Below, piece by piece: positions 1-64,000 of a stretch of 64,000 nucleotides of DNA. Below the pieces are notes generated by a model that saw only the letters and a program-made list of their open reading frames with translations, was not told the DNA's origin and searched no databases. Within the stretch, counting starts at the first letter, position 1; the number at the start of each line of letters is the position of its first letter. The stretch comes from Anadara kagoshimensis (taxonomy: Eukaryota > Mollusca > Bivalvia > Arcoida > Arcidae): NCBI GenBank assembly GCA_021292105.1, contig CM037870.1:17539087-17603086 (forward strand), in the 5' to 3' direction. A program made the translations under genes and the position numbers.

Positions 1-214
1 ATTTAATCTTCATGTAACTGTTTCAGAAAATGGTATAAATTATACCAAATATTTACCTAAAACCCACATTAGGAAAGTTAAAAGCTGTCTAATAATTTTT
101 GGTAAGTGAATTGTGAAAGTTAACAGCCGTGAATAAAAGCTGGGTTACAGAAGCCCAAGTAACCTTGTTGTCTTTTTTTTTTAAAAATATGTGATCATTT
201 ACAAAAATATTTAC
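1..214 (-). other. Intron of the PRDM gene
   Basis: No further zinc-finger codons are readable downstream of the donor at 214. The stretch is AT-rich and includes sequence like the dispersed ACTGTAAA..GTGAATAAAAG repeats. Confidence 0.6.
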
Positions 215-3200
215 CTGAATGTACTGGTTCATGCTTTTTAAGATTCACAATATATTTGAACCTCATATTACAGTTGGAACAAGCAAAAGGTTTTCCTCCA
301 GTTTTTTCAGCAGTTGCTGTTGTCAGACTTTCTACTTTCTCTTTCTTGTCTGCCTTCATGTCTTTCTTTTGCGGTTTTCTATCGCCTTCGTGCACCAGTT
401 TATGTCGGACCAGATTCTGTTTGTACGGAAATCTCATATGACATTTGTCACAAGCAAACTGTTTCTCATTATGGACTGGAGGGTGATCTTGGGTGTGGGT
501 TATCAAGTCTTCAACATACTCAAACAGTTTGTAACAATCATGACAACAATACAAGCCTGGCATTACGATAGATTTTGACGGTTTCTTTTCCTCTTTCGCA
601 GAGGCTGGAGGAGAGTCTTTATTTGATTTTTTCGCCAAAAATTGATCCACTTTCTTTAATGCTTTTGAATCGTTTGCATTCAATATGGCAGTGTGTTGCT
701 GGGATACGCTGATCATGCAGTTACCGATATCCATCTGACTCAAGTATCGACAGTTTATATGATTACGAAGGTAATGCCTCTTCAAGCTGAATGTGTGCCT
801 ATATATACCCGAACATATATCACATTTATACATTCGCCGTCCATTAGACACAATCGCAAATGTGGACTGGAGATCAAACTGATATTCATGTTCCTTTTCG
901 GGATAGACCCAGTTAACTTCTACCGGGTCTTCTTTGTTGCTTTCTTCACTCACAGATTTTGATTTGTCGTTTTTCTGTTCTTTCCCTTCTGTTTCATTGT
1001 TACTTTCCAATTTTTCTGTCTTAGTTTTTGCTTTACCACCTTTCTTCTCCTTTATAATCACCTTGGTAACATTCTCAACATCAGACTTTGTACTATTTGC
1101 TTTTTCTGTTTCTTCAACTTCTCGTTTTATTTCTACTTTTTCTTCCTTTTCTTTTGTTTTCTTGTTAGTTGGACTCTCTCCCTTTTCTTTCATTTGTTTT
1201 TTGGTCTGATTTGTTTTCTTGTTGGCTTGATTTTCTTCTTTTGTGTTTGTTTTCTTGCTGGTCTGAGTTTCTTCTTTTATTTTCACTTTTTTATTTTTCG
1301 TATTTTCTTCTTTCACTTTTGTTTCTTTGTCAGATTCATTATCTTCAGTTTCTTTCATTTTCTCATCAGTTTGCTTTCCACTGCCTGTTGCTTTCACATT
1401 TGATTTGTTTTTCGTTGGTTTTTTATTATTTGACACATCCTCTACAGCATCAATGTCTTTTACTTTCCCTACAGATCTTTTTCTTCTTTTAGGAAAATCA
1501 CTTAAAAATATTTCTTCATCAAACAACTTTTTCTTTTTCCTGGTCCTTTTTGGCTTTCCGTCTTCTTTTTCTTCAACTAATGATGATGTGTCAGAAAATG
1601 CTGAATCTGAAATTATAACAATGCATAGTTTGAGGACTATAATATGAAATGGAGATTATAAAATCAGCCATGTTTACATTAGAAGTGATGGTTTTTTTTC
1701 CTGATGCATGATCAAAAAGCTACTTCTTTTGCCAAATATGAATGTAAATCCCCATACTTAGAGTGTGGGGCCTCAGTGACTGACTGATCTAATAGTGTAT
1801 GCTTATGGATCACATTGCCTCTCACAGCCTAGGTTCAAATCCCAGTTGGGACAGATCATTCTCAAAACATTACATTTCAAAACCACTGCTTTTGACCTGT
1901 AAGGCAGTAGCACCACACTAGGCCATTCATAACTCTACCTAAGGGAGTCACTAGCAATCATGCATTATTAAACATCATTAAAATATTATATTTTGTCCTT
2001 AAACCCAGATCCAAGAGAGTTCTATCTAATTAGTGGCCTCAAAATGTATTTATTCTGCATCTTGTTTTCGGAACACCTGGCCTCACTTCCCTGGTGGAAG
2101 TTCACATCTAAGTTTCACAGTTTTTACTTTGCTTCCAGATTGCGATTTGGTCATGGATTAGTATGTTTGTTTTTTTATTTCTTGTTTCATCTGTTTACTT
2201 GTGTGTACTTGGTTGCTCTTGGATACATTGCTATGGATACATTTTAAGCTACTAATGAGGTTGCTCAGCATACCATGTAACACCCCATAATGTTCGAGCA
2301 ATTATTTTCAAAAGATGTGGAATTGCATTAGTTGATGATTTCCTGTAAGACCCTATTACAGATATTTGCGGCTCTAACAATTTCCAAAACATTCCACACA
2401 CATAGATCAGGTGGAATGTTAGAAACCCCATTCTTATACTGTAAACCAACTTTTATTCGGGTACTTTTAACTTTCGCATGTTTTGCAAGGACAAATTAAT
2501 CATGAAAGTTAATCAACGTGAACATGTTTTTCGAAAATTATATTATTAATACCAAATATTCAGTCATAGTCAATAACGCAAAATTTTATAGTTGTGAAAT
2601 GGTTTTGGCAAGGGAATCGCGAAATTTTATATCCGCGAATACAAGTTGTGGTAATCCACTTAAAGCTAATACAAAACCTTTACATCTGTTGTCAGACCAT
2701 TACCTTTAGAATCATTTGCAGAGTTCTTTTGTTTTCTGGATTTTCTCCTTTTCTTAAAAGGTTCAAACCAAATCAATAATTCTTCTCCTTCTTCAATGTC
2801 CTGAAAGTATAAAATCCAAAATCAACTTCAAAACAGGTTATAGCTGAAATAGTATATCATTTAAATAGTTTTCTTGAAATGGACCCTCGCCTTTTTAAGT
2901 CCAAAACTTGTGCACAATCAGAATATGAATACCATCTACTCTATCTAAAGATTGTGAAGTTAATAAATAGTTTTGAGAAAAGTGGTGGACAGAATGTTGG
3001 CAAACAGAAATGGAGCAAGTACTTTTATGTCCCCCCCCCCCACTTGATCTGTAAACAGAATACAGACAAACAAAATTCTGGAGTATTGTCTCATATCAGC
3101 CTTGGTTAGCCTGGTTGAAACAGCATGCTACTGGGATTTTACAAGTCGAAATTGGCAATATTTACACCAGAAGTGATGTCCTTGGTGTCATTAGATTTTC

Positions 3201-3806
3201 TGTGTCACAGCACCATGAACAGAGTATTGAAGTGTTAACTGAAGCAACAGGAGGAAATTTACAAGTTTTATACAGAATGCAATGGCAATTCTCCTCCCAC
3301 CCTGAATCCAAAGGCCTCAGCAGCCAAGTGATATTATTGTTAAGCATGTGCTTATGGATCACAGCCTCTCTCATCACTTAGGTTCAAATCTCACTCAAGA
3401 CAGATTCCAGTGAAGATTGATGGGTTTTTTCCAGGGCATTCCAGTTTCCCAGTTCATCCATCATTCAGTCTTGATATAAATGAAAGAATCTTGACTGGAG
3501 CATAAAATTCCATCACTACACTTCTCTAAATCTACAAAAATTTTGATTGTAATTATAATGCTATCAGTGTATGTATTTACCTTGATAACTTTGTAATATA
3601 TTTGTGTGCCTTCCTGGACAGACACTAGGTTCTGTTCTTCCAAGTACCGTGCACAGTTTACGTATCTCATCCAGTTACCTTTCTTAGGATTTGTGGCATT
3701 CACATAGTGTATAACTTCAGATGTATCCAAGTTATAAACCTGAAATAAATAAATAAACAAATAAACAAACAAAATAAATAAATAAATAAGTAAATAAATA
3801 AATGAA

Positions 3807-3851
<45 letters not shown>

Positions 3852-5339
3852 AACCAATGTACCTCAAAACCAACAAATAATTAATACCTGCCAGAAGAAC
3901 ACAAAAACTCACTTGTATCAAAAACTATATCATAATAGACTCAAACACTTCTAAAACAGTTAGGATTGATTATATTAGCCATAAAGGAACTTATGATCAA
4001 GTGGACAGAATAAAGAACAGTTGCATGCAAAAATTAAGACAAATTGGTAAATTTCCATTTCAATTAAATTTAGTCTTAGTTTTGTTCTGTCCAGGTGTTT
4101 TGTGATGTCCCAGAAAGGTCAAAGGTCATATGTGTGGCTTGTAACTGACACTGCAAACAATCAGCAGGATAAAGTACTTACTTCCCAAGCAAATCTGTAA
4201 TCCACCAGCTTCTCATTATAATTATGAACAACTTCACCAACAAAAGGACCAAATATTGTACCAACTTTCAGTGGTTTAAAACACCAAGCACCTGAATAGA
4301 CAAGAGATATTTGAAACATTCACCAGGAGTCAAAATACTATTAGCTATATTAACTGAAATAATTCAAAAGGCCATTTCAATTCACTATGAACAATAAGTA
4401 CTGTATAATGCTTATATTTCCTTATGGTTTTATTTTCGCTATATTCGTGGTCAAGTGTATTCTCGTGAAAATTAAACCACCGTGAATAGACACTGGTATT
4501 ACCAGGCCATTAATCTTGCTAGAGTCATTTTCCTTGATTCAGATAAGACGCGAAAATATGACACCGCGAATACACTAGTCATCGTCAAACCGCGAAAATT
4601 TGACACCATGAAAATAAAGCAATATACAGTATACATGTAATATCATCTTCAAATGCAGTATCCATTACAGTCCAACCTACCTTAAAAGCCACCTCTATAT
4701 ATAAAAGGCCCCCTGCTTATAAAGGCCAGTAGAATTATATTTCAATTGTTCTTTATTCATATTATTTGAACCTGTATATAAAGGCCACTTATTCTGATTC
4801 CTTCAAGTGGTCTTTCTAGGCAGGTTTGACTGTATATAAAAGGATCTTTCAAATTTACTTTTGAACTTGACAAATCTCATCAAGTGAAGAACTGCAAAAA
4901 TGAAAATATCCAGAATATTTTAGTTTAATATAATTTACTTTCCATTTCACAGGCCATCATCCCACGACACAAAAATATAAAAGTACCAGTATGTGAATAT
5001 CTTGCAATAGCATTTCTCGCAAAAAATTACTGAAATTGACACAAAAATTTCCCTGATTTACAGTAGAGGTGACCATTATAGCAAATTTTATTGTACTAGT
5101 ACATGCAACTAAAATATTGAAATATGGACAGTGTCAAAAGTAATAAAATTGTACATGTGTTATTTCAAAAAGGATGATAAATTTTTTTTTTCTTTTAAAT
5201 TCAAGTAGTGAAACAAAATCTATTAATGCAAAAAATTAATTTAAAGACAATTCTTACCAATGAGAGTTTCATCAATTTCTGATTGCCGTAACTCTATCCC
5301 GTCAGGAGGGGAGATGTGATCTGGTACGTCTTCCAACAT
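215..5339 (-). CDS. PRDM-family PR/SET-domain C2H2 zinc-finger protein, 3' partial
   Basis: Five coding exons join in phase: 5339-5258, 4291-4182, 3739-3581, 2800-2704 and 1606-215. All introns are GT-AG, and the frame stays open for about 613 codons before leaving the window after donor CAG|GTAAAT. The start is the ATG at 5339, giving MLEDVPDHISPPDGIELRQS. Residues about 10-130 form a PR/SET domain, with GAWCFKPLKVGTIFGPFVGE, NWMRYVNCARYLEEQNLV and a final EEGEELLIWF. A Lys/Glu/Thr-rich linker follows (about 165-380). Four C2H2 fingers follow at about 409-432 (C-x2-C-x12-H-x4-H), 502-524, 533-556 and 590-612 (C-x2-C-x12-H-x3-H). PRDM proteins are nuclear DNA-binding regulators, some with histone methyltransferase activity; activity here is not shown. 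The NWMRYVNCAR block resembles PRDM9-type PR domains, but no subfamily is assigned. More fingers probably lie beyond the window. Confidence 0.9.
1745..1920 (+). mobile_element. SINE family C relic (tRNA-derived head)
   Basis: GGGGCCTCAGTGACTGACTG resembles a pol III A box, and TAGGTTCAAATCCCAGTTGG at about 1830 contains a B box (GGTTCAAATCC). The same head occurs at 3310-3400 and, inverted, at 14.5 kb. It lies in intron 4 of the PRDM gene and its tail is degraded. Confidence 0.6.
2055..2260 (+). repeat. Dispersed repeat family D
   Basis: The stretch has the word order ACCTGGCCTCACTT, CCTGGTGGAAGTTC, then CATGGATTAGTATGTTTGT. The same order is found at 34890-35045, and inverted at 26305-26480. 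Family type is unknown. The final GGATTAGTATGTTTGTTTTT also occurs three times inside the 49-bp satellite. Confidence 0.6.
2435..2655. repeat. MITE-like ACTGTAAA/TTCGCG repeat
   Basis: It starts TATACTGTAAACCAACTTTT and has inverted internal words (ATTCGGGTAC against ATCCGCGAATAC). This matches the style of the 4399-4631 element. The right boundary is unclear. Confidence 0.35.
3032..3041. repeat. Poly-C tract
   Basis: Ten consecutive C bases lie in PRDM intron 3. Confidence 0.9.
3305..3535 (+). mobile_element. SINE family C, near full length
   Basis: The tRNA-like head has CCTCAGCAGCCAAGTG, then GCTTATGGATCACAGCCTCT and the B box TAGGTTCAAATC. The body has a 'ttttccagggcattccagtt' block and the tail CTTGATATAAATGAAAGAATCTTGACTGG. 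The tail matches the plus-strand copy at 13.9 kb, and the minus-strand copies at 14.3 and 16.9 kb. It lies in PRDM intron 3. Confidence 0.65.
3741..3852. repeat. (ATAA/ACAA)n tetranucleotide microsatellite at a splice acceptor
   Basis: About 110 bp of AAAT-type tetranucleotide repeats. On the minus strand it reads (TTTA)n/(TTTG)n ending TTTATTTATTTCAG|GTTTATAAC. The repeat itself supplies the pyrimidine-rich tract of the acceptor of PR-domain exon 3739-3581. Confidence 0.9.
4399..4631. mobile_element. MITE with TACTGTAT terminal inverted repeats
   Basis: The left end TACTGTATAATGCTTATA pairs with the complement of the right end, TACTGTATATTGCTTTAT. The interior is rich in TTCGCG/CGCGAA words. 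It is 233 bp long and lies in PRDM intron 1. No transposase is present. Confidence 0.65.
4666..4834. mobile_element. MITE with TACAGTCAAACCT terminal inverted repeats
   Basis: The left end TACAGTCCAACCTACCTTAA pairs with the complement of the right end, TACAGTCAAACCTGCCTAGA. The interior has repeated TATAAAGGCCAC words. It is 169 bp long. A shorter relative lies at 43861-43940 and again in the duplicated flank at about 46446-46525. Confidence 0.7.
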
Positions 5340-5398
5340 TTTGATACTCTGATGTTAACTCAGGACTTAAAACCTGGTTTATCTCAACTCTCTACATC
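5258..5398 (-). other. First coding exon of the PRDM gene with 5' UTR
   Basis: Upstream of the ATG at 5339 the minus strand reads TTTTCAG|ATGTAGAG at about 5399. This looks like a splice acceptor, so coding exon 1 probably carries about 59 bases of 5' UTR and is preceded by one or more non-coding exons. The ATG in ATGTAG right after the acceptor is followed at once by a stop. One possible upstream exon ends at the donor-like ATTATG|GTAAGTCC near 7865. Another possible promoter zone is the less AT-rich stretch near 19.2 kb. Neither can be confirmed from sequence. Confidence 0.5.
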
Positions 5399-5399
5399 T

Positions 5400-6060
5400 G
5401 AAAATACAAATACAACCACACCTTAGTTTTCAATCTAGAAGGCGACCTTATTCAATTTGTCCCAAAAAATAATTTTATCCCAAAGAAATACTGTCCGTGG
5501 GTAAATAAATCAATTTCTACCTATTTCTCATTTATACTTTATCTTTGGCTTAATACTGATCTTTTCAAATAAAATGCCTTATGTTAACATGTTGGCTCAA
5601 TTTTTGAATACATAACCCCTGTTTCCCCCACCCCCAACCCCCAACGTCTGGGCCAAGATGACCCCATTAACTACATTTCCTGATTGAACACTGCTCTAAT
5701 GATGTGATGTGCTTAGTTAACAAATGACAAATTTGAATACAAAATGAAACTTTAAAATACAGTGAAATTACAGGAGTCAAATTAACTTTTTAATCTAGAA
5801 GCTGAGCTGGCTTCTTATGGAAATTTTTCAAGTACATACATGTACATGTATGCTGTTTTTAATACCATCAATAAAACTATTGGAATTTCATATTTATTTT
5901 TTCTCTCTTTCATTTAATACTTTGTGTTTCAAGGGGCTATGTAATTCAACTCATCACAAATGGGATACTATCAAAATTCTCTCCTTGGAACAGTAAAATT
6001 TTAACCTGAATTTAGAGAGAAAAGTTTAAATACAACTCCTCATTGTCTTGAATCTTAGTA
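5400..6060. other. Non-coding DNA, nothing recognised
   Basis: AT-rich sequence with no convincing ORF. It is probably intron or upstream region of the PRDM gene. Confidence 0.6.
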
Positions 6061-6067
6061 TTTGAAA

Positions 6068-6262
6068 GGAGAGAGAGAGAGAGAGAGAGAGAGATACAAA
6101 TATATAATGTAGGTGTTATGAAAGGATAAACATGTATATCAACACCTCAATTTCAGGATTCTTAATTTGGGAAAGACAAAACAAGAGAGAGAGAGAGAGA
6201 CAGAGAGAGACAGAGACAGAGACAGACAGGCAGAGACAGAGATATAGGCACACAGACAGAGA
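6068..6262. repeat. (GA)n and (GACA)n microsatellites
   Basis: One (GA)n run lies at about 6069-6095. A second interrupted GA/GACA tract lies at about 6184-6260. Confidence 0.9.
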
Positions 6263-6589
6263 GGGCAAACGACTGTAACATATACAAATATATAATGTAC
6301 TGTTATGAAAGGATAGTGACTTTATATATATATAGCATTACACAGTACTTCTATTTAAAGTATTTAAAGTCTGTCAAGATATAAATACATATATACATAT
6401 ACTATATACCACCAGTACCATGTCTGTAAAATCAATACCTTGGTACTTATATCAGTCACAAAAGACTAACCATCACAGTTTTAATATTACAATATATACA
6501 CCTAAATAAATCATAACTCAATTACATATAGTCTCTTGTATATGAGTATGCTGAGCTTAGTGTGTGTATGTCTTGCTGATCTAAATACT

Positions 6590-6629
6590 AATATATATAT
6601 ACATGTATATATATATGCATGTGTGTGTG

Positions 6630-6674
<45 letters not shown>

Positions 6675-6799
6675 TGCAGAGATTATAAAACATTTACAAT
6701 TTCAGCAAAAACATAATGGTAATGTGTGTGTGTTGTTGCTGAGATTATAAAACATTTACAGTTTCAGCAAAAACAATACATGTAACATGTGTGTGTGTG

Positions 6800-6834
<35 letters not shown>

Positions 6835-6953
6835 GTGTTGGTTGCAGAGATTATAAAACATTTAGTTTCAGAAAAAACAATACATATAACCTGTGTGTGT
6901 GTGTGTTCCTGAGATTATAAAACATTTACAATTTCAGCAAAAACAATACATAT

Positions 6954-6987
<34 letters not shown>

Positions 6988-7055
6988 GCTGAACTTAATA
7001 CTCATGTAATATAAAACATTTACATTTTCAGCAAAAACAGTTCATATACCTGCAC
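6590..7055. repeat. Compound minisatellite: ~50-bp unit alternating with (TG)n
   Basis: Five units of GAGATTATAAAACATTTACA..TTTCAGCAAAAACA are each separated by a (TG)n tract of different length (at about 6630, 6725, 6790, 6893 and 6957). The last unit is divergent. Confidence 0.85.
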
Positions 7056-8025
7056 ATAATATACTACTATATATATAACATTAACTTTAGTCATTGTGTA
7101 CATTTACATGTGTACAGATTTAATGCATTTAATTTATAAGTACATGTACATGTACTATAATATTATGTATTGCAGTCATTGTGTACACACATGCACAAAT
7201 TTAATGCATTAATATTAGTACATGTATATATATGTGCATGTATGTTTGAAAAGACTTTTGTTAATGAATTTCTTGTTCAAGCAGGTATTTAAACTTCAAC
7301 CTGACAAAATGATATAACTGCACATAAATGCATCTATTCATACAGTATTCTACAGTTTTACATAATGCAACCATCATATTGTTTTCAATGTAATGTGTAG
7401 GTGCAATGTACATATGACGGTTACATAATTTTCTCAATTTCCATTTAATTTCATATGCATTTAATTTTGAGAAATTCTTTTCTAAGTAAAAGTACTGGCG
7501 ACCTACTTCCAAAACGACATTTATCATAGTACCCTACTTTCAAGACATTCATCATCGTTGCATTTATTAGGTGGACCGGTACCCTACCTTCTTTCAAGAA
7601 ATTCATGGACCAATACCCTACTTTCAAGACATTTATGGTTCCTTGATCAGAAATAAAGATTACTACAAGAAGGGGTTTAAATTGATTCAACCAGTTTCTG
7701 TGCTACAATAAATTTGTTATTCCTGGGAAAACTTGCAAAGGTTTCATTTTACTTGTGGAATCTCTGAATTAGTCATAATCACTGGAGAATTCATGTTTAA
7801 ATAATATGGAACCTTTTCCAAGCCTGGACAAAGTTATACGATTGCACATTCATACTAAACAGGACTTACCATAATGCCCAGCATCATAATTCAATAACTA
7901 CATGGTTCAACCTAAAGAATTGAAAAATGAGAAACTGAAAGTACAATTCTATACATGTATATAAGAGTTTGGAAAAACCATCCACATAATACATGTACCT
8001 GATTACACTGACTTCTGAATCTGAT
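7056..8025. other. Non-coding DNA with short repeats
   Basis: No gene recognised. Short direct repeats of ACCCTACTTTCAAGACATT lie at about 7530-7640. Minus-strand ORFs of up to 88 codons here show no domain-like features. Confidence 0.55.
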
Positions 8026-8172
8026 CCCAGTTTCACAATCACTCCTTTACTAAGATTTTCCTTAACTTTTATCTGGAAAATTCGAAATCTTAATAATTTT
8101 GTTAATTGTGCAAAAATTTGCTAAATTTTAGTTATGAAAAATCTTAGTTAAGGAATGATTGTGAAACCAGGG
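8026..8172. mobile_element. MITE, CCAGTTTCACAATCA family, copy 1
   Basis: The left end CCCAGTTTCACAATCACTCC pairs with the right end's complement, CCCTGGTTTCACAATCATTC. The arms continue through TAAGATTTTCCTTAACT for about 60 bp on each side, with almost no spacer. Confidence 0.75.
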
Positions 8173-8173
8173 C

Positions 8174-8384
8174 CTAGTCCTTAACTTAAATCTGGCAAAT
8201 AATTCTTTTATTGATAAAATATTTAGGAATTTAAGTTGTCATTTTGAAGATCAATCAAAGCTTATTACAGCTATAAATTCATTTTGTTGAAACTTGTTAT
8301 TTGTAGCACATAAAATGTTGCCAAATTTCATCAAATTTTAGGTAAGGAAAATCTTAATTAAAGAATGATTGTGAAACTGGACAT
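8174..8384. mobile_element. MITE, same family, copy 2 (left end missing)
   Basis: CCTTAACTTAAATCTGGCAA begins inside the left arm. The right end GAATGATTGTGAAACTGG is intact. The interior matches the 12.6-kb copy, including a 'ttgtcattttgaagatca' word. It abuts copy 1. Confidence 0.65.
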
Positions 8385-8511
8385 GTAGTTGATGATAGAA
8401 GTTAGAACGCAACTTGATCAATTTTTCATCACATAGTTGTTCAAAATGATTGGCTCTGTCTTTTTTCCGTTTTTTCTAGTCAATACAGTGGATGGTACCA
8501 ATAGAAGAACA

Positions 8512-8660
8512 TTTGCCCTGCTCTTGAATAGAGGACACTACTCTGCCCTTGAATAGAGAACACTTCCCTGCCCTTGAATAGAGAACACTTCCCTGCCCTT
8601 GAATAGAGAATACTTCCCCTGCCCTTGAATGGAGAAGAGCACTTCCTCTGCCCCTGAATG
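8512..8660. repeat. 25-bp minisatellite
   Basis: About six units of CTGCCCTTGAATAGAGAACA plus CTTCC. The outer units are divergent. Confidence 0.85.
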
Positions 8661-9145
8661 AAAGTACCAACACATCTTTATTTCAAAACAACTTTCCCCA
8701 CTGTAAATTATGACACTTATAGTAAATAGGTACAGTCTATCAATTACCTATATATATTATATATAATGAATACACAGAATAATAGGTAAATCCAATTATA
8801 CTCGATCATTTTGTGTACTGGTAATTTGTATCCTGCAGTGATGCATAAACAAATAAATAGCAGAGCATAATTATATATATCTTCAGTGAAATTCATTCAT
8901 TGTGCAAAATCAACTTAAAGCAATGTTTTCAGTGAAATTCATTCAACGTTTACATATAGTCGCAAAGTCAACTTAAAGCAATTTTGTTTTCACTAAACAA
9001 AGTAAAACATATCAATTTGCCTATAAAAACCAAAGATTTTTCAACAATCTAGATTTAATAGGTTTTTTTGTAAGTTAAATGCTTAATTTAAAATTAATCA
9101 ATTATATTGATCACTATCTCTGCAATCCCAGACACAGATCTAGGG

Positions 9146-9165
9146 AATAAAGAAGAGAGAGAGAG

Positions 9166-9214
<49 letters not shown>

Positions 9215-9330
9215 TATTTACGACTAAAGAGAGATTTCAGAGGAGAGGGGGGTTTAAAAATAACAAGAGATTTCAGAATAAAAAAGATTTCAAAGAGATA
9301 GAGAGAGATTTTTCAGAATACAGAGATTTC

Positions 9331-9380
<50 letters not shown>
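9146..9380. repeat. (GA)n microsatellite cluster
   Basis: Long (GA)n runs at about 9146-9210 and 9333-9378 flank GAGATTTCAGAATA repeats. Confidence 0.9.
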
Positions 9381-9381
<1 letters not shown>

Positions 9382-10002
9382 CAGAATAAAGAAAAGATAC
9401 CATAGACAATTAACAATTAGTATTAGATGTCACTGTTTAAACCAACTACATGTTACTACTTCAGAGTGAGACACTAAAAGAGAGACCTTTTTGTAACCAG
9501 ATATTAGATGTATTTGGGAGTAAAGAATATGACTTGATCAATATGTGTTATAGAATTCCTGAATCCAGAGACAATAATGAATATACGGATTACAAAATAA
9601 CCTTGGTTTTAGCTATTAACACCTTGATGGTACATCAAATATCTATATATATAGGCAAACAACACTGATCTGTCCGTGCGACCTTTGATTTAAATATTCA
9701 TTATGGACCAGGGAACACAGGTGTTCATTTCATCTACGTGTAATAGGAAATCTACATTGTTTATGTATTAACCATGAATCTTAACACTAGCCATGTACTG
9801 GGTACTGGCCCCATCTATATGAATATTCCTAATAAAAGGTCAAGCAGACAAGCCAATTTTATTTACCTATATATATATATATATATATATATACAGTCAG
9901 AGCAAACATGACACATATTTACATCTACATATTATGTATCATCTATTGGGCTCTAGTCTCTACCTTATACATTTATAAAACAGTATTTTGGTTACATCTT
10001 AC
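9381..10002. other. Non-coding DNA with a (TA)n tract
   Basis: No gene recognised. A (TA)n run lies at about 9869-9893. Confidence 0.6.
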
Positions 10003-10005
10003 ACA

Positions 10006-10052
<47 letters not shown>

Positions 10053-10395
10053 AGATAACTATACTACATATCTAGTGGCATATTAATTCAAAAACAGGTT
10101 GATACAATGTATATGACAGAAACTTTCTCTTCTTTTTTTATGCCCCTTATGCAACATTGGTATTCCCCTCTCTCTCTCATCACTAGGTAACTATATAATA
10201 ATTAGTGGCATATTAATTCAAAAACTGGTTTATACAATGTATATGAAATAAACATGAACTTTCTCCTCTTGTTACATAAACCCTACTATTTTATCCACCT
10301 TATGCAACATTGGTATTCCTCTCTCTCTTTTATCCACCTTATGCAACATTGGTATTCCCCTCTCTCTCTCTGTCTCTCTCTTTGTGTGTGTGTGG
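10003..10395. repeat. (TC)n tracts with three copies of a ~40-bp unit
   Basis: A (TC)n tract lies at about 10007-10048. CCTTATGCAACATTGGTATTCC followed by a short (TC)n occurs at about 10145, 10299 and 10337. Confidence 0.8.
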
Positions 10396-10435
10396 ATGTT
10401 AAAAAGCCACAGATTTTATTTCACAAACAATATAC

Positions 10436-10800
10436 CGTACCAAGTTGAGGTGAGTTAAGTTGAATTGAGAAATGGTGTTTAATGTCCCAGTCAAGAATAT
10501 TTCACTTATATTGAGACCTCGCCAGCTATAGGTGAAAGTGCAGAAATTTTGCCTGTGCATTGCACTGATGGCATTATACAGCAGGGTTCTCTAGCATGCC
10601 AAACCCACCATGACACAGAACCCGTTTATTTGAAGTTCCCATCTAAAAGAAACTGTGTCTTTCATTTCTTAATGCCAAGTGCTTGGCGAAAGAACAGTCA
10701 CTACCCATTTTCAAGTCTTGGGTCAGACCCAGCCAGTGTTCGAGCCAACAACCTCCTACTTAAAGAGCGAGCACTCTACCAACTGAGCTACTGCAGTGGT
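10436..10800 (-). mobile_element. SINE family A, full length with 13-bp TSD
   Basis: On the minus strand the head reads GTAGCTCAGTTGGTAGAG (A box) and GGCTCGAACACTGG (B box). A GACCCAAGACTTG / AGTGACTGTTCTTTCGCCAA body and a CTATAGCTGGCGAGGT..AACACCATTTCTCAA tail follow. The direct repeat ACAAACAATATAC flanks it exactly at 10423-10435 and 10801-10813. It is a non-autonomous, tRNA-derived retroposon. Relatives lie at 14.9, 27.2, 54.7 and 58.1 kb. Confidence 0.85.
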
Positions 10801-10813
10801 ACAAACAATATAC

Positions 10814-12570
10814 AGGTATTCATAGCTATTGACAAGGGATCAAGATACTGCCTGGGATGCTTTCGATGTAAAAGAAATTGTCTAAGTAGTGAGAGTCAAT
10901 TATTTCTTAACCTGTTTTAATTTTACAGCACTAGAGGGCAGTTTTTGGAATAAAATTTCTCAACAGTATGCTAAATAAAAGTTAAAACTACAATTTTGTA
11001 TACAAAAGGTAGTTTGTAATCAATTTAAGATGAAACAAAAATACTAAAGGATCCAATATAAATTGTGTTCCTATTTTTATTTTATTTATTTATTTATTAT
11101 TTTTTTAATGTATCTCTTGCCTTGGAAGAGATTAATCAAATCATGATAGTCTAAAGAGCAGGTAAAGGTAAACTCATTGATTAATCTACAGACGTGATGT
11201 GATGATGTGTACAACTTACATGCACTGCCTAAGGGACAAAACTATACAGTGATGATATACATGTCAACAGAATTCTAACAAATACATGTATACGAAAATC
11301 AAAATCTGCATTAAATTATGGACGAATAAATAAACAATAAGAGTAAAGACAGACAGGCTAATGGATGGATGGACAGACAGACAGACTGATTGAACTTTTG
11401 AGAGACATTCTCAAAATAAAGTTATTTATACAGGTATATTGAAAATCAAAATCAGTGTTCTATGGAGAGACAGATAGGCAGAACATCTATGCAGACAGAG
11501 ATAGATAAACAGACAGATGGATGGATGGATGAACAGATAGAAGGATAAAAAAGACAGAAAGACAGATATGTATTGAATGTGTAACAAAGAAACATTCATA
11601 AATTCCATATACTAAAAAAAATATGTTATAAGGGAGACAACTCAAACAGAACAAAATTTCAGGCTTCCTGGTTTTGTTTCACAGTAAACAAGAAGGATGT
11701 GATGATTTTAAATAAACAGATCAATGCCTTTGTACATGTATACCGGTACTCTCTAAATTCACTTTTGTATTTATTTACTATTTAAGATAAAGGGAAGTTG
11801 ATTATAAACAAGCAAAATTTCACAGAAATTTCAATAATCCTTTATACATGTAGTCAGATGAACATCAGTACATGTAGATACATGTATGACCATTCAATTA
11901 TGTCACTGACACGGGGATGGGTTTCCCTGCTGTTAACCATCACCTGTTATGTATTTTGAATGTATATATCTACTGCATAGTTTATTTCTCATAATTGCAA
12001 ATACCGGTACAATACAGAGAATATATAAAAGATATATCCAAATACAAATTATGACACAGACATGGATAACATCATAACTAACCCACCAGAAGGCTGTACA
12101 GTCGCGATGTCATTTTAAGGACATTTTGCATACTATTCTCATTTTATGTACATGTATATACATACTTGAATTTCTCGCTTTTGTTTGTTAGTTCCTTACT
12201 TTTATCCTTTTTAACAGATCTCCCTGAGAGGAGGAAATAAAGAATATATGTATTAAACTCTTCTAAGTAGGGGCTCTTTGAAGAAAAAAAATTGATGTGA
12301 CTTCTGGACATCAAGAGTTAAATGAAAGGCTAATCATTATCTTTATACAGTCCATCCCTTTGGAGTTCCTGATCATTTAAATTGTTCAAAAAGACAAAAA
12401 ATGCATATAAATTAAACAACACTTTTACCCTTATTGTTGATTTTCATAATGATTAACTGTAATTGATAGTTGAAATTTTTGAAGAATTTGAGTTCTGGAC
12501 AAGGACACATCAAGTTAATTGGAAACTTTCATTATCATTATAAATAATGTCAGAGTTTGAGTCCACCTCC
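10814..12570. other. Non-coding DNA with GACA/GATG short repeats
   Basis: No gene recognised. Interrupted GACA/GATG/GATA tetranucleotides lie at about 11340-11390 and 11465-11560. Confidence 0.6.
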
Positions 12571-12575
12571 AGGCA

Positions 12576-12829
12576 CCAGTTTCACAATCATTCCTTAACC
12601 AAGATTTTCCTCAACTTAAATCTAGCAAAATTTAAATCTTAATAATTTTGTTATTTTTCAAGATATTTGATAATTAAAAGTGTTATTTTGAAGATCACAT
12701 CAAGCTCATAAAATCTGTATTAAGTTTTTTGGGCATGTACATGTAGTTCCAAAAGAGATTGCCATGATTTGCTAAATTTAACTTAAGAAAAATCTTACAT
12801 TTTTAGTTTAAGAATGATCATAAAACTGG
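12576..12829. mobile_element. MITE, CCAGTTTCACAATCA family, copy 3 (complete)
   Basis: It starts CCAGTTTCACAATCATTCCT and ends AAGAATGATCATAAAACTGG. The arms include TAACCAAGATTTTCCTCAAC and its partner. It is about 254 bp, the fullest copy of the family seen here. The target duplication is not clear. Confidence 0.75.
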
Positions 12830-13440
12830 GAACTGAACATTTACATGGTTAAAAAGACAAAAACTATGCTTTCATATCATTTAACCCTACTAGAAATTTT
12901 TAATAATTTGAGATCTGGACAAGGGCATTATGAATTAAATGGTAAGCTTCATCAAGTCCATCACCTGAATATTTACATGGTTCAAAAGACAAAATGCATA
13001 TAAATTAAACTATGCTTTTACACTTATAAAATATTAACTACACTTGATTTTCACACAGATCAACGCCAGCATCATCACCATTAGTAAGTACCAGTAGTTG
13101 ATAGTACATCTGGCTCCCCAAATAAGTCCCCAAAAATCAATACCTGTGAATGATTTCATCACCACTAGAGTCTGTATATATACATATATTCACAGTACAT
13201 GTATTATAAACATGCTTAATTATGACCAAGAATGCTTCCATCTCAAACTGAAACAATATACCGCATGATTTTGTAATAAGTTACGTGATCAACACATTTT
13301 TTCTTTCTTGAAGATATAATTTTTTTTTTTACATAATTATGTCATATGATTACAGTATATATAGCTAGCAGTGAAACTAGCAGTACTTAGTATCTGGAAA
13401 ATGTGAATTGATGTTTGTATTTAAGTCAGAGATGTGTGTA
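12830..13440. other. Non-coding DNA, nothing recognised
   Basis: AT-rich. A partial tandem echo of GAAATTTTTGAAGAATTTGAGTTCTGG words links 12.47 and 12.9 kb. Confidence 0.5.
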
Positions 13441-13850
13441 TCTACCATAAATCAATTAATGTCCAATAACTAAACAGGTCTTTCTCTCTCTCTCTCTCTC
13501 TGAAAATATACTTAGTGTTAAATCTCTCTCTCCAATACAACTAAAGAAATTGTTAAGTACAAATTGATGTTTGTATTAAAATCAGATATGCACCTATCAC
13601 AAATCATTTAATATCCAATAAAAAGACATCTCTCTCTCTCTTTCTCTCTCTCTCTGAAAATACACTAAGTGTTAAATATTTTTCTCTCTCTCTCTCTCCA
13701 ATACAACTAAAGAAGTTATTTAGTACAAATTGATGCTTTTTTATATATTAAAATCAGATATGCACCTATAACAAATCATTTAATATCCAATAAAAACACA
13801 TCTCTCTCTCCTTGAAAGATTACGGTAAAGCTCTCTCTCTCTCTGGATAA
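13405..13850. repeat. ~165-bp tandem repeat carrying (TC)n tracts
   Basis: AAATTGATGTTTGTATT, then ATGCACCTATCACAAATCAT, TAATATCCAATAAAAA and (TC)n recur about 2.7 times. Each unit has two TC tracts. Confidence 0.8.
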
Positions 13851-14000
13851 TTTGTCAGTTCACTGAGAAGCTGAAGGCTGGTGGTTTTCTTTGGGTATTC
13901 CAGTTTCCACCACCAACCTAGAACTGACTGCCTCGATATAAATGAAAGAATCTTGACTGGGACATAAAACTACATTGCTCCACTCCACTCTCTCCATGTC
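13850..14000 (+). mobile_element. SINE family C, tail portion
   Basis: It reads TGGTGGTTTTCTTTGGGTAT, CCAGTTTCCACCACC, then ACTGACTGCCTCGATATAAA and ATCTTGACTGGGACATAAAA. The tRNA head is missing. Confidence 0.65.
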
Positions 14001-14254
14001 TAGCTATTAAACAATGAATGATCTGACAAGTAGCTTACATAAGTTACAATGACGTCAAGGATGACAAGATCAACGGTTTAATAAACATCCCAATTTATGT
14101 GTCAATATTTTCTAATGATCAGCAACACAGCATGACCAAATATTTCTGTAACAATGCTTAAAGCTGGCGACATCTTAATAAAAGTGACAATTATTCTGGA
14201 CATGGATGCTAAATAAACAGAAAGTAATCAATACAGTTAAACTTACTTATAATG

Positions 14255-14575
14255 CCACTCGATTAATGCCATCTCGTTTATCACCACGGCGACGTCTCGA
14301 TATAAGTGAAATATTCTTGACTTGGATGTTAAACACCATTACTCAACTCAACTGGTTTATCACCACACTATTTATCTATGTTCAAAATTCTTAAACTTAT
14401 ATGAAGGTAGTCAGTTCAAACTCGAGTGATCAGAAACACCACTGACCTTTGGCAAGCAAACTGACAAACTTTCTCAAACTAGGATCTGCCCAAAGTGGGA
14501 TTCGAACCCAGGCAGTGAGAGGCATTTGATTTGTAAGTAAGTGCACACTATAGAGCACTCAGCTACAGAAGCCTA
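14255..14575 (-). mobile_element. SINE family C, inverted copy
   Basis: On the minus strand GTAGCTGAGTGCTC (A box, about 14570) and TGGGTTCGAATCCCAC (B box, about 14510) form a tRNA-like head. The TTTGTCAGTTTGCTTGCC body and a tail matching the 3.5-kb and 13.9-kb copies follow. The boxes sit in a repeated family, so this is not a tRNA gene. Confidence 0.65.
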
Positions 14576-14850
14576 CCATCTGCTTTAACCCAATACATTA
14601 AATCCTGACTAAACTGAGCACTTTCTGCACTAAGGATTTTTTTCTGATCAGACAGGTATCGAGTTTATATATAGATTAATTTGACAGGTATATATGACAT
14701 CCTGGTAAAATAATTGAGTTAAGATGAGAATCAATGGATTACAGAGATTAAATCATTAATTAATTTGACAAATATGATGATATGCCCAGGTAAAATACAT
14801 GTGTTTCAATTCAGACAAAGCTGTTCCATTTACTCACAAGTTCAGTTTTC
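14576..14850. other. Non-coding DNA, nothing recognised
   Basis: AT-rich spacer between SINE copies. Confidence 0.5.
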
Positions 14851-15290
14851 ATAGGCTTCATTTTGGTAGGACAGTTGAACTTCCTTGTGCAAGACATCAC
14901 CAGCTATAGGTGTAATTGCAGCAAAAACCTTTACAATGCATATGAAACAAGGGTTCCTTGTTGATCCAGGACTTCAATTAAAACCTTGAGGCTATGTTTT
15001 TCAGAAATTAATTTGACTCTTGATTTAAGGTTAGAAGCAACTGTAGTTACATGGGTCGACTCTAAAGACTTTGAGGGAAATCAATTTGATCCCTGAAAGG
15101 GAAGCCCTGAACTTATTCAAATTAAAGGGTCTTGAATATTTATTCTAAATATTCATGTTCTGCTTGGTATAGGGTCAAACCAGTACAAAAATTTCCAGTC
15201 TGGGTCTAACCCCACAAATGTTCAACCCCCATCTTTTCAATAAAGCATCAAGCATTCTATTCATGAGTTCCATTTTCACATGTTATCTTA
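14850..15290 (-). mobile_element. SINE family A, old degraded copy
   Basis: ATCACCAGCTATAGGTG near 14895 and TGCTTGGTATAGGGTCAAAC..CAGTCTGGGTCTAACCC near 15165-15215 match the order of words in the 10.4-kb copy. No target duplication is visible. Confidence 0.5.
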
Positions 15291-15764
15291 AATAACCAGA
15301 ATTAACCTGCCAACAAACCTTTTGTTAATTTTATCTATTTATTTATTCAGCATTTACACCAAAAAACAAGGTCGAGTTGATTACAGAGAAAACTCATACA
15401 AAACAAAACATATGACAATCAAATGATAACATAGAAGAATCATAACAATACAAGACATATGACAATCAAATACAAGTTAGTTTGATACCCGTACCATAGA
15501 TTAAGAACCATTACTCAGTTTGGACCCCTCTCTCAGTCTGAGTGACTGTTAATGTTTGAATTTATGGGTGGATCAAATTTGTCTCAGTCAAGGTTATTCT
15601 TATGGTATAGTTGCCGCAAAAATCTATGAAAGGCATATGTGACAATGTAAAATGACAGCAAGGTTTGTTGATCTAGGACGTCTGTGACAAAGGTTGCATC
15701 TTATTTGGGTATCATATTTTTTTTTCTAAATGCTTGCACACTGCTTGGTAAAAGAAACAGCCAA
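15291..15764. other. Non-coding DNA with weak SINE-A-like words
   Basis: CAAGGTTTGTTGATCTAGG and CTGCTTGGTAAAAGAAACAG at 15540-15760 loosely resemble SINE family A in its minus orientation. This is too weak to call. Confidence 0.3.
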
Positions 15765-16170
15765 TTCACTTTGACTTTGAATGTTGGTCAAGGTCAGCCA
15801 GCTTTGCAAACTTGGAAGAGCTTCATGTCCTGATGTTATATGAAGTTTTAAGCTTTTAAGCTTATAAGTTCTTGACAAGTTTAGCTTCTTCAGGTAAATT
15901 GACTTTGAATGTTGATCAAGGTCAGTCAGCTATGCATTCTTGGAAGAGCTTCATGTCCTGATTTGAAGTTTTAAGCTAATCAGTTCTAAACAAGAAGATG
16001 TTTAAAGTTTTACTACTTCAGGTCATTGTGACTTTGAATGTTGGTCAAGGTCAGCCAGCTTTGCAAACTTGGTAGAGGATCATGCCCTGACTTATCAGTT
16101 CTTGAAGAAAGGATGTTTAAAGCTTTTATTATTGAAGGTCATTGTGCAACTTTTTTTCCCCATTGGATAC
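15765..16170. repeat. ~125-bp minisatellite, three units
   Basis: Three units share GACTTTGAATGTTGGTCAAG, GTCAGCCAGCTTTGCAAACT, TGGAAGAGCTTCATGTCCTG and a TTCTTGACAAG..ATGTTTAAAG..ACTTCAGGTCATTGTG segment. The same unit family builds 43.57-44.2 kb and its duplicate at 46.16-46.8 kb. Confidence 0.85.
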
Positions 16171-16849
16171 AGAATCACAAGATAAATTGTTGTTTTCACA
16201 TAAAAGAAAATTTTTTCCAGAAATTTGTCAAAATGTTCCATATGACTGCAAAAACATCATGTGGTACATCTACACTAGCAAACCCCATTTAAATGGGTTT
16301 GCATCTTAAAATAATTTTTCTTGTATTTGACTATCATTATAAAAATCATTCAATAACATTAACATTTATTTCATACGGTAATTTATTGCTTGGAGAGATG
16401 TTAGCAAAATGTCACACTGATCATTAATGATGTTTGTGGTAAATGAGGAACTTCAAATTTCAAACGATAAAATCTGTTTTTGAATTAATAAAATGCTTTA
16501 AGGAAGCGGACAAGACAGTATATTGTAAAGTTATATTAGTGATTATGAAGAGTTGATCCAGTCATTATAATTTTTTTTTATATTTGCCAAAAATTCTACC
16601 GGATACAGGTAGTTTCCATTGGGGGAAATGAATTTGATCACTAAAATTCCCAAAACAACAGTGATGTGCTAGCAAATAAAACCTAGTTGTCCTTACCCAC
16701 AAAATGTAAGATAGAGTCACAAACAATCTATGCAATGAGGATCCTAAGATATTGCAAGCATGTCATTATGCAGTTTGCTGTATTTCAACACTTCAAATTT
16801 TCCCAATTTAAAAAGGCAGAAGGTAGTTTTTAAATATGTAACAAAATCA
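16171..16849. other. Non-coding DNA, nothing recognised
   Basis: AT-rich. No ORF or repeat with supporting copies. Confidence 0.6.
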
Positions 16850-17085
16850 CAGGGATCTGGTGGAGTGGACTAATGGTGTTTTACACTGATGTCAAGAATT
16901 TTTTTTCACTTGCATCGAGACAGTCAGCTCAGGGATGGTGCAGGAAAATTGAGTGCCTAGAAAAAACCTACAAGCTTTTAGGAAGCAAACAGACAAATTT
17001 TCAAAAATCTTGTCCTGATTGGGACCATTCAAGGCAGTGAGAGATGTGATCCATAGGTGCTTTGGACAACTTGCATGTACCGGTA
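16850..17085 (-). mobile_element. SINE family C, inverted degraded copy
   Basis: GTGTTTTACACTGATGTCAAGAA, CACTTGCATCGAGACAGTCA, GGAAGCAAACAGACAAA and GGCAGTGAGAGATGTGATCC follow the inverted word order of family C. Confidence 0.55.
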
Positions 17086-20000
17086 GCTATCAAGGACCTC
17101 TTTACATAATAAAGAAACTGTTGAACTTTCTAAATTTCAAACTAAGATAAGAGATACAAATTTTCTAAATACATGTATAAAGTTGATGTTAAATTTTTAG
17201 GAACTGTTCTATATAGAAAACAAGTATGCAATTAGCAGGTTGATGTTATTAAGTTATCAAATCAAATCCTTTTGAGAAGTTTTAATTCATAAGTAGAACA
17301 TTTCAGAGAAATTCCATTCAGGTTTTAAGTAGAAAGATATTTGAAAAAGTAGTACCCAGTAGGCAATATATTGACATTAAAAGCTTCACTGATGAAACAT
17401 GACCAAAATTTCTTAATCAACTGCAATAATAGTAACTAGCAATTTATTTATTTATTTATTTTTTTTTTTACAAATAACAGAATGATGGACAATTTTAGCC
17501 AAATATTGGCGTTTATTGACATCTCTGCATCTTTATACATTTCATATACATGTAAAAGTATTTATTTTTGTGGTGTACTAATTTTTGCTTATTTTGCAGT
17601 TGTTTGTTTAGTGCGGAAATTTATACCAGGCAAAAATAATATTATGTTTATTTTGTTATAATGCATATTTCAAAAAATTTCACCAAGCAGATATGTCTAA
17701 ATTTCATGTACCTTGAAAATACTGGTAAATACACGCCAAATAAAATATGTTTACCGTAATAAATATCATGATTCATCATCAAATGTTAATATTTTTTATC
17801 TTATGCAACAAAAGATTAAGTAATACTTTTAAAAACGTCTTAATTTTTTTTATTGAACATATGTTCTGATAAGTTTTAAGTCTTCAATTGTTTTTAAATT
17901 TGACAACAAAGAAATGTTTTTTTTAAATCCTGACTTTCATCTTGTGTTACATTTGACTTTATGTTGCAAGTAATACCTTTGTCAAAGGAGACTTTTTTTA
18001 AAAAGATCCCATGCTTAAAATTTCATAAGTTTATGCAACATATGAAAAGAATGATAAAATTTGGAAAAATTAAGTCTTATGTAAAGAAAACATCTTAAAT
18101 TGTTTGTGGTAAAATATTTTCAAATTTATTTTCTTAATTTCTTTTTGTTTACTAAATAGAATTTCTTTGCAATATTTGTATATAACTTTCATTTCATACA
18201 ATATTACAATAATTTAATCAATTGTACCACATCGTAGAAATTTGAAAAAGAAAGGTTTGTGTATTTGAAACCAAGGTCTATTTGAGCAAAGAAACTTCGT
18301 ACATATTCATAATAAAGTGTTTTCAAATTTAACTATTTTTTAATATTTAGTTAAATAGCATTTTTGTAATTCATGTATATAAAGTTCATTTCATATTAAT
18401 TTCTACATCACAACATATAAAATAATAAAAAAGGTTGTTTAAAAGAAACTAAATTTAGCAGCTTTTTTTTAGACAAATTTAAGTCACAAATGTTAAAATC
18501 TTTCTTTTACAATTAAGTCTTTGTCAAATGAAACATTTTTATATGGACGCCATGCCTCAATTTTATAAATGAAATGTTGAAAAAGTGATTCAAATTTTTA
18601 CATTGAAAACTGGGTTGTGGGTTTAGGAAATTAATTCTTGACAAGTGGAGGAAAAACAACAAACATCTTCAGGTTTTCCTATGCAAATTTTTCCTAATCC
18701 ACTTCCTCAATTGGTTACTGTTTACATATGAGCTTATATTTAACAAGAGAAAAAAAATTCAAGTAAGGCCTTGGGGTTGTCATGTGTGAAGTTGTACCTT
18801 TCATACCATATATATATATATGACATAATCAATATGTGTAATGAAATCACTATATATATTTTATACTGTATATCTTTTCAAGTTTTTTTTTAATATTCAA
18901 ATTTTATGAACAAATAGATAAATTTTCAGCGTCCATTTTAAAATCATATACCTACCTATATAAATAAGTTTGTCTTTATCTGTGTTTAACCGGCGGAACC
19001 TAAATAAGCCAGTGATAACCGCGACCTCTGTACATCTCATATGAGTTGTAATATACATGTGCAATTTTCATGTACAATTTCATCAAATATTTTCTAACCG
19101 ACATAAAATTAAATAAAATTACAAACACAATTTAACAGATATATCAATAAACCAGCTAACAAACCTCACTTTCCCGTTGTTTTATCAGGCAATAATTCAT
19201 TAACTATGAAAATTATGAAAGACCGTGTGCCTAATACCTAAAATATGTTATGGCGGCCATGTTTGTATACTTGGGTTTTTCTTTCTCTTATGAATACGTT
19301 CATACATTTTTGTTCCTAAAAACGTTCACGAATCATACTTGACTCACCCAAGTTGACTGTTATGAAGTTAGATGTTCACATTATTGAATAAAGTTGAAAA
19401 ATGAACTGGATACGGCATATTTTCAGAAAAACACTCGAGGTTTATACAAGGTAAAATTTTCCTTGTATCATCGTAACATACATAAGTGTGATCAGCTGAA
19501 TTTTATATACCGAGCCTCTTTATTCATGGAGTATATAAAGTGTTTACATTGTAAAAACTCCCCAATCATCCAACATACATGCTGATTTAATAATTCTTTC
19601 ATTTCTTAACACTTCAAAACAATATCATACCGATTTAAAAGTAAATATTTTTGACAAAAAATGACAATTTTAACTCAATTTTTAGGGGGCACGTTGGGCA
19701 GATGAAACTGGCTCATAAGAGACGATTGAATATACAAACAAAACGATATTTGTTATCTTAAAATAGCCTATTTCATAGATTTATTATGGTCGGTAGAAAG
19801 TATGTTGTTATATTAAACTATACCTATCATGGAGGCAGTTGATGGGGGTTAAAACAAAGAATTTCCACCCTATAACTGAATATCCATTACACATGGGTAC
19901 ATTGCTATTCAAGTTGTAATGCCTAGATTTATTAGTAAATGAGATCTTCTAGAAATAGGGAAGTGACATGAAAATGTGGATTCGGTTGTTCATATGTCTA

Positions 20001-20985
20001 CATAATAACTGTTATATGTAATTGATTTTAAGCAAGTTTAAGGTGTTTTAATACAAGTTATAATATCTACCGGGATTTATTTTGTAATATTAAGGTGTTT
20101 AATGATATTAAGAGTCATGTCATTCTAACCTGACCTCGCCAAGGACAACAATGGACTCGTCTTGATTATTCATTGAACAGCTCCCATTGTCCCCGACAAA
20201 ACTTACATGTGGTCCAAAGAAAAGACCAAATGTTTCAGGATAATAAGTTGATGATTATCATTATCATCATTTGTAAATATGACATTTTTTGTGAAAATGT
20301 TTATATTATTTTCAGGAAATATGGTGTAACCCCTAAACCAACCGTGCATCACAGATAGATCTAGTTAATTTATATATTTATCCACGTCAGATTTTCTGTA
20401 TTGGAGGGACAAATATTTGTAATCTTTTTCAATCAATCTTGAGTATTACACATGTTTTAAACAGTGTACATATACACAAGTTTCATTACCTGGTTAAAAT
20501 GATTGAATTTGTGCAATACACATTTAAAAAAAATAACGAAGATTAAGGTTACCGTTATATGCTGGTTACGTAACGATACAAGTATGTCAAGACCATGATT
20601 TATATTATATTATATATAAAATGCACTAAGAAGACCCCGGAAGATACATTGTATAATTGTATATTATATATAATTATGATTCGTAGAAATTATACAAAGT
20701 ATAATTTTTTTCTATATATTCATTTTACTTTATTTCCATTGTACTAAAATGGAACTTGGCAAACTAATCTCCTTATATGGGATGGATACGAGACCCCCCA
20801 AAAAAAGGATCCAGTACCCTAACGGGCCCTGTTATTAAAATTGATGTGGGGTATATCACATAACACAATGGTATCATTTATGGTACCTTTTGGAGGATTC
20901 TATGTGACATATTATATATATTTTTTAATTTTCTGAATGAGATATTAAAGAAAATTAAAGATGACATAGGGGACTCGGTATCTAT
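17086..20985. other. Long AT-rich non-coding stretch
   Basis: No coding exon with flanking splice sites was recognised in about 3.9 kb. There are poly-T runs near 17460 and a (TA)n patch at about 18810. The stretch at 19190-19330 is slightly richer in CG and could be a promoter for the PRDM gene, but nothing decides this. Confidence 0.5.
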
Positions 20986-20989
20986 TGTT

Positions 20990-22045
20990 GGACGCCAACA
21001 AAGTCTCGGATACATTTATAACAAAAGGGTATCTTTTGGAGACCAATAATCATTCAATCATACTTGCAAGAAACATAATTTGTTACAGGAGAAAAATGAG
21101 AAAATGAAAATGTAAATATTAATTAAACTAATAAATATTTACATTTTCATTTTTTCTCATTTTTCTCCTGTAACAAACCACAACACAAAAGTACTTTTGG
21201 ATAACCCTAACCATTCCTATACATTGAATCTTTTGGAGAACCGTAACCATTCCTATACAAGTTATAACAAAATGGTATCTTTTTGGAGAACCGTAACCAT
21301 TCCTATACAAGTTATAACAAAATGATATCTTTTGGAGAACCGTAACCATTCCTATATAAGTTATAACAAAATGGTATCTGTTGTAGAACCGTGACCATTC
21401 CTATACAAGTTATAACAAAATGATATCTTTTGAAATGGATTAGTATGTTTGTTTTTGATTGGAGAACCGTGACCATTCCTATACAAGTTATAACAAAATG
21501 GTATCTTTTATAGAACCGTGACCATTCCTATACAAGTTATAACAAAATGGTATCTTTTATAGAACCGTGACCATTCCTATACAAGTTATAACAAAATGAT
21601 ATCTTTTGAAATGGATTAGTATGTTTGTTTTTGATTGGAGAACCGTGACCATTCCTATACAAGTTATAACAAAATGGTGTCTGTTGTAGAACCGTAACCA
21701 TTCCTATACAAGTTATAACAAAATGGTATCTTTTATAGAACCGTGACCATTCCTATACAAGTTATAACAAAATGATATCTTTTGAAATGGATTAGTATGT
21801 TTGTTTTTGATTGGAGAACCGTGACCATTCCTATATAAGTTATAACAAAATGATAGCTTTTGGAGAACCGTAACCATTCCTATATCAGTTGTAACAAAAT
21901 GGTGTCTGTTGTAGAACCGTAACCATTCCTATACAAGTTATAACAGAATGGTATCTTTTATAGAACCGTGACCATTCCTATACAAGTTATAACAAAATGG
22001 TATCTTTTGGAGAACCGTGACCATTCCTATATAAGTTATAACAAA
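20990..22045. repeat. 49-bp satellite array, left segment
   Basis: The unit is CCATTCCTATACAAGTTATA + ACAAAATGRTATCTTTTGGA + GAACCGTAA, 49 bp. Monomers are degraded at the left edge (one at about 21003-21055) and regular from about 21190. Within it a 176-bp higher-order unit (three monomers plus a 29-bp insert) begins at 21432, 21608 and 21784. The array continues beyond the LINE to about 25683. Confidence 0.9.
21079..21177. repeat. 99-bp near-perfect palindrome at the satellite edge
   Basis: The left arm starts TTTGTTACAGGAGAAAAATG. The right arm ends CATTTTTCTCCTGTAACAAA. The arms are about 42 bp with a short AT-rich loop around 21121-21132. It lies between a degraded and a regular 49-bp monomer. 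Confidence 0.9.
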
Positions 22046-22059
22046 ATGTTAATACACAT

Positions 22060-22524
22060 CAATCTAGATGGTTCGACATTAAACAAGGTGTTCGCCAAGG
22101 AGGTGTCACATCAGCATTCCTTTACTTGGTTTTTATTAATGGCTTACTAGTTAAACTTGAAGAATGTGATGCATCAGCTAAAATATTTAACATTAAATGT
22201 GGGAACCCAAGTCTAGCAGATGACATATGCTGCATAAGTATATCTCCATCCGGGCTTCAAGAAATGTTAAACATATGCTATGATTACTCGATAACGTGGA
22301 GGTTCAATTTTAACCCAATTAAATCTTCTATTCTTGTCTTCGGAGATAATACCCGACAAAAATCTACACATCGCCTTAAATGGACACTCGGACAAAGTGA
22401 AATTCCAGTTGAAACTTCAGTATCTCATTTAGGTATTATTATAGACTCTAGTTTTAAGACAGAACAAAGAACTCGTCAAGCATGTGAAAATCTCTCTTTG
22501 CAATTAACGGCATTAATATTATGA
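22060..22524 (+). pseudogene. LINE reverse-transcriptase fragment
   Basis: The open stretch covers RT motifs: a QGVRQGGVTSAFLYLVFIN block, SLADDICCIS (active-site-like ADD) and SVSHLGIIIDSSF. The domain is truncated upstream by the insertion boundary. Downstream the reading continues in another frame. It cannot produce a functional enzyme. Confidence 0.85.
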
Positions 22525-22628
22525 ACCCATTAACAGCAGTGTCACTATACAACAAAGTTATTAAACCGTCTGTATTATATGGTTGTGAAGTATGGAATGG
22601 ACTCAAATATGTAGATCATTAGCTGCTT

Positions 22629-23465
22629 ATGAAGTTTCAACATTTTGTGGTCAAATATATTCAACATTTTCCTAAGCTAACCAGATCAGACATATGTGAA
22701 AGCATGGTTGGATTATTCCGTTTAACATCCGAAGTGGATCGACGTCAGCTCCTGTTTTTTAATCAATTGTGCAACTTTGATCCAAGCTCTCTCTCAAAAC
22801 AAATTTTCATATGTAGACTGTTTCAGTGTATTCTCAATCCAAACCATAAACATGGTGGATTTTTCAGCAATATTTTACTTCTCCTCGATAAATATAATTT
22901 ACTCCCGTACATTCACCAGTTTGCTTACAACGGTACAACTATCAGCAAGTTTATCTGGAAACGGACAGCAAATGAAGCAATCAAACGCTATGAAACTACT
23001 CAGTGGAACCAAAGAATAGAACAAGACCAAACTTTACATCCATTTCGCAACTTACATCCTTCTATCTCTCCGGCTGTGGTATGGACTCTTCCGAAGACAG
23101 ACAAAGAACTTTCGTTATGCCGATTTATTGCAAAACTTTGGACAGTCACACCAGCAACAGAAGTAAAACATTGTAACATATGCCAGTTATGCTACACAGA
23201 CATACTTCAACACATTCTCTGCGTATGTTCTCTTACCGATCCGTATAGATCCAGTTTTTGGTCCATGGTATCTTCATTATTTCACATAAATCTTACCGTC
23301 GAGCTTACATTTTACGATGATATTGAACTCACACAGATCCTACTGGGTAAACCTCCACTCACAGACATTGGTACAGTTGCGTTAAGGCAATTCAGACTTC
23401 ACAGTGTCTGCTTTACACAATACGTTTCAGCAGTGTATATGTCTCATGCTCAAACACAGCAATAA
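22629..23465 (+). pseudogene. LINE C-terminal domain with Cys/His knuckle
   Basis: A 278-codon open frame carries on from the RT thumb (KFQHFVVKYIQHFPKL). It ends with a Cys-rich knuckle at about residues 180-200, common in LINE C-termini, and terminates at TAA 23463-23465. It shares its frame with 22521-22619, from which it is split by a single stop. Confidence 0.8.
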
Positions 23466-23966
23466 TAGGCTTAAGTCCATATTTACACGGGAAGTGTTTC
23501 ACTACACTATACACTGAATGTGATATGTATATGTCATGCTGCGCAGTCCGGTTGAGCGGCGGGCACTGCAGACGGCTTGTTGGTGGGGATCGTTGCCCAA
23601 TCACTTGTTTTCCTGTCTCGCTTGCCGTTCGATTGGAAATGTGCTAGCATCTAATTTACTGGTATACGTGTATGTCCGCGCAACACGGTCTAGTTGGATA
23701 GCAGGTATTGCATGTAACTTGTTGGTGGGGATAGCTTGCCCAACCACTGGATCGCCTGCTCTGCCTGCTGTTGATCTAGAAGCGTGCCGCATAAATGCAC
23801 GTATATAAAAATATCTTGTTTCTATGTAAATATTATGTATAATCAAAATTTGTTTGTTTGTGTAATTATGTTTAAATTTATTGTTTATGTTCTGTGTTTA
23901 TAATTTTCTTAAAATCACATTGTAATCTCTTTAATAGAGGAAATAAAGATATGATGATGATGATGA

Positions 23967-25683
23967 ACCATTCTTATACAAGTTATAACAAAATGGTATC
24001 TTTTGGAGAACCGTAACCATTCCTATATAAGTTATAACAAAATGGTATCTTTTAGAGAACCGTAAACATTCCTATACAAGTTATAACAAAATGATATCTT
24101 TTGGAGAACCGTAAACATTCCTATACAAGTTATAACAAAATGGTATCTTTTGGAGAACCGTAACCATTCCTATACAAGTTATAACAAAATGATATCTTTT
24201 GGAGAACCGTAACCATTCCTATACAAGTTATAACAAAATGATATCTTTTGGAGAACCGTAACCATTCCTATATAAGTTATAGCAAAATGGTATCTTTTGG
24301 AGAACCGTAACCATTCCTATATAAGTTATAGCAAAATGGTATCTTTTGGAGAACCGTAACCATTCCTATACAAGTTATAACAAAATGATATCTTTTGGAG
24401 AACCGTAACCATTCCTATACAAGTAATAACAAAATGATATCTTTTGGAGAACCGTAACCATTCCTATACAAGTTATAACAAAATGATATCTTTTGGGGAA
24501 CCCTAACCATTCCTATACAAGTAATAACAAAATGATATCTTTTGTAGAACAGTAACCATTCCTATACAAGTTATAACAAAATGATATCTTTTGGGGAACC
24601 CTAACCATTCCTATACAAGTAATAACAAAATGATATCTTTTGGAGAACCGTAACCATTCCTATACAAGTTATAACAAAATGGTATCTTTTGTAGAACAGT
24701 AACCATTCCTATACAAGTTATAACAAAATGATATCTTTTGGGGAACCCTAACCATTCCTATACAAGTTATAACAAAATGATATCTTTTGGGGAACCCTAA
24801 CCATTCCTATACAAGTTATAACAAAATGGTATCTTTTGGGGAACCCTAACCATTCCTATACAAGTTATAACAAAATGGTATCTTTTGGAGAACCGTAACT
24901 ATTCCTATACAAGTTATAACAAAATGGTATCTTTTGGAGAACCGTAACTATTCCTATACAAGTTATAACAAAATGGTATCTTTTGTAGAACAGTAACCAT
25001 TCCTATATAAGTTATAACAAAATGATATCTTTTGGAGAACCCTAACCATTCCTATACAAGTTATAACAAAATGGTATCTTTTGGAGAACCGTAACCATTT
25101 ACATGTATATACAAGTTATAACAAAATGATATCTTTTGGAGAACCGTAACCATTCCTATACAAGTTATAACAAAATCGTATCTTTTGGAGAACCGTAACC
25201 ATTCCTATACAAGTTATAACACAATGGTATCTTTTGGAGAACCGTAACCATTCCTATACAAGTTATAACAAAATGATATCTTTTGGAGAACCGTAACCAT
25301 TCCTATACAAGTTATAACAAAATGATATCTTTTGAAGAACCGTAACAATTCCTATACAAGTTATAAGAAGATGATATCTTTTGGGGAACCTTAACCATTC
25401 ATATACAAGTTATAACAAAATGATATCTTTTGAAGAACCGTAACAATTCCTATACAAGTTATAAGAAGATGATATCTTTTGGGGAACCTTAACCATTCAT
25501 ATACAAGTTATAACAAAATGATATCTTTTGGAGAACCGTAACAATTTCCATACAAGTTATAACAAAATGATATCTTTTGGGGAACCTAAACTATTCATAT
25601 ACAAGATATAACAAAATGATATCTTTTGAAGAACCGTAACCATTTCCATACAAGTTATAACAAAATGGTATCTTTTGAAGAAA
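23967..25683. repeat. 49-bp satellite array, right segment
   Basis: About 35 more monomers of the same unit. Variants such as GGGGAACCCTAACC and GTAGAACAGTAACC recur in blocks, suggesting local amplification of multi-monomer units. Most monomers contain GATATC or GGTATC. The array ends at about 25683 in TTTTGAAGAAATTATTTTG. Confidence 0.92.
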
Positions 25684-25689
25684 TTATTT

Positions 25690-26300
25690 TGAAAATGAAC
25701 TGAACAGAAAGTAGTAGTAAATATAGATCGAAACGTTTATCATCAGTCATGGCGAAGCTTTCAATATTGCTTTGCGTCCTTCAACACAAGTGACAATGAA
25801 CGAAACAGAAAACATGATCAGATGCATAAGCTGAGCGTAGTCACAGTAAATATGGCTTAAACGTTTATCATCGTCTGTTTTATTGAAGGTATTCATCTTT
25901 TCAGTCATGACAAATTCTTTTAATATGACACAAATCGCCTTTATTACAAGGGACTATGAACGTTTTTTTCTATGAAATTTAAAAATGTACTGAAAAAAGC
26001 TGAGCAATTGTCACAGAAAGTACGGATAAAAATGGATACCATCTTCAGTTTGATTGGAGTTGTTCATCAAGTCAGTCATGACGAATCCTTTTAAAATGAC
26101 ACAAAATGTCCTTCACCACAAGGGACTATGAACGTTTTTTCAATGAAACGGAAAAAATGTTCTGAAAAATAAGCTGAACAGAAAGTCACAGAAAATACAG
26201 TTCAAAATGGATATCATCTTCAGTTTGATTGCAGATGTTAAACTATTGAGTCATTGTGAAGCCTTCAATAATGACCTTCACCACAAGTGACAAGACGCCT
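25690..26300. repeat. ~175-bp minisatellite next to the satellite
   Basis: Words such as TCAGTCATGACGAATCCTTT, ACACAAAATGTCCTTCACCA and CATCTTCAGTTTGATTG recur with a period near 175 bp for about 3.3 units. The first unit is shorter. Confidence 0.8.
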
Positions 26301-26304
26301 TCCA

Positions 26305-26485
26305 GTTTTAATTGGTGTTATAATAAAAAACAAACATACTAATACATGTCCAAATCACAATCCAGAAGCAAAATAAAAATTTTGAAACTGACAAGTTAAG
26401 TTAAACACGTAAACTTCCATCAAAGACGTGGGGCCGGGTGCTTCGGAAGGGTAAGCACCTCCTGTTTAGCTAGCTACACTCGCCA
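26305..26485 (-). repeat. Dispersed repeat family D, inverted copy
   Basis: ACAAACATACTAATACATGT at the left, AATCACAATCCAGAAGCAAA in the middle and TTCGGAAGGGTAAGCACCTC at the right match the complement of the 34.9-kb copy. Confidence 0.6.
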
Positions 26486-27225
26486 CGTGTGATATAAGGA
26501 TAAAATAAAATAAATTTCACAGGTATTTTTAAAATGTTTTCTGAACATCACCGTATCACAAACTACTTGAAAGACAGAATAGTCAGTGGGCAACCACAGA
26601 TTGTATGTGACCTGCAGATGAATGGCTGTAAATGTGTTTTGTGCTAATTCTAATGTTCAAAGGGTCAATAATTTCAGGTAAATGAGCTAACCAACTCGGG
26701 TTAACGATATGCGCATCTCCTATCAATGTTGATGCTTTGACCTAAGTTTTATGAAATAGTGTTTCATAGTTTTTGAGAATTAGCGCAGACTAGTGGCGTA
26801 GCGTGCATATAAGCCACTCATCCTGTGCTTGCACATAAATTTTTGATAAAAAATATCAGTCTGTCATCAAGTACAAATGAAACTAAAGTACAAAATATTG
26901 CAAAAAAAAAAAAAAAAAAAATGTTTGTTTTTTTCAAATCTTGAACAGAAATAGTGATAATCCAAAATGTTTGTCTAACTAGGACGATAAGCCATGTGCA
27001 TTTTCTTGTGATGCACGGGAGCACAAATACCCAGAGTCCAGCTCAAATTACTGCAATGAAGATATACGGAATGAAAGCATCTTCAGCTTGGGTAAATAAA
27101 TTCAGTTTCCCAATTAGGACACTATTCCTAAGGTAATTATTCCATAATCCATAGACCCGGTAAAAATGTCTATATATCTTTGATCAATGGTGTTGTAACG
27201 TTGCTAACACATTATGATCAGACAG
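26486..27225. other. Non-coding DNA, nothing recognised
   Basis: Contains a run of about 20 A at 26901-26920. The ORFs are short and unsupported. Confidence 0.5.
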
Positions 27226-27395
27226 CAAGATTGATTTATTGAATAAGATTTTACGTCCAAGTCAAGAATATTTTACTTATAATAAATATCAAGAGATCAC
27301 CAGCTGTAGGTGAAATGACAGAAGCAGTTTTCTTAATGTTTAACGTTGCAACACCTACTGTTAGACAGGCATCAGTTTTAAGGTCTCATTAAAAG
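27226..27395 (-). mobile_element. SINE family A fragment (tail end)
   Basis: GATTTATTGAATAAGATTTT, CGTCCAAGTCAAGAATATTT and GATCACCAGCTGTAGGTG match the tail of the 10.4-kb copy. The tRNA-like head is missing. Confidence 0.55.
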
Positions 27396-28409
27396 CACCC
27401 ATGACAAAATTTAATAATTTAAACCCTTTTTATCCATGTAAATATTGATTTGGAATGCAGAAAATGCACCAAATTACTCCAGTTTTTACCAAATTTTCCG
27501 GGGAAAGAGGGTGTCATGCCCCTGTAACAACTTAGTAAGGACACAACTACAGCATGTTTGGTGCCTTTGGAGTAGTAATGTGGCAATTTTGGCACCAGAT
27601 TTGTACACGAACTCCTTTCTGGCTACGCCACTGCAGACAATAATTTCGGATGGATTGAAACTCGAATTTTATATCCACTTTTTCTCAGAAAGGCGGGGGA
27701 TAGAAATAAGCATATGGCAAAATAATGCATCGTCGAATGGTTGTGGAGCGAATTAAAATTGTTGGTTGGGGACACGCCAGATAAATAGTGCGTTACTGCA
27801 TTTAAAATCTTGGGGTAAAGTTTTTCGGCGATACTTCTATCGTTGGTTGAACCAGAGCTTTTATCACGGATATGTTCGTTAAGTCTTATAGTAGAATCTT
27901 TAAAGTGTAGAAAAATTGCTTGGATTTTACATACAAGTATCCTATATACCGCAACAGAAATATGGTCACTCCATGGTTATGCATTTTGTTAATTTTTTTT
28001 GTATAACAAAAATTATGTTTTGATAAATTTAAGGCTTGTTATACTGATTCATGTGTATTTACACCCATAAGATAAAACCCGATACAAAATACTAGTAAAT
28101 TTTACACGAATATAACGGACACGCTTACAACGAATACAATACATGGATAGTACGAAGCCGCTCCTCTATATAAATCTATATGTTACAATTTAACGAATTT
28201 GCTTTATAACGAAGCTAAAGATAGAGTCACTGGACTTCGCTATAAACGTGTTTTACTGTAATAATGGTTAATATAAATCACATAAAAACATCCAAAAAGA
28301 CCTCACATCACTGAATATAATCATATTCACTGCCAAAGTCGGAGCCATTTTTCGCAATGTTATCTTATTTTACCCGTTCGTTGTGCGGTGTTCCTGGTTG
28401 CTTTTGGCT
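27396..28409. other. Non-coding DNA, nothing firm
   Basis: At 28100-28270 there are words (TATAACGGACACGC, AACGAATTTGC, GCTATAAACGTGTTTTACTG) of a type often seen in dispersed repeats, but no second copy in the window supports a family. The 103-codon ORF at 27445-27756 shows no recognisable features. Confidence 0.45.
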
Positions 28410-28414
28410 AAATT

Positions 28415-28750
28415 GTTGTTGTAATGTTGTTTAACGACGCATCAGTGATTTGAAGCTATTCGTCACGATATCGAGTTTATTCATCTCTTAGGTTGATTTA
28501 AGAAAAAGTTCATGTATGCGTGATTATGCGAGTGGTTTATGGTGCCGTGTACTCGGTTCGACTTTAAGGTGCTTGGTCGGTCAGTACGTCGCAGACAAGC
28601 ATACCACTCTTCTTAAAGCCTAGTGCCAGCCAATCTCAAATTTTAAGTCTTATGAACATGAATCGGTATTTTGAAGAATGATCCGACAAGGGTTCGAACC
28701 CAGTACCTACCGCTTTTGCTTTTGGTTATCAATGTGTGCGACTAGTTTTA
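28415..28750 (-). mobile_element. SINE family B, old copy
   Basis: GTTGTTTAACGACGCATCAGTGATTT at the left and GGGTTCGAACCC (inverted B box) near 28690 match the layout of the two younger B copies, with many differences. Target duplications are not visible. Confidence 0.6.
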
Positions 28751-29433
28751 GCCACAAATCTCTACATTCTCCATTTGTGTGCGATACTTTTGAATAATTA
28801 AGCGAACACAAATTGATCGAAATTGATCATGGTCAAGCCGATCTATTCGATATTTCTATCATATGCTTGGCATTGATTCGTGCGCATATTGCAATACTAT
28901 ATACAGTACAGACCTGTCAAAAGTTTAACACCGAGCTATAACTGGCTTCACCATAATATTTTCCATGTCTTGAAATTCTGTGGTCAGTTGTTCGGAGCCT
29001 GATTAGTTAATTAATTGGTTAGTCAAAATTTAAATTTTGCATAGTAGCAGATATATTGTGAAGTCAATGCTGAAATGTTGAAAATGAATAAAGATTCCAT
29101 TATTCCATCAGACTTCGAACAACTGTGTCAAGGTTTGAATTCACAGTTGCTATGGAAACAAGTTAATATAACCCTTTTCGACTTGTTCCCGAATCCATTT
29201 CTAAATGTTTGTAAGTTGAATTATACATTGTATATTGCTTATTTTGAAAATAAAATATTGTTTTTACTTACACTGAGCTAATGAAAGACTGCTGGGCCGA
29301 AATATGGATATGATGTAGTGGTCGAGAAGCTTTTGAGAGAAAGATACCAGCTTCGCGAAGTTACAGGTAACATCGGATAAGGAGGAGTCGAGATGAGCAG
29401 CCGATTCGGCACTAATCCGTCAGGCGCGTAGCT
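28751..29433. other. Non-coding DNA, nothing recognised
   Basis: No repeat with a second copy and no supported ORF. Confidence 0.5.
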
Positions 29434-29447
29434 CCCTATACGCCAGT

Positions 29448-29827
29448 GAGGGCACGGTGGCCTAATGGATAAGACGTCAGTCTTCAAATCCAGGGTCTTT
29501 CACCGCTGTGAGTTCGAGTCCCGCTCGGACCACATGTGGGAAAGTGAATTTTCCTTGCCGTTGACCTTTACTGATTCACCTGGTATCAGTATAATGGACT
29601 GGGGGAGTGGTACGCTTGTCTGCGGTGTACTGACTCTGTGAGCTAGCACGGTAAAGTCGCCCTGAGTGCACGCTAGTACAAGGCAGACCATACAACACAC
29701 TCGCACTTCACATGCATACACAAAATTGTTCATAGATTAATCCATAGAGATTAATTAAATAGTTCTCGTCGCAAATAGCTGAAAAATTGCTGATGCGACG
29801 TTAAGCAACATTCAACCAACCAACCAA
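29448..29827 (+). mobile_element. SINE family B, young copy with 14-bp TSD
   Basis: The head GGGCACGGTGGCCTAATGGA (A box) and GTGAGTTCGAGTCCCGCTC (B box) is tRNA-like. The body includes CACATGTGGGAAAGTGAATT and CTGAGTGCACGCTAGTACAA. The tail is GTTAAGCAACATTCAACCAA with (CCAA)n. CCCTATACGCCAGT flanks it exactly at 29434-29447 and 29828-29841. The perfect duplication indicates a recent insertion. Confidence 0.92.
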
Positions 29828-29841
29828 CCCTATACGCCAGT

Positions 29842-30534
29842 ACGCCACGGCGTCCACACAATTTTTTAAATAAAATTTTCATCTTTTTAATATGATTTCT
29901 GCTCTAACCATTCCTTCACAGTGATATTAATTCTCTTACAAATGCAAAAAAATAATTCGTCTAACTTATATTTTATCGTTGCGATCCGGTAAAAGTTCCA
30001 ATCGCTAGATCGTTTTCAGGCTTTGGTTTAAAATTTATTGTTACTTATTCAGTATTTACTTGTATTCTTTCACAAAAACGGTAAGCGAAGACACAGATAT
30101 CTAGTGTTGAACAGCGATTCTGCTTATTTTGTCAAGCACTATATGGATTCCAAACAGAAATATACCGAAGATACCATAAAAAGTTAGAATTTTTGATAGA
30201 CAACATATTGTGATATAGTTTTCCAACAAACAACCTGTAAACCAATGGATACGAAATGTGCATCATTGCTTGCTTATTTGTTTCTTTATACGTATCAAGC
30301 AGAAATTATGCAGAACCTTCATAAATATTTAGAGAAGACTTGCCATTCAACTCCACATAGGATATATAGATGGCGATCTATCTCTTAATGGTCCAATAGT
30401 TAGAGATTATGTAAATTCCATCTAACACAGTGAGCTTGAAATAAAAGATACGACGACTGATTCTTCAAGTTATTCTTCATATTTAGACCCATGCATCAAT
30501 TATGGCGTCAACGAAAAGCTACATATGTAGCAAT
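29842..30534. other. Non-coding DNA, nothing recognised
   Basis: AT-rich, with no supported ORF or repeat. Confidence 0.5.
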
Positions 30535-31606
30535 ATACCCACTGTGGTACAGCGTACACGGGATATTAAAGCATAAAATGAGCAAAACAGCCAGTGTAAA
30601 CAACACCAGCGCTAGTCGAAAGCCGATTTTTGGCTTATCTGTTCATTTTAACATGTGATTGTGTATTGGGTCATCAATCGGACACATAAATGATTCTATT
30701 GAAATAGTTAACTGCATCTGATACACTGTTTAAACTTTGAAACAAATTGATGAAGCGCAAGTGCTCACCTGTGATTTTGACGTCGCTGGGAGTTTCTTTC
30801 CAATATTTCAAATATTACCCGATAATTAAAAATTCTGAAGCGTACAATTCCTCTAGGATGTTAAGAACTACAGTCCACCAAATTTCAGCTCAATATTGAG
30901 ATATAAAGGAGCAGGAGACGTTGGAGGATAAACACGGTGTACTGGGAATTGCAAAAAGGTGTACTGGGTATTGGCAATTAAGGAGCAAATAGGTGTACTG
31001 GGAATTGAGAGGTCAAATATCTTGCCAGCATTCGTGTTTTAATGAATTTATATAGAAATTTATACTTCTTTTTCAATGACAAACAAAACAAAATTATCTA
31101 GTGAAAATCTTCAACATCTGTAATTAATCATGCATTATAGACGAGATGAAGATGAAACATACATAGACCACACCTTAAACCATATTTCCCCGATATATAG
31201 ATCTATAAGTGTTTACGAAACCATTACAATGGCCCATGTGTAATGTCAAAATATAATCCGTTCTTAAAGTTTGACAGTGACATAGCAAATGCAACTAGTG
31301 AAAGTAAAGAAAAAACTTTGTAGTTTGGAACTGAGCAGGAAAATGAAGATTACAATTTGAGAAATCTTTTAAAATATTTAACCTAATGTCATTAGATCGA
31401 ATCGACCAGCTAAAATATGACTTATTTATATCAAAGGTCAAGATGAGACAGTCGTCGGAAGAAAACAGATCCACAAATGTGACGAGAGTAACACGTCTTG
31501 AAACTGATTTATAAATAAATAGTTTTAACAATATAACACATTTTTTCATTTTTAATATGTTAAACATAGTTCATAGTGTCATGTGTTAATTTTGAATTTC
31601 TATTTA

Positions 31607-32112
31607 CGAGGGCGAATCAATAAGAAACCAGCTTAACCTTTTTCCGGATTAGATCCACTCTTCTTTTAATGTAATTCAGTGCCCTCTAGTGTGATGCACT
31701 TATCCATCACCCCAGAACTGAAAAAGACAGGGTCATTTCCATTGACCACTCCTCAACTGTTTCACGACTTCTTGGTCAGATCTGAATGACGTCCTCGGGT
31801 ATCATTTTTCAATTTTGGGAACAGAAGAAGTCGCTACGAGCTAGGCAGAATGTGGTATTAATTTCGTCCCCACAGCCTTCATTGTAACTTTGCAACTGTG
31901 TACTCTTTGCGTTGTCCTGTTGCGGCGGTTTCACGGATATCAGTTCTCGGGTGGTCTAGCAAGTTTGCATAGTACGCTCCAGTTATTGTACTTCTCTTTG
32001 GTTAAAAGCCACACACAATAACACTTTTTGCGTCCCAAAATACTGTGGCCATCACCTTGCCAGTAGACTAATGCTTCTTAACCTTCTTTGGCCTAGGAGA
32101 CCCAGGTCCTAT
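31607..32112 (-). mobile_element. mariner relic, C-terminal half and 3' TIR
   Basis: On the minus strand it encodes GKVMATVFWDAKSVIVCGF and STITGAYYANLLD, diagnostic of mariner transposase. Several stops and frame changes follow. The end CGAGGGCGAATCAATAAG at 31607 looks like a mariner TIR and lies next to TA (31605-31606). Confidence 0.8.
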
Positions 32113-32678
32113 CCACTGACGACTCTGTTCTTTATTGTCTGGCTCATATTATTGTACCAAATCTCATATACAGTCTTTAGACACAAAAGAAAATCATCTT
32201 TTGACATAAACGCTTCAACAAGGCGCTATATACTGATACTTTGGTTGTCAAAAATCCGCTCGATAGATTTTTTTAATTCATGTGTTCAGAAAGCAAATAT
32301 AGTTTTATCAAATAATATAGAAAAATCCTAATGTCAACCGATTCGATTTTCTGCAAATCCACGATGAAAGCTCAAATTTCATATCTACATGTATTCAAAA
32401 TTTCCAGTTTTTAGACACTGCCATTTTAGGCCTGTTAGTTTATCATATTACTACGCGAATAACCATAGCATTTCAGAAATAATGCACTAGGTAAAATATT
32501 ATATACATTTTTTTATTCCTTAATATCGGATGTGCAACTCAAAAATATGTATTCCGTTACGCTCTGCAAAAAAGTGCCTAAAACTATACGACACCTCGAT
32601 ACGCGTGTATTTTGTATCCAGGTATAAACATTGAAACAAGGCACAAAATAATGGCCGTGTTGGACAATCGGAAATGGG

Positions 32679-33027
32679 TTGGTTGGGTTAAATGTTGCTT
32701 AACGTCGCATCAGCAATTTTCCAGCTATTCGCGACGAGAATTTTTTTATTAATCTATGAACAAGTTCGTGTATGCATGTGTAGTGCGAGTGTGTTTTATG
32801 GTCTGCTTTGTACTAGGGCGCACTCAGGGCGACTTTAACGTGCTAGCTCACAGAGTCAGTATGCCGCAGAAAGCGTGCTACTCCCCAGGCACATTATACT
32901 GATACCAGGTAAACCAGTAAAGGCCAACGGCAAGAAAATTCACTTTCCCACATGTGGTCTGAGCGGGACTCGAACACACAGCGGTGAGGAACTTGGATTT
33001 GTAGATGTCTTATTCATTAGGCACTCT
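32679..33027 (-). mobile_element. SINE family B, young inverted copy with 14-bp TSD
   Basis: It is inverted relative to the 29.4-kb copy: TTGGTTGGGTTAAATGTTGC at the left, GGTCTGAGCGGGACTCGAAC near 32955. CAATCGGAAATGGG flanks it exactly at 32665-32678 and 33028-33041. It lies inside the CACTGTGG element and is younger than it. Confidence 0.92.
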
Positions 33028-33549
33028 CAATCGGAAATGGGATAGGATGGTCCCTCGTAAAATGAGATAAAAAACTCTACACATTCTAATAAATGTTTTC
33101 ATAATGCTATATGTCTTTTTGAGTCTAGTGACATTAACGTAAAGAACAGCTTGTATTGAAGCCAGTATGTTCTATGTAAATGCAACCTACATACTGATAA
33201 CGGTGCACAATTCCGGCCACTCATAAGTGATGCTGTTTAAAACGTGATATATTTTACCTTGAATCGGCAATTTTTAATCATTATATAGACAAGAACAATT
33301 TCTAATAATACTAATAAAGTATTATGCATATACCAAGCACCAACTGGCTGCAGTTTCACTATCATTTCTTAAGATTTGTCTGATTTAAATAGTCTACTTT
33401 TTGGAACAGCACATCTTTACTGAGCTTTCCCCCATTTCTTGAGTTTAATAATTTTCCGTAACTGCATCATAAGTGATGAATAGTATGTGTCATTGATTGT
33501 TTGTCCCTTTTGGAGATAACCTACCATCAGATATGATCAGCATCACTGG

Positions 33550-33960
33550 AAGCCGAGGTCATACCCTCTCCAGCTGATGTAACAGTATTGGTCTTTTTTC
33601 AGGGTGATCAAGTGTAAACTTTGGCCACTGGGGTGAAATGATGAACCCACGTTTCATCCATAGTAACTAATCTCTGAAAAAAGCACACAACAAAGTGCAC
33701 TTGATGTGCTCTGACCAATTTCAGATGCCTTGGTAAGTTGGTACCCAACTGAAAGCATTTCTCATTGCAAGATTTCTGTCAGAATTAAATGTAATACATG
33801 TATTTCCTGTGAAATGCCAACTGGCTACATACCATTCTGTAACTCGCTTGTCAGTCGTAACAATATCATAAACTTTATTGACCTTCTGGGGTTGCATCAA
33901 TGACAGACCTTCTAGAACAAGGGTCTTTCTGTTGCGTTTAAATCCCACAACCCACATTTT
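33550..33960 (-). mobile_element. mariner relic, N-terminal half
   Basis: The minus strand encodes RNLAMRNAFSWVPTYQ, resembling the 'LGMRKVCARWVP' helix-turn-helix end. It then encodes MDETWVHHFTP at about 33663-33630, the first catalytic Asp block of mariner transposase. It is divergent with stops. It lies in the same orientation and order as the 31.6-32.1 kb half, about 1.4 kb away. Confidence 0.72.
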
Positions 33961-34721
33961 TACTTTTGAATTTGAAGGTCATATTTCCTAGTGGGTACCA
34001 TATTAGTTTTGATATCCTTAAGTGTTAAACATTTTTATGAAAATATTGAATCATTATATGTCTCTTAATATTGGCAATCTACCTAATTCAATTTTGAAAT
34101 CAAGGTTAGAGCCTTTTCTATGAACACCTAATATTAACTTGCACCTGAAACTTATTTATTATTGTATGCACCATGCATACAAACTGTATCATACATTCGC
34201 AATCCCCAATTTCTTTAAAATTGGGACTTGAAAATAATGTTATACACGATTCTCGGTAACCGTAATTTTGCAATTCCCAGTACACTAAACAATGATGAGA
34301 ATCAATTCCCAGTACACCGCGTCGATCTTTCAACGTCTCCTGCTCCTTTATTTGCAATACATTGAGCTGAAATTTGGTCGACATGTAGTTCTTAACATCC
34401 TAGAGGAATTGTACGCTTCAGAATTTTTAATCAAGAAGTGAAAATTGAAATACTGAACAGAAACTCCCGGCGACGTCAAAATCACAGGTGAGCACTTGCG
34501 CTTCATCAATTTGTTTCAAAGTTTAAACAGTGTATCAGATGCAGTTAACTATTTCAATAGAAACGTTTATGTGTCCGATTGATGACCCAATACACAATCA
34601 CATGTTAAAATGAACAGATAAGTCAAAAATTGGCTTTCGACTCCCGCTGGTGTTGTTTACACTGGCTGTTTTGCTCATCTTATGCTTTAATATCCCGTGT
34701 ACGCTGTACCACAGTGATACC

Positions 34722-34864
34722 CACTCCTTCTGTTTATGGTGTATTTGTTTCTCAATACGCTATGGCAGAGTGTGTTCACACAACAGGAGTATGATGTTTT
34801 TGTATCCAAAATTGCTCTGGATATATTTGACATGCCATACTTCCATGGTCCTTTTAATCTTAAT
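34722..34864. other. Short non-coding spacer
   Basis: Nothing recognised between the long-TIR element and repeat D. Confidence 0.5.
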
Positions 34865-35045
34865 TTGACGGGTGCCTGTAGCTAAACAGAAGGTGCTTAC
34901 CCTTCCGGAGAACCCGGCCTCACTTCACCTGGTGGAAGTTCGGAAGTTCGAGTGTTTTTGAAAATTTGTTTGCCAGTGTCACAGTACTTTGCTTTGGGTC
35001 TCTGGTGTGAATATGGATTGGTATGTATTTTTTTTTTTTTTTTGT
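34865..35045 (+). repeat. Dispersed repeat family D copy
   Basis: GGTGCTTACCCTTCCGGAGA, CCTCACTTCACCTGGTGGAA and TATGGATTGGTATG followed by poly-T match the order of the 2.1-kb copy. Confidence 0.65.
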
Positions 35046-35372
35046 GTTCTACTTTTGAATTTGTATTTCATAACAATTAAAAAGTAGCACATGACAATTT
35101 GATTACTTCCTTTTGCGACCGTTCGAGAAACAAAATGACCTTCGTAGTAACATTTTAAAATAACTGTAAAAAAACCCGCCTTCAGATTCCACTAATTTCA
35201 TTTAAAAACGCTACCAGATTGCACCATTTTACATGAATTTTTCCAAATATTCGGGGGGGGGGGTGTGTGTGTCTCATAACCACCGCCCCTGTATGTGTTT
35301 GGTGCGAAATTTTATCCTTATTTGAATCGTCAAAATTTTCACCTAGCTACGCGCCTGTCCGTTATGCCATTA
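35046..35372. other. Non-coding DNA with G run and (TG)n
   Basis: A run of about 10 G followed by a short (GT)n lies at about 35254-35271. No gene. Confidence 0.6.
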
Positions 35373-36194
35373 TTTCACACAGACAAAGTATCCCACGAAT
35401 TGATATACTAGTATGTATTTTTGAATTCGTGATGATTCGTAGACTTGGCAACTTTCAGATCCAATTCGTGACGCTGTACGATTCAGTTACGATAGAGTTA
35501 CAGATATTCGTGGGATTCGTCTGGATTCGGCTGCAATCGCGCGAATATATCCATGTCAAGAATTCACTACGATTTACAATTATCTATTTCGAATGTTTCA
35601 CGAGCGTTAGGAATCAGTTGGGAATCAGTTAAGAATATGCCGAATGCGTGTGCGAATCATGTACGAAAAAAAAAATCAATTCGTGACTATTCTTGACAAA
35701 TTGTAGGATTGTCCTCTAGATAGCTAAGAATATGCCGAATGCGTGTGCGAATCATGTTCGAATAAGACTCAATTCGTGACTATTCTTGACAAATTGTAGG
35801 ATTGTCCTTAAGATAGCTAAGAATATGCCGAATGCATGTATTCGCGGGATTCGTGACAAATTCATAGCAGATTCCTGTGGAACCACGAATTCACGAATCC
35901 CCGATTGAGTTATGAATATCTAAGAATGCCCACGATTTGAATAAGATTCAGTTACGGTAACTGAGAATACACTACGAATTTGTTACGAACGAAGTACGAT
36001 TTTTTTTAATCGGGAATTCATGGCAAAAATTTTGAACAGCTCAAAACCTTTGCCACGAATTCCCAATTGCTCAAGAATTGCAAGAACTGACTACGGATCA
36101 TATACGAACTTTACGAACTAATAACGAATCAACTACGAATCCAAAAAAATGTATCAATTTGTGGCGATTCGTGGGGTTCTTGGTCTGTGTGGAA
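35373..36194. mobile_element. 822-bp TIR element dense in ATTCGT/ACGAAT words
   Basis: The left end TTTCACACAGACAAAG and CCCACGAAT pairs with the complement of the right end, TTCCACACAGACCAAG and CCCCACGAAT. TA lies on each side (35371-35372 and 36195-36196). The interior repeats ATTCGTG, GATTCGT and CACGAAT dozens of times on both strands. It includes a ~98-bp tandem duplication starting AGCTAAGAATATGCCGAATG at about 35625-35845. No transposase; family unknown. Confidence 0.7.
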
Positions 36195-36469
36195 TAGTAG
36201 CATTAGTTGAGTGTTAAACTTTCGACAAGCCTGTACTGTATGTACTTATGACGACTGTATTGTGTCGTCTGGAAAATTTTGTTGTTCTGACAAGTGCTAA
36301 TTTTAACAATTAACACGTATGATGGTTCTACTTTTATTACATAATGTTTTGCGTAATAAATCAATTTAGTTCGTGGTGAGGTATAAACCAGCAATTTATT
36401 TATAAGCTTTATTTATAAGCATGTTGGTAAAGTTAACATGATGTACCAAAGTAGGTATCCGTTAGCCTT

Positions 36470-39400
36470 CTGCTGCGATATTTGACCTGAACGACATACA
36501 TTTTCCGTTTCTTTACCGATATGACAAACATTTCCCGTTTCTTTAGCGATATGACAAATATTTCCCGTTTCTTTAGCGATATCTGACCTGAACGACAAAC
36601 ATTTTCCGTTTCTTTACCGATATGACAAACATTTCCCGTTTCTTTAGCGATATCTGACCTGAACGTCAAACATTTTCCGTTTCTTTACCGATATGACAAA
36701 CATTTCCCGTTTCTTTAGCGATATGACAAATATTTCCCGTTTCTTTAGCGATATCTGACCTGAACGACAAACATTTTCCGTTTCTTTAGCGATATGACAA
36801 ACATCACCCGTTTCTTTAGCGATATCTGACCTGAACGTCAAACATTTTCCGTTTCTTTACCGATATGACAAACATTTCCCGTTTCTTTACCGATATCTGA
36901 CCTGAACGTCAAACATTTTCCGTTTCTTTACCGATATGACAAATATTTCCCGTTTCTTTACCGATATCTGACCTAAACGTCAAACATTTTCCGTTTCTTT
37001 ACCGATATGACAAACATTTCCCGTTTCTTTACCGATATCTGACCTGAACGTCAAACATTTTCCGTTTCTTTATCGATATGACAAACATTTCCCGTTTCTT
37101 TACCGATATCTGACCTGAACGTCAAACATTTTCCGGTTCTTTACCGATATGACAAACATTTCCCGTTTCTTACCGATATCTGACCTGAACGTCAAACATT
37201 TTCCGGTTCTTTACCGATATGACAAACATTTCCCGTTTCTTTAGCGATATCTGACCTGAACGTCAAACAATTTCCGTTTCTTTACCAATATCTGACTTGA
37301 ACGACAAACATTTATCGTTTCTCAAGCGATATGACAAACATTTCCCGTTTCTTTAGCGACATCTGACCTGAACGACAGACATTTTCCGTTTCTTTACCGA
37401 TATGACAAACATTTCCCGTTTCTTTAGCGATATCTGACCTGAACGTCAAACATTTTTCGTTTCTTTACCGATATGACAAACATTTTCCGTTTCTTTAGCG
37501 ATATGACAAATATTTCCCGTTTCTTTAGCGATATCTGACCTGAACGTCAAACATTTTTCGTTTCTTTACCGATATGACAAACATTTTCCGTTTCTTTAGC
37601 GATTTGACAAATATTTCCCGTTTCTTTAGCGATATCTGACCTGAACGTCAAACATTTTTCGTTTCTTTACCGATATGACAAACATTTTCCGTTTCTTTAC
37701 CGATATGACAAACATTTTCCGTTTCTTTAGCGATATGACAAATATTTCCCGTTTCTTTGGCGATATCTGACCTGAACGACAAACATTTTCCGTTTCTTTA
37801 GCGATATGACAAATATTTCCCGTTTCTTTAGCGATATCTGACCTGAACGTCAAACATTTTCCGTTTCTTTAGCGATATGACAAACATTTCCCGTTTCTTT
37901 AGCGATATCTGACCTGAACGACAAACATTTTCCGTTTCTTTAGCGATATGACAAACATTTCCCGTTTCTTTAGCGATATGACAAATATTTCCCGTTTCTT
38001 TAGCGATATCTGACCTGAACGACAAACATTTTTCGTTTCTTTACCGATATGACAAACATTTTCCGTTTCTTTAGCGATATCTGACCTTAACGTCAAACAT
38101 TTTTCGTTTCTTTACCGATATGACAAACATTTTCCGTTTCTTTAGCGATATCTGACCTGAACGTCAAACATTTTTCGTTTCTTTACCGGTATGACAAATA
38201 TTTCCCGTTTCTTTAGCGATATCTGACCTGAACGTCAAACATTTTTCGTTTCTTTACCGATATGACAAACATTTCCGTTTCTTTACCGATATGACAAATA
38301 TTTCCCGTTTCTTTAGCGATATCTGACCTGAACGTCAAACATTTTTCGTTTCTTTACCGATATGACAAACATTTTTCGTTTCTTTACCGATATGACAAAC
38401 ATTTCACGTTTCTTTACCGATATCTGACCTGAACGTCAAACATTTTCCGTTTCTTTACCGATATGACAAACATTTCCCGTTTCTTTACCGATATCTGACC
38501 TGAACGTCAAACATTTTCCGTTTCTTTACCGATATGACAAACATTTCCCGTTTCTTTACCGATATCTGACCTGAACGTCAAACATTTTCCGGTTCTTTAC
38601 CGATATGACAAACATTTCCCGTTTCTTTAGCGATATCTGACCTGAACGTCAAACAATTTCCGTTTCTTTACCAATATCTGACTTGAACGACAAACATTTA
38701 TCGTTTCTCAAGCGATATGACAAACATTTCCCGTTTCTTTAGCGACATCTGACCTGAACGACAGACATTTTCCGTTTCTTTACCGATATGACAAACATTT
38801 CCCGTTTCTTTAGCGATATCTGACCTGAACGTCAAACATTTTTCGTTTCTTTACCGATATGACAAACATTTTCCGTTTCTTTAGCGATATGACAAATATT
38901 TCCCGTTTCTTTAGCGATATCTGACCTGAACGTCAAACATTTTTCGTTTCTTTACCGATATGACAAACATTTTCCGTTTCTTTAGCGATATGACAAATAT
39001 TTCCCGTTTCTTTAGCGATATCTGACCTGAACGTCAAACATTTTTCGTTTCTTTACCGATATGACAAACATTTTCCGTTTCTTTACCGATATGACAAACA
39101 TTTTCCGTTTCTTTAGCGATATGACAAATATTTCCCGTTTCTTTGGCGATATCTGACCTGAACGACAAACATTTTCCGTTTCTTTAGCGATATGACAAAT
39201 ATTTCCCGTTTCTTTAGCGATATCTGACCTGAACGTCAAACATTTTCCGTTTCTTTAGCGATATGACAAACATTTCCCGTTTCTTTAGCGATATCTGACC
39301 TGAACGACAAACATTTTCCGTTTCTTTAGCGATATGACAAACATTTCCCGTTTCTTTAGCGATATCTGACCTGAACGTCAAACATTTTTCGTTTCTTTAC

Positions 39401-40085
39401 CGATATGACAAACATTTTCCGTTTCTTTAGCGATATCTGACCTGAACGTCAAACATTTTTCGTTTCTTTACCGATATGACAAATATTTCCCGTTTCTTTA
39501 GCGATATCTGACCTGAACGTCAAACATTTTTCGTTTCTTTACCGATATGACAAACATTTTCCGTTTCTTTAGCGATATGACAAATATTTCCCGTTTCTTT
39601 AGCGATATCTGACCTGAACGTCAAACATTTTTCGTTTCTTTACCGATATGACAAACATTTTTCGTTTCTTTACCGATATGACAAATATTTCCCGTTTCTT
39701 TAGCGATATCTGACCTGAACGTCAAACATTTTTCGTTTCTTTACCGATATGACAAACATTTTCCGTTTCTTTACCGATATGACAAACATTTTCCGTTTCT
39801 TTGGCGATATGACAAATATTTCCCGTTTCTTTAGCGATATCTGACTTGAACGTCAAACATTTTCCGTTTCTTTAGCGATATGACAAACATTTCCCGTTTC
39901 TTTAGCGATATCTGACCTGAACGACAAACATTTTCCGTTTCTTTAGCGATATGACAAATATTTCCCGTTTCTTTAGCGATATCTGACCTGAACGTCAAAC
40001 ATTTTCCGTTTCTTTAGCGATATGACAAACATTTCCCGTTTCTTTAGCGATATCTGACCTGAACGACAAACATTTTTCGTTTCTT
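36470..40085. repeat. 41-bp satellite, higher-order 41/30-bp segment
   Basis: The 41-bp monomer is GATATCTGACCTGAACGTCA + AACATTTTCCGTTTCTTTACC. It alternates with a 30-bp form, GATATGACAAACATTTCCCG + TTTCTTTAGC, which lacks 11 bp (the CTGACCTGAAC part). Patterns of one 41-mer plus one, two or three 30-mers make higher-order units of 71, 101 or 131 bp. A block at about 37180-37975 recurs at about 38566-39361, offset 1386 bp. Short minus-strand ORFs (RSDIAKETGN-type) are products of the repeat, not genes. Confidence 0.95.
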
Positions 40086-43000
40086 TAGCGATATCCGGCC
40101 TGAAAGACGCACATTCCGCGTTTCATTTGGGATATCTGAGATGAAGGACTAGTATTTCCCGTTTCTTTAGCGATATCCCACCCGAAGGACAATTATTCCA
40201 CGTTTCTTTTGCGATATCTGACCTGAAAGACAAACGTTTAACGTTTCTTTGGCGATATCCCACCTAAGAACAAAATTCTACGTTCTTTAGCGATATCCCA
40301 CCTAAAGGACAAACATTTCGCGTTTCTTTAACGATATCCCACCTGAAGGACAACCATTCCACGTTCTTTAGCGATATCCCACCTGAAGGACAACCATTCC
40401 ACGTTCTTTAGCGATATCCCACCTGAAGGACAATCATTACACGTTCTTTAGCGATATCCCACCTGAGGGACAATCATTCCACGTTCTTTAGCGATATCCC
40501 ACCTGAAGGACAATCATTACACGTTCTTTAGCGATATCCCACCTGAAGGACAATCATTCCACGTTTCTATAGCGATATCCCACCTGAGGGACAATCATTC
40601 CACGTTCTTTAGCGATATCTTACCCGAAGGGCAATCATTCCACGTTTCTATAGCGATATCCGGCCTGAAGGACAATCATTCCACGTTTCTATAGCGATAT
40701 CCGGCCTGAAGGACAATCATTCCACGTTTCTATAGCGATATCCCACCTGAAGGACAATCATTCCACGTTTCTATAGCGATATCCCACCTGAAGGGCAATC
40801 ATTCCACGTTTCTATAGCGATATCCCACCTGAAGGACAATCATTCCACGTTTCTATAGCGATATCCCACCTGAAGGACAATCATTACACGTTTCTATAGC
40901 GATATCCGGACTGAAGGACAATCATTCCACGTTTTTATAGCGATATCCGGCCTGAAGGACAATCATTCCACGTTTCTATAGCAATATCCCACCTGAGGGA
41001 CAATCATTCCACGTTTCTATAGCGATATCCCACCTGAGGGACAATCATTCCACGTTCTTTAGCGAGATCTTACCCGAAGGGCAATCATTCCACGTTTCTA
41101 TAGCGATATCCGGCCTGAAGGACAATCATTCCACGTTTCTATAGCGATATCCGGCCTGAAGGACAATCATTCCACGTTTCTATAGCGATATCCCACCTGA
41201 AGGGCAATCATTCCACGTTTCTATAGCGATATCCCACCTGAGGGACAATCATTCCACGTTTCTATAGCGATATCCCACCTGAAGGGCAATCATTCCACGT
41301 TTCTATAGCGATATCCCACCTGAAGGACAATCACTCCACGTTTCTATAGCGATATTCCATCTGAAGGACAATCATATCGCGTCTCTTTAGCGATATCCCA
41401 CCTGAAGGTCAATCATTCCACGTTTCTATAGCCATATCCCACCTGAAGGACAATCACTCCACGTTTCTATAGCGATATTCCATCTGAAGGACAATCATAT
41501 CGCGTCTCTTTAGCGATATCCCACCTGAAGGACAATCACTCCACGTTTCTATAGCGATATTCCATCTGAAGGACAATCATATCGCGTCTCTTTAGCGATA
41601 TCCCACCTGAAGGTCAATCATTCCACGTTTCTATAGCGATAGCCCACCTGAAGGACAATCACTCCACGTTTCTATAGCGATATCCCACCTGAAGGACAAT
41701 CACTCCACGTTTCTATAGCGATATCCCACCTGAAGGACAATCACTCCACGTTTCTATAGCGATATCCCACCTGAAGGACAATCACTCCACGTTTCTTTAG
41801 CGATATCCCACCTGAAGGGCAATCATTCCACGTTTCTATAGCGATATCCCACCTGAAGGGCAATCATTCCACGTTTCTATAGCCATATCCCACCTGAAGG
41901 ACAATCACTCCACGTTTCTATAGCGATATTCCATCTGAAGGACAATCACTCCACGTTTCTATAGCGATATCCCACCTGAAGGACAATCATTCCACGTTTC
42001 TATAGCGATATCCCACCTGAGGGACAATCATTCCACGTTTCTATAGCGATATACCACCTGAAGGACAATCATTCCACGTTTCTATAGCGATATCCCACCT
42101 GAGGGACAATCATTCCACGTTTCTATAGCGATATCCCACCTGAGGGACAATCATTCCACGTTTCTATAGCGATATCCCACCTGAAGGGCAATCATTCCAC
42201 GTTTCTATAGCCATATCCCACCTGAAGGACAATCACTCCACGTTTCTATAGCGATATTCCACCTGAAGGACAATCATATCGCGTCTCTTTAGCGATATCC
42301 CACCTGAAGGTCAATCATTTCACATTTTTTTAGCGATATCCCACCTGAAGGTCAACCCTATAGCATTTATTTAGCGATATCCCACCTGAAGGGCAATCAT
42401 TCCACGTTTCTTTAGCGATATCCCACCTGAAGGTCAATCATTCCACGTTTCTATAGCCATATCCCACCTGAAGGACAATCACTCCACGTTTCTATAGCGA
42501 TATTCCATCTGAAGGACAATCATATCGCGTCTCTTTAGCGATATCCCACCTGAAGGACAATCACTCCACGTTTCTATAGCGATATTCCATCTGAAGGACA
42601 ATCATATCGCGTCTCTTTAGCGATATCCCACCTGAAGGGCAATCATTCCACGTTTCTATAGCCATATCCCACCTGAAGGACAATCACTCCACGTTTCTAT
42701 AGCGATATTCCATCTGAAGGACAATCATATCGCGTCTCTTTAGCGATATCCCACCTGAAGGTCAATCATTTCACATTTCTTTAGCGATATCCCACCTGAA
42801 GGTCAACCCTATAGCATTTATTTAGCGATATCCCACCTGAAGGGCAATCATTCCACGTTTCTTTAGCGATATCCCACCTGAAGGGCAATCATTCCACGTT
42901 TCTATAGCGATATCCCACCTTAAGGACAATCACTCCACGTTTCTATAGCGATATTCCATCTGAAGGTCAATCATTTCGCATTTCTTTATCAATATCCCAC

Positions 43001-43440
43001 CTGAAGGTCAATCATTTCGCATTTCTTCAGCAATATCCCACCTGGAGATCAATCATTTCGCATTTCTTTAGCAATATCCCACCTGAAGGTCAATCATTTC
43101 GCATTTCTTTAGCGAAATCCCACCTGAAGGTCAATCATTTCGCATTTCTTTAGGGATATCCCACCTGAAGGTCAATCATTCCGCATTTCTTTAGCGAAAT
43201 CCCACCTGAAGGTCAATCATTTTGCATTTCTTTAGGGAAATCCCACCTGAAGGTCAATCATTTCGCATTTCTTTAGAATATCCCACCTGAAGGTCAATCA
43301 TTCCGCATTTCTATAGCGAAATCCCACCTGAAGGTCAATCATTTTGCATTTCTTTAGCAATATCCCACCTAAAACATAATCATTCTACGTTTCTATAGCG
43401 ATATCCAGCCTGAAGAACAAGCATAACCCGTTGTTTCACT
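40086..43440. repeat. 41-bp satellite, uniform 41-mer segment
   Basis: The monomer is GATATCCCACCTGAAGGACA + ATCATTCCACGTTTCTATAGC. Subfamilies lie in order: GTTCTTTAGC forms at about 40.2-40.6 kb, GTTTCTATAGC forms to about 42.9 kb with interspersed CATATCGCGTCTCTTTAGC monomers, then AAGGTCAATCATTTCGCATT forms to 43.4 kb. The 30-bp form is absent. Confidence 0.95.
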
Positions 43441-45104
43441 AGCAATACAGTAGGTATGATTCATGTACAATATTTTGTAGTTGTCATTGAAATTGGGGAT
43501 ATTTTTGTTGATCAAGCTTGACTAATGCAGTAATAACGCTAAACACTAATTACAAAAGGCCCAGTGGACCTACCTGAGGCCAGGGTCCACCAGCTTCGCG
43601 AACTTGGTAGAACTCAATGCCCTGATGTTATGGCGTTTTCATCCTACAGACTTTTGCTTTATTTAGAAAGTAGGTCCAAGTCAACCAGATTTGAAAACTT
43701 GTAGAACTGCATATTCCAATGTGAAGAAGTTTCCAGCCTATAGACATTTTGCTTCATGACAAAAAAGATTTTTTTACTACCCTAGGTCATTTATGACCTT
43801 GAAAGTAAGTGAAGGTCAACCAACTTCACAAACAAGATAGAGCTTTATGCCCTGATGAAATAGTCATACCTGTCTATAAAGGGAACTTGTTAAAATGGTC
43901 TCTAAAATATAGAGGCGACCTTTGAAGCAGGTTAGACTGTTTCAAGCCTCTAGGCCTTTTGGTTCAAAAGTATCTTTTATGATTTTACTACTTTAGGCCA
44001 CTGCAACAATGAATGTAGGTCACAGTCAACCTGCTCCACAAACTTTATGCCCTGATGTTTTGTATGAACTGTTAAGCTTCTAGCCATATCAGTTCCTGAC
44101 AAGATCATGAAGATGTCTAAAGGTTCAACTATTGAAGATCATTATGAACACCTTAAATGTCAATGGAAGTCAATCAATATTGCAAACTTAAGATGGCTTG
44201 GGGAGGTTTGGGAAATGAACAATGTCAAGTCAACAGTATCATAGTCAACCATATACATGTACTGTGAAATCGTTACTTTTCGTGGTGTCCCAATTTTCGT
44301 TCTTTTCGTGGATACATTGAACCACAAATTTACATGTCAATGAAAAAACAATATTACATTAAACAGAAAACCACAAACCATGAATTTGATAACCCTACAA
44401 AATTATTTTTCATAGAACCACTAAAATTAGACACCAGAAAAATCAATGATTCCACATAATTATATTTTATGAACAAGAACTAAATCAGACTAACACAATA
44501 GAAACTTTATAAGATTTTTTTTTTATTTTTAAAATAATGTTTATCTTCATGATATGATACAATTAAAATATGGAAACTACATATGTCATCCTCACTCTTC
44601 CAGGGATTATTCTGGCCATTTTATGAAAGGAAGGGGACCTTTGAATGAAATTGGAACAAATAATTCCACAAAATTCACTTTTTGGAAAAATTGGGGAAAA
44701 AATACTCCGATTTACTGATTTTGACATTTTAAAATGATACTAGTCATACAAATCTGTATCAGGCGTACATTGAATACGCCTCGCATTGTGTAAATGTAGG
44801 TTATTATAAAGATATGCAATCTTACTCAACAATATTGGGTTTTTGACACCCTGTCTCGAGTTCCCCCCTCTCAGTTTTTATACAGAGTCAATTTTGGAGT
44901 ATTTACCTATGGAATCTTTTTTATTTTTTTTTTTATTTTTTATTCATTGGAAATGGGTCCTTTTAGACCTTGTGAATGTTCAGAAAAATCCCTGCAAATT
45001 TGTTGTATTTTCCATGTATTTGATCTTCTCCAATAAAACAATTCCAATCCTTCCATTCATACATCAAAATCTCTAAATACTCCAAGTGAATGTCTAAATT
45101 TTTC
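43430..45104. repeat. Satellite flank, copy 1 of a 2.59-kb tandem duplication
   Basis: About 1.67 kb of non-satellite DNA is nearly identical to 46010-47692. It holds a ~125-bp minisatellite (about 43570-44200, same family as 15.8 kb), a small MITE (43861-43940), a TACTGTGAAATCG..TTCGTGG repeat (about 44265-44470) and AT-rich DNA. At 45104 it passes straight back into satellite. Confidence 0.9.
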
Positions 45105-46009
45105 ACAATCATTTGGCGTCTCTTTAGCGATATCCCACCTGAAGGTCAATCATTTAGCATCTCTTTAGCGATATCCCACCTGAAGGTCAATCATTTCGCA
45201 TTTCTTTAGTGATATCCCACCTGAAGGACAATCACTCCATGTTTCTATAGCGATATCCCACCTGAAGGTCAATCATTTCGCATTTCTTTAGCGATATCCC
45301 ACCTAAGGTCAATCATTTCGCATTTCTTTAGCAATATCCCACCTGAAGGTCAATCATTTCGCATTTCTTTAGCGATATCCCACCTGAAGGTCAATCATTT
45401 CGCATTTCTTTAGCGATATCCCACCTGAAGGTCAATCATTTCACATTTCTTTAGCAATATCCCACCTGAAGGTCAATCATTTCACATTTCTTTAGCGATA
45501 TCCCACCTGAAGGTCAATCATTTCACATTTCTTTAGCGATATCCCACCTGAAGGTCAATCATTTGACATTTCTTTAGCGATATCCCACCTGAAGGTCAAT
45601 CATTTCGCATTTCTTTAGCGATATCCCACCTGAAGGTCAATTATTTAACGTTTCTTTAGCGATATCCCACCTGAAGGTCAATCATTTCGCATTTCTTTAG
45701 CAATATCCCACCTGAAGGTCAATCATTTAACGTTTATTTTGCGAGATCCCACCTGAAGGTCAATCATTTCACATTTCTTTAGCGATATCCCACCTGAAGG
45801 TCAATCATTTCGCATTTCTTTAGCAATATCCCACCTGAAGGTCAATCATTTAACGTTTATTTTGCGAGATCCCACCTGAAGGTCAATCATTTCACATTTC
45901 TTTAGCGATATCCCACCTGAAGGTCAATCATTTCACATTTCTTTAGCGATATCCCACCTGAAAGATGATCATTCTACGTTTCTATAGCGATATCCAGCCT
46001 GAAGAACAA
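45105..46009. repeat. 41-bp satellite, second block
   Basis: About 22 monomers of the AAGGTCAATCATTTCGCATT subfamily, the same one that ends the first block at 43.0-43.4 kb. This is expected if the satellite edge and its flank were duplicated together. Confidence 0.95.
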
Positions 46010-47692
46010 GCATAACCCGCTGTTTCACTAGCAATACAGTAGGTATAATTCATGGACAATATTTTGTAGTATTTTTTGTTTGTATTTTTGTTGTCCAAGC
46101 TTGACTAATGCAGTAATTAACGCTAAACACTAATTACAAAAGGCCCAGTGGACCTACCCGAGGTAAGGGTCCACCAGCTTCGCGAACTTGGTAGAACTTA
46201 ATGACCTGATGTTATGGCGTTTTCATCCTACAGACTTTTGCTTTATTTAGAAAGTAGGTCCAAGTCAACCAGCTTTGAAAACTTGTAGAACTGCATGTTC
46301 CAATGTGAGGAAGTTTCCAACCTATAGACATTTTGCTTCATGACAAAAAAGATTTTTTTTACTACCCTAGGTCATTTATGACCTTGAAAGTAAGTGAAGG
46401 TCAACCAACTTCACAAACAAGATAGAGCTTTATGCCCTGATGAAATAGTCATACCTGTCTATAAAGGGAACTTGTTAAAATGGTCTCTAAAATATAGAGG
46501 CGACCTTTGAAGCAGGTTAGACTGTTTCAAGCCTCTAGGCCTTTTGGTTCAAAAGTATCTTTTATGATTTTACTACTTTAGGCCACTGCAACAATGAATG
46601 TAGGTCACAGTCAACCTGCTCCACAAACTTTATGCCCTGATGTTTTGTATGAACTGTTAAGCTTCTAGCCATATCAGTTCCTGACAAGATCATGAAGATG
46701 TCTAAAGGTTCAACTATTGAAGATCATTATGAACACCTTAAATGTCAATGGAAGTCAATCAATATTGCAAACTTAAGATGGCTTGGGGAGGTTTGGGAAA
46801 TGAACAATGTCAAGTCAACAGTATCATAGTCAACCATATACATGTACTGTGAAATCGTTACTTTTCGTGGTGTCCCAATTTTCGTTCTTTTCGTGGATAC
46901 ATTGAACCACAAATTTACATGTCAATGAAAAAACAATATTACATTAAACAGAAAACCACAAACCATGAATTTGATAACCCTACAAAATTATTTTTCATAG
47001 AACCACTAAAATTAGACACCAGAAAAATCAATGATTCCACATAATTATATTTTATGAACAAGAACTAAATCAGACTAACACAATAGAAACTTTATAAGAT
47101 TTTTTTTTTATTTTTAAAATAATGTTTATCTTCATGATATGATACAATTAAAATATGGAAACTACATCTGTCATCCTCACTCTTCCAGGGATTATTCTGG
47201 CCATTTTATGAAAGGAAGGGGACCTTTGAATGAAATTGGAACAAATAATTCCACAAAATTCACTTTTTGGAAAAATTGGGGAAAAAATACTCCGATTTAC
47301 TGATTTTGACATTTTTAAAATAATACTAGTCATACAAATCTGTATCAGGCGTACATTGAATACGCCTCGCATTGTGTAAATGTAGGTTATTATAAAGATA
47401 TGCAATCTTACTCAACAATATTGGGTTTTTGACACCCTGTCTCGAGTTCCCCCCTCTCAGTTTTTATACAGAGTCAATTTTGGAGTATTTACCTATGGAA
47501 TCTTTTTTATTTTTTTTATTTATTTTTTATTCATTGGAAATGGGTCCTTTTAGACCTTGTGAATGTTCAGAAAAATCCCTGCAAATTTGTTGTATTTTCC
47601 ATGTATTTGATCTTCTCCAATAAAACAATTCCAATCCTTCCATTCATACATCAAAATCTCTAAATACTCCAAGTGAATGTCTAAATTTTTCA
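46010..47692. repeat. Satellite flank, copy 2 of the tandem duplication
   Basis: It repeats 43430-45104 at an offset of about 2586-2589 bp with only scattered differences. The largest is near 46065-46095. At 47692 the match ends: copy 1 returns to satellite, copy 2 continues into unique DNA. Confidence 0.92.
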
Positions 47693-48426
47693 ATATCATG
47701 ATGTCTAAATATTTCACCAGACAGCATTCTACATTACTATCCTTACCAATAACAATATTCCCTTCATAGACATGTAAATATGTTTCAGTAACAGTTATCT
47801 CCCTTGGAATTTTCACCATAAAACTTAATACATGTACATACATATGCACTAACATCACGTTCACATGCCTTACAAATGTTTCCATACACTTGACACCCCC
47901 ACACACATACTGTGAATAAATGAAACAATATTACATAAAATGTGTGCCACAAAATGGCACCAAAACTTTCATACACCTCGCTTTTCGCCACACTATTTTG
48001 AAGTCCCAGAATCCATTTCTTCTATATTTCTTTATAATCCTCCATTGATTTATTGCAAAACCACTTTATAACACTAAAATTTGACTTCATAAAATGGTGG
48101 CAATCTAATGAGGATTTACCATACATGCATTTCATTATCATGATGTTGTTTTCATGTTATCATCTATGTAAGCCCATATTGTAGCGAATGTTCATATTTC
48201 TTTGGTATCTTCCATGTACATACATCCTGGGCTGTGGTACCTTTCAAAAACAGCATTACTGAAATGCCAAATCAAGTAAACACTTTTTGGTAAGTTTTTA
48301 TGACTGACAGGTCAAGAATAGCACTGACCACAAAATAGAATCAAACGAGATTCTTTAAAATTCCTTACAAAGTCTCTACTTCTTGTTGGTAAATTAACTG
48401 GTCTATATTTTTCACTGTAGCCTATT
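47693..48426. other. Unique intergenic DNA downstream of SF3B4
   Basis: No gene or repeat recognised. The minus-strand ORFs at 47550-47991 have no recognisable domain. Confidence 0.55.
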
Positions 48427-48432
48427 TTTATT
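48427..48432 (-). terminator. Poly(A) signal AATAAA of SF3B4
   Basis: TTTATT on the plus strand reads AATAAA on the minus strand, 50 bases after the stop codon. This is the nearest canonical signal to the stop. Confidence 0.6.
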
Positions 48433-48481
48433 TGAAATAAGCCAAAAATTTTGTCCTTGAAATTCATCTCACAATAACTTC

Positions 48482-51400
48482 TCAGTATCTTGGTGGTGGT
48501 GGTGGGCCTCTCATACCAGGAGGTGGTGGTCCTCTCATTGGTCCTCTTGGACCACCTGGTGGACCTCTCATTGGTCCCCTTGGACCACCAGGAGGAGGAG
48601 GGGGTCCTCTCATCCCTGGGGGAGGTGGTCTTCCTGCAATGACAAAGACAACAATCAATGAAGATAAGCTTACAAATTACATAATGTAAATGAGTTTAAT
48701 TTTGTGTGTATTTATTTTTGAGGCATATGAAATTAAGACATGTCCAGGTAGTTAAATTTCCATGTTTTTTACATATGCACTAAAACACAATTAGTGTAAT
48801 ATAATGTTCGTTTAGTATTAATTTTCAATACACTGCCAAAGAGCAGTGGAGCAGAGTGGTAAAATTGAGATTTTTTCACTTATATTGAGGTGGTTAGTTC
48901 AAGAGTGGTGAAGGAAACTGGAGCATATAACTATGCAAATGCAAACTTTAAAAACTTTCATAAAATGAACATACATGTATATGGATAACTCAGCCATTTT
49001 TTCTGAATGACTTTTAAGACTAAACTATCAATCCTCAAAACAACTTGGCATCAGAATTTGAAATTTTAACATAAATCTTGTTAACACCAAATCAACAACA
49101 CATATTTGCTAAAATAGCTTACTTTTTTTTGTTAGAATTTCTCAGAAATTAGTAGTCAATAGGAATTTTGGCCATCAGGTAATGAAACATATTTTTAATT
49201 TTTTTTCAACTTTTCTTATCTAATGAAACCCATATACTAAACTCTGTATGAAAAGAATCCTTGTGCTCAACAAAATATTTTTTATGACAAACAAAACCCA
49301 TCAATATGTAATCTAATAAAATCTTCAGACAGTCAGTCTTTAAAGGTCCAAAATTCCCTGATTCTGCGGTCCAGAACCTCTTTATTTTACATTGGGACCC
49401 ATGATATTTAAAACGTAAGAGCCTGATGTAGCTGTCATTTTTTTTACCAGAATTTTTTTTTTTTTTACTTATTGTATATGATAACATAATGGTACATGAA
49501 CCTTTAAAAGATGATTTCAAAACTTTATGTGGGGTAGCCAAAATTAAAGGCCAAAGGTTCGGTACTTTCCATTACAAAACATAATTTTCAACCCCTGGTT
49601 TTCAGGTCAGACAGATTCCACTGTAAAACTATAACTTACCGAATGGTGGAGGTGGTCCCCTGGGTGGTGGTCCTCTCCATCCTGGGGGTGGTGGCCTCAT
49701 TCCAGGAGGACCTTGGTTCTGCTGCATACCTGGAGGAGGAGGATGCATACCTGGTGGCCCTGGAGGGCCTTGTTGATTTGGTGGTCCTGGTGGACCAGGA
49801 GGCCCGGGTGGGCCTGGAGGACCTGGTGGGCCACCTGATAAAATAAAAGAACAGTGTTAGTATTAAATTTATTAAGTTTTCATTATATCTTTGCCACTCA
49901 GCAAGCTAAGAGTTGTCATTTTCCAAATTATAAAACAGATTTTCTGATAAAATTTGTTGATAATTTATTCCAATTTATAAAAATAAATACTAGAATTGCC
50001 TTTGTTCTTTAGAATGTGCTTGCATTTCCAACAAGAGGCCCATGGGCCTGATACGCTCACCTGATAACTAATGGCTAGCTGATAGATTTAAAGAAAACTT
50101 AAATACTGAAATCCCAATGACTTTTTTCTTTACATCATAATGACCGTTGTATTATACCTACTACATTCTAATATACATGCCTATACAAAAAGTTAATAGT
50201 TTTCAAGATAATTAACTATTTCGGTATTGTTTCGCATCTGTGACCTTGACCTTTGAACCCATGACCTTTTTCTATACATCAACATGATCGTTGTATCAAT
50301 ACTTACAACATTCTAATATACATGCCTATACAAAGAGTTTATAGTTTTCGAGATAATAATTATAATCAGAGGGGAAAAAAAAATTAGGTCACCACCTTCA
50401 CAATTGAACTTGACCTCATTTTGGAGATATTAACAAGAAGATGTCAAAACTGAAAACCCCATGTCATTATCTGGTCAAATAGTCAAGTTATAACAATTTG
50501 AAGCTATTTAACAATTTTTTTCAAAATTAAACGCAAAAACGCGTAACCTATTTTTTGTCTGAATTTCACAAAATGAACAAACTATAGGCTTAAGACCCTA
50601 GACAAGCCAAATATCACATCAGATTTTTTCTCCAATCAATACTTTCGGAGAAGATGATTTTTTAAGATTTTTGCACCTCTAGGTCACCTTGACCTAGTTA
50701 TGGTAGCCATGGCAACACCACAAACAAATCTGAATTGCACCAGCCCATATATACACCAAGTTTCATTGAAATCTGTCTTGTAGTTTCAGAGATGTCGAAG
50801 ATAGGTGTTAACGACGCACACGCACGCACACACGCACGCACACACGCACATACACACGCTGCGCTATGCCATAAGCTCACATGACCTTTTGGTCAGGTGA
50901 GCTAAAAATGGTATTAAATGAAGTTACTGTAAAAGTATTTAATTTCCTGTGTATTTATTTTCGCGTTATATGGAATTTAGACATATCCACTACTCTACAC
51001 TTCTCTTCTATTGTTTGATGAACTTTTAAAAGTGTAAATAGTTCAGCAATGACATATGAAAGTAATAATATACAAATAGTCCCAAATGATATTTCTAAAG
51101 ACCTAGACTGGGGCATAAAACACCATTTCTATAATCAACACTATTCAAACAATCTTGAATTTCATAGAAAACAACATAGGGGTCCTACTTGTTTTGGGGT
51201 CCAAAACTATAGGAAAAATAGGAATATTACCGTAGGTCAAAATTATAGGATTTTTATAGGCGTTTTCACTGAATTTTAGGAATATTTTTAAATAGTTTAC
51301 ACATAAAATATACATCCATGGCCTCCTTTCCTCCCCTTAAGCCATTTTCCTCTTTTAACTAACGAACATAAAATATTGGCAACTGCAATGTTCACTTACT

Positions 51401-54400
51401 AGAAATACATAAATGTTAATCTTACTTCAGATATTTACTAAATGCAGGAAAAAATGTCGTCCTGAATTCCTGATGCTACCAGTTACAAAAATATAGGAAA
51501 ATATAGGATAGGAAATATGGGTTTTTCAAATTATATAGGAAAATATAGGAAAGGGTAAAAATTATAGGAGATATAGGAAAATATAGGAATGGTTAGACCC
51601 CTGCAAACAGTAAGAGGTACTACAGGTATACCAGTAATGCACATCTATCAGGGCTCTCTATCTGTGGGTAATTTATGGTCAAAATTAATGTCATCAGAGA
51701 TCAGTGTTATAAAAGATTACCTTGCATTCTTTGTTGCTGACCTTGCATGTTTGGATGCTGCTGTTGAGAATTTGGATGCCCCATATGAGGACCACCGGGT
51801 CCCATGGGTGGTCCGGGTGGTCTCTGCATTGGGTGTTGATGGAATGGCATCTGTCCTATAAATAAATAATTAACAAAATAACATATAATTAAATTATTAA
51901 TTAAACAACATCAAATTTTAATCTGAACCACAAAAGATAAAGATTATTAATGCTGCAGATATATATTTGCTGCTATAAACTGTCACATCTTTGGTATCAA
52001 AAACTTTATTGCATGGTCCGAAAAAGTGCAAGTTAAAATGGATATGGATAGTCAATTTGAGTGGATTTATTTTCATGATTGATCAGCAACTGCAAAAATT
52101 GTGAATATACAAAGAAAGTGAATATTGATACTAATGTAGTACTGTATTTAATCCCTGCATAGTTGGTTACTTGAATATTGTTTATGGTGTGTGAATTTGT
52201 GCAAAAGTTTATGATTGGCAATGTACTAGTGCATACTTATGGTTACCTTATGAGCACTAGTGCACTCAGACAGTATGTTGCAGATAAAATTTAGTACATT
52301 TTTAGGAATAATAAATCTGTCAGTCTGCATTTTCAAATCTAGCTTAGTATTTGAAAATTACTGAATTACTCAACCTTTGTAATATTTAGATTATATTTAG
52401 AAGTTACCTGGTGGTCCTGGTCCTCCGGGGCCACCTGGTGGTCCAAAATGTGGCATTCCCATGGGTGGTACAGGTGGAGGTGGCATTGGTGCTGGGGCCA
52501 TACTACCTGGTGGGGGTACAGGTGGTGGTGGCACATTCTGAGGAACTGATGATGGTGGCCCTAAAATCATAATAAATAAATACATGTATATGTATAACAT
52601 ACCCATATTTTTAAATCTAAACATCCGTATACAGTGACACCTTTTTAGGTGACCTAATTGAAGTATCGCCGGCCATGCCTTTTATGTTCCGACATTGGTC
52701 GCCATCATGGTATTCAAGCAGCATCATGGCAACTAATGACGTACTAGTGTCTGTGACGTCATTAAATGGCACAATTAAGACCGAACTTTCATTCTTTTTG
52801 TGAGTAATTCAAGCATGCCCAGCCTTTGTCGGAACATTGTGGGCGTGTCCAGCGATCCATCAATTTACTTTGTCACCTACTATTAACCATAATTTATTCA
52901 ATTCCTGATTTTGAATTCCATGTGTTCCTTTATAAGATCATTATTCTGACTTTTTCAGACTCCTGCATTATCATTGCCTAATTTTAAATAATGCAAAAAT
53001 TTGACTGCTACAATGTCAAATCCTGGTCATCATGCATACCAAGTTTTTTAAACATATATTCAACAGTGTTTTACGAACCGGCAGGACAGAGAGCACCTTA
53101 CCATAATACATCCTGTTTCTACTAGAAACTGGTGTATAAACACTGCCTCAATAAAAGTGGCAAATCTTGACTTGAAAGCTCAATGTAATATAAAATACCC
53201 GGTAGTATGTATCAGTATTCATTCTACAACATTCTTTTTTTCAAAAGGGGACATTTTCAAAATTTTTCCTCTAAAACACCTTAACATCAATATTTTACAC
53301 TCATTTAATGTTGAATATGACCTTACCAATATTCAAATGATCATTTGGCAAAATAAAGAAAATGATGACCTCATTCAAGAAGTTAATAGCAGGGGTCCTA
53401 CCAGTTGTGGGTTTCAAAAATAAAAGATAAATAGGAATTATAGGCATTTTAAAGGAAATTTTAGGAGTTTTCACTAAAATTATAGAAATATTTTTAAAAA
53501 GTTTACACATAAAATATACATCCATGACCTACTTTCCTCCCCTTCAGCCATTCCCTTTCCTCCTTTTACTAACAAACATAAAATATTGGCAACTCCATGT
53601 ACACTTACTGCTTTAGAAGTATATAAATGTTAATCTTGTTTCAGAATGTACTAAATGTGGGGAAAATGTCCCCATTCTGAATTCCTGAAGCTACCAGTAA
53701 CAAAAATATAGAAAAATATAGGAAATATAAGAAGTTTTTCAAATTATATAGGAAAATATAGGAAAGGGACAAAATTAAAGGAAATATATGAAAATTTAGG
53801 AATGGTAAGACCCCTGTTAAATTGTGGTACATTTATTTTTCTTAACGATAACAAAATTGTAGTACATTACCTGATGATGGAGCTGTTTGCATGGCCTGTA
53901 CTGGTGGAGGGGGAGGTGGTGCTAATGATGTTGGTGGTGCGGGGACAGGAGGCTGTGATGGGGGCGGAGGAGCATCGGCAAACAGCTGATGTGGTCTATC
54001 CGTTAAGGAGAGCGGATTCTGTTGAGCCAGTAATCTCTCTGAAACAAAACATAAATAACACATCATTTTAAATGACAAATTTGTAAATACAGTATACATA
54101 TTTATACAGGTCACGTAACAAACAATTTTTAGAATCAAACATGATTAGATTTCAAGTGCTGTATTTTCGACCATGGTCCAAATAAAAACTGTAAAGGGTA
54201 AAATTTTTGCTTATTTCACGCTAAAGAAATACAGAAAAAATTTTACCCGCATGAAAATGTCTACCATACAGGTTAATATATCACACATATAGTATATACA
54301 TTCAGTTATATTGGTTACAGGAAAATTTCACCTACGCGAAATGCAAGATTTCAGAAATCACTAAATTTTCACTCCGCAAAAATAATCCCTTTACAGTAAT

Positions 54401-57400
54401 TGATCTTTTGTCTTCATTTTCTTGAGGATAGATATTTTTTTCCAAATTACATAACTCTGCACTGTTTTGGTAAAATGTCACCTTCAAAAATAATTTACTT
54501 ATATCTATAAGAGAGGGTTTCATTGCCTGGAGATTGAATATTCAACACTTCCCAAACCTGGATAATTTCATTAACCGCGATACCAAGTACTGGTAGATAA
54601 ATGAAGCATACTGTATTGTATGTGGTATATCTTCCCTCACAGATAGATTGACTGATTTATTGAATGGAGTTTTATGCCACAATCAATAATATTTCACTTA
54701 TATCAAGATAGCACCAGCTAAAGGTAAACTGGCAGAAATTTTTACATTTGCAGAGCACTCGGAGCAATGTGTTTTCTGGGGTCTTAAGTGTGCTATATGC
54801 CTACCATGACATGAACCATCTGTTTTTCAGATCTTTTCAGAAGGACCTGTGACTTTTACTTCGAAATGCTGAGTGCTTGGCGAAAGAACAGTCACTACCT
54901 TTTTTTCAAGTCTTGGTCAGACCCAGCCAGGGTTCCGATCCCGAACTCCCACATATGGAGCAAGCTCTCTACCAACTGAGCTACTGTATTTGTGTAATAT
55001 TGAAAGTAAAAATAGATCTATTAGTTGATAACCATAGCAACCACACTTAAGCTACCTATGTACAGGGCACTATCAAGATTTATGGACTGGCCGAGAGCCA
55101 GGATATAGACTGTCATTATATGGATGGTCCATATCCTGGTCCATGGACAGTGCATTAATCTTGATATTGCCCTGCACTTAAGTATCTATAGATTTTATTT
55201 TATTAAACCACACCAAAACTTCATGAATCATGATCATAGGGGTGTTGTGTTAAAGGGCTGTAACTCTGTGTATTGCTCGATTGGTCCAATCACAGGTTGT
55301 GTACTGTAACTCAGTTCATACATGTCAGTAGTTTGTACTATGTGATCTCCTATTACCCAATGGAATTTATTGTTACAAAACTGATAGCAGATAAAAATGA
55401 TGTATTTACCTGCGGCAGATCCGTGTCTTTCTCCTTTGGATTCCTTTTTAAATGCGTATGATATAGTGATAGGTCTATTGCACAGATATTGTCCATTCAT
55501 GGCCTCAATGGACGCATCTGAGGCCTCAAAACTAGCAAAGTTTATAAAAGCATAACCTTTAGAATTCCCCGTGTCTGGATCTCTCATAATCTGAAAAAAA
55601 ATAACATGCAAGGTACAGCAATACCTTAAACATGGGTGACATTTACGTCACTATGTTGATCACACCCAAACACTCGCTCTGAAGGTAAATTGACCTTAGT
55701 GTTATATGATAATGTATAAATTTGAAAATAAAATACAGCCTACCAAAGAAATAAATGTGCATTAACTTTTCTTGCAAAAGGACAACATTCAACTGCCCAT
55801 AGTTTCTGAAGACACTTTGATAATGTTTCTATCAAGTTAGATATTCTGTTGATGGAAACATGATCCAAACTTTGTCAAAGCCCTGTGTGGTTGGTGTGAT
55901 AAACAGTTACATGATTCACCTGTGTTAAGCTTTAACTTAAGGTAAAACATTTTTTCTTTTCATTTTTTCTGTAACAAGTGTCTACCTTAAAAATAGAGTA
56001 TGGTATATTCTTTCTTTCACGTTATTGACTTCTTTTTTATACAATACAGTTCTACATACTGTAAAATACCCTCCTCTTTCTCTCATTGGCCCAACACTGT
56101 AAATACCTTACATGTATAAACTGATATGTTCTTTGATCTCTCTGCACGTGTATGTTTGCTGATAGGAATATGGTGTCTTAATGTGTTTTTTTTTACAATA
56201 GGACATTTGATTTGTCTGTGTATATTATAAAATAAAATCCTTCATAACAGATAAAATAACCTTGGAAACAAGTTATAACTGAAACGGGATGCCATTTTAA
56301 AGGTTTCCCTGAAAGACGCTTTCTGAGATATCCAATCCATGTGCATGATCAAAATATAAATACCCAATGACACATCTATTCCACCCAAAGATTGTTCCTG
56401 TGAAGTTTTATAAAGATCTGTTGAATAGTTTTCAAAAGTTGCGGAAAAAATATTGGCATGAAGAAATGGAGCAATCACTTTGTTTTGGTGACATGCCATA
56501 ATAAACCAGGTTTACATACCTTTGGAGTCTGCAAGATAACACCAAAAGCACTGAATGTGTCATACAAGAGTTTTTCATCCACTTCTGGATCCAGATTTCC
56601 AATAAATATGTTTGCACCAACATCTAAATTCTTCTGATGTGCTGAAGCCTAAAATTAAAAACAATACAATAAATACAACTTAAACAAGTAAATGTCTCTC
56701 TAACCCCTAGCTAAAGAACCCTCCCTACACATTGGCCCTGCATGTACTGCAAAGGTAAAAATTTCTGCTACTTTATCTAGAGCTGGGTATGTCTAAATGT
56801 AAGTGACAGTAAAATATTCTTGGAAAACTGATAGACTGATGACTGACCCGACTGATTTATTGATCAGCCGTACGACTTGATAGATTTGTTAATTGACTGA
56901 TTGATTAAACAGCTACATGGCTAACTCTGTTGACCTGATTGATTGATTGATTGATTGATCAGCTGTATGACTTACTTTGTTGACTCTGACTGGTTTCCCG
57001 TAGAGTTTGATCATATTCATGATCTTGATGGCGTAATCAGCATCATCTTCACCCATAAACTCCACAAAACCATATCCTTGATGACTTTGTGTCACTCTGT
57101 CCTTGGGCATGTGGACATTTACTGAAACATAGAAATACTTACTGAAGGCAAAGAACAATCTTGTTATGTTTTTTTTATATATTTATGTACCCAAAACAGG
57201 GTTTAACAGATCTTTATGAAACTTCACAGGAACAATCTTTTAGATGGAGTAGATGAGCCTTTAGCTATTGGTATTTTGATAGTGCACATCATTCAGAAAC
57301 ATGGATTTCCCAGTTGGGGTTCATTTCTGGGACACTTTTGAAATGACATTCCATTCCAGTTACAACTTGAACTTGTTATATTATTTGCAATGATTTTGTT

Positions 57401-60400
57401 ATATAAAACTTTGAGAGCAATTTTGTTTATAAGAACTATAAATCCCCCTGTTTTATGACTATAAACATGACATTATTTATCTGGCTGTTCCGGTGACTAG
57501 GTATGCATGTTGAAAGTGGAATCATATAAGATCTCTTAAAGGAGTAAAACAACAAAATTCAATTAATCAATTTTTCATTACACATGTATGTTTATGTAGG
57601 TTAGTGACTAGTGAGTCGTTTGTTGTGGAAGTCTAAAGATTTTGTCTAATCTGTTTTCTTCTATTGTGCACATATGGTGACCTTTAGAGTACCCATAACT
57701 ACTGTAGCAGATAACCATCATAAACCATTTGGTCCATCATACTAGTACCGTACCAAGCCAAACAGTAAAGGTATACAGCAAGAAAATCACTTATTATTGA
57801 GTGAGGTTTCATATTTTTCTTTATAGAATGAAATGGTATTCAATACATGTTTCTACTCTTATAGACATGTTTTTGTAATGTAAAGCTTACCAACAGGACC
57901 GGCTTGCAGAAACAGTTCCCATAGTATAGCTTCTGATACTTTATCATCTAAACCTCCTACGTAAACTGTCGCATCTGAAAGTAAAAATAAAGTATTAGAA
58001 TCAACACAAAAGATTGTACAGAGTCAGATGTTTTGTGAAAGGTATTCTTATAACTTGTGTAATAACTCAGGCACACTTGGAAAATAATGCACATTCTTGT
58101 GATAAGTTGCATTTACAACTTCAGTAATTCAGTTGAGTTGAGTAATGGTGTTTAACGTCCCAGTCGAGAATATTTCACTTATATCTAGATGTCACCAGCT
58201 TTAGGCGAAGGTACAGAAATTTTGATTGTGTGTTGCGCTGATGGCATTATACAGCAGGGTTCTTTATTGTGCCATGTGCACTGTGACACGGGACCTTGTT
58301 TATTTTAAGTTCCCATCCGAAAGAACCGTGACTTTCATTTTCTAATGCCAAGTGCTTGGTGAAAGAACAGTCACTACCCACTTTTATGTCTTGGGTCAGA
58401 CCTGGTTGGGGTTCAGAACCCAACACCTCCCACCTACGGAGCAAGCACTCTACCAACACATGAGTGCTTACATGATAACTAATGCATTCAAACAGAAGAG
58501 CGGAACAGATTTATGGTGTTCTTTTACTTATATCATGGCAGTCAGTTCAGGGATGGTGGAGGAAATGTGTGAAGAGAAAACCATGAACCAAAGTCAAGTG
58601 AACTGACAAACAACCTCACAACAAAGCATCTCTCCAGGTTGGATTTGAATGTGCTTGTGTTTGGCTTATGTCAGCAAGTGTTGTTGTGACAGCCTCCCTA
58701 GACAGCTTCAAGATCTACTTATTTGTGTTGGGGTAGACGCATGCAAGGTTTTTTTTAAAGTCCTTCCTGGCGAGTCACTTGACATGTGGCTGTCGAGCAC
58801 CAACTGAAGGATGATGTTCTAGCCTGTTTTTAACCGTGAAACTGTACATAGACCTCATTCTCACGCATTAGAATACGACAATACTTTAGTGGTTTTGCAC
58901 TTTAGTTGGAAGAAGAGGAAGAAGTCAATTTGTTATGCCGATAGTAGTCCGACTAATCAGCCCACTAAACCCCCATTTTAATTTTTTGACTTTTTGGAGG
59001 TTTGTGGTCTGACAACTTCCATTATTGAATTCTTGAAATTTCTGGCGAAAACGGCAGAAACGAAAACACGCGTCGATAATTTCCAGTATTTCCTTACCTC
59101 GCTCTTGTTGACAACATGGAACACTTCCTAAAACATTATTCTACCGATCCATGCTTAATTTTTAATTAAAATCCATCGATATCGGTAGAAATACAAGGTT
59201 TTCTGATGTCTCTTCAGCTCTCTGTCCCTTTCACATCGTGAAGACATTACTAATTTGCATTGACCAATCAGATCGCGCGTTGCATTTGGATGGTGAAACT
59301 CGCAGTTCTATCTTAAGAAAGCACATGGTGATGTTTATTTACATTGGTAATTCGCGTTATTAAGGATGTTTTACATGGTGTTTAATACATGTACTTACAA
59401 AAGGTAACATTGAAATGTATTCAAAATATTTAGAATTTATATGTAGACTTCAAACAGAGTAGTCGCGATTTTCTCTATATATTTTTATATTCTTGACCCC
59501 TCTCATTTTTCTGAACTAGTATCCTAGAAATATTATTCCAGTAATTTTGGAGAGAAAAAATTAAGCACCTCACTGTATATATGTATGTTCACGCAAAATA
59601 CAGTTAAAATTGAACCCTTTGACAAAATTTACAGTGTGGTCGGGATGAATATAAGAGAATTAATTTTAATGGCCTTGCGGACAAGTACTCTTGTGTTGAA
59701 CTTATATTACAGTTGGTTTAAAAACTTATAATTCTACGATCTACAAAATATTGGACAAAACTTGACAGCATTTCAGGAGAACGCGCAAGTCCCAGATATG
59801 ATAGAATATTGCCCAATTTGAAAGAAAAATAATTTAGATCATAGGCGTAGGAGGGTTTTTAATATTGGGGGGGGGGCAAACCGAAGCTATGTACCTGCGG
59901 CCTCGTGCCTATGGCACGAGTCGGGGAGAGTATGGGTGATAAACCCCTCGCATAGGTGGGGGGCCAGGGGGCCTTCTCCGGAAAATTTTCAAAACTAACC
60001 CCTGTCTAGACGCATCTTCAATGTATTTTGCAGCGTTTTGATAGGTTAAAATACTGTGATATCAAGGCAAGATTAAAAACAATAGCCGTATGACACAAGT
60101 TCCATAATCAACCCTCTCATTGGAGATGGATATGGGGGTACCCCGGAAAATTTTGTAGCGTTCTGAGTGAGAGACTGAAAAGAAGTGAAATATTAAGACA
60201 AAATTGTACAAATAACTGCATGACATAATTAAGTCCAATGATTAATTTTCAAACGCACGGTACTCAACAGCTCAACTCACGACTTCTGGCTACATGGAGA
60301 TTAAGAAGGTTTGGTGTCATATAAATAAACTAATTAACCACTCCAATCTACATTTACCTTTGATGTACATCATTAAGTTGGCCATGGGCCTAGCATTGAT

Positions 60401-62020
60401 ATAATTCTCAACCCCCCCCCCCCCTTTCCTGGATCCTTCCCTGCCATTGGAGGTGCTGTGAGTCGTTTCTAAGGGTGAATTTCAAGACGCCCTTTACAAG
60501 TATAATGATGAAATTGATAATTGATTGGTTACCAGATGGACATTTCCTGTTAAAGCTATTGGGTTTTTTTTTCTTTTTTTTAGCACTTACACTATAAACA
60601 TAAACTATGATACAAAATTTCACACAATATATTGCGGGGGCCTGACCCCCCCCCCCCTGCTCCTACGTCTATGTAGATATAAACGAGAAAAAAACATGAG
60701 AAATCTTCACTGCCATTAGTACACATGTCTTCACATGGTATTGATAAAATAAAATAACTAAAATAATATGTTATACGCATGAAAACATCATTAATAATGC
60801 AAATCGTTAATGTAAATAAACATCGCCATGTGCTTTCTAAAGATAGAACTGCGAGTTTCACCATCCAAATGCAACGCGCGATCTGATTGGTCAATGCAAA
60901 TTAGTAATGTCTTCACGATGTGAAAGTGACAGAGCGCTGAAGAGACATCAGAAAACCTTGTATTTCTACCGATATCGATGGATTTTAATTAAAAATTAAG
61001 CATGGATCGGTAGAATAATGTTTTAGGAAGTGTTCCTAGCCCGAGATTCCTCTGGCCCGAAATTTTTTTTTTTTTTTTTATCAATTTCGGGCCAGAGATC
61101 GGGCTTCATTATTTTACATAACGTGATGCCGTTGAAATCCTACGGCAGGGTAAGATTTAATTTGGCGGATATGTTCACTTTATTTTCACGGGCATTGGGT
61201 AATGAACCAGTCAGATCGCTTACCTGAACCTTTATTCACAAGAATCCATCGAAAAAACTACGTGGCAACTCCGTTTTATATCCATTCCAGCCATATAAAT
61301 CCAACACATTTTTCATCATCTCGCCATTTTTTATGTTATGATATTCAAATAACGCGAGATCTCGCGGGTTAAAGTCTCCCTTTTCTGATACACAAGTGTT
61401 GGATTTATATGGCTGGAATGGATATAAAACGGAGTTGCCACGTAGTTTTTTCGATGGATTCTTGTGAATAAAGGTTCAGGTAAACGATCTGACTGGTTCA
61501 TTACCCAATGCCCGTGAAAATAAAGTGAACATATCCGCCAAATTAAATCTTACCCTGCCGTAGGATTTCAACGGCATCACGTTATGTAAAATAATGAAGC
61601 CCGATCTCTGGCCCGAAATTGATAAAAAAAAAAAAAAAAAATTCGGGCCAGAGGAATCTCGGGCTAGAAGTGTTCCATGTTGTCAACAAGAGCGAGGTAA
61701 GGAAATACTGGAAATTATCGACGCGTGTTTTCGTTTCTGCCGTTTTCGCCAGAAATTTCAAGAATTCAATAATGGAAGCTGTCAGACCACAAACCTCCAA
61801 AAAGTCAAAAAATTAAAATGGGGGTTTAATGGGCTGATTAGTCGGACTATGCCGATAGAAGAGTGGTTTGTGGTAAAAGAATTTCAAGTTATGGACCTAT
61901 TAAAATCTGAAATAAATAAACTGATGTTGTATGTTTGTAAAAAATCAAATATTTAGATATTTCAATGTAAATAAAGCCATTAAAACCTTGGTTTCTTTCG
62001 GCAATCGGTCCGGCTGCCAT
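48482..62020 (-). CDS. SF3B4: Splicing factor 3B subunit 4 (SF3b49), ten exons, complete
   Basis: The exons are 62020-61987, 57974-57891, 57121-56976, 56648-56520, 55590-55410, 54038-53871, 52560-52408, 51855-51721, 49834-49640 and 48633-48482. All are GT-AG with matching phases, 1377 nt, 458 aa, ending RY-stop. The N-terminus [20 protein letters not shown] matches SF3B4 orthologues closely. RRM1 (about 14-90) has RNP2 VYVGGL and RNP1 [11 protein letters not shown]2 (about 101-180) has RNP2 IFIGNL and RNP1 [28 protein letters not shown] leads into a long Pro/Gly/Met-rich tail (about 205-458). In the known family the protein sits in the SF3b part of U2 snRNP, binds SF3B2 and contacts pre-mRNA near the branch site. 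Human SF3B4 is 424 aa; the extra length here is in the tail. Intron 1 is 4 kb and filled with transposons. Confidence 0.97.
48836..48990 (-). mobile_element. SINE family C fragment in SF3B4 intron 9
   Basis: TTTTTTCACTTATATTGAGG, TGGTTAGTTCAAGAGTGGTG and AAGGAAACTGGAGCA follow the inverted family C order. Degraded. Confidence 0.45.
49640..49834 (-). other. SF3B4: SF3B4 exon 9, collagen-like Gly-Pro-Pro tract
   Basis: The exon encodes [20 protein letters not shown], then [18 protein letters not shown] and further GPP/PPP blocks. It is written with GGTCCWCCW-type codons, so the DNA itself is a minisatellite-like tract. Phase 1 at both ends makes it a cassette-compatible exon. Confidence 0.9.
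50031..50905. mobile_element. Non-autonomous Helitron-like element in SF3B4 intron 8
   Basis: It begins ACAAGAGGCCCATGGGCCTG. GCTCACCTGA at 50055-50064 is the exact complement of TCAGGTGAGC at 50893-50902. At the right end a hairpin, TGACC-TTTT-GGTCA (50882-50895), is followed six bases later by CTAA (50902-50905), as in Helitron 3' ends. The interior has two tandem copies of a ~160-bp unit (ACATTCTAATATACATGCCT) and an (ACGC)n stretch at about 50815-50860. No Rep/helicase is present. The termini resemble a repeat common in bivalve genomes (from memory). Confidence 0.65.
51177..51603. mobile_element. hAT-like MITE, copy 1, in SF3B4 intron 8
   Basis: The left end TAGGGGTCCTAC pairs with the right end GTTAGACCCCTG. 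The interior has ATATAGGAAAATATAGGA runs. It closely matches 53390-53815. CAGGGGT-type ends suggest hAT, but a clean 8-bp duplication is not visible. Confidence 0.65.
52646..52879. mobile_element. MITE with degenerate ~60-bp TIRs in SF3B4 intron 6
   Basis: TAGGTGACCTAATTGAAGTA, ATCGCCGGCCATGCC and ATGTTCCGACA at the left pair with the complements of TTTGTCACCTA, CGTGTCCAGCGATCC and TGTCGGAACAT at the right. About 234 bp. Confidence 0.55.
53390..53815. mobile_element. hAT-like MITE, copy 2, in SF3B4 intron 6
   Basis: The left end CAGGGGTCCTACCA pairs with the right end TGGTAAGACCCCTG. Same family as 51177-51603. The flanks GTTAATAG and TTAAATTG are only partly alike. Confidence 0.7.
54654..54985 (-). 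mobile_element. SINE family A copy in SF3B4 intron 5
   Basis: GTAGCTCAGTTGGTAGAG (inverted, about 54985) is the A box. AGTGACTGTTCTTTCGCC and the CACCAGCTAAAGGTAAA tail follow. Diverged from the 10.4-kb copy. Confidence 0.7.
58131..58460 (-). mobile_element. SINE family A copy in SF3B4 intron 1
   Basis: Left GAGTAATGGTGTTTAACGTC, middle TGGCATTATACAGCAGGGTT, right GAGCAAGCACTCTACCAAC. The outermost A-box bases are replaced, so the head is slightly truncated. Confidence 0.75.
58500..58690 (-). mobile_element. SINE family C fragment in SF3B4 intron 1
   Basis: GGCAGTCAGTTCAGGGATGG, TGAACTGACAAACAACCTC and GGTTGGATTTGAATG follow the inverted C order. Head incomplete. Confidence 0.5.
59840..60673. 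mobile_element. 834-bp element with CATAGGCGTAGGAG ends and 5-bp TSD
   Basis: The left end CATAGGCGTAGGAG pairs with the right end CTCCTACGTCTATG (one mismatch). TAGAT flanks it at 59835-59839 and 60674-60678. G-runs and C-runs follow each end. It lies in the spacer of the 2.9-kb element. No ORF of note; superfamily unknown. Confidence 0.6.
61037..61666. mobile_element. 630-bp foldback element with 10-bp TSD, nested in the right arm
   Basis: The left arm TAGCCCGAGATTCCTCTGGC (61037 to about 61302) is nearly perfectly complementary to the right arm (about 61397-61666). GAAGTGTTCC flanks it at 61027-61036 and 61667-61676. Each arm has its own small hairpin, TCTGGCCCGAAAT / ATTTCGGGCCAGA, around a T- or A-run. 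The undisrupted target is preserved in the opposite arm of the host element at about 59118-59128. A target duplication of 9-10 bp and TAG..CTA ends suggest the same superfamily as its host. Confidence 0.92.
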
Positions 62021-62130
62021 TTCAAACGTCCATGCGTGTATACGCTTGACGGGTTTACTTGTTTTGGTTTGTGGTTGAGCAAAAGAGCTATTATCGTAAA
62101 CACTAATGTAACACGGAGACTTGTCTAGAT
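62021..62130 (-). promoter_or_regulatory. SF3B4: Presumed 5' UTR and promoter of SF3B4
   Basis: The first coding exon starts at 62020 and no acceptor is seen just upstream, so transcription probably starts within about 100-150 bases. No TATA box is evident. The position is inferred only from the ATG. Confidence 0.35.
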
Positions 62131-63577
62131 CTTATAGGATTACACGCCAATACAATATTAGACGCAAGTAATTTTAGTTATCTCCCTTTGACTATAGACC
62201 CATGGAGTAAATTAGATTAATTTTTGTGTTCAAGAATTTCAGGGGAAAAAATGAAAAGCGCTAGAAGTATTTTTAAAATTTAATAAGTTTTTAAAAATCA
62301 CCATTTTTTAACTTGGGTAGTCAATCGGTCTCCCAGTGTTATTCTAGTAAAATGAACTTGTGACATGCATACAGTCAATTTCCACGCATTTTCACGCACA
62401 TAACTCCTTAACTCCTTCCGAAAGGAACAAGTTTTTACGGACAGCAATTATACATCATGAAATTATTTTGAAGATTTTATTTATTTACTTATTTATTTAT
62501 TTACAAGTTTTTAAAATATGAATTTTAAAAATCCTCAAAAGTTAAAAAATAAAAAGTAAAACAACAATATACATTCGCTAGAAATTTGTTAACGGAAATA
62601 AACACAATTTGCATATGTATTTTTTTTAACTTGAATTTAAAACTGTACTGTTTCCAAATGTAAAAACGTCAATGACATAATATCATTGAACAAAATTTAA
62701 ATTGAATGAAAATGAATTATAAATAAAATTCTAAGTAAAAAACGAAAAAAATCGAAGGCAAAATGCTTAAATTAACAACGTGATTATATCAAATAAAAAA
62801 GAGGAAAGTATTAGCCCCTAAATTAAAAAGAAAATCGGAAACAATGATAAAAAAGAATTGTAAATAATTTCTTTTAAAAATCTGTTAATAATATGAAAAT
62901 AAATAATAACTTGAAATAATATAGACGTGTGTATTGGTCCTGAATAACAAGAAAAAATCTAAATAATAACAAAAGCGCATTCCATGTCTGGTATAGGTAT
63001 TCAATTCAATACAGAGTTTTGTTCTATGAAATCATTAAAATTCAGTGAAAAGAAAAATCTTGACATTAATTTTTGTCTAAACAAAAACTAATATATTTAA
63101 TGATTACTTATTATTATGAGACACAATGACACGCGTTTACACCTATGTCAGTATTAACTGTCTCATTAACTGTAAGCCAAGGGCTAGATTGATACCGAAT
63201 GCTCAACTAGGCTTCTATACAGGGTGTTTACACAGCAATGACCCACGTGCCACATTTCACGCCGTGCTAATTGATAAACATTCCTACCTGTTTGGTGTTT
63301 TCCCACAAGAATTAAGGAATCTATTATGAACTACACTAGCAATACTCAGAAACACAATATCGATTAGGGGAAGATGGGGCTTATTGTCTGTGGTTGCCCC
63401 TCCCCCTCAAAGTGATACTCACAAGGTCCTTAAATTATACTGTGCACCAAGGTTGGTCAACTCACTTTGAGAAATCCACAGTTTGGTAATAACTTCATTT
63501 AATTGGATATTAAGTGATTTTCGGAAATCAATAGTTTTGCAAAAATATCTTCATTGATATTGGATTTTTACTGATTT
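62131..63577. other. AT-rich intergenic DNA
   Basis: (TTTA)n lies at about 62478-62503. Nothing else recognised; this is probably the divergent intergenic region between SF3B4 and the candidate gene at 63.6 kb. Confidence 0.5.
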
Positions 63578-63655
63578 ATGAATCCTGCAAAGAAAGTCAA
63601 GATGTCTTTCCCAGATAATGTTATGCAGACCAAAGAAGAATATAAAGTATCAAGG
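63578..63655 (+). CDS. Possible first coding exon of a divergent gene, partial
   Basis: ATG at 63578 opens 26 codons, MNPAKKVKMSFPDNVMQTKE followed by EYKVSR. The reading stops at a possible donor, AAGG|GTATAT, at 63656. The peptide has a basic KKVK stretch and looks more protein-like than neighbouring AT-rich frames. I do not recognise the family. No second exon lies in the remaining 345 bases. Confidence 0.3.
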
Positions 63656-64000
63656 GTATATATTTCATTTAAAATTTGAATTTTTATATAAAAAGAAAAA
63701 GGCAAATAGAATTTTATTTCTGTTACTGATTTTTAAAAAAAATTCTTTTCATACGTTTTAAATCAGCAATTGACTAGATAAATATCCATTGCATCAATAA
63801 TTATTCATAATTAACTGATTTTATAAAATTATATCCTTTTTCTATTTCTCAATTATTTTCTTATATAGAAATCTTAATGCTTGAAATCTTTTTTTAAATA
63901 CATGCATAATCTGTTGTGTAATTTGTAGTTGTTTCTATTACATTTTAAGAAATTTTACATCCTATATTATGTAAAACAAACTTTCTGTAAAATATCTTTC
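63656..64000. other. AT-rich DNA to window end
   Basis: No exon recognised. Intron 1 if the exon at 63.58 kb is real. Confidence 0.4.

Follow-up and report, generated by a model that had tools for sequence, protein, structure and literature searches.

The question raised by this locus is whether a 4.2-kb segment with long inverted repeats, found in a 64,000-nucleotide stretch of the Anadara kagoshimensis genome (contig CM037870.1; the whole stretch is called the window here), is a mobile element, and if so, which type of transposase moves it. The first bases of the element are CACTGTGG and the last bases are CCACAGTG; its start reads CACTGTGGTACAGCGTACAC, and the opposite end is the reverse complement of CACTGTGGTACAGCGTACAC. 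The element and its borders in the window are as follows.

30535..30539, no strand: left copy of the target site duplication ATACC (sequence read)
30540..34716, plus strand: whole non-autonomous element, 4177 bp
30540..30951, plus strand: left terminal inverted repeat, ~412 bp (arm-to-arm alignment)
30540..30599, plus strand: outer 60 bp, where the arm is best conserved (own-arm divergence, mean of 19 copies)
34303..34716, minus strand: right terminal inverted repeat, ~414 bp, 92.5% alike to the left arm (arm-to-arm alignment)
34717..34721, no strand: right copy of the target site duplication ATACC (sequence read)

The two arms pair over 333 nt without gaps (30540-30872 with 34384-34716, 94% complementary), beyond which the pairing goes on in pieces of 22 and 49 nt, and the gapped alignment joins 412 to 414 bp at 92.5% identity. 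The 4.2-kb element, the ATACC duplication and the inverted repeats proposed by the first-pass annotation are all present, and its arm length of ~450 bp is corrected to the measured ~412 bp.

The long inverted repeats could, taken by themselves, have come from a local inverted duplication or an assembly artefact, and nothing beyond them speaks for a segment that is not mobile. When the genome (1.115 Gb, 36 contigs) was searched with the outer 44 bp, allowing up to three mismatches, 621 ends were found on many contigs (311 forward and 310 reverse), while the reversed control of this pattern had 0 and 0 matches genome-wide. If the ends come in pairs, they correspond to ~310 elements, which suggests a family of roughly 300 copies. 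An initial search with the window's own left end gave 902 candidates, the best 40 of which were scored and listed, and the sample read whole consists of the window copy and 19 others, obtained from 20 stretches, two of which are halves of one element. Because they were picked from the best 40 matches to the window's left end, the 19 others are close relatives and not a random sample. All 20 complete copies, window included, carry CACTGTG at both ends and an exact 5-bp target duplication, for which the chance is ~0.0016 per copy and which extends to 6 bp in none of them; 8-bp duplications were found in 0 of the 20 and 3-bp duplications were likewise absent from the same 20. The duplicated sequences vary between copies (ATACT, GAGAT, GTTGT, ATACA etc.) and the flanks differ; C is almost avoided at the first position of the duplication (1/40, both strands counted), and the G+C content of the duplications, 34%, is close to the 34.6% of the window. 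Element length is 3.7-4.5 kb in 18 of the 20 copies, the two longer ones being due to insertions, and divergence from the majority sequence is 1.9-4.0% in 18 copies that were close relatives by selection.

Terminal inverted repeats, a duplication of constant length and dispersed copies together identify the element as a cut-and-paste DNA transposon (class II, TIR order). The artefact reading, to which we assign a negligible probability, is refuted by the spread of hundreds of ends over many contigs and by the 20 of 20 complete copies, whose flanks differ and whose duplications are exactly 5 bp. The dispersed family and the 5-bp duplication in collected copies that had been predicted from the window sequence were both found, and none of the outcomes named as contrary to that prediction appeared: there were no 3- or 8-bp duplications (n = 20), no hAT or CACTA transposase was seen inside, and the loci are many. 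The duplication length also separates the family from several known groups. CACTA/EnSpm elements proper have duplications of ~3 bp (2-4 bp) and Mutator-like elements, which the family resembles in its long inverted repeats, have duplications of ~9 bp, whereas that of the family is exactly 5 bp; the 8-bp duplication of canonical hAT elements is likewise not that of the family. At C9:22642295-22645723, three family-type ends lie on the same strand ~1.7 kb apart, perhaps in a local tandem arrangement.

The family has a Transib-type look in its mode of insertion because of its CAC..GTG ends and 5-bp duplications. Transib and RAG-like elements are described as having CAC tips together with 5-bp duplications (PMC7204232), and the CAC tips of the family resemble the heptamer of the RSS. 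These two features appear to favour a Transib-type transposase acting in trans, and we propose, with a probability of roughly 0.6, that the family is a non-autonomous cut-and-paste transposon that would be moved in trans by a transposase of the Transib branch of the CACTA/Mirage/Chapaev/Transib (CMCT) group. According to this proposal, a DDE-type transposase supplied from elsewhere would recognise the outermost tens of bases (CACTGTGGTACAGCGTACAC...) and cut at the CAC tips, the tips would then be joined to the target, and a 5-bp staggered cut of the target would give rise to the 5-bp duplication. The heptamer and the 5-bp duplication are suggestive, not decisive, because hAT5 elements also make a 5-bp duplication, and CAC tips are not unique to Transib, because EnSpm families also end in CAC..GTG (PMC12730594).

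Comparison with individual Transib elements, as they are described in the available extracts of the literature, gives a mixed picture. Hztransib combines long TIRs with a 5-bp duplication (PMC1852546), as the family does, whereas TransibSU has 13-bp repeats (PMC4411706), as compared with ~412 bp in the family. The earlier remark that the TIRs are much longer than usual therefore holds against TransibSU and fails against Hztransib. The duplications quoted for Transib, GCTCG and CCAGG, are richer in G+C than the 34% of the family. Among the molluscs covered by one survey, the count of Transib elements was one (PMC10294476), a point against a Transib-type enzyme. Protostome RAG-like elements, for which the end consensus CACTWMCAAACKTYKBB is given, share with the family the first bases CACT and 5-bp duplications, but the family tip CACTGTGGTACAGCGTAC, compared by eye, departs from that consensus after CACT; non-autonomous RAG-like forms are reported in Pinctada imbricata and several deuterostomes (PMC7204232). 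Of the Transib/RAG-like pairing put forward at first pass, the heptamer and the 5-bp duplication are in place, the RAG-like consensus fits only at CACT, and the Transib/RAG1 type of the enzyme stays putative. The string CACTGTG occurs once in PMC4513396, according to a search listing of that paper. No recognised description of the family was found in the literature searched, and as far as that literature goes the family is apparently new, though ordinary in kind. It is dispersed, with long arms and 5-bp duplications, and its description as a non-autonomous long-TIR family, to that same extent undescribed, can be kept.

The longest stop-to-stop open reading frame in the interior of the window element is only 123 aa. 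No transposase was found in the copies or the subfamily pieces read, in which the frames were mostly judged by eye; the earlier statement that no transposase is readable inside is therefore confirmed and extends to the copies read. A DDE transposase of Transib/RAG1 type, which the first-pass annotation had suggested looking for, was likewise not found inside them, in which the copies read differ from Transib.

Elsewhere in the genome, the Pfam RAG1 model has one match, C8:56669592-56669981, which lies inside an 832-aa open frame, and the 832-aa protein matches PDB RAG1 over its C-terminal part (E 2e-5). This RAG1-like (CMCT-type) frame occupies C8:56669253-56671481 (L041, L042), and its tail is, we assume, SAP-like. 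Relatives of the frame include three equal-score places with 715-aa frames on C4, C8 and C9, and among the relatives listed there are also 31 short places that match only the last ~72 aa. The C8 protein finds at least 63 places (best 60 of 235 candidates scored), several with stop-free frames. Such frames lend something to the view that the mover is a CMCT-type transposase of another or an undescribed kind, such as one from a lineage like that of the C8 gene, and not Transib proper; so do the ends and duplications of CMCT elements, which are mostly CA..TG and 2-5 bp, respectively (PMC12730594). Against it, the surroundings of the C8 gene, the one RAG1-like gene whose neighbourhood was read, contain no match to the element's tip over 29 kb, and the sole CCACAGTG there sits inside the gene. 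When the C8 protein was compared with the elements, its best match, at E 0.68, was not convincing. On the strength of these two results the C8 gene is regarded as unlinked, and no link to it as the source of the family's enzyme was found. Moreover, when the at least 63 RAG1-like places were compared with 166 listed ends, both lists being partial, none lay within 129 kb (nearest, 129 kb). The family also differs from RAG-like elements in that no linked RAG1-like gene was found among the places listed, the single Pfam RAG1 match being unlinked. We consider a CMCT-type enzyme other than that of Transib proper rather unlikely.

A further alternative is that the family, itself non-autonomous, depends for its movement on a hAT transposase from the hAT5 group. 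hAT sequences are abundant in this genome, where 150 places were scored of 724 candidates found with the hAT model, but the CAC tip of the family does not fit the usual hAT tip, YARNG, and no linked hAT gene appears in the partial lists: between the 150 hAT places and 175 listed ends the smallest distance is 26 kb, which is a weak test with lists that are partial. The hAT5 group is defined by 5-bp duplications (PMC12730594), the length found in 20/20 copies of the family. On balance, a hAT5 enzyme seems to us unlikely. One hAT group, spread over many contigs, looks recently active; among the places scored, 20 of its members have equal scores (E 5.5e-11), and 12 of these lie in 722-aa frames.

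What the family means depends on which of these enzymes moves it. If it is of Transib type, as we prefer, the superfamily tied to how V(D)J recombination arose would gain a large family whose ends are unusually long and whose heptamer is that of the RSS, CACAGTG, in reverse complement; so many copies could then serve to ask which part of a long end is required by the transposase. Should it belong to hAT5 or another group, the combination of heptamer and 5-bp duplication would be a weak marker for RAG relatives. At present, the value of the result lies in annotating a family of ~300 copies, and it is not a surprise.

Seven longer copies were considered as autonomous versions and rejected, all being family members with insertions, as judged from their frames by eye. 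Two of them were read whole (L022, 7.06 kb; L024/L025, 10.86 kb), and for five more long pairs, taken from the matches listed (4.9, 5.0, 5.1, 6.7 and 7.9 kb; L045-L049), the part between the arms was read; L049 has a local duplication besides its insertion, and a smaller insertion is found in the 4.5-kb copy L038. At 132 places, compared with 67 for the reversed control, the tip CACTGTGGTAC is followed by sequence foreign to the family, and 125 bp were read at 20 such places among the matches listed. Eighteen of these were rejected as other elements of the kind, being by eye unrelated repeats or singletons, and two (L062, L063) are related ends, of which 2.7 kb each were read with no transposase-like frame seen by eye. 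Piece by piece, L062 is 74-87% alike to the first family and counts as an older copy of it, and L063 shares just its first 193 bp with the family, its own next part being found at one other place among the best 40 scored.

The first 85 bp of this divergent L063 end gave 748 candidates, and among the best 40 scored there are six coordinate pairs, with spacings of 4915-4972 bp in five and of 5932 bp in the sixth; a second subfamily of ~4.9 kb exists. A 2.4-kb middle piece of one of its copies (L072) showed no transposase and matches the first-family interior in pieces at 73-93%; as far as this piece shows, the common ancestor of both groups therefore already had that interior. The piece also carries an inserted dispersed repeat of ~1.06 kb, which by eye has a Penelope-like look; Pfam gave no reverse transcriptase. 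A stricter tip pattern found nine sites (control, 0), two of which were read. One, C8:13137068 (L074), is a form that has diverged; its arms are shorter, and the motif array is the same. The other, C4:20993260, was first taken for an autonomous element because of an ATG ~195 bp in, and proved to be a family tip with another, very common transposon inserted ~20 bp inside. That transposon, followed from C4:20993260 downwards (L073), starts at about TAGTCCGACTAATCAGCC and has 1889 candidates, the best 40 of which were scored; among these 40, its ends form at least four pairs ~1.4-3.6 kb apart.

The arms were compared over 19 copies, L038 being left out because an insertion interrupts its arm. The two arms of one element differ by 6.1% on average, and left and right arms of different copies by 7.1%. 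The own-arm difference is 0.7% in the first 60 bp versus 1.8-17% in the inner 60-bp blocks (means of 19 copies), where the low value at the tip may partly have been helped by choosing the copies through their first 166 bp. In the arm tree, the left arms of four of the 19 copies (L024, L030, L037 and L040) group with right arms, which we read as the possible trace of occasional exchange between arms, by which long arms would be kept partly alike. Relative to the window element, L024 and L040 have breakpoints in common, and their regrouping may be one event. At the inner borders of the two repeats, copies of a 15-bp motif are found in the window as well as in the majority sequence.

30937..31007, plus strand: three copies of the 15-bp motif GTGTACTGGGAATTG (at 30937, at 30959 with one change, and at 30993), inner border of the left repeat
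34271..34317, minus strand: two inverted copies of the 15-bp motif GTGTACTGGGAATTG (34271-34285 and 34303-34317), inner border of the right repeat

Judged from sequence, the copies of GTGTACTGGGAATTG are possible protein-binding sites. A lineage that takes in this element as well as its diverged subfamilies and is defined jointly by CACTGTGGTAC tips, partly homogenised arms of hundreds of bases, the 15-bp motif array and 5-bp duplications could also have a transposase from an undescribed RAG1/CMCT branch that is neither classical Transib, RAG-like nor hAT5, a reading that we hold to be quite unlikely. Overall, the mover of the family is probably an enzyme of Transib type or of a related CMCT kind, and the Transib-branch enzyme remains the one we prefer.

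The interior of the element is probably passenger DNA, a patchwork of older repeats, in which three stretches stand out.

31640..31970, minus strand: decayed mariner-transposase-like stretch, limits approximate (mariner-like motif; no Pfam match)
32674..33030, no strand: nested dispersed repeat, limits approximate, also at window 29448-29821 (88% alike)
33608..33978, minus strand: second decayed mariner-like stretch, with the motif MDETWVHHF

The motifs in the first and third stretches are those that we take to be mariner-like. In the PDB, the first stretch hits SETMAR weakly (E 0.74) and ranks this below an unrelated hit at 0.51, and the third has no match in Pfam or PDB; the dispersed repeat has a further match on C8. 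Outside the element, large arrays of a 41-bp and a related 30-bp tandem repeat occupy window 36475-43432 and 45106-46004. Open frames of 160 and 280 aa at 21228-25682, bordered by a 49-bp tandem repeat, have, by eye, the look of a non-LTR retrotransposon remnant, and the minus strand at 195-1655 contains a 486-aa open frame with, also by eye, C2H2 zinc-finger-like repeats and a lysine-rich stretch.
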